From a virus, in IMG/VR virus record IMGVR_UViG_3300021963_000611, positions 1 to 24,931 of that record: DNA of 24,931 bases; one strand, written 5' to 3'. Below are positions 1-24,931 of this stretch, piece by piece. The notes under the pieces were generated by a model, which worked only from the letters and a program-made list of their open reading frames with translations, did not search any database and had not been told where the DNA came from. The translations under genes were made by a program, and so were the position numbers. Position 1 is the stretch's first letter; each line of letters opens with the position of its first letter.

Positions 1-49
1 TTCGTTTTTTAGGTGTATGGTTATACTTAAATAGAAAACAGTTATTACA

Positions 50-475
50 ATGGGTCGAGTTTTAGAATGCAAGGTTTGTGGTACGTACGTTCAAAATGTA
101 GGAGATGATGCAGTTTCAGTTACTTGTTGGGAGTGTGTCATAGAAGCACAGCGAGAGTACGACGAACCAATAGTAAGAAAAAAGTTTGCGACAGCTCAAG
201 GTTTTCCAAAAGGCTGGAGATTTATGAAGGAGTTTGTACATGCAGACGGATCTGTTTTCCATAAAGGCGTAGAACAGCCAGATCTTAAAGGTAAATTGCA
301 ACCAACAGCAATTGTCGTAAAACCTAAGAAATCAAAAGCTCAGAAAGCTCAAGAAAAGGCTGAAGCAATGAAGAAGTATTCCGACTTGAAGAAGCAGCTT
401 AAAAAAGAAACACGCAAAGGAGCTATTAAGAAAATAGAATCAGAATTAAAAAGGTTACAAAAACAAATCATATGA
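50..475 (+). CDS. Small zinc-ribbon-like protein with Lys-rich C-terminal helix
   Basis: 141 aa. I do not recognise a named family. Two CxxC pairs near the N-terminus (C7-x2-C10 and C26-x2-C29) form a typical four-cysteine zinc-ribbon arrangement. The middle (about 45-85) is a short globular segment containing GFPKGWRFMKEFVHADGSVF. The last 55 residues are very rich in Lys, Glu and Gln and should form a charged helix or coiled coil that could bind nucleic acid or a partner. The stop overlaps the next start (ATGA at 472-475), so it is translationally coupled to the HD-domain gene. It is the first gene of a five-gene group that includes the late sigma factor, so a role in transcription is possible, but that rests on position alone. 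The start at 50 has no Shine-Dalgarno sequence, like nearly all genes here. Confidence 0.8.
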   Translation: MGRVLECKVCGTYVQNVGDDAVSVTCWECVIEAQREYDEPIVRKKFATAQGFPKGWRFMKEFVHADGSVFHKGVEQPDLKGKLQPTAIVVKPKKSKAQKAQEKAEAMKKYSDLKKQLKKETRKGAIKKIESELKRLQKQII

Positions 476-1230
476 GTTACACAGCAGAACAATTGCAGGA
501 GAATTACGATCGATTGTTGAATTACATTGATCAGTATATCCAGGGAGATCGTAAAGAAGCCCTTAAACAACTTTACACAGACCACGCTGAGCGTATTATG
601 CTTATGCCAGCATCTAGTATTGATCACCACCACAATGCCTTTCCAGGTGGATACGTTGATCACGTTAATCGTGTTATTGAGTGTGCACTGAAGCTGAAAG
701 ACTTATGGGCTTCTATGGGATCATTCATCAACTACTCAGAAGAAGAGTTGGTGTTTGCAGCAATGAATCATGACTTAGGTAAAATCGGTACAGAGGAAGC
801 TGAACAATACTTACCTAACGATTCAGAATGGCATCGTAAGAATCTAGGACGTATTTACAAATACAATCCAGAGAATGCTTTTATGCCAGTACCCGATCGT
901 AGCTTATTCTTACTACAAGCTAGAGGTATTCCAGTATCGTTTAATGAGTTTGTAGCAATCAAGACGCATGATGGTTTGTATGACGAGGGTAATCGTCCTT
1001 ACTACATTTCAAACAGTCGCGAGTCTAAATTAAGATCAAACTTACCAATCTTATTGCACCATGCCGATCATATGGCATCTCGTATTGAGTTTGAGACATG
1101 GGATCGTAATAGTGGAGGCATAACTTCTAAACCGGTTACTAACGAGAGAAGAAAGCCATCAATCCCTACTGATATGTCCGAGTCACAAAAGGACGATTTA
1201 ATGAACGTGTTTAACAATCTATTCAAATAA
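472..1230 (+). CDS. HD-domain phosphohydrolase
   Basis: 252 aa. The order of metal-ligand motifs is that of the HD superfamily: H64 in GGYVDHVNRV, the H100-D101 pair in AAMNHDLGKIG, H166-D167 in IKTHDGLYDEG, and a late HHADHMA motif (196-201) with D199. HD proteins are metal-dependent phosphohydrolases acting on nucleotides, cyclic nucleotides or nucleic acid; the substrate cannot be read from this sequence. The all-helical look and length fit a stand-alone single-domain enzyme. Phages use such enzymes in nucleotide pool control or to remove host signalling nucleotides, and either is open here. It overlaps the upstream zinc-ribbon gene by 4 nt and is followed after 1 nt by a membrane protein gene. 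I am sure of the HD fold and unsure of the reaction. Confidence 0.87.
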   Translation: MSYTAEQLQENYDRLLNYIDQYIQGDRKEALKQLYTDHAERIMLMPASSIDHHHNAFPGGYVDHVNRVIECALKLKDLWASMGSFINYSEEELVFAAMNHDLGKIGTEEAEQYLPNDSEWHRKNLGRIYKYNPENAFMPVPDRSLFLLQARGIPVSFNEFVAIKTHDGLYDEGNRPYYISNSRESKLRSNLPILLHHADHMASRIEFETWDRNSGGITSKPVTNERRKPSIPTDMSESQKDDLMNVFNNLFK

Positions 1231-1231
1231 T

Positions 1232-1546
1232 ATGGTTATAGCTATCATCACATTCCTCACCATTTTAGTGGGGATCCTGGTTTATTTGTTGTATATTAAC
1301 TTCAAGAAGCTTGAACGCACGGAGCAATATGCTGAAGCTTATGTGAAGTTTATTTCAGCTCTTTACTTCCGTTTTTACGAAACTAGAGAGCATATGAAAG
1401 AAGTTGATCGTAGAGGTGCTTTCCAATCTGATGATGAGGTTGGATTTGTGTTCAAGGAATTAGATCAATCAATAGATGACCTTTATGAATTTATTACAAA
1501 GTATGTCAACACAGAAACCGAAGAAGACAAGAAAGCCGAAGACTAA
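1232..1546 (+). CDS. Small single-pass membrane protein, unknown function
   Basis: 104 aa. Residues about 2-22 (VIAIITFLTILVGILVYLLY) form one clear transmembrane helix at the extreme N-terminus. A positively charged FKKLER stretch follows, then a soluble, acidic, probably helical domain (30-104), which suggests an N-out/C-in or signal-anchor topology. I do not recognise a family. It begins 1 nt after the HD gene stop, and its 3' end overlaps the likely start of the sigma gene by 44 nt, so it is part of the same transcription unit. It could be a membrane-anchored partner of the HD enzyme or an unrelated inner-membrane protein (superinfection exclusion, lysis control); nothing in the sequence decides between them. 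Confidence 0.72.
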   Translation: MVIAIITFLTILVGILVYLLYINFKKLERTEQYAEAYVKFISALYFRFYETREHMKEVDRRGAFQSDDEVGFVFKELDQSIDDLYEFITKYVNTETEEDKKAED

Positions 1547-2231
1547 AAGATTGTACTTCGGTCCTGAAGTTGACTTGAGCATTATCAAGTATAACGAGAC
1601 CGCTAGCGACAATGAGCGTAGTTTAATTTATCAACGTGAGATACGTCCAGCTTTCGAAAAGTTAGTTGAGAACATTATCCACACATTCAAGTTCTACTAC
1701 ACAGACGGACAGACGATCCAACAAGTGCAGCATGAAGTGGTAAGCTTCCTAGTAGAGAAGCTTCCTAAATTCAAACAAGCAAATGGTAAAGCCTTCAGTT
1801 ATTTTAGCATCGTAGCAAAAAACTACTGCATTCTCAAAAACAAGAACAACTATAAAAAGCTCACTAGCCATGATAGAATTGACCTCTCTTCTGAGATTAA
1901 CTTGGAGTATGTTCCAGATGAGCCAGAAAGTGAAAATGGGTTAGTTGAGTTCATTGATAAGTTTGTAAATTACTGGGACGATAATTTAGAAGGTACGTTT
2001 ACAAAGAGGAATGATCGGTTGTTGGCAGGAGCTATTATCGAATTGTTTAGAAAGCGAGAGAAGATTGAGTTGTTTAATAAGAAAGCCTTATACATCTACA
2101 TTAGAGAGATGACAGACGCAAACACTCAGCAAATAACTAAAATGGTAAAGGTTATGCGAGATAAGTACAAAGCCATGTATATGGATTATCTAGCTAACGA
2201 AGGAGTTCTTCCAAAAGATAAAACATACTAA
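1503..2231 (+). CDS. 55: T4 gp55-like sigma factor for late transcription
   Basis: 242 aa from the chosen start; T4 gp55 is 185 aa. The core at about 45-122 matches the gp55/sigma region-2-like segment of T4-type phages: an aromatic-rich AFEKLVENIIHTFKFYY helix, then FLVEKLPKF and the very characteristic KAFSYFSIVAKNYCILKNKN. In T4, gp55 binds host RNA polymerase and, with gp33 and the sliding clamp, recognises the -10-only late promoter. The open frame extends back to ATG 1476, but the third in-frame ATG (1503) gives a Lys-rich start (MSTQKPKKTRKPKTK) typical of the family and cuts the overlap with the upstream gene from 71 to 44 nt, so I prefer it. The C-terminal about 120 residues are extra compared with T4 and contain further helices. 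Five promoter-like motifs downstream are its probable targets. Confidence 0.82.
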   Translation: MSTQKPKKTRKPKTKRLYFGPEVDLSIIKYNETASDNERSLIYQREIRPAFEKLVENIIHTFKFYYTDGQTIQQVQHEVVSFLVEKLPKFKQANGKAFSYFSIVAKNYCILKNKNNYKKLTSHDRIDLSSEINLEYVPDEPESENGLVEFIDKFVNYWDDNLEGTFTKRNDRLLAGAIIELFRKREKIELFNKKALYIYIREMTDANTQQITKMVKVMRDKYKAMYMDYLANEGVLPKDKTY

Positions 2232-2233
2232 GT

Positions 2234-2482
2234 ATGATAATTTTAACCTCAAAAGAAAAATTACAAGCGTTTCTAGAAGAGGAGATAAAGTGTTGGGAAA
2301 GCGTTGGTGGTGGTCCAAACCTCAACGCTTTTTCCTTTGATCCGAAGACAGTGGATCCTCAAGTCTTACACGATCTTGGTTATTACGAGAATCGTGAATC
2401 TTGGTTAGCTGGTGCTCGCATAAAGGAGTTGAGAGCCTTGATCCTGGAGTTAGAGGAGCATCCTCAGTACATGGGCAAATAA
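2234..2482 (+). CDS. Small hypothetical protein
   Basis: 82 aa, not recognised. It begins 2 nt after the sigma gene stop and ends 38 nt before the next gene, in whose gap the first promoter-like motif lies, so it is the last gene of the regulatory group. The sequence has two likely helices: LTSKEKLQAFLEEEIKCWESV and, at the C-terminus, the segment around IKELRALILELEEHPQYMG. A Gly-Pro-Asn loop and a LHDLGYYENRESW segment lie between them. There is no membrane segment and no metal motif. Being in a tight co-directional gene string is the main support for it being real. Confidence 0.66.
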   Translation: MIILTSKEKLQAFLEEEIKCWESVGGGPNLNAFSFDPKTVDPQVLHDLGYYENRESWLAGARIKELRALILELEEHPQYMGK

Positions 2483-2498
2483 CAAATTGAATACTCAG

Positions 2499-2514
2499 CT
2501 ATTTATTAGAAACG
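2499..2514 (+). promoter_or_regulatory. Late-promoter-like motif before the baseplate hub block
   Basis: CTATTTATTAGAAAC lies in the 38-nt gap before ATG 2521. It fits the motif shared by the gaps before 9974, 19413 and 24098 but lacks one A/T pair. No -35-like element is shared. If it acts as a -10-only late promoter, the transcript would start within about 10 nt of the start codon. Confidence 0.5.
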
Positions 2515-2520
2515 TAGTTT

Positions 2521-2865
2521 ATGGATAAGGATAGTTTACTATTTGATGATAAGTCCTTCAGCGACTTGCTCAGAGATGTATATAACAATACGAAGAAGAA
2601 GGAATCCCAGATCAACGGTTTGATTGATCAATTAAAGCCGTTAATTAAGAATATGACAGATGCATCACTAATGGTACCTCTTATTAAGGAGTACCTGGAA
2701 ATCTCAGTTAAGAATGATGATAACCTAGTGAGACTGACAGCAATCATTCAACGCCTGCTTGTAGTAGGTGCTAAGAGTGAAAAAGGTGATGAGATGGGAT
2801 TAACAGAGGCAGAACGCAAACAGCTTTTAGAAGAAGCTCAACACTTAATGGATAATAGTAAATAA
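2521..2865 (+). CDS. Small helical protein, first gene of the hub block
   Basis: 114 aa, family not recognised. It is almost wholly helical by composition: amphipathic helices around SFSDLLRDVYNNTKKKESQI, then INGLIDQLKPLIKN, a middle segment LIKEYLEISVKNDDNLVRLT, and a charged C-terminus LTEAERKQLLEEAQHLMDNS. There is no signal peptide or membrane segment. Its stop overlaps the next start (TAATGA, shared base at 2865), coupling it to the OB-like hub protein. Its position directly after a promoter motif and ahead of hub genes suggests a small structural or assembly factor for the baseplate, but this is only context. Confidence 0.7.
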   Translation: MDKDSLLFDDKSFSDLLRDVYNNTKKKESQINGLIDQLKPLIKNMTDASLMVPLIKEYLEISVKNDDNLVRLTAIIQRLLVVGAKSEKGDEMGLTEAERKQLLEEAQHLMDNSK

Positions 2866-3881
2866 TGAGTACGTTTTTTCAAGACATATCGGGTTTATAT
2901 AAAGGACCACAGACTGGAACTACTGATGGCTTACAACAGCTTAAAGTGTTTCCTGGCCATGTGCTAGAAATATGTCTTGATGAGAACTCGTCATTGTATG
3001 AGTCTAATAGGGATATTGGTAAGATCCGCTTTCGAGATTTAGTACGAGAGTATAATAAAGAAGAAAAAGCCGCTGTTAAGACAGCCTATCCGTTAGATAG
3101 GTCAATGGCTCGATACCCATTACCAGGTGAGGAGGTTATTATATTTAGAGCCTTTGGAGAAACAACATCTCCAAACTCAACGGTACTAGCAAACATATTC
3201 TTCTACAGCTTTGTTGTTAGTACTTTACATAACATTTCATATAATGCCAATCCATTTGTAGGGACAGATAAATACCATATCGATAAGAAGAATCCATTCA
3301 TGTCTTATGATCAAGCTAAGAAACGCTTACAATCTAAGATTAAGAATGCTAACGCTGTTGTCGATGTTGATAATAAGCCAAAGGTATACAAACAGTTACA
3401 ACCTTTTGAGGGTGATTTTATCCTTCAAGGCCGTTTCGGAACTAGTATCCGACACACTGCAACACTACCGAAAGCTGATAATCCTTGGAAGTCCTCCGGA
3501 ACAGCTGGTGATGGATTAATCATTCTAAGAGCAGATCGTGACTCAACAAACAAAGAGTCAGACATGCTAACACTAGAGGATATTAATGTTGACGATGCAT
3601 CAATCTATATGTGCACATCACAAAAGATAGAATTAGACTTGGCTTGCTCAAAGTATATGAGATCATGGGCAGCGACTTACGATATTCCTGCACACGGTTC
3701 AGCTGAAGCAGCAGATACATTCCAAAGATCTGTTGATACGTCAGGATTGTGGCAGAAAGCTGTGGAGACCGATAAACCTGCTGATCAAGCTTTCAAAGCA
3801 CCAGCGGCAGCAGAGGGAGGAGATACCCCTAACCCACCAACACCACCAGCACCAAATACACAAACAACCGAAAGTAATTAA
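2865..3881 (+). CDS. Baseplate hub protein with gp5-like OB-fold segment
   Basis: 338 aa. The segment at about 170-256 resembles the OB-type structural protein of T4-like phages: LQPFEGDFILQGRFGTSIRH, a short insert, GDGLIILRAD, then LEDINVDDASIYMCTSQKIE. In T4 the equivalent OB domain is the N-terminal part of gp5, which sits in the hub above the tail lysozyme. The first 130 residues hold a mixed alpha/beta domain with PLPGEEVIIFRAFG, which also looks like a barrel strand pair. The last about 40 residues are low-complexity Pro, Ala, Thr and Asn (EGGDTPNPPTPPAPNTQTTE), a flexible linker or tail. The muramidase gene starts 1 nt after its stop. Assignment as a hub protein is moderately firm; the exact T4 equivalent rests on pattern and neighbours. 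Confidence 0.72.
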   Translation: MSTFFQDISGLYKGPQTGTTDGLQQLKVFPGHVLEICLDENSSLYESNRDIGKIRFRDLVREYNKEEKAAVKTAYPLDRSMARYPLPGEEVIIFRAFGETTSPNSTVLANIFFYSFVVSTLHNISYNANPFVGTDKYHIDKKNPFMSYDQAKKRLQSKIKNANAVVDVDNKPKVYKQLQPFEGDFILQGRFGTSIRHTATLPKADNPWKSSGTAGDGLIILRADRDSTNKESDMLTLEDINVDDASIYMCTSQKIELDLACSKYMRSWAATYDIPAHGSAEAADTFQRSVDTSGLWQKAVETDKPADQAFKAPAAAEGGDTPNPPTPPAPNTQTTESN

Positions 3882-3882
3882 T

Positions 3883-4806
3883 ATGGGATGGACAACACCG
3901 CCGACAGTAAGTCCAGGCTTAAAACAAGACTTGGATTCGTTTGTCACAGTAGCAAGAAATAACGCAGCTGCAATTGCTGAGAAATTATATTACAAAGCAT
4001 TAACCTCATCTGGTGTAACTGCTAAGGTAAGTTTACCACCACTGATTGAGTTAGTAAACAAATTACTGATTCCGACTGTACATCGTTGGGAAGGTGGTTG
4101 GGCAGATCATCCCAGCGATCCAGGAGGTGCTACTATGAGGGGTGTAACATTAGCAACCTTCAAAAGTACATTCAATACAATCTTTATTAGCACTGGAATC
4201 CCACAAGTAAAGACAGCAGCAGAAGCTCTCAACAATAAGCACAACTGGAAAAGCGATAATGCAAAAGCTAAGCAATTCCTTTACACCATCTGCAACGACG
4301 AGTTGGTAGGTGGTTTGTGGTTTTCTCACTTCTTATCGGACAAAGATAACCGATACCCAATTGCTGTTATGACAGAGGATCCTTACTTAGGATACTTCTT
4401 TGCAGCAACAACTTGGTGGTCAGGAGCTGGTGCATATTCTAAAAGTGGATTTGATGAAGTTGCCAAATCAATGGGATGGAATGGTAGTGATGATGGTTGG
4501 GCAAAGTTTATAGCCGGTCTAGGAGCTAAGACACCTGAGTTTGCTAGTAGGGTGTTGGTTAAGCGTTGTGCAAAATTACAAGCCATTACTGGAGCTAATG
4601 GATCACCAGGACCTGAATTTCGTAATGGGTTTATGAATAGGTTTATGAATGATCCTAAGCAGTCAGATGTAATCATGTTAGTTCGCATAAACGAGATGTT
4701 CAATCTAAATGCTCAAGGAACATTTCAATTATCACCAGCAGAGCTACAACATCTCAAAAACAAGGGTGAGACATATAAAACATTCAGCATAGAATTACCA
4801 GGATAA
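3883..4806 (+). CDS. GH108-type muramidase, probable tail lysozyme
   Basis: 307 aa. Residues 68-84 (HRWEGGWADHPSDPGGAT), followed by RGVT, are the signature of the GH108 N-acetylmuramidase family, with E70 as the expected catalytic acid. A VGGLWFSHFL segment follows and fits the substrate-cleft helices. The region from about 160 to 255 continues as a helical domain like those that follow the catalytic part in this family. Such enzymes cleave the glycan strands of peptidoglycan. An upstream in-frame extension to 3733 runs through the Pro-rich 3' end of the previous gene and is out-of-frame noise; ATG 3883, 1 nt after that stop, gives a clean start. It sits between an OB-like hub gene and a spike gene, and has no signal peptide or holin neighbour, so it is more likely virion-borne (making a hole during entry) than an endolysin. 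Confidence 0.85.
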   Translation: MGWTTPPTVSPGLKQDLDSFVTVARNNAAAIAEKLYYKALTSSGVTAKVSLPPLIELVNKLLIPTVHRWEGGWADHPSDPGGATMRGVTLATFKSTFNTIFISTGIPQVKTAAEALNNKHNWKSDNAKAKQFLYTICNDELVGGLWFSHFLSDKDNRYPIAVMTEDPYLGYFFAATTWWSGAGAYSKSGFDEVAKSMGWNGSDDGWAKFIAGLGAKTPEFASRVLVKRCAKLQAITGANGSPGPEFRNGFMNRFMNDPKQSDVIMLVRINEMFNLNAQGTFQLSPAELQHLKNKGETYKTFSIELPG

Positions 4807-5708
4807 TGAAATTAACGTACGATCAACTTAAACAAACACTTGAGTCTGGAGGAGGATTAGGTCTTCCTACGCAGGGAGGTGTGCCACCCGGTACACCAAT
4901 CCAAGGTACGTTTACTGGTACTGTGACAATCGAAGTACCACAACTACCGAAGATTGAATTTCCGATGGAAGACTTCACATATAAGTCAGCCATTGCCGGA
5001 AGCGTTACAGACCTCAATAAGGTGTTATCCTTAAAGGGTTCTGATGGTGGCGTAAAAACAAACAATTACGCAGGGAGTCAATTACTGTTTAATTCAGATC
5101 GTTTAATATTAAACGCAAAGACCAACTACCTGATGCTCTTTGGTCAGCAAGGTGTTGCACTTTCATCTCAAGGGAGTGTTAATATTGATGCTGATGACAG
5201 TGTTACAATATTTGCAGGTGATGGTTTATTCTTGGGAGTGCCTGCACAAGGTACTGGTGATAAGGGAAACCAAAAAGCACCAAAGACTAAAGCAGATCCT
5301 ACAATCGACTTTGAATACGAACCAGTTGTGTTGGGTACCAAATTAGCAAACCTTTTTGAGGACTTGCTAGTGATCCTAAAAAATGCAACTCTACTAACAC
5401 CAGTTGGTAAGGGTTATTTCAGAGAAGATGTGATGTATGAATTTGCTGCATTACAAGCGCGTATTCCGGAGATATTAAGTACGTATGCGTATGTCGATGG
5501 AATAAGTCATGAAGGTGTTGATCCTGCACCAGAACCACCTAAGACAGTAACTGAACCACCAACAACATTGGTAGGAACTGTGACTGGTACATTTACCGGA
5601 ACAACTGGAGCAATCGATCCAAACGCTCCATCAAATGTTATTACAAACCCTCTAGCAGATCAACCGGATTTCTTTGATACGGAGACGCTGTATGGAGATG
5701 AACTATAA
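4806..5708 (+). CDS. Beta-structured spike protein resembling the gp5 C-terminal part
   Basis: 300 aa. Residues about 88-145 are a run of short beta strands with regularly spaced small and hydrophobic residues (SQLLFNSDRLILNAK, YLMLFGQQGVALSSQ, GSVNIDADDSVTIFAGDGLF). This is the pattern of the triple-stranded beta-helix or needle that ends T4 gp5 and VgrG spikes. A helical segment follows (LGTKLANLFEDLLVILKNAT, 176-195), then Pro/Thr-rich linkers. A Gly-Thr repeat motif appears near both ends (GTFTGTVTIE at 34-43, GTVTGTFTGT at 257-266). The first base of its ATG is the last base of the muramidase stop, so the two are coupled. Role inferred: tip of the membrane-piercing device. It could instead be a structural protein that binds the hub without forming the needle. 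Confidence 0.66.
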   Translation: MKLTYDQLKQTLESGGGLGLPTQGGVPPGTPIQGTFTGTVTIEVPQLPKIEFPMEDFTYKSAIAGSVTDLNKVLSLKGSDGGVKTNNYAGSQLLFNSDRLILNAKTNYLMLFGQQGVALSSQGSVNIDADDSVTIFAGDGLFLGVPAQGTGDKGNQKAPKTKADPTIDFEYEPVVLGTKLANLFEDLLVILKNATLLTPVGKGYFREDVMYEFAALQARIPEILSTYAYVDGISHEGVDPAPEPPKTVTEPPTTLVGTVTGTFTGTTGAIDPNAPSNVITNPLADQPDFFDTETLYGDEL

Positions 5709-5716
5709 AAGTTATT

Positions 5717-7030
5717 ATGGGAAGCTTAAAAGATAGAGTAGTACAGATTAACCAAGCTATTGTGTTATCAGAGGCACAAACTAACTTCGGATACTTGACA
5801 GCTGCGTTGCAGAAAGATAAGGGTATTGCTTTAACCCTTGATCAGTCTTATATGTCAAAATACGATGTAGCAGATGAATTGCGTAAGTTTGTAAAAGATA
5901 AGACAAATAAGCCATCAGCGGAAATTAAGCCGTTATTAGACACTAACAAAACAATAGCTGACATCACAAAGGAAGGTCAGTTTGATAAGTTAAAAGAATT
6001 CTTAGATGGTCTTTCAGCAGCTGATTTTGAACCACCACTACCAAGCAAATTCAAATCACCAGCTGGTATAGATGTGTTTCCAGTACCAGGAAAGATTTCA
6101 AATGATCCACGTAGAACTGGTCGAATCATACAACCAGGTCCGTCAGGTACTTTGGCACAAACAGAGGTGCAGAAGTGGATGGTAAACAATAGTGTGTTGT
6201 ATGGCTTTGTTCCATACAGTGATAACGCTTTATACTACATTGGTGTTGAGCAAATTAAAACACAACTAAAGTCAGCAAGTGATAAACAGGGTCAGCTATC
6301 CAAGATAGTTGGTAAGTTTTTGAAGAACGGACAACTGCTTTCATCATTAACTGTGAGTGCTCAAACAGTAATAGACAATAAACTTCCAGACGCAGGAATA
6401 TTCCCGGATCCAGGAAACCTAGAAGGTATTCCAAATCATGGTGTTATGTCTAACGATAAGAGGATACTAGACTTAGTTGTAGTAGATGGTCAACCAGTTT
6501 GGAGACCAGCAGCACTTGCAGCATTGGCAATGCAAGCAGAAGCTAAAAAGCAAGGAGTGAATCTGAGCGTTACCTCAGGATTTAGACCAGCGTTTGGTAA
6601 AAACGTAAAAGTAACGACTACCAAAGGTAGACAGATTACTATGACAACTCAAGAAACTCTGAGACGTGATAGAGGTCGTTGGGTTGGTAGAAGTTCCTTC
6701 AGCGGTACTGATGAGGACTTTGTTTTCAAGGCAGGCTCTAGTAAGTATAGTGCTGCAACCGCACCGCCAGGATCCTCTAACCACGGATCTGGAATCGCAA
6801 TTGACTGGAATGTTGGTGGTAGAAATAACTTCTCACCTCTAAAGACAGCAAACTATGTGTGGTTGGCAAGAAACGCTCATAAGTTTGGGTTTGTGCGTAC
6901 GGTAGGTTCTGAGGAGTGGCATTGGGAGTATATTCCAGCAAAGGCTAAGAATGGACCATATGCAGTGCTATCAAACAAGGAGAGTAATAAATGGTATGCT
7001 GATCTAGCACTAAACAACCTTACTGTATAA
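5717..7030 (+). CDS. M15-family peptidoglycan peptidase (VanY-like), probable tail enzyme
   Basis: 437 aa. The C-terminal domain (about 260-410) carries the full M15 / D-Ala-D-Ala carboxypeptidase signature: SGFR (287-290), SNHGSGIAIDW (354-364, zinc ligands H356 and D363), NAHKFGFVR, and E400-W401-H402 with H402 as the third ligand. These zinc enzymes cut peptide stems of peptidoglycan. At residues 154-176 a second, degenerate copy of the C-terminal motif appears (WMVNNSVLYGFVPYSDNALY), with the WHWE catalytic residues replaced by LYYIG. There is no signal peptide. The gene lies 8 nt after the spike gene and overlaps the tape-measure-like gene by 1 nt, so it is likely a virion enzyme that works with the adjacent muramidase during entry. 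A lysis role is less likely given the context. Confidence 0.84.
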   Translation: MGSLKDRVVQINQAIVLSEAQTNFGYLTAALQKDKGIALTLDQSYMSKYDVADELRKFVKDKTNKPSAEIKPLLDTNKTIADITKEGQFDKLKEFLDGLSAADFEPPLPSKFKSPAGIDVFPVPGKISNDPRRTGRIIQPGPSGTLAQTEVQKWMVNNSVLYGFVPYSDNALYYIGVEQIKTQLKSASDKQGQLSKIVGKFLKNGQLLSSLTVSAQTVIDNKLPDAGIFPDPGNLEGIPNHGVMSNDKRILDLVVVDGQPVWRPAALAALAMQAEAKKQGVNLSVTSGFRPAFGKNVKVTTTKGRQITMTTQETLRRDRGRWVGRSSFSGTDEDFVFKAGSSKYSAATAPPGSSNHGSGIAIDWNVGGRNNFSPLKTANYVWLARNAHKFGFVRTVGSEEWHWEYIPAKAKNGPYAVLSNKESNKWYADLALNNLTV

Positions 7031-9945
7031 TGCCATATAATTTTGAAGCGACATTCGTACAACCATTACTAACACAACTTGACGCAGGACAGATCAAGGG
7101 GGCTGAGTCATGGGCGGATGCGATTACAAAAGCTTATATCAACACAATTAAAATGGGGCTTCCACAAGGAGCTCCTACAACATTACCAGCTCCAGGTTTA
7201 GCAGTTCCACCTGCACCACCTCCACCATATCCAATTGTCGTTACACCATTCACCACTGCCAATACTAAGAGTAAGGCAATGTATACTATTGTGCATGCGT
7301 ATTTCGTGGCTAAAGAGATGAAGCTTGAAAAGGGTGCGATTCAAAGTTTAATTGCATCGGTAAAGCAATTAATCATGAAAGTCAAGCAGAGGTATGGACA
7401 AGTTAAAGCTTTGGTAGAACGTATCAAGCAGATCACTGAGCAATTAAAGGAATTGCCTAAGCTGATAAAGGATATCATCACAGATATTAAAGAAGAGATC
7501 AAGAGTCAGATTGGAAAGGTAAAGGAGATATTCGATCAGATGAAATCGATGGAGGTTGATCTTGGACCAGTAGAGTGGAGCAACTTATTCCAACAAGAGT
7601 TAGCGTTGATTGACAAGCTAAAAAACTTTGATATTACCTCAATTGCGGGTATTAGGGATTTGGCTTTATTAATATCTTCTTATGGAAAACGTACCGATGG
7701 TATTATAGGTCTGTCTAACAATAGTCAAGCAGCAAAAAACTATTTTCAATCGAAGCTAATGGCAATAGCTCAGGAGTTTCTAAAGTTTGGTGACGCAGTT
7801 GTGGATCCAACAAAAATCCTCGACTTCCTAAACGGAATAGCAGCTGCAAGACCTCGAATAGATCGGTTATTACAAAAGGTAAAGCGATTCGATCTGTTTG
7901 TACGATTCTTGCAACCAAAGCTTAGAAAGCTGGAGTACAAAAAGAAGGAGTTGATTAAGAAGATTCGTGAAGCTATACAACCAAAGATATTAGAGCTTCA
8001 GAAGAAGTTGAGTGACAAAGTCGCAGAGTATACTAAGAGATTCCAAAACAGCAAAGTAGCTTCTTTATACAAGAATGCGAAAAAGACGATAAACGATTAC
8101 AAGCAGAAATATCAGAAGAAGGTTAAGAGGGAGAAGGATAGAATCATGCTGCTCAAAAAAGCATATCAACAGACAATAAAAGCTGTTGGTACGTCAACAG
8201 CATTGATAGAAGGTCTAAAGCTGGAGTTCAAGAGCATTCAGAGTGAGATCGAAGAATATCAGCAAAAGCTAAAGAACATCGATCTTCCAGAATTTAATAA
8301 ACCTACACCGCCAGATTTTGACTTGCAGGGGTTGAGTCCTAAAGCTTTGAAAGCTGAGTTAGATAAGGCTAAGGACTATTTCAACTCCCTAGGTCTTGCT
8401 GAGTTTGGTAGTTTGGGAGCATTGGTAATTACGCAAGTGAAGTGTGACTTCACAGTATTCAAAACGTTTTTTGAACGCAAGAGAAATACCATCAAGAAGT
8501 ATGTTGATGAGATAGTTGAATTGGAAAAGACTGTTAAAGGGTTGTTTAATACATTGCAGGAAATCCGAGATACTAAAAAGAAGAATCGAAAGAGAGTTGA
8601 TGCTAATAAGTCTAATTTTGAGGCTTGGGCATCTAAGAGACTAAAGTCTATGAAGGATGTTATGCACACATTAGTTGTGTGGATGAAACCAACACTCAAC
8701 CGTATTAAGCAGTGGATCTCTAAGAAGATTAAACAAGTAACCGACTTTATCAAGAATGACTTGAGAAAGTTTGAGGAAGACTTGAAGGTGTTTGCAATCA
8801 ACCTATTACCGATAAAGAGTGATTTACAAGATAAAAAAGACGCCAAATTAGAAGCAGAAGCTAAACTACGAAAAATACGAGATAAGATCGCTAAGATTAA
8901 GAGATTAATCAAATTAGGATCCTTTGTGCAGAAAATGGTGAAAGGCTCGTTAAAGCTGATTAATAACGTTTCTACAGGCAATATAAAATTATCAGAGAAT
9001 GAGCTTCATATAAACACCTTCCTGGATGGTTATTATGGTTTGAAAGTGGAACAATCACCAAGCCAACAACCAATGTTAATGGATCAAAAACGTAGATTTA
9101 AGGACGAGTTCAAGGCTTTGTTGGTTATTGAAGCGTTGGTGTATGGTTTGATTGAGACAGCTAAGGATATTAAGGATACGGACTTCAAAGCAGAGCTAGA
9201 AAAGCTTCTTCAAAATGCTAAGAGTAATACGCCTGGAGTAAATACACTAAAAGCTATTCAAGGACTGGCAACAAACCCACCAAAAGACCTCAACACACTC
9301 AAATCAACGCTTGAGTCATTAGGTACGGATCTAGTGGTTGATAGTTCTATGGCTACTAACATCCTTAATCTTGAACGTAAGTACTTGCTACGAAGTCGTG
9401 AGACTGTAAAAGTGTTGTGTGATTCTAAGAAGATCCAGAACACTAAGTTTGCTCCAAAGTTGGATAAAATTAAAAACACGTTAGAGAAAAATCAATCATT
9501 CATCCTGCTAGGTTTTAAGATGCTTAATGAGGAGTTGAAGAAGTTTGTTGCTTGGATTAAGAAGAAAATAAAAAAGGTTGTGGATGCGATCAAGGTAAAA
9601 CTACAAGCTATTCGAGCAAAGGTTGAAAAGCAGGCGCAAGAAGAGGTGAAAAAGTATACCGAAAAGAAAGTTAATTTGGAAGCTCCTATAATGAGCGCAG
9701 TACTCGGATTAGCAGCACGAGCTTTGTGGACAGGAGCAACATGGACCAGTCCGGCCGGAGTACAGCACGTTTCATTAAACATTGGAGTTTTCAAACCAAT
9801 GAAGGCAAAGAGTACTGATGGTGCTTCTGTGATGATTCGTGAAATGGCCAAAGGGTTTGAGGCTCAGCTAACGGTGATGAGTGGTTTAGTAATCCCACCA
9901 GCTAACACTGGTATACCACCTCTGCCATTTACGGGCTACAAATAA
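7030..9945 (+). CDS. Long helical tape-measure-like tail protein
   Basis: 971 aa. From about residue 90 to 880 the protein is dominated by Lys/Glu/Gln/Leu-rich helices, many with heptad character (for example QLIMKVKQRYGQVKALVERI and VKGLFNTLQEIRDTKKKNRK), and it has almost no cysteine. The N-terminus has a Pro-rich linker (45-70, including VPPAPPPPYP), and the C-terminal about 85 residues switch to a compact Gly/Ala/Pro-rich domain ending TGIPPLPFTGYK. Size, helicity and position in the hub block fit the tape-measure / hub length-determining protein (T4 gp29, 590 aa). No specific gp29 motif is visible, so a long structural coiled coil of another role is possible. If the whole were extended helix it would span roughly 145 nm (1.5 A per residue), longer than the T4 tail. 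Confidence 0.66.
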   Translation: MPYNFEATFVQPLLTQLDAGQIKGAESWADAITKAYINTIKMGLPQGAPTTLPAPGLAVPPAPPPPYPIVVTPFTTANTKSKAMYTIVHAYFVAKEMKLEKGAIQSLIASVKQLIMKVKQRYGQVKALVERIKQITEQLKELPKLIKDIITDIKEEIKSQIGKVKEIFDQMKSMEVDLGPVEWSNLFQQELALIDKLKNFDITSIAGIRDLALLISSYGKRTDGIIGLSNNSQAAKNYFQSKLMAIAQEFLKFGDAVVDPTKILDFLNGIAAARPRIDRLLQKVKRFDLFVRFLQPKLRKLEYKKKELIKKIREAIQPKILELQKKLSDKVAEYTKRFQNSKVASLYKNAKKTINDYKQKYQKKVKREKDRIMLLKKAYQQTIKAVGTSTALIEGLKLEFKSIQSEIEEYQQKLKNIDLPEFNKPTPPDFDLQGLSPKALKAELDKAKDYFNSLGLAEFGSLGALVITQVKCDFTVFKTFFERKRNTIKKYVDEIVELEKTVKGLFNTLQEIRDTKKKNRKRVDANKSNFEAWASKRLKSMKDVMHTLVVWMKPTLNRIKQWISKKIKQVTDFIKNDLRKFEEDLKVFAINLLPIKSDLQDKKDAKLEAEAKLRKIRDKIAKIKRLIKLGSFVQKMVKGSLKLINNVSTGNIKLSENELHINTFLDGYYGLKVEQSPSQQPMLMDQKRRFKDEFKALLVIEALVYGLIETAKDIKDTDFKAELEKLLQNAKSNTPGVNTLKAIQGLATNPPKDLNTLKSTLESLGTDLVVDSSMATNILNLERKYLLRSRETVKVLCDSKKIQNTKFAPKLDKIKNTLEKNQSFILLGFKMLNEELKKFVAWIKKKIKKVVDAIKVKLQAIRAKVEKQAQEEVKKYTEKKVNLEAPIMSAVLGLAARALWTGATWTSPAGVQHVSLNIGVFKPMKAKSTDGASVMIREMAKGFEAQLTVMSGLVIPPANTGIPPLPFTGYK

Positions 9946-9954
9946 AACCGAACA

Positions 9955-9970
9955 CTATTTATATTAAAAC
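9955..9970 (+). promoter_or_regulatory. Late-promoter-like motif before the gp25/gp6 block
   Basis: CTATTTATATTAAAAC sits in the 28-nt gap before ATG 9974 and is nearly identical to the copy before 19413 (15 of 16 bases). The core TATTTATA (9956-9963) is the exact reverse complement of the T4 late -10 TATAAATA. It ends 3 nt before the start codon. Confidence 0.6.
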
Positions 9971-9973
9971 AAG

Positions 9974-10411
9974 ATGAAAGGATCTGAATTTGTAAACCTT
10001 TTACGTAAAGTGATTCGTGAAGAAGTGCGATCAGTCGTAAAAGAAGAGCTGAAACAAGCTCTCAAACCAGTTATCGTCGAAAATACAACAAAGGTTTCGA
10101 AGGCAACTACACCAACTGCTCCAAAAAAAGCAGCACCAACAACCAAAGCGCCTAAGTTTGAAGGACCAATGGCTGGTATCCTAGCTGAGACTTATCAGTC
10201 AATGCTAATGGATCCAGTAGAGGATCCCGAAGCAGAGTGGCCTGATATGAACATGGGTGGAATGATGAGTAATATGGTACAAGGACAGCCAATGCCAATG
10301 TCACAAGGAGGTGTAGCTGCGATGAACCAGGAAGTAAATATGGATAGTTTGATGCGCGACTATTCTCACGTATTAAAGGCATCTGAACAAAAGTCGCAAG
10401 GTAGATTCTAA
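9974..10411 (+). CDS. Small structural-type protein with basic helix and Met-rich tail
   Basis: 145 aa, family not recognised. Residues 3-35 form one long charged amphipathic helix (LLRKVIREEVRSVVKEELKQ). An Ala/Thr/Pro/Lys linker follows (39-61), then GPMAGILAETYQSMLMDP, then a Met/Gly-rich segment (92-125, with MNMGGMMSNM and PMPMSQGG). A short C-terminal part, MDSLMRDYSHVLKAS, completes it. This modular, low-complexity layout suits an adaptor or a protein that binds a larger assembly by its helix. Its stop overlaps the gp25 start by one base, and it directly follows a promoter motif, so it leads the wedge transcription unit. A role in baseplate assembly is likely from context only. Confidence 0.7.
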   Translation: MKGSEFVNLLRKVIREEVRSVVKEELKQALKPVIVENTTKVSKATTPTAPKKAAPTTKAPKFEGPMAGILAETYQSMLMDPVEDPEAEWPDMNMGGMMSNMVQGQPMPMSQGGVAAMNQEVNMDSLMRDYSHVLKASEQKSQGRF

Positions 10412-10836
10412 TGGCAGTCGAAATAAAATTACATCCGCTTGATTTTGAACCAGACGTTGCAGTCGGTATTGATCTTCCTATGATCAGTGGCGTAGGCGCA
10501 GCTTTCAAGATGAATTACACAACACTAGATCAAGCAGTAGCAAACGCTAAAAACCTTCTACTAACTAATAAAGGTGAACGTATAATGCAGCCTGACTTTG
10601 GATGTGATTTGAGAAGTACTCTGTTTGAAAATATTACAGAGGAGCTTACTGTTACGATGGATAATACCATCCGTGAGAGTTTTGATTATTGGCTTCCTTA
10701 TATATTTATTAACAAGCTGACTATAACACCATACCCCGAAAATAACCGTATCAACATTTTGATGGAGATTAGTTTAGAGGGTAACAAATTTGACACAAGA
10801 TCAATCCAGCTTGAATTGACAAATACGAACGGATAA
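10411..10836 (+). CDS. 25: gp25-like baseplate wedge protein
   Basis: 141 aa, close to T4 gp25 (132 aa). The conserved gp25/GpW core is clear at 42-73: AVANAKNLLLTNKGERIMQ followed by PDFGCDLRSTLFE, the LxTxxGERxMxPxFGCxL...FE pattern of the family. The C-terminal strand region (KLTITPYPENNRINILMEIS) fits too. In contractile tails gp25 joins the wedge core to the sheath and primes sheath polymerisation. It is followed after 4 nt by gp6, the usual order of these two genes in T4-like and related contractile systems. It has no unusual features beyond the 30-residue N-terminal arm. Confidence 0.93.
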   Translation: MAVEIKLHPLDFEPDVAVGIDLPMISGVGAAFKMNYTTLDQAVANAKNLLLTNKGERIMQPDFGCDLRSTLFENITEELTVTMDNTIRESFDYWLPYIFINKLTITPYPENNRINILMEISLEGNKFDTRSIQLELTNTNG

Positions 10837-10840
10837 AACA

Positions 10841-12733
10841 ATGGCAAATATATCTAAAACAACATCGAAAGATATTAAGTACCTTGGTAGGGACTTTGAC
10901 TCTCTTAAAAAGGGATTAATTGACTTTGCCAGAATTTACTATCCGAATACGTACAATGACTTCAACGAAGCATCACCAGGAATGATGTTTGTTGAAATGG
11001 CTGCTTACGTTGGTGATGTGTTGAACTACTACGTTGACTCCCAATTCAAAGAGTCAATGCTTTTACACGCTACCGAAACACGTAGCGTAATGTCTATTGC
11101 ATCTGCAATGGGCTACAAACCAAAGATGTCTACACCATCAATTGTAGACGTTGATATATTTCAGCTACTACCACCATCAGGAAGCGGTAATCAAACAGCA
11201 CCAGATATGCGTTACGCATTGAAAATCGAACCAGGTATGCGTTTGAGAAGTAGTGTTGGCAGTACTGAGTTTATGGTTCAGAACAAGGTTGACTTTTCAA
11301 TCAACAATCAATTTGATCCAACAACCATTTCGGTATATAAATTGGATGGTAGTGGTTTGCCAGAATATTACATGGCTAAGAAGACGGTTAAAGCTGTTTC
11401 AGCTCAACCAAAGACAATGACTGTCGATGTCACATCACCTACCAAATTTTTCAAATTCCTAATTCAAGATACAAACCTAATCGGTATAGACTCAATTAAG
11501 GATGCAGATGGGAATATTTGGTATGAGGTACCTTACCTAGCTCAAGATACGATTTTTGAAAAATTACAAAATACAACATACAATGATCCTGATGCTGCTG
11601 TTTATAGTAGTGAGACGCCTTATCTAATGAAACTGAAACGTGTACCTAGAAGATTTATTTCTAGAGTCACTGAAGATGGAATAGAGGTGCAATTCGGATC
11701 GGGAGTTAGCTCATCGCCAGACGAAGAGTTATTGGCAACACCAGAGAATATCAGTCTTTCCTTACCTACTGGAAAGGATGATATTGATTGGTCAGTAGAT
11801 CCAGCAGCTCCAGTGATTACTAAGGCTTACGGTATTGCTCCATCAAACACAACGTTGACAGTAACCTATTTAGTTGGTGGTGGTATTAGCTCAAATTCAC
11901 CGAGTAATACAATCAACGAGATTATTGGCGTTGACACCTCGGGCACAAGTTTGCCAACTTCTAATCCAACACTGAATGCAACAATCTTCAACTCAGTAGC
12001 AGTAAACAACGCGGTGGCAGCTTCTGGCGGTCGTGGTGCTGAGACTTTAGATGAGATTCGAGAAAACGCAATTGCACAACTTGCATCTCAAAACAGGGCA
12101 GTAACAAAGGAAGATTATATTGTAAGAGCTTATGCAATGCCAAATGTATTTGGTAGTGTTGCTAAAGTTTACATAAGCCCAGACGAACAAAACAACATTC
12201 AATCGTCGGAAGTTAATGACACAGTGGCAAACCCACTAGCATTGAATATGTACATGCTTGGATATGACAACAATAAGAATTGTGTGAAAGTTAACCGAGC
12301 TGTGAAAGAAAACTTGAAAACATATCTATCACAATATAGAATGCTGACAGATAGCATTAACTTTAGAGATGCTTATGTCATCAATATAGGAGTTGATTTT
12401 GATGTCATTCCAATTCCTAGCTTTAATGCAAATGAGGTTATTTTGGGTTGTGTGACAGCTCTAAAATCCTACTTTGAGATTGACAAATGGCAGATCAATC
12501 AGCCTATTGTATTTAGTGACCTATTCAACACACTACTCAAAGTTAATGGTGTACAGACTGTGACAGGGATTAAGATCAAGAATCTTAATGATGAATTGCA
12601 AGGATACAGCAATGTGTATTACGATATTCAAGAGGCTACTCGAAACGGTATAGTATACCCAAGTCTAGATCCAGCCATATTCGAAGTAAAGTATCCAAAT
12701 AACGATATAAAAGGACGCATAGTAACATTCTAA
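10841..12733 (+). CDS. 6: gp6-like (J-family) baseplate wedge protein
   Basis: 630 aa; T4 gp6 is 660 aa. The N-terminal domain (about 9-95) carries the hallmark sequence: DIKYLGRDFDSLKKGLIDFA, then YPNTYNDFNEASPGMMFVEM, then AAYVGDVLNYYVDSQFKESM. The J-like core motif GGRGAETLDEIRENAIAQL (397-415) with SQNRAVTKEDYIVRA after it is also present. This protein forms the ring of the baseplate wedges (two copies per wedge in T4), linking gp25 and gp53 to the peripheral parts. Middle residues 140-390 are strand-rich and more variable, as usual. It lies 4 nt after gp25 and 2 nt before the DNRLRE-domain gene. Confidence is high for the family. Confidence 0.94.
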   Translation: MANISKTTSKDIKYLGRDFDSLKKGLIDFARIYYPNTYNDFNEASPGMMFVEMAAYVGDVLNYYVDSQFKESMLLHATETRSVMSIASAMGYKPKMSTPSIVDVDIFQLLPPSGSGNQTAPDMRYALKIEPGMRLRSSVGSTEFMVQNKVDFSINNQFDPTTISVYKLDGSGLPEYYMAKKTVKAVSAQPKTMTVDVTSPTKFFKFLIQDTNLIGIDSIKDADGNIWYEVPYLAQDTIFEKLQNTTYNDPDAAVYSSETPYLMKLKRVPRRFISRVTEDGIEVQFGSGVSSSPDEELLATPENISLSLPTGKDDIDWSVDPAAPVITKAYGIAPSNTTLTVTYLVGGGISSNSPSNTINEIIGVDTSGTSLPTSNPTLNATIFNSVAVNNAVAASGGRGAETLDEIRENAIAQLASQNRAVTKEDYIVRAYAMPNVFGSVAKVYISPDEQNNIQSSEVNDTVANPLALNMYMLGYDNNKNCVKVNRAVKENLKTYLSQYRMLTDSINFRDAYVINIGVDFDVIPIPSFNANEVILGCVTALKSYFEIDKWQINQPIVFSDLFNTLLKVNGVQTVTGIKIKNLNDELQGYSNVYYDIQEATRNGIVYPSLDPAIFEVKYPNNDIKGRIVTF

Positions 12734-12735
12734 TT

Positions 12736-13824
12736 ATGGTAATAAGATTCTATCCAACAAAGGACGCCACAATATACGAGGCAAACCCAAATAAAAATAC
12801 TGGGTTGGATGCCATATTGGAACTAAACAAGACAATCACAGCTACTGGTGCATATAATTCTAGGGTATTGTTGGGATTTGATTATTCCGCAATATCCTCT
12901 AGCATAGCTGCATTAGGAGTCAATCCGAAGAGTTGTAGTTTTGGTTTGAGAATGTATACAGCAACAGCTGATGAGATTCCAACAGACTACACTTTATATG
13001 CATATCCTATTGGTGATACTTGGGATATGGGTGTTGGAAGATCCACAAACATTCCAATCACTACAACTGGCGTAAGTTGGTTGTATCGTGAGTCAGAGGA
13101 TATTCCTTCAACAGCTTGGCCTACTGCATCATTTCCAGCTGGAACAACCAGCTCTTGGAATGGTTCGGTTGGCGGTGGTATTTGGTATACCTCTTCAGCA
13201 GCATCACAATCATATTCATACACAACCACAGACATTGACATGGATGTGAATAGTATTATGAGAGGTGTTCAATCAGGAAGTTTTCCTTTCTATGGATTCT
13301 TGATTAAGAAGAGTGATACGGATGAAGCTTCAGCTAAATTGTTTGGAAGCTTAAAGTTCTTCAGTAAAGATACAAACACAGTTTACTTACCAGTACTTGA
13401 AGTCAAGTATGACGATAGTGTAAATGCTCAGTCATTAACACCAATTAACGTAAACGAGGAGAATCGAATTATATTAACAAACTTAAAAAAGTCGTACCCG
13501 GAAAATTCAAGACCAATTTTTAGAATTTCGGCAAGACCGTTATATCCGCCGTACACATTCAGTACTGTAGATCCTCACTTGGTAGAATACAGATTACCAA
13601 CTGGATCCCAGTATGCTGTGTATAGTGCTCAAAGTGAGGATGTTGTTATTGATTTTAGCAACTACACAAAGGTGAGTGACGACGCTGCAGGCAACTATAT
13701 AAAATTGCACTTGGATAGTTTTCAACCAGAAAGATACTACAAACTATTGTTTAGAGTTCCTAATGGAGATGGTACATATGAAGTGTACGACAACAAGTGG
13801 ATTTTCAAAGTTGCACGTAGCTAA
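12736..13824 (+). CDS. DNRLRE-type domain virion protein
   Basis: 362 aa. The N-terminal about 225 residues look like a DNRLRE beta-jelly-roll: FYPTKDATIYEANPNKNTG, SRVLLGFDYSAI, YPIGDTWDMGVGR, TGVSWLYRE and a GGGIW segment, the family's usual spacing of a DATI start, an R-LL-FD strand, WD-G-GR and SW. Such domains occur on extracellular and surface proteins and are often taken to bind glycans. The C-terminal part (about 240-362) is a second beta domain ending in RYYKLLFRVPNGDGTYEVYD and IFKVARS, without a recognised family. It follows gp6 by 2 nt and overlaps the Ig-protein start by 1 nt. In T4 this position holds gp7 and gp8, but I see no similarity. Role: probably peripheral baseplate or host-recognition. 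Confidence 0.7.
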   Translation: MVIRFYPTKDATIYEANPNKNTGLDAILELNKTITATGAYNSRVLLGFDYSAISSSIAALGVNPKSCSFGLRMYTATADEIPTDYTLYAYPIGDTWDMGVGRSTNIPITTTGVSWLYRESEDIPSTAWPTASFPAGTTSSWNGSVGGGIWYTSSAASQSYSYTTTDIDMDVNSIMRGVQSGSFPFYGFLIKKSDTDEASAKLFGSLKFFSKDTNTVYLPVLEVKYDDSVNAQSLTPINVNEENRIILTNLKKSYPENSRPIFRISARPLYPPYTFSTVDPHLVEYRLPTGSQYAVYSAQSEDVVIDFSNYTKVSDDAAGNYIKLHLDSFQPERYYKLLFRVPNGDGTYEVYDNKWIFKVARS

Positions 13825-16800
13825 TGAGGTTTCCAGATAATTCATTAAACGGTGATCTAAACGATAATATCGCTCCAAAGATATCAGGTAGCGTTACCAG
13901 AATCTCTGCGTCTGATTTGAATGAGAATGAGACGGTTTATGATCTATTACCAGTAATTGTCAACAGACCACCAGTAATAACCAAATCAATCTCAGAGGCA
14001 TCATCACCTCCAATTAAGCCATACACAGCTGCAAATGCAACTGGCGAGGCTATGTACCAATTCCCGGATGGAACGGTGAAGATAAACTTGGGTGCAAAAG
14101 TAACTCTCAGAGTCAAAGCTGAACAACCACCCATCCTAAATGTAGAGAATGGTGTACCAACAATGATCAAATCAACACAGGGTTTGACTTATGTTTGGCG
14201 TAAAGATGGTCAGATGATAGTTTCTGAGTATCGTGAGTCTTTAGCATCGTCTGTAACAGTGAAAGGATCTCAACTGGTGTTTGATAACATGCAACCAAGA
14301 GACGCTGGAACATACACTTGCGAAATCTCGAACGATATTGGTACAGTATCTAGCGAACCGATACAAGTAGAGGTCTTAAACCTAGACTTCGACTCCTACT
14401 TTTATAGAAATCTCATTAAGAATCCATACGGATTAGATGGTACAAATGACTGGTCAGCAAATAATGATGATTTAACTACTAAGGCATTAGTTAAGACTGA
14501 ATCACCGCAAGACTTTATACAACCCAATAAGGTAAACCTATTTGGTTATACTATGGATATGATGCATCCAAGGCCATATCAAATTGAACCTGGTGTCATA
14601 CAAGATTTGAAAATGACTGACACGTTTCTCAAATCAGGTGCTTCTTACTTTACCAGAACGAGATATAAGTTTGAAACAAAGGGTGGTTCTTTTCTAGTAA
14701 GAGCTTATCAAGATATTGATCTATCGGATATTCAATGGCTGATTAAGGGTGGGGTATTTGGTGTTGAAGGTGTGAGAGCTTTCTTCAGCTGCTATATAGG
14801 AATGGCATTGCCATCCTTCATTCCAGTGAAAGAGCTGATTAGCTTGGATCAACGCACTAAGGATACTAACTACGTTATGAGCAGACCTCGTGTAAGTGCT
14901 CAAAACTTCTTAATGGCTGGCCCATCACATGGTCCAAACGAGAATGTTAGTGTGTACTTTGAGGAGTATGATAATGAGACTAGGCTGACTTCTAAGTTAA
15001 TGAGGGAAGATGGTTCTGTGAATGAAGTTAGTGAGCGTATTGCCTTTACGGATCCATGGAGTAAGCGTATGGCAAACTACTGGGGTCAACAGTATTACAA
15101 AAACGATATCTACGGTTTAGGTGAAAAGTCTAAGAGCGATGGTAGAGATGCCACATTATTCACAGCGGATGAATTATACCCAGATCCAAAAACACGATTT
15201 ACATATGGTCAGTATGTGGAGTTTAATAAAGCAATCATTGCAAAACTAAACCCACAAACTACAAAGGTACGAATTACACTAAACTTCAACACTACCGACT
15301 GGCGTTTATTTGAAATGTGGCGAGATGCCTATGAACAGGGTGATGAGATTTTGGATTTTGTGAGTTGGGAAGCACCGTATGAAAGACATAAGTGGACTAG
15401 ACCAGCTTTGGATTGGGGTAAACTGATTGTTCCACAACTAGTGTCTGGTGATGCTGTTAAGGATCGCCTAAGCGCTGATCAATTAAAAACCTACAAAAGT
15501 AAGACTATTGTAGAAAAAGCCGGCTCTGCACAAGATCCACGTGGAATGGTTACTGGTTTGAATTTAGCATTACTGCCAGTATTAACACAGCATCGTGATG
15601 CTACAAACTACTACACATCAATTACGCTAGCACCAAACGAAACACCACAATCGACATTAGAAAGTGGCCTGCAAGTTGGTAGAGATTACGATCCTTATGG
15701 TCTAGCTACAAGAAAATTAAACCTACAGTTTGGATTCAATACAAGTCCAACGCCAAAGTTGAACAAGCTAGGTAGGGTGGTGATGGATCATAAATTAGAA
15801 TTGGGATTGAGTATTCAAAATCCTGGTGAAAAGACTGCTAAAAGACTCGATGTCGATGCTGATAATCTATTACCGTTTGCACCAAATAAAGGTGTGTTCT
15901 ATGAAAAATCTAACACACTCAAGCAAGCCTCTAGTAATATGGCAGCTCTGAGTAGTTACATAAGATACAATACTACTAGCAAAGACTTAAAATTAGCAGC
16001 GTTTAGTACCTACAAAAAGACAGCTGTCGATCCATTACACGATGACAAATATGTTCTCGTAGATGGTGGTGAAAGAGCACCACTACAAGGGGATGAGGAG
16101 TTTAAGGTGTGGAATAATAAGGTAAGATTTGAACTACTATTCAGTTTACCTAGTTCTAGTGTCCAGCAGACACAAGTTAATACGATTTTTTCGGGAGCTC
16201 CACAACCACCAACATATCCACGTCTGCAGAAGTATGAACTAACAATAGATTTCTCAAACAAGAATAACAAAAAGGCACTATTAAAGCGAACAGCTGCAAT
16301 GCCTGGTCAAGGAGCAGGATCCTTCGAATTATCTTATGAGATTGATCCATACGGAAAACTCATAATGCAAATGCCTGACAATCTCGTCTACGGTAGCTCT
16401 ATAATTGGTGGATGGGGTTATACAGCTAAGAAGGAGGATATTGTGATAGCTGATACACCAATCAATCTGTTGAGAGGTCTAAAAGAAAGTGTTATAGTAC
16501 CGGGCGTTCGGCAGTCAAAGGGTGTAGAAGTGTTAGATCACGTAAATTCGATAATCGATAAAGTTAGATCAACCTCTCAATCACGGATCTCTGGCTCTGC
16601 TGCGTACACAGAACTTAACACTTTGGAGAGATATTACAAGCAACTAGATTCCTATCAGAAGGGGTTGATTCAAAATATCAGTCAACCACAATTTGCCGCT
16701 GTTGAGGCAATATGCAAGACGTCTATAACAGTAAATTGGACTGATTTGTTTGGTGCACCAAAACTACGAAACACTACTGAGATGCCTTCTTTAATAGGCG

Positions 16801-16931
16801 TTAGACCAGTCCCATATGCAGACACAGAAGATTTAGGAGGTAGTCCTTCTTATGGTGAGGATGAGTTTGGATTAAGCTACTCAATAAACTACCTACCAAT
16901 CAAAGATTCTGGGTGGGGAACCTACAATTAG
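13824..16931 (+). CDS. Large Ig-domain baseplate/tail protein (paralogue 1)
   Basis: 1035 aa. An I-set Ig-like domain spans about 88-185: VTLRVKAEQ, W125 in TYVWRKDGQ, and D160-x-G-x-Y-x-C166 in MQPRDAGTYTCEISNDIG. The partner cysteine of the B strand is absent, so there is no disulfide. A segment NLIKNPYGLDGTNDW (196-210) follows, of the NL-x-NG-x-W start common to galactose-binding-like modules. Residues 268-330 contain SYFTRTRYKF and GVFGVEGVRAFFSCY. The rest is strand-rich, with no recognised domain. Most of residues 50-540 align with the next gene (see finding). The length is near T4 gp7 (1032 aa), which also follows gp6 in T4, but I see no gp7 similarity. It starts on the last base of the previous stop. 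Likely a peripheral tail protein with surface-binding Ig and beta modules. Confidence 0.78.
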   Translation: MRFPDNSLNGDLNDNIAPKISGSVTRISASDLNENETVYDLLPVIVNRPPVITKSISEASSPPIKPYTAANATGEAMYQFPDGTVKINLGAKVTLRVKAEQPPILNVENGVPTMIKSTQGLTYVWRKDGQMIVSEYRESLASSVTVKGSQLVFDNMQPRDAGTYTCEISNDIGTVSSEPIQVEVLNLDFDSYFYRNLIKNPYGLDGTNDWSANNDDLTTKALVKTESPQDFIQPNKVNLFGYTMDMMHPRPYQIEPGVIQDLKMTDTFLKSGASYFTRTRYKFETKGGSFLVRAYQDIDLSDIQWLIKGGVFGVEGVRAFFSCYIGMALPSFIPVKELISLDQRTKDTNYVMSRPRVSAQNFLMAGPSHGPNENVSVYFEEYDNETRLTSKLMREDGSVNEVSERIAFTDPWSKRMANYWGQQYYKNDIYGLGEKSKSDGRDATLFTADELYPDPKTRFTYGQYVEFNKAIIAKLNPQTTKVRITLNFNTTDWRLFEMWRDAYEQGDEILDFVSWEAPYERHKWTRPALDWGKLIVPQLVSGDAVKDRLSADQLKTYKSKTIVEKAGSAQDPRGMVTGLNLALLPVLTQHRDATNYYTSITLAPNETPQSTLESGLQVGRDYDPYGLATRKLNLQFGFNTSPTPKLNKLGRVVMDHKLELGLSIQNPGEKTAKRLDVDADNLLPFAPNKGVFYEKSNTLKQASSNMAALSSYIRYNTTSKDLKLAAFSTYKKTAVDPLHDDKYVLVDGGERAPLQGDEEFKVWNNKVRFELLFSLPSSSVQQTQVNTIFSGAPQPPTYPRLQKYELTIDFSNKNNKKALLKRTAAMPGQGAGSFELSYEIDPYGKLIMQMPDNLVYGSSIIGGWGYTAKKEDIVIADTPINLLRGLKESVIVPGVRQSKGVEVLDHVNSIIDKVRSTSQSRISGSAAYTELNTLERYYKQLDSYQKGLIQNISQPQFAAVEAICKTSITVNWTDLFGAPKLRNTTEMPSLIGVRPVPYADTEDLGGSPSYGEDEFGLSYSINYLPIKDSGWGTYN

Positions 16932-16938
16932 TTTTTCT

Positions 16939-16954
16939 CGATATTTAATAGTAG
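16939..16954 (+). promoter_or_regulatory. Weak late-promoter-like motif before the second Ig protein
   Basis: CGATATTTAATAGTAG fills most of the 23-nt gap and abuts ATG 16955. It shares ATATTTAAT with the stronger copies but lacks the AAAAC end. It is the weakest of the five and is supported mainly by its place in a gap. Confidence 0.35.
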
Positions 16955-19378
16955 ATGGAGTCTAAGAAAGTCATAAGGTTATCGGCATATCCGCAAGAAA
17001 AAGCTATTAGAGCTGGTGAGTTTTCACTAATGCCCTCGAACCCTGCTCTTCCTGCTATTGTATCACAACCTATTCAAAACTTTCAGCAGTATACTTGGAT
17101 TATGGGTGACGATAATGGTACACCAAAATATCAGCAAATCACACCAACCTACAATACGATCAATTTGATTGAGGGCACATCCTTTAGCTTTGAGGTTAGA
17201 GCTATCGATCCATCAAACGTATCAGACATAAACAACACCAGCAATCTCCTATTCTTATGGAAAAGAGATGATGCACCAGTATTTGAACTCAACAGATTGA
17301 ATGGAGGAGTTGGTACTCCTGCCGCAATGATTGAATCAAAAGACAGTAACGTAACATTATCTGGTCGCTATCTTTGTGAAGTGTCAAATACCTATGGCTC
17401 AGTAGAATCACAAGCGTTTATATTAAACGTGATTGATCCATACAAACACCCTAAATTATATAAAAACCTTGTCATCAATGGTGATGGTGAGGGAGGTTTA
17501 CAAAACTGGGAGGGTTCTGAGATTAAAGTTAATCCATTCCTCAATGACGTGTCCATCACCAAAGGCTTTGGATCCTTCAGAATGGGTAACTTCTCTATGC
17601 TGGATCAAAACAAAGCTGTTACTGGAACACCACCAGTCGGTTTCTATTTCAGCTTGGCTGGTCATGGTGGTTTATTTTACAACCACTACAAGAAGCGTTT
17701 AGATGCTGATCCAACATTCTCAAACATTAACACACTATCGAAGTCGCGTGATGTGCTTTCGGAGTTTGATAGATGGATGTCAGAAGGAGTACCACCACAA
17801 ATTATACCTAACGAGGATTTCAATCAAGCTCCTTATGCAGCATTCTTTCCAGGAATAGCTTGGATGGATGCGTATAACAAAAATACAGGTAGTAATTTGA
17901 TTGGATTGCAGGCTGAGATTAAAGGTCATACACCAACATATTTTACAAGGGATAAAATTAAGTTTCTAAAAGCGGGTGGGAGTGCGACAGCTCGAATGAG
18001 TCAGGTTATTGATATTAGTGAAGCTTCGGAATTAGTAGATGGCAACGTTTATGGTGTTAATCAGATTGTATCTCAGTTTTTTGCTTATGTTGGAGTTGGA
18101 ATAACAAACTACACAATTAAAGTGCAAACCACTGAGGGTCCAAAAACTCTAAACTATTACGTAGCCGACTCTGAGGAGGTATACACTCGAGTTGTGGGAT
18201 CTGATAATACAGCCATAACTGTACCGAGAGATGATGAGAGAGCTAAGAAATTAAAATCACCAGGACACTTATATACACTATTACCTAACACGCCAATTGA
18301 GGTAGTACCACACTGTTATGACAAAACACAAATTACACTAGAATACCTTGGAACTAATGGTAGCGTGTTGAAAGTGCAAGATGTTGGAGGTCCTCGCGAG
18401 AGGGATATTTGGGCTGTAAAAGAAAAAGTATTCTTTCCATTAACGCTATACGGTTTGTATGAATTTATCAAACCTAGCGATGAAGGCAATAATATCACAG
18501 TGTTTGGTCAAAAATACACCAACACCAATGATATCAAAATCATGTTTGATAGGTCAAACTCACAAACAGAGTTATTCTTGCACCCGTCAAAAAAGACTTT
18601 TACAAAAGCTACGCTAAAAGATGTAGCAGCCAGATTTTTACTGAACAAGTGGGATTTTGAGACGTGGCAAAATGCATACCCTGGACCAATTTGGTTTGCG
18701 AATAATAAACGATACAAAGCGGCTAATGATTTTGGAGCAGCTGCGATGTTTGGTGTTGGGGTTGATACGGTAGTGCCTCGTGGTACAAGGTCTATAAGAC
18801 TGTCTGTATCATTTGATCACACATCACCAGTAATAACAGACAATGATCCAGCTTCTAAAGGATGGAAGGATGATTACCTATATGTTGATGATTTTGGTAA
18901 TCACAACTCAACAAGTGTAAGAACTACGGAGTACGGAAATCCTAGATGTGGTATTACAAAAATTAAACTGCAGCTGTTTCCTAACAAAGTAGAGATAAAC
19001 AATAAAAGTTTATCTTACAGCTTACCACCAACACAAGCAACGGTATTAGGTTTGCAGAAGAGGTTATATCAAGACCCAGCAGCATTCAATACTGGCGATG
19101 TTGATAACTTCCAGTACAGAATATTGCTACCAAAAGAGCTACCAGAAGCAAACACACAACAAGATACATTGATGACATTGAAATCTTACAACACATACGT
19201 GAATAAGATAATGGAAGATGCTTCAAAAGCAGCAGAGCAGTACCCAGATGGCGTGCCTGATGAAGAATTGCCAACAGCTGATGATATCACAGCACAAGAG
19301 GATGATCACTATACGACTGGAGACTTTAATCAATCTTTAGAGATTTCAGAAGAACAGATTGATCCTGGTATGGAGTAA
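16955..19378 (+). CDS. Large Ig-domain baseplate/tail protein (paralogue 2)
   Basis: 807 aa. An Ig-like domain at about 70-160 shows INLIEGTSFSFEVRAID, W102 in LLFLWKRDDAPV and the YxC box in LSGRYLCEVSNTYGSVESQA (C141); the second cysteine is again missing. It is followed by NLVINGDGEGGLQNWEGSEI (171-190), a textbook NL-x-NGDGE-G-x-W opening of a carbohydrate-binding jelly-roll module. Residues 322-385 (TYFTRDKIKF, GNVYGVNQIVSQFFAYVGVG) match paralogue 1. The C-terminus (740-807) is acidic and helical and may be disordered (DEELPTADDITAQEDDHYTT). The gene has its own weak promoter-like motif and is preceded by a 23-nt gap. Probably a virion protein beside paralogue 1, with possible glycan binding; its role is not known. 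Confidence 0.77.
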   Translation: MESKKVIRLSAYPQEKAIRAGEFSLMPSNPALPAIVSQPIQNFQQYTWIMGDDNGTPKYQQITPTYNTINLIEGTSFSFEVRAIDPSNVSDINNTSNLLFLWKRDDAPVFELNRLNGGVGTPAAMIESKDSNVTLSGRYLCEVSNTYGSVESQAFILNVIDPYKHPKLYKNLVINGDGEGGLQNWEGSEIKVNPFLNDVSITKGFGSFRMGNFSMLDQNKAVTGTPPVGFYFSLAGHGGLFYNHYKKRLDADPTFSNINTLSKSRDVLSEFDRWMSEGVPPQIIPNEDFNQAPYAAFFPGIAWMDAYNKNTGSNLIGLQAEIKGHTPTYFTRDKIKFLKAGGSATARMSQVIDISEASELVDGNVYGVNQIVSQFFAYVGVGITNYTIKVQTTEGPKTLNYYVADSEEVYTRVVGSDNTAITVPRDDERAKKLKSPGHLYTLLPNTPIEVVPHCYDKTQITLEYLGTNGSVLKVQDVGGPRERDIWAVKEKVFFPLTLYGLYEFIKPSDEGNNITVFGQKYTNTNDIKIMFDRSNSQTELFLHPSKKTFTKATLKDVAARFLLNKWDFETWQNAYPGPIWFANNKRYKAANDFGAAAMFGVGVDTVVPRGTRSIRLSVSFDHTSPVITDNDPASKGWKDDYLYVDDFGNHNSTSVRTTEYGNPRCGITKIKLQLFPNKVEINNKSLSYSLPPTQATVLGLQKRLYQDPAAFNTGDVDNFQYRILLPKELPEANTQQDTLMTLKSYNTYVNKIMEDASKAAEQYPDGVPDEELPTADDITAQEDDHYTTGDFNQSLEISEEQIDPGME

Positions 19379-19392
19379 GAACTTAAACGCTT

Positions 19393-19409
19393 CATATTTA
19401 TATTAAAAC
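19393..19409 (+). promoter_or_regulatory. Late-promoter-like motif before the 1547-aa tail protein
   Basis: CATATTTATATTAAAAC lies in the 34-nt gap before GTG 19413 and is among the strongest copies. The core TATTTATA is at 19395-19402 and the motif ends 3 nt before the start codon. Confidence 0.6.
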
Positions 19410-19412
19410 CGC

Positions 19413-22400
19413 GTGGCTAATAAGAACATACTTAATCTGAACACTAAGGATTTGAGTACCTCTTTTGAAGGTAGCTCAAACGCATTACCAGCTGCTATTA
19501 AGCAGACGGTACTAAAGGGTGTTGAAGATATTATTCGCGAGGAGTCTACGATTCCGCTTGCAGTTAAACAATTGCAGGTTGACCCAACACAAGCATCAGT
19601 ACCCGCATTTGGTAATTATACCAATCCAAATCAAGCCTATCCAAATGATGTGGTTAGATTGGACATAGTAAATGCTAACAATCAATATCTTGAATCTAAT
19701 TTTAGAGTATCGACATTTAACAAGAATGGCGATGAAATAACGCTAGATCCAGAAAAAGACTTATTTGATTTAGGTTACATTTCTGGTAAGTATAGGGTAC
19801 TATACAAGTTTCATCGTAACTACCTTGGAGCTGGTGATGCTCACAAATTACAAATTCAAGAGGTTAGCTCAGATGGTTTAGAGATAAGAGTTATTCCATC
19901 ACTATCAACCAATCTTGATAACACAAACTTCCTAGAGTTCTTTTCTAGAAGGTTTTTTGAATTACCAAAATCACAAGTATTACCACAACTCTTCTTGAGC
20001 AAGGATGCAAACACCACAATGCAAGTGTTTGACTATGTGCAAGATAAGTTTACCTATAGCGCAAGCCCTTACAGCATCATCTTTAAGCTAAACACACCTG
20101 CTCCAGCTGGTGTAGTAGTTGGTGATAATATATGGTTAAGTCAGGTTGTTAGTGAGGATCTTCCTGCTGATACAATTACAATTGTACCACCAAAGCCAAA
20201 GACAAACAAAACCTATATTGCAGGGCCTAACTGGGATGCTGTTAATAAAGATCAAACAGCTACTTCAACTCAGTATAAGGATTGGGACGATTTATTAACA
20301 ACAAATACAACTACCGCACAGGATATTGTAAACAAGTTGTTAAGCGGATCGGCTATTGAGGGTATTCCACTCAACATTGATTACCGAAAGTTCGAAAACC
20401 ACATACACTTTGGATCAGCAACTGAGCGTTTATTAAACTTCAAGTATAAAATGCAGTTGCTAGAAAGCTATGACCAAAGGTTAGCATTTCTAAACACAAA
20501 CTTAACTGTAACGGGTAGTGGTTATCACCAGAATAATATAACCGACACAGAAACAAAAAAAGCTGCCTTAATTGGTGCCTTCGACAATTACGAAAAATAC
20601 CTTTTCTATCAATCATCTAGCTACGTAACTAATAGCTATGGTGAGTTTTATCCATCAACATGGCCAAAACAAAACAGCAGTAAACCTTACGTAAACTACT
20701 CCGTAACATCTTCTCAAGTGGAGGCTTGGTTTGAGGGAGTATTTGCATCAGCTAGCCTATTTGACCAGAATAACGATAACGCACTATATAAATTAATTCC
20801 AGCACACATTCTCGAAGATACTACAAACGAGGAGTATGTACTATTCACTCACATGATCGGACACTATTTTGATTTGGTGTTTGCTTATGTCAAGGAGATG
20901 ACCAAGGTGTCTGACCGTGATCAATCTGTATTGGAGGGTTTTAGTAAAGAGCTTATTTATCATGTAGCTAAGAACCTAGGTGTAGACTTTGAGAATGGAA
21001 ACACGTTGGAGGAATTGTGGAGTTATACACTAGGAACAGATGTGTCTGGATCATTATCCTCTACATATGGTATTTCTACAGAGGATAAGACAAAAGAGAC
21101 TTGGAAGCGTATAGTTAACAACCTTCCATACCTACTAAAAACAAAAGGTACTGAAAGAGGTGTTAGAGCTTTGATTAACTGCTTTGGTATCCCACAGACA
21201 ATTCTAAGAATTAGAGAGTATGGAGGAGCAGAACCCGAGTTTGATACCAAAACCGATTGGGTTTATGAGCGTTTCAACTATTCAACGACGATTGGATACA
21301 ACGGCAAGACTTCTGGTAATGTGTTTAATACAATTCGCATTCCATGGAGAACTAATCCATTCACAGCAACATATCCACAAACAATCGAGTTGCGCGCCAA
21401 AATGGCAGCAAACCAATCTAAAACACAGAGGTTAGCTGAAAAATCAGGCTCTTGGTATTTACAAGCTTCTAAAAGTGGTACTAATCAATACCTGACTCTG
21501 TTTTTGGGAAATAATGCGGGTAGCACCACAGACTACACAGCTTCCGTTGCATGGACTTCGGCAAGTGTGAGTTGTTCTATCTATGATGGTGATTGGCATC
21601 ATATAGCAATTCGTAGAGAGGTTGAGTCAGATAACGATCCAACAAACCAAGTATACACACTCGTTGTTAAGAAGGCAAATAATCAAAAGGTTGTGTTTTC
21701 ACAATCCGCGAGTATTAGTATTAATGGTGCGACAAGTCAGTCGTATAACCAAGCTTGGACACAAACAACTTCTTCCTTTGGTAACGTAGCAGGATATATG
21801 TTTATTCCGGCTACCGGATCATTCACAGCTGCACAATCGCATTCCGCGGCTTTGTGGACTGGTAGTATCCAAGAGGTTCGTCTCTGGACATCACCATTGC
21901 AGGATGCCATCTTAGACAATCATACGCTAGCACCCACAAGTTATCAAGGAAATACAATAGATGTTTATACGGGAAGTACCTCAAGCTTTGATACACTATA
22001 TTGTCGATTGCCACTAGGAGCTGACAACAATAAATTGACTCAGCTGACTGGAAGCAATCTGCTTTATGTATCTTCTTCACACCCTAACCAAACAATCCCA
22101 TACTCATCGAGTTTAGGAGCAACAGCATTCCTCAATTTTAGCGGATCCTCTCTCACAACAATCTATAAGCCAGAAACTGAGATACACTCTCTAGAATGGC
22201 CAGATTTAGGCACCAACAGACAAGTTGGCAATAAGATTCGTATTGATGAGACCATTCTAGTAAGTGATCAATTATACAAAGACAATCGTGTTGAACGAGC
22301 TCTAACGGATAACTTCCCAATTGACACACCTAGACTTGGCATTTACTTATCACCGACAAATGAAGTAAACCAAGACATTGCTGAGCAATTTGGTGGACTG

Positions 22401-24056
22401 AGTATTGATGATTATATTGGAGATCCATCTCAACTTTCAGCGGAAAGCTACAAGGATCTAATCCATCTCAATAGCACCTACACAAAGAAATATAAAGCAA
22501 TCAATAAAACACAAAACTACATCAGATTGCTGAGATATTATGATGCAGCTTTGTTTCAATTGGTTAAGAAGTTCATACCACATAGAGCCAATGCTCAAGT
22601 TGGATTGGTAATTGAACCGCATATTCTATCAAGAAGCAAGGTACCAACCAAGCTACCAACCTTTGAGGAAGAGACTTATGAGACATCGTTAGACGTAGGT
22701 CCAGAAACATACATTACACCAGGCGGCTTTGTGCAAGATGGTGATGGTGAACCATTCCGTAATATGGAAGGTTATGTACAAGAAGGAACTGTTGGAGGAG
22801 ATGAGTCGGACTTTCTAATTACTAGCGGTGATGTTGCTCAGGTACTAGAAGGACCAGCATACACACCAGGCATCGATGGAGTAATTCCAGAAATGGATAC
22901 GACAGCTTATGACATGGTGGTTATTGATGGTACACAAATTGTATCACCATTAAGACCTAATGGTTATGCTGAGGTATATCCAAAAACCATATCAGGCAAT
23001 TGGTCTGGTAGTGTTGGTGAAAAGTATAGAGAAATTGCAGAGACGCCTACTGGAGAAGCTAAGACTGGTGTTACTGCCTATGGTAGAGATGTTAGAGTGC
23101 AAGGATCTCAGTATGTGTTCATGAGCTCTTATTTGAGTAGTAGTGGTCAATGGACTCCATTTACGAGTAGCCGTTACGATTACCATAATCCAATTGGTGT
23201 GACAATCTACAACAACACACCAAGCGATGTTTCGTTGCTATCGGAGGAGATGTATGATTGTAATATCTTTGGTGGTAAAGCTTTCTCAGATCATAGAGTT
23301 TACTCACCAACAGCAACAAGCCTAACAATCACAAACATTACATCAAGCGATGCGTGGAATGAAAACGCGTGGTTAAGAGAGTATGGCTTAGAGCCAATCG
23401 ATTTAGTGTTCCAAGGTACAACATATCCTGCTGCAGGTTCGTCAGCTTCAACTATAGGTTACTGGCGATTAGTAGGATCTGGTAATACAAGCTATCCAGG
23501 CTTAAACTTCTATCAAGCCTATAGTGCGGTATCAGGAACACCAACAACAGCATCCATACGAATACCATCATTTTTCTACAAAGCAGACGATCCAACTACT
23601 TGGGATTACATTTATCGAGTGACAATCTCGACAGATGAAACCACAGCTGTAGGTAATACGTTAGAGTTGCATTTTGGTAATTTGGATTGTGCATTAACTG
23701 CATCAATCACACCAACAACTACACAAACTGAAGTGAGTTTTGATACTAAAGCTTTAGGTCCATGGTTGGGTTTGAGACTAAAAACAGTTTCTGTAAGTGC
23801 AACTAATCCATCAACATACATACCGACATTGAGTGTTAGATGTCTAAATTATCATGCACAAGTTCAAGATTTTCATTTACGACATAGTTATGGTATGAAG
23901 ACTGTTCGATACGATGGTAGTAAAATGACTTCAGCGGATTGGAATGTTAATAGTCCAGATACAGTCGATGGAGGTCCGGTGGTACAAGTTACTGTTGGTG
24001 GTGGAAAACAACTAGCAGTTAAGCCTAATACAAATGGAACCTTTGAAATAAAATAG
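19413..24056 (+). CDS. Giant tail/baseplate protein: gpI-like segment with inserted LamG domain
   Basis: 1547 aa, starting with GTG. Residues about 560-600 (WKRIVNNLPYLLKTKGTERG, VRALINCFGIPQTILRI) fit the conserved 'short helix, (K/R)GT, RxLLxxxGI' segment of phage tail protein I (P2 gpI-like). From about 625 to 840 a concanavalin/LamG-type beta domain is inserted: DGDWHHIAIRRE (725-736) and TGSIQEVRLWTSPLQDAI (816-833) are its classic strands. The gpI-like part then resumes with QDIAEQFGGLSIDDYIGDPS, then a helical block LLRYYDAALFQLVKKFIPHR. The C-terminus (about 1150-1547) is beta-rich and probably the distal, binding part. GTG is the only start fitting the promoter motif 3 nt upstream; ANKNILNLNTKD follows. 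It probably joins the wedge to a receptor-binding arm. Confidence 0.78.
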   Translation: MANKNILNLNTKDLSTSFEGSSNALPAAIKQTVLKGVEDIIREESTIPLAVKQLQVDPTQASVPAFGNYTNPNQAYPNDVVRLDIVNANNQYLESNFRVSTFNKNGDEITLDPEKDLFDLGYISGKYRVLYKFHRNYLGAGDAHKLQIQEVSSDGLEIRVIPSLSTNLDNTNFLEFFSRRFFELPKSQVLPQLFLSKDANTTMQVFDYVQDKFTYSASPYSIIFKLNTPAPAGVVVGDNIWLSQVVSEDLPADTITIVPPKPKTNKTYIAGPNWDAVNKDQTATSTQYKDWDDLLTTNTTTAQDIVNKLLSGSAIEGIPLNIDYRKFENHIHFGSATERLLNFKYKMQLLESYDQRLAFLNTNLTVTGSGYHQNNITDTETKKAALIGAFDNYEKYLFYQSSSYVTNSYGEFYPSTWPKQNSSKPYVNYSVTSSQVEAWFEGVFASASLFDQNNDNALYKLIPAHILEDTTNEEYVLFTHMIGHYFDLVFAYVKEMTKVSDRDQSVLEGFSKELIYHVAKNLGVDFENGNTLEELWSYTLGTDVSGSLSSTYGISTEDKTKETWKRIVNNLPYLLKTKGTERGVRALINCFGIPQTILRIREYGGAEPEFDTKTDWVYERFNYSTTIGYNGKTSGNVFNTIRIPWRTNPFTATYPQTIELRAKMAANQSKTQRLAEKSGSWYLQASKSGTNQYLTLFLGNNAGSTTDYTASVAWTSASVSCSIYDGDWHHIAIRREVESDNDPTNQVYTLVVKKANNQKVVFSQSASISINGATSQSYNQAWTQTTSSFGNVAGYMFIPATGSFTAAQSHSAALWTGSIQEVRLWTSPLQDAILDNHTLAPTSYQGNTIDVYTGSTSSFDTLYCRLPLGADNNKLTQLTGSNLLYVSSSHPNQTIPYSSSLGATAFLNFSGSSLTTIYKPETEIHSLEWPDLGTNRQVGNKIRIDETILVSDQLYKDNRVERALTDNFPIDTPRLGIYLSPTNEVNQDIAEQFGGLSIDDYIGDPSQLSAESYKDLIHLNSTYTKKYKAINKTQNYIRLLRYYDAALFQLVKKFIPHRANAQVGLVIEPHILSRSKVPTKLPTFEEETYETSLDVGPETYITPGGFVQDGDGEPFRNMEGYVQEGTVGGDESDFLITSGDVAQVLEGPAYTPGIDGVIPEMDTTAYDMVVIDGTQIVSPLRPNGYAEVYPKTISGNWSGSVGEKYREIAETPTGEAKTGVTAYGRDVRVQGSQYVFMSSYLSSSGQWTPFTSSRYDYHNPIGVTIYNNTPSDVSLLSEEMYDCNIFGGKAFSDHRVYSPTATSLTITNITSSDAWNENAWLREYGLEPIDLVFQGTTYPAAGSSASTIGYWRLVGSGNTSYPGLNFYQAYSAVSGTPTTASIRIPSFFYKADDPTTWDYIYRVTISTDETTAVGNTLELHFGNLDCALTASITPTTTQTEVSFDTKALGPWLGLRLKTVSVSATNPSTYIPTLSVRCLNYHAQVQDFHLRHSYGMKTVRYDGSKMTSADWNVNSPDTVDGGPVVQVTVGGGKQLAVKPNTNGTFEIK

Positions 24057-24072
24057 GATTTACAAAACGAGA

Positions 24073-24089
24073 CATATTTATATAAAAAC
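24073..24089 (+). promoter_or_regulatory. Late-promoter-like motif before the last complete gene
   Basis: CATATTTATATAAAAAC in the 41-nt gap before ATG 24098 differs from the 19393 copy at one base (A for T). The TATTTATA core is at 24075-24082, and the motif ends 8 nt before the start codon. Confidence 0.58.
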
Positions 24090-24097
24090 AACTAGAA

Positions 24098-24850
24098 ATG
24101 GGATACTTAGATAACTCAACTGTCACAGTAGACGCGATTCTTACAAACAAGGGTCGTGAAATTCTCGCAGGTGGTGGTAGACTTAACATCACAAAGTTTG
24201 CACTATCTGATGACGAAATCGATTACGATTTATGGAATCCAGCTCACACATTAGGATCAAACTATTATGGAGCTGTAATTGAAAACATGCCGGTGCTTGA
24301 AGCACTTCCGGATGAATCACAAATGTTACGCTACAAATTAGTAACTTTACCAAAAGACGTAATTGGTATTCCAGTTATTAGCGTGTCTCCTGCAGCTGTT
24401 AGCTTCACATCATTAAAACAAGAGATTGTTGTTAGTCCCGCAACTTTGAACTTGGCTGGTGGTAACGACTCTTTAGGATACACAGCTATCTTGTCAGACG
24501 ATACGGTTGCATCTCTGGAAGTTGCAGCAGACGGTGGTGTTTCTAAGGTACCACAAAATACATCACCAATTGGAATGAATCCAGCAGCAATCGCAGCTGA
24601 AGCAAACGCAACTGGTGTAACAAGCTTCTTAGATGATGAGGTAACAAGTGTAACAACAGCAGGTAAAACTATTGTTAAAGTTGGTAAGAAGTTTGTGTTA
24701 AAACCAAAACCACAAGCAAACTTAACAACTATTAAACGTTGTTTATTAACAATCATTGGTAATGAAACTGGTGGATTTAAGACTGTGTCTGTAAGCGTTG
24801 ATCCTACAAACTTTGCAGCATTAGACATTCAAGCAGCTTTAGTACGATAA
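24098..24850 (+). CDS. Probable tail structural protein with conserved N-terminal domain
   Basis: 250 aa. The N-terminal about 95 residues show a module I associate with T4-like structural proteins of unknown role (pattern recalled, not checked): VTVDAILTNKGREILAGGG, LNITKFALSDDEIDYDLWNP, then LGSNYYGAVIENMPVLEALP and MLRYKLVTLPKD. Residues about 100-250 form a second, strand-rich half that looks like a bacterial-Ig-type fold: VSPAAVSFTSLKQEIVVSPA, LSDDTVASLEVAADG, then LLTIIGNETGGFKTVSVSVD. There is no signal peptide. It follows a promoter motif after a 41-nt gap and precedes another gene by 11 nt. Likely part of the tail fibre or baseplate, in several copies; the exact role is unknown. Confidence 0.75.
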   Translation: MGYLDNSTVTVDAILTNKGREILAGGGRLNITKFALSDDEIDYDLWNPAHTLGSNYYGAVIENMPVLEALPDESQMLRYKLVTLPKDVIGIPVISVSPAAVSFTSLKQEIVVSPATLNLAGGNDSLGYTAILSDDTVASLEVAADGGVSKVPQNTSPIGMNPAAIAAEANATGVTSFLDDEVTSVTTAGKTIVKVGKKFVLKPKPQANLTTIKRCLLTIIGNETGGFKTVSVSVDPTNFAALDIQAALVR

Positions 24851-24861
24851 AATAAAGGATA

Positions 24862-24931
24862 ATGGCAGAAATATATAAACTCTTTACAGCAGACGACATC
24901 GTACCTGGAGACGTACAGACAATTTCACAAC
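24862..24931 (+). CDS. Partial CDS, N-terminus of another probable structural protein
   Basis: Cut by the window edge. The frame starting at ATG 24862, 11 nt after the previous stop, reads MAEIYKLFTADDIVPGDVQ and four more residues with no stop. A similar TAATGG start context is used by the other genes here. It is too short to name; co-direction and tight spacing suggest it belongs to the same transcription unit as the gene before it. Confidence 0.6.
   Translation, partial: MAEIYKLFTADDIVPGDVQTISQ

What the first reader, a model, noticed from the sequence alone, without database searches (positions are those of the whole stretch)
2865..5708. T4 gp5-like tail lysozyme apparently split into three adjacent genes, with a GH108 enzyme in the middle
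In T4, gp5 is one polypeptide with an OB domain, a lysozyme and a C-terminal beta-helix needle, cut after assembly. Here the same order occurs as separate, tightly coupled genes: OB-like hub protein with a Pro-rich C-terminal tail (2865-3881), GH108 muramidase (3883-4806) and beta-structured spike-like protein (4806-5708). The enzyme family also differs from the T4 lysozyme fold, so the piercing module would be a modular cassette with an exchangeable enzyme. If right, the parts are held together by non-covalent contact instead of autoproteolysis.
Basis: partly seen in the sequence, partly recalled or inferred. Interest (0 to 1): 0.62.

Follow-up and report, generated by a model that had tools for sequence, protein, structure and literature searches.

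The report
Phage spike gene split around enzyme
In this phage the gene for the cell-piercing tail spike is broken in two around a gene for a wall-cutting enzyme; relatives have the spike in one piece without it, or carry other enzyme families at the same point, so the break looks like a natural plug-in slot for cell-wall enzymes.

Summary
Genes 2865-3881 and 4806-5708 encode the two halves of one spike protein: in other phages both align to consecutive parts of a single ORF. The closest unsplit relative (L176) has the same gene order, one 592-aa spike gene and no GH108 gene. The break falls in a 20-residue linker, and the GH108 gene (Glu70 invariant) sits there. All 12 IMG/VR contigs with this GH108 family carry it between the two halves. 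A tree of a neighbouring gene, rooted on unsplit relatives, makes the split a single event (100/99).

At the same point other phages of this spike family carry M15 peptidases (separate gene, or fused to the OB half), an amidase, a C39-type or VanY-type peptidase, or nothing. Some thus encode in two genes what T4 makes by cleaving gp5 (gp5* + gp5C).

Corrections: the unsplit relatives have no enzyme, so this is insertion into an enzyme-less spike, not a T4 gp5 falling apart. Sequence homology to T4 gp5 was not detected. OB fold and octad needle rest on a predicted model and a repeat test. Non-covalent assembly in virions was not testable. Verdict: new variant of a known kind.

The parts
2865..3881 (+). 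OB half of the spike (338 aa): OB-like domain, first beta-shaft segment, helical and Pro-rich C-terminal tail
   Evidence: Residues 2-291 align to 3-309 of the unsplit L176 spike (39%, 8e-75); aligns to the N-terminal part of the Mel-JY01 fused spike (6e-14); AF2 pLDDT 76; VIA-align best rows are phage/CIS spikes
2934..3254 (+). OB-like domain (residues about 24-130)
   Evidence: Five strands, pLDDT about 90; A-1(L) spike 8kea_D Z 7.7 over 77 residues, P1 spike 9vzk_q Z 7.8 over 123
3387..3644 (+). First beta segment of the shaft (residues about 175-260), with the family's conserved EGDxIxxGRxGxSIR motif
   Evidence: Model range 24..258 is covered by P1, Streptomyces CIS, AFP8 and VgrG rows; conserved columns
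3648..3878 (+). C-terminal tail of the OB half, conserved LWQKxV motif then Pro-rich end; the pre-break linker
   Evidence: Sequence and alignment
3883..4806 (+). GH108 muramidase gene (307 aa) in the break
   Evidence: Pfam PF05838 7.3e-11; 12 of 12 IMG/VR relatives lie between the two spike halves; absent from the L176 contig
4090..4092 (+). Codon of Glu70, expected catalytic Glu of GH108 (EGG motif)
   Evidence: Invariant in all 9 aligned relatives; catalytic role taken from the family, not tested
4806..5708 (+). Needle half of the spike (300 aa)
   Evidence: Residues 31-289 align to 329-584 of the unsplit L176 spike (59%, 1e-90); aligns to the C-terminal part of the Mel-JY01 fused spike (1e-13)
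4806..4847 (+). N-terminal segment MKxTYDQLKQxL, conserved in the split clade and not aligned to anything in L176; candidate docking element
   Evidence: docking role is inference
5079..5246 (+). Seven octad repeats (residues 92-147), gp5C-like triple-stranded beta-helix periodicity
   Evidence: 0 of 1000 shuffles; T4 gp5 as positive control
5717..7030 (+). Neighbouring protein with VanY peptidase domain at its C-terminus, second wall enzyme of the operon
   Evidence: Pfam VanY 2.2e-17; present also in L176
10411..10836 (+). gp25-like baseplate wedge protein, places the operon in a contractile-tail baseplate module
   Evidence: PHROG 261 4e-18, Pfam GPW_gp25 1.8e-9

Best explanation
The three genes encode a contractile-tail central spike made in two chains plus the peptidoglycan-cutting enzyme it carries. 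Shown by sequence: a one-piece, enzyme-less spike gene, as still found in the nearest relatives, was interrupted in a Pro-rich linker between its OB/upper-shaft part and its octad-repeat needle, and a free-standing GH108 muramidase gene occupies the gap. The same point in the wider family is a slot filled by different enzymes, as separate genes or fused to the OB half. Inferred: the OB half trimerises on the hub, the needle half trimerises below it through its beta-helix, and GH108 is held beside the needle by non-covalent contacts, perhaps through its own N-terminal 60 residues, the LWQKxV tail of the OB half and the TYDQLKQ start of the needle half. On contraction the needle would pierce the outer membrane and be stripped off, freeing the muramidase to cut the wall, as proposed for T4 gp5.
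For: Both halves hit consecutive parts of one ORF in Mel-JY01, LR756508 and Flavobacterium phage immuto. L176 is unsplit, colinear and lacks GH108. Rooted tree of the 7030-9945 gene: 10 split rows form one clade at 100/99, L176 outside. GH108 relatives occupy the slot in 12 of 12 contigs with Glu70 invariant. Other enzymes at the same slot: M15_3, Amidase_2, C39_2, VanY; several are covalently fused to the OB half, which ties slot enzymes to the spike physically. Octads and spike-like fold rows. Purifying selection.
Against: No proteomic or structural evidence that GH108 is in the virion. P0001 fold matches are modest (best Z 7.8; no Foldseek PDB E below 1e-3). The P0003 monomer model is poor (pLDDT 60.7) and found no spike. 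No detectable sequence link to T4 gp5. 59 sampled split spikes have no enzyme at the slot, so a split does not require an enzyme.
Confidence: 0.76

Rival explanations
1. GH108 is an ordinary lysis enzyme (endolysin) gene that happened to land between two structural genes; the spike was split but the enzyme acts at the end of infection, not in the particle.
For: The matching PHROG is labelled endolysin; GH108 hits in Sulfitobacter phages are annotated endolysin; no virion data.
Against: Every member of this GH108 family found lies in this slot, 12 of 12 contigs diverged down to 33% identity. At the same slot other phages fuse peptidases or amidases to the OB half. The GH108 gene overlaps the needle gene in TAATG inside a baseplate operon.
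Confidence: 0.15
2. The window is a T4-type spike that broke into three genes: the enzyme was in the polypeptide first and the genes fissioned afterwards.
For: Same order OB / enzyme / needle as T4; OB-enzyme fusions with a separate needle exist in the wider family.
Against: The nearest unsplit relatives (L176, L021, L022) have no enzyme in the spike and the split clade lies within them on the rooted tree. No OB-enzyme-needle single ORF was seen among 231 non-redundant spikes sampled.
Confidence: 0.07
3. The 2865 and 4806 products are unrelated baseplate proteins, not halves of one spike.
For: No family annotation for either.
Against: Both align in order to one ORF in L176 and in reference phages.
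Confidence: 0.02

Closest known systems
T4 gp5 (gp5* + gp5C) cell-puncturing spike
   Same: Order OB domain, peptidoglycan enzyme, octad-repeat needle; T4 also ends as two chains held non-covalently, OB+lysozyme and needle (cleavage Ser351/Ala352; PMC3004832). Some relatives here encode the corresponding two chains as two genes.
   Different: No detectable sequence homology; three genes instead of one; GH108 instead of the T4 lysozyme fold; the split is genetic, not post-translational; the break probably follows the first shaft segment; nearest unsplit relatives carry no enzyme.
Enzyme-less spikes of P2 (gpV), P1, A-1(L) gp25 and contractile injection systems (AFP8, PVC8, VgrG)
   Same: OB domain plus beta-shaft; best structural rows for the 2865 protein.
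   Different: One chain, no enzyme gene between the halves. In A-1(L) the wall-cutting domains sit in the hub gp15 (PMC10966104).
Fused spike of Microcystis phage Mel-JY01, Flavobacterium phage immuto gp116 and LR756508
   Same: Homologues of both halves, same synteny upstream of gp25 and gp6.
   Different: Unsplit; Mel-JY01 carries a GH19-type gene after the spike instead of inside it.
GH108 muramidases (phage endolysins)
   Same: PF05838 domain with the EGG glutamate.
   Different: Found only between two spike genes; only short matches (about 10-12% of the query) among 50,697 phage records.

Membership tests
T4 gp5 family (tail lysozyme spike) | N-terminal OB domain | tested here: met
   AF2 model with spike OB rows at Z 6.2-7.8; modest, because ribosomal OB folds score close behind
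T4 gp5 family (tail lysozyme spike) | C-terminal octad-repeat beta-helix | tested here: met
   Octad repeat: 0 of 1000 shuffles, T4 control positive. The fold itself is not confirmed; the monomer model is poor
T4 gp5 family (tail lysozyme spike) | Lysozyme of the T4 fold inside the same polypeptide | tested here: not met
   Separate gene, GH108
T4 gp5 family (tail lysozyme spike) | Sequence homology to T4 gp5 | tested here: inconclusive
   hhalign of family profiles against single T4 gp5: E 0.72 and 0.26
T4 gp5 family (tail lysozyme spike) | Maturation cleavage between enzyme and needle | not testable with these tools
   No protein data; the chains are encoded separately
GH108 muramidase | PF05838 above gathering score | tested here: met
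   42.9 bits vs 21.2
GH108 muramidase | Catalytic Glu in EGG motif | tested here: met
   Glu70 invariant in 9 aligned members
GH108 muramidase | Peptidoglycan cleavage activity | not testable with these tools
   Needs an enzyme assay
Mel-JY01 / L176 spike family | Homology of both halves, in order, to one spike ORF | tested here: met
Mel-JY01 / L176 spike family | Position upstream of gp25 and gp6 wedge genes | tested here: met

The most novel reading that the evidence does not exclude
The linker of this phage spike family is a true exchange slot: wall enzymes of at least five families (GH108, M15, amidase, C39, VanY) have been plugged in, as free genes or as OB-half fusions, with repeated fusion and fission, and phages that make the OB-plus-enzyme chain and the needle chain as separate products have a genetically encoded version of T4's post-translational gp5 cleavage.
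Probability: 0.6. Interest if true: 0.72.

Novelty: new variant of a known kind. Interest (0 to 1): 0.62.

Why it matters
The T4 spike is a textbook protein in which one chain holds hub contact, enzyme and needle and is then cut. This family shows related machines in several states: no enzyme in one piece, no enzyme in two pieces, enzyme as a neighbour gene, and enzyme fused to the OB half with a separate needle. That makes two open questions testable: how enzymes enter and leave spikes in evolution, and whether covalent linkage of enzyme to spike is needed at all. In eight literature searches of an open-access library I found no description of a spike split around an enzyme gene; most subscription papers are not in that library.

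Tried and rejected
PHROGs and Pfam on both halves and PHROGs on 95 and 88 family members: no usable family. PDB sequence search with family profiles: nothing for the OB half, only chance-level rows for the needle half, among them VgrG at E 1.1. hhalign to T4 gp5: no signal. Foldseek for the OB half: no PDB row below 1e-3. Foldseek and VIA-align on the needle half: helical matches mostly to residues 167-234, none to a phage spike; read as uninformative because a triple-stranded helix folded as a monomer gives a poor model. Sequencing or frameshift artefact: rejected, a complete GH108 gene under purifying selection sits in the break in many diverged contigs. Long spike extensions in L102, L103, L104, L107, L122: no Pfam family for L102, and the sequences of L102 and L104 are visibly repeats plus a leucine-rich-like stretch, so not counted as enzymes. 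Extensions of L211, L213, L215, L199 and L316: no Pfam match for the three tested, left unassigned. Search of bacterial genomes with the needle half, to find a host: no relative.

Full report
Observation. The three ORFs are at the stated places. The 2865 gene ends at 3881, the GH108 gene runs 3883-4806 and the needle gene 4806-5708, with a TAATG overlap at the last junction. GH108 is well above Pfam's cut-off. The window is an IMG/VR virus record of 24,931 bases. Downstream lie a VanY-domain protein (5717-7030), a 971-aa coiled-coil-like protein (7030-9945), gp25 (10411-10836) and a gp6-like wedge protein (10841-12733), so this is a contractile-tail baseplate module.

The two outer genes are halves of one protein. 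tblastn with either half against 50,697 phage records finds the same ORF of Microcystis phage Mel-JY01; residues 15-267 of P0001 match its residues 3-254 (6e-14) and residues 84-203 of P0003 match 264-365 (1e-13). The unsplit form also occurs in LR756508 and in Flavobacterium phage immuto, and in all three it lies a few genes before the gp25-like and wedge genes.

The empty site. L176, from a 27.8-kb contig, has the window's gene order on both sides but one 592-aa spike gene. P0001 residues 2-291 align to 3-309 (39%, 8e-75) and P0003 residues 31-289 to 329-584 (59%, 1e-90), leaving a linker of about 20 residues. No GH108 relative is found in that contig; the contig is a fragment, so the phage could carry one elsewhere. 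A tree of the 971-aa neighbour, rooted on the fused L021 and L023, puts L176 outside and the ten split rows together at 100/99. The direction, fused to split, rests on that root.

The enzyme belongs to the slot. A scan of IMG/VR for the GH108 protein found 12 contigs, down to 33% identity; in all 12 it is flanked by both spike halves, one of the halves being cut by the contig end in two of them. Glu70 is invariant in nine aligned members. dN/dS against L002 is about 0.10, 0.08 and 0.02 for the three genes, computed from the printed dN and dS; dS is near saturation, so these are rough. The G+C content of GH108 (0.409) does not differ from its neighbours (0.403 and 0.417).

The slot in the wider family. 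Profiles of the two halves were used to class 231 non-redundant spikes from IMG/VR and the three reference phages: 102 fused, 115 split, 14 with only the OB half seen. The sampling followed my queries, so these are not frequencies. In the split spikes the slot holds GH108 as a gene; M15-type peptidases as a gene (16) or fused to the OB half (11); an amidase fused to the OB half (12, plus one as a gene in L199); a C39-type peptidase fused (L330; also L326 and L210, where the needle half is not seen); a VanY-type domain fused (L242); or nothing (59). Pfam confirms representatives of each type; the remaining members were assigned by BLAST clustering. A 95-row tree needs at least 3 fused/split changes, a 228-row FastTree 6, and 17 changes over all states against 102 for shuffled labels; FastTree joins long branches readily, so the exact numbers are soft. 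In one strongly supported set of 8 rows the slot holds an M15 gene, an M15 fusion, an amidase fusion or nothing.

Fold. The P0001 model (pLDDT 76) is confident over residues 28-130 and about 175-260. VIA-align gives P1, A-1(L), Streptomyces CIS, AFP8, VgrG, Anabaena CIS and Algoriphagus CIS spikes as its first seven rows, Z 6.9-7.8, most of them over residues 24-258; ribosomal OB proteins follow at 6.8 and below, nearly all over the OB part only. Z under 8 may mean only a common arrangement, as the tool warns; the run of spike rows and the coverage beyond the OB barrel are what support a spike. Foldseek in BFVD finds uncultured-phage proteins at 7e-15 to 6e-7, one of them named GH19. P0003 could not be tested by fold; its octad repeat was.

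Mechanism. T4 gp5 is cut between Ser351 and Ala352; the needle gp5C stays bound, holds the lysozyme at about 10% activity, and is thought to be shed on contact with peptidoglycan (PMC3004832). By analogy the split spike here would form an OB/upper-shaft trimer with a needle trimer under it, and GH108 beside the needle. Two segments are candidates for holding it together: the LWQKxV tail of the OB half and the TYDQLKQ start of the needle half, the second conserved in the split clade and not aligned to anything in L176. This step is inference. Phages with OB-M15 or OB-amidase in one ORF and the needle in the next make from two genes what T4 makes by cleavage.

Known or new. The parts are known kinds: spike, GH108, baseplate module. 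The arrangement, a spike gene opened around a free-standing enzyme gene at a slot used by several enzyme families, I did not find described (open-access library only). I file it as a new variant of a known kind.

Noticed in passing
window 5717-7030; L003:7144-7815; L173:6818-7576; L021:3960-4847: The neighbouring protein keeps its N-terminal part, but the C-terminal VanY domain is missing in L003 and L173 and not recognised in L021: possibly a second exchangeable enzyme site in the same operon.
   Followed up: partly
window 4899-4934 and 5565-5603 (P0003 residues about 32-43 and 254-266): Similar short predicted strands, GTFTGTVTIEVP and GTVTGTFTGTTG, flank the needle; function unknown.
   Followed up: no
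L102:5995-8277, L104:2580-4916: Unsplit spikes with about 350 extra C-terminal residues, a Gly-Thr-rich repeat and a leucine-rich-like stretch.
   Followed up: no
L211:3915-5474, L213, L215, L316:974-2131: OB halves with long C-terminal extensions that match no Pfam family where tested; possible further enzymes at the slot.
   Followed up: partly
BFVD A0A6J5MDN0 (549 aa, uncultured phage): Structural match to P0001 in a protein named GH19, which might add another enzyme family to the slot.
   Followed up: no
window 13824-16931: 1035-aa protein with an immunoglobulin-like domain around residues 118-178.
   Followed up: no
L003:7819-8640 and 8650-10686: The homologue of the 7030-9945 gene is in two ORFs here; real split or sequencing error not resolved.
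   Followed up: no
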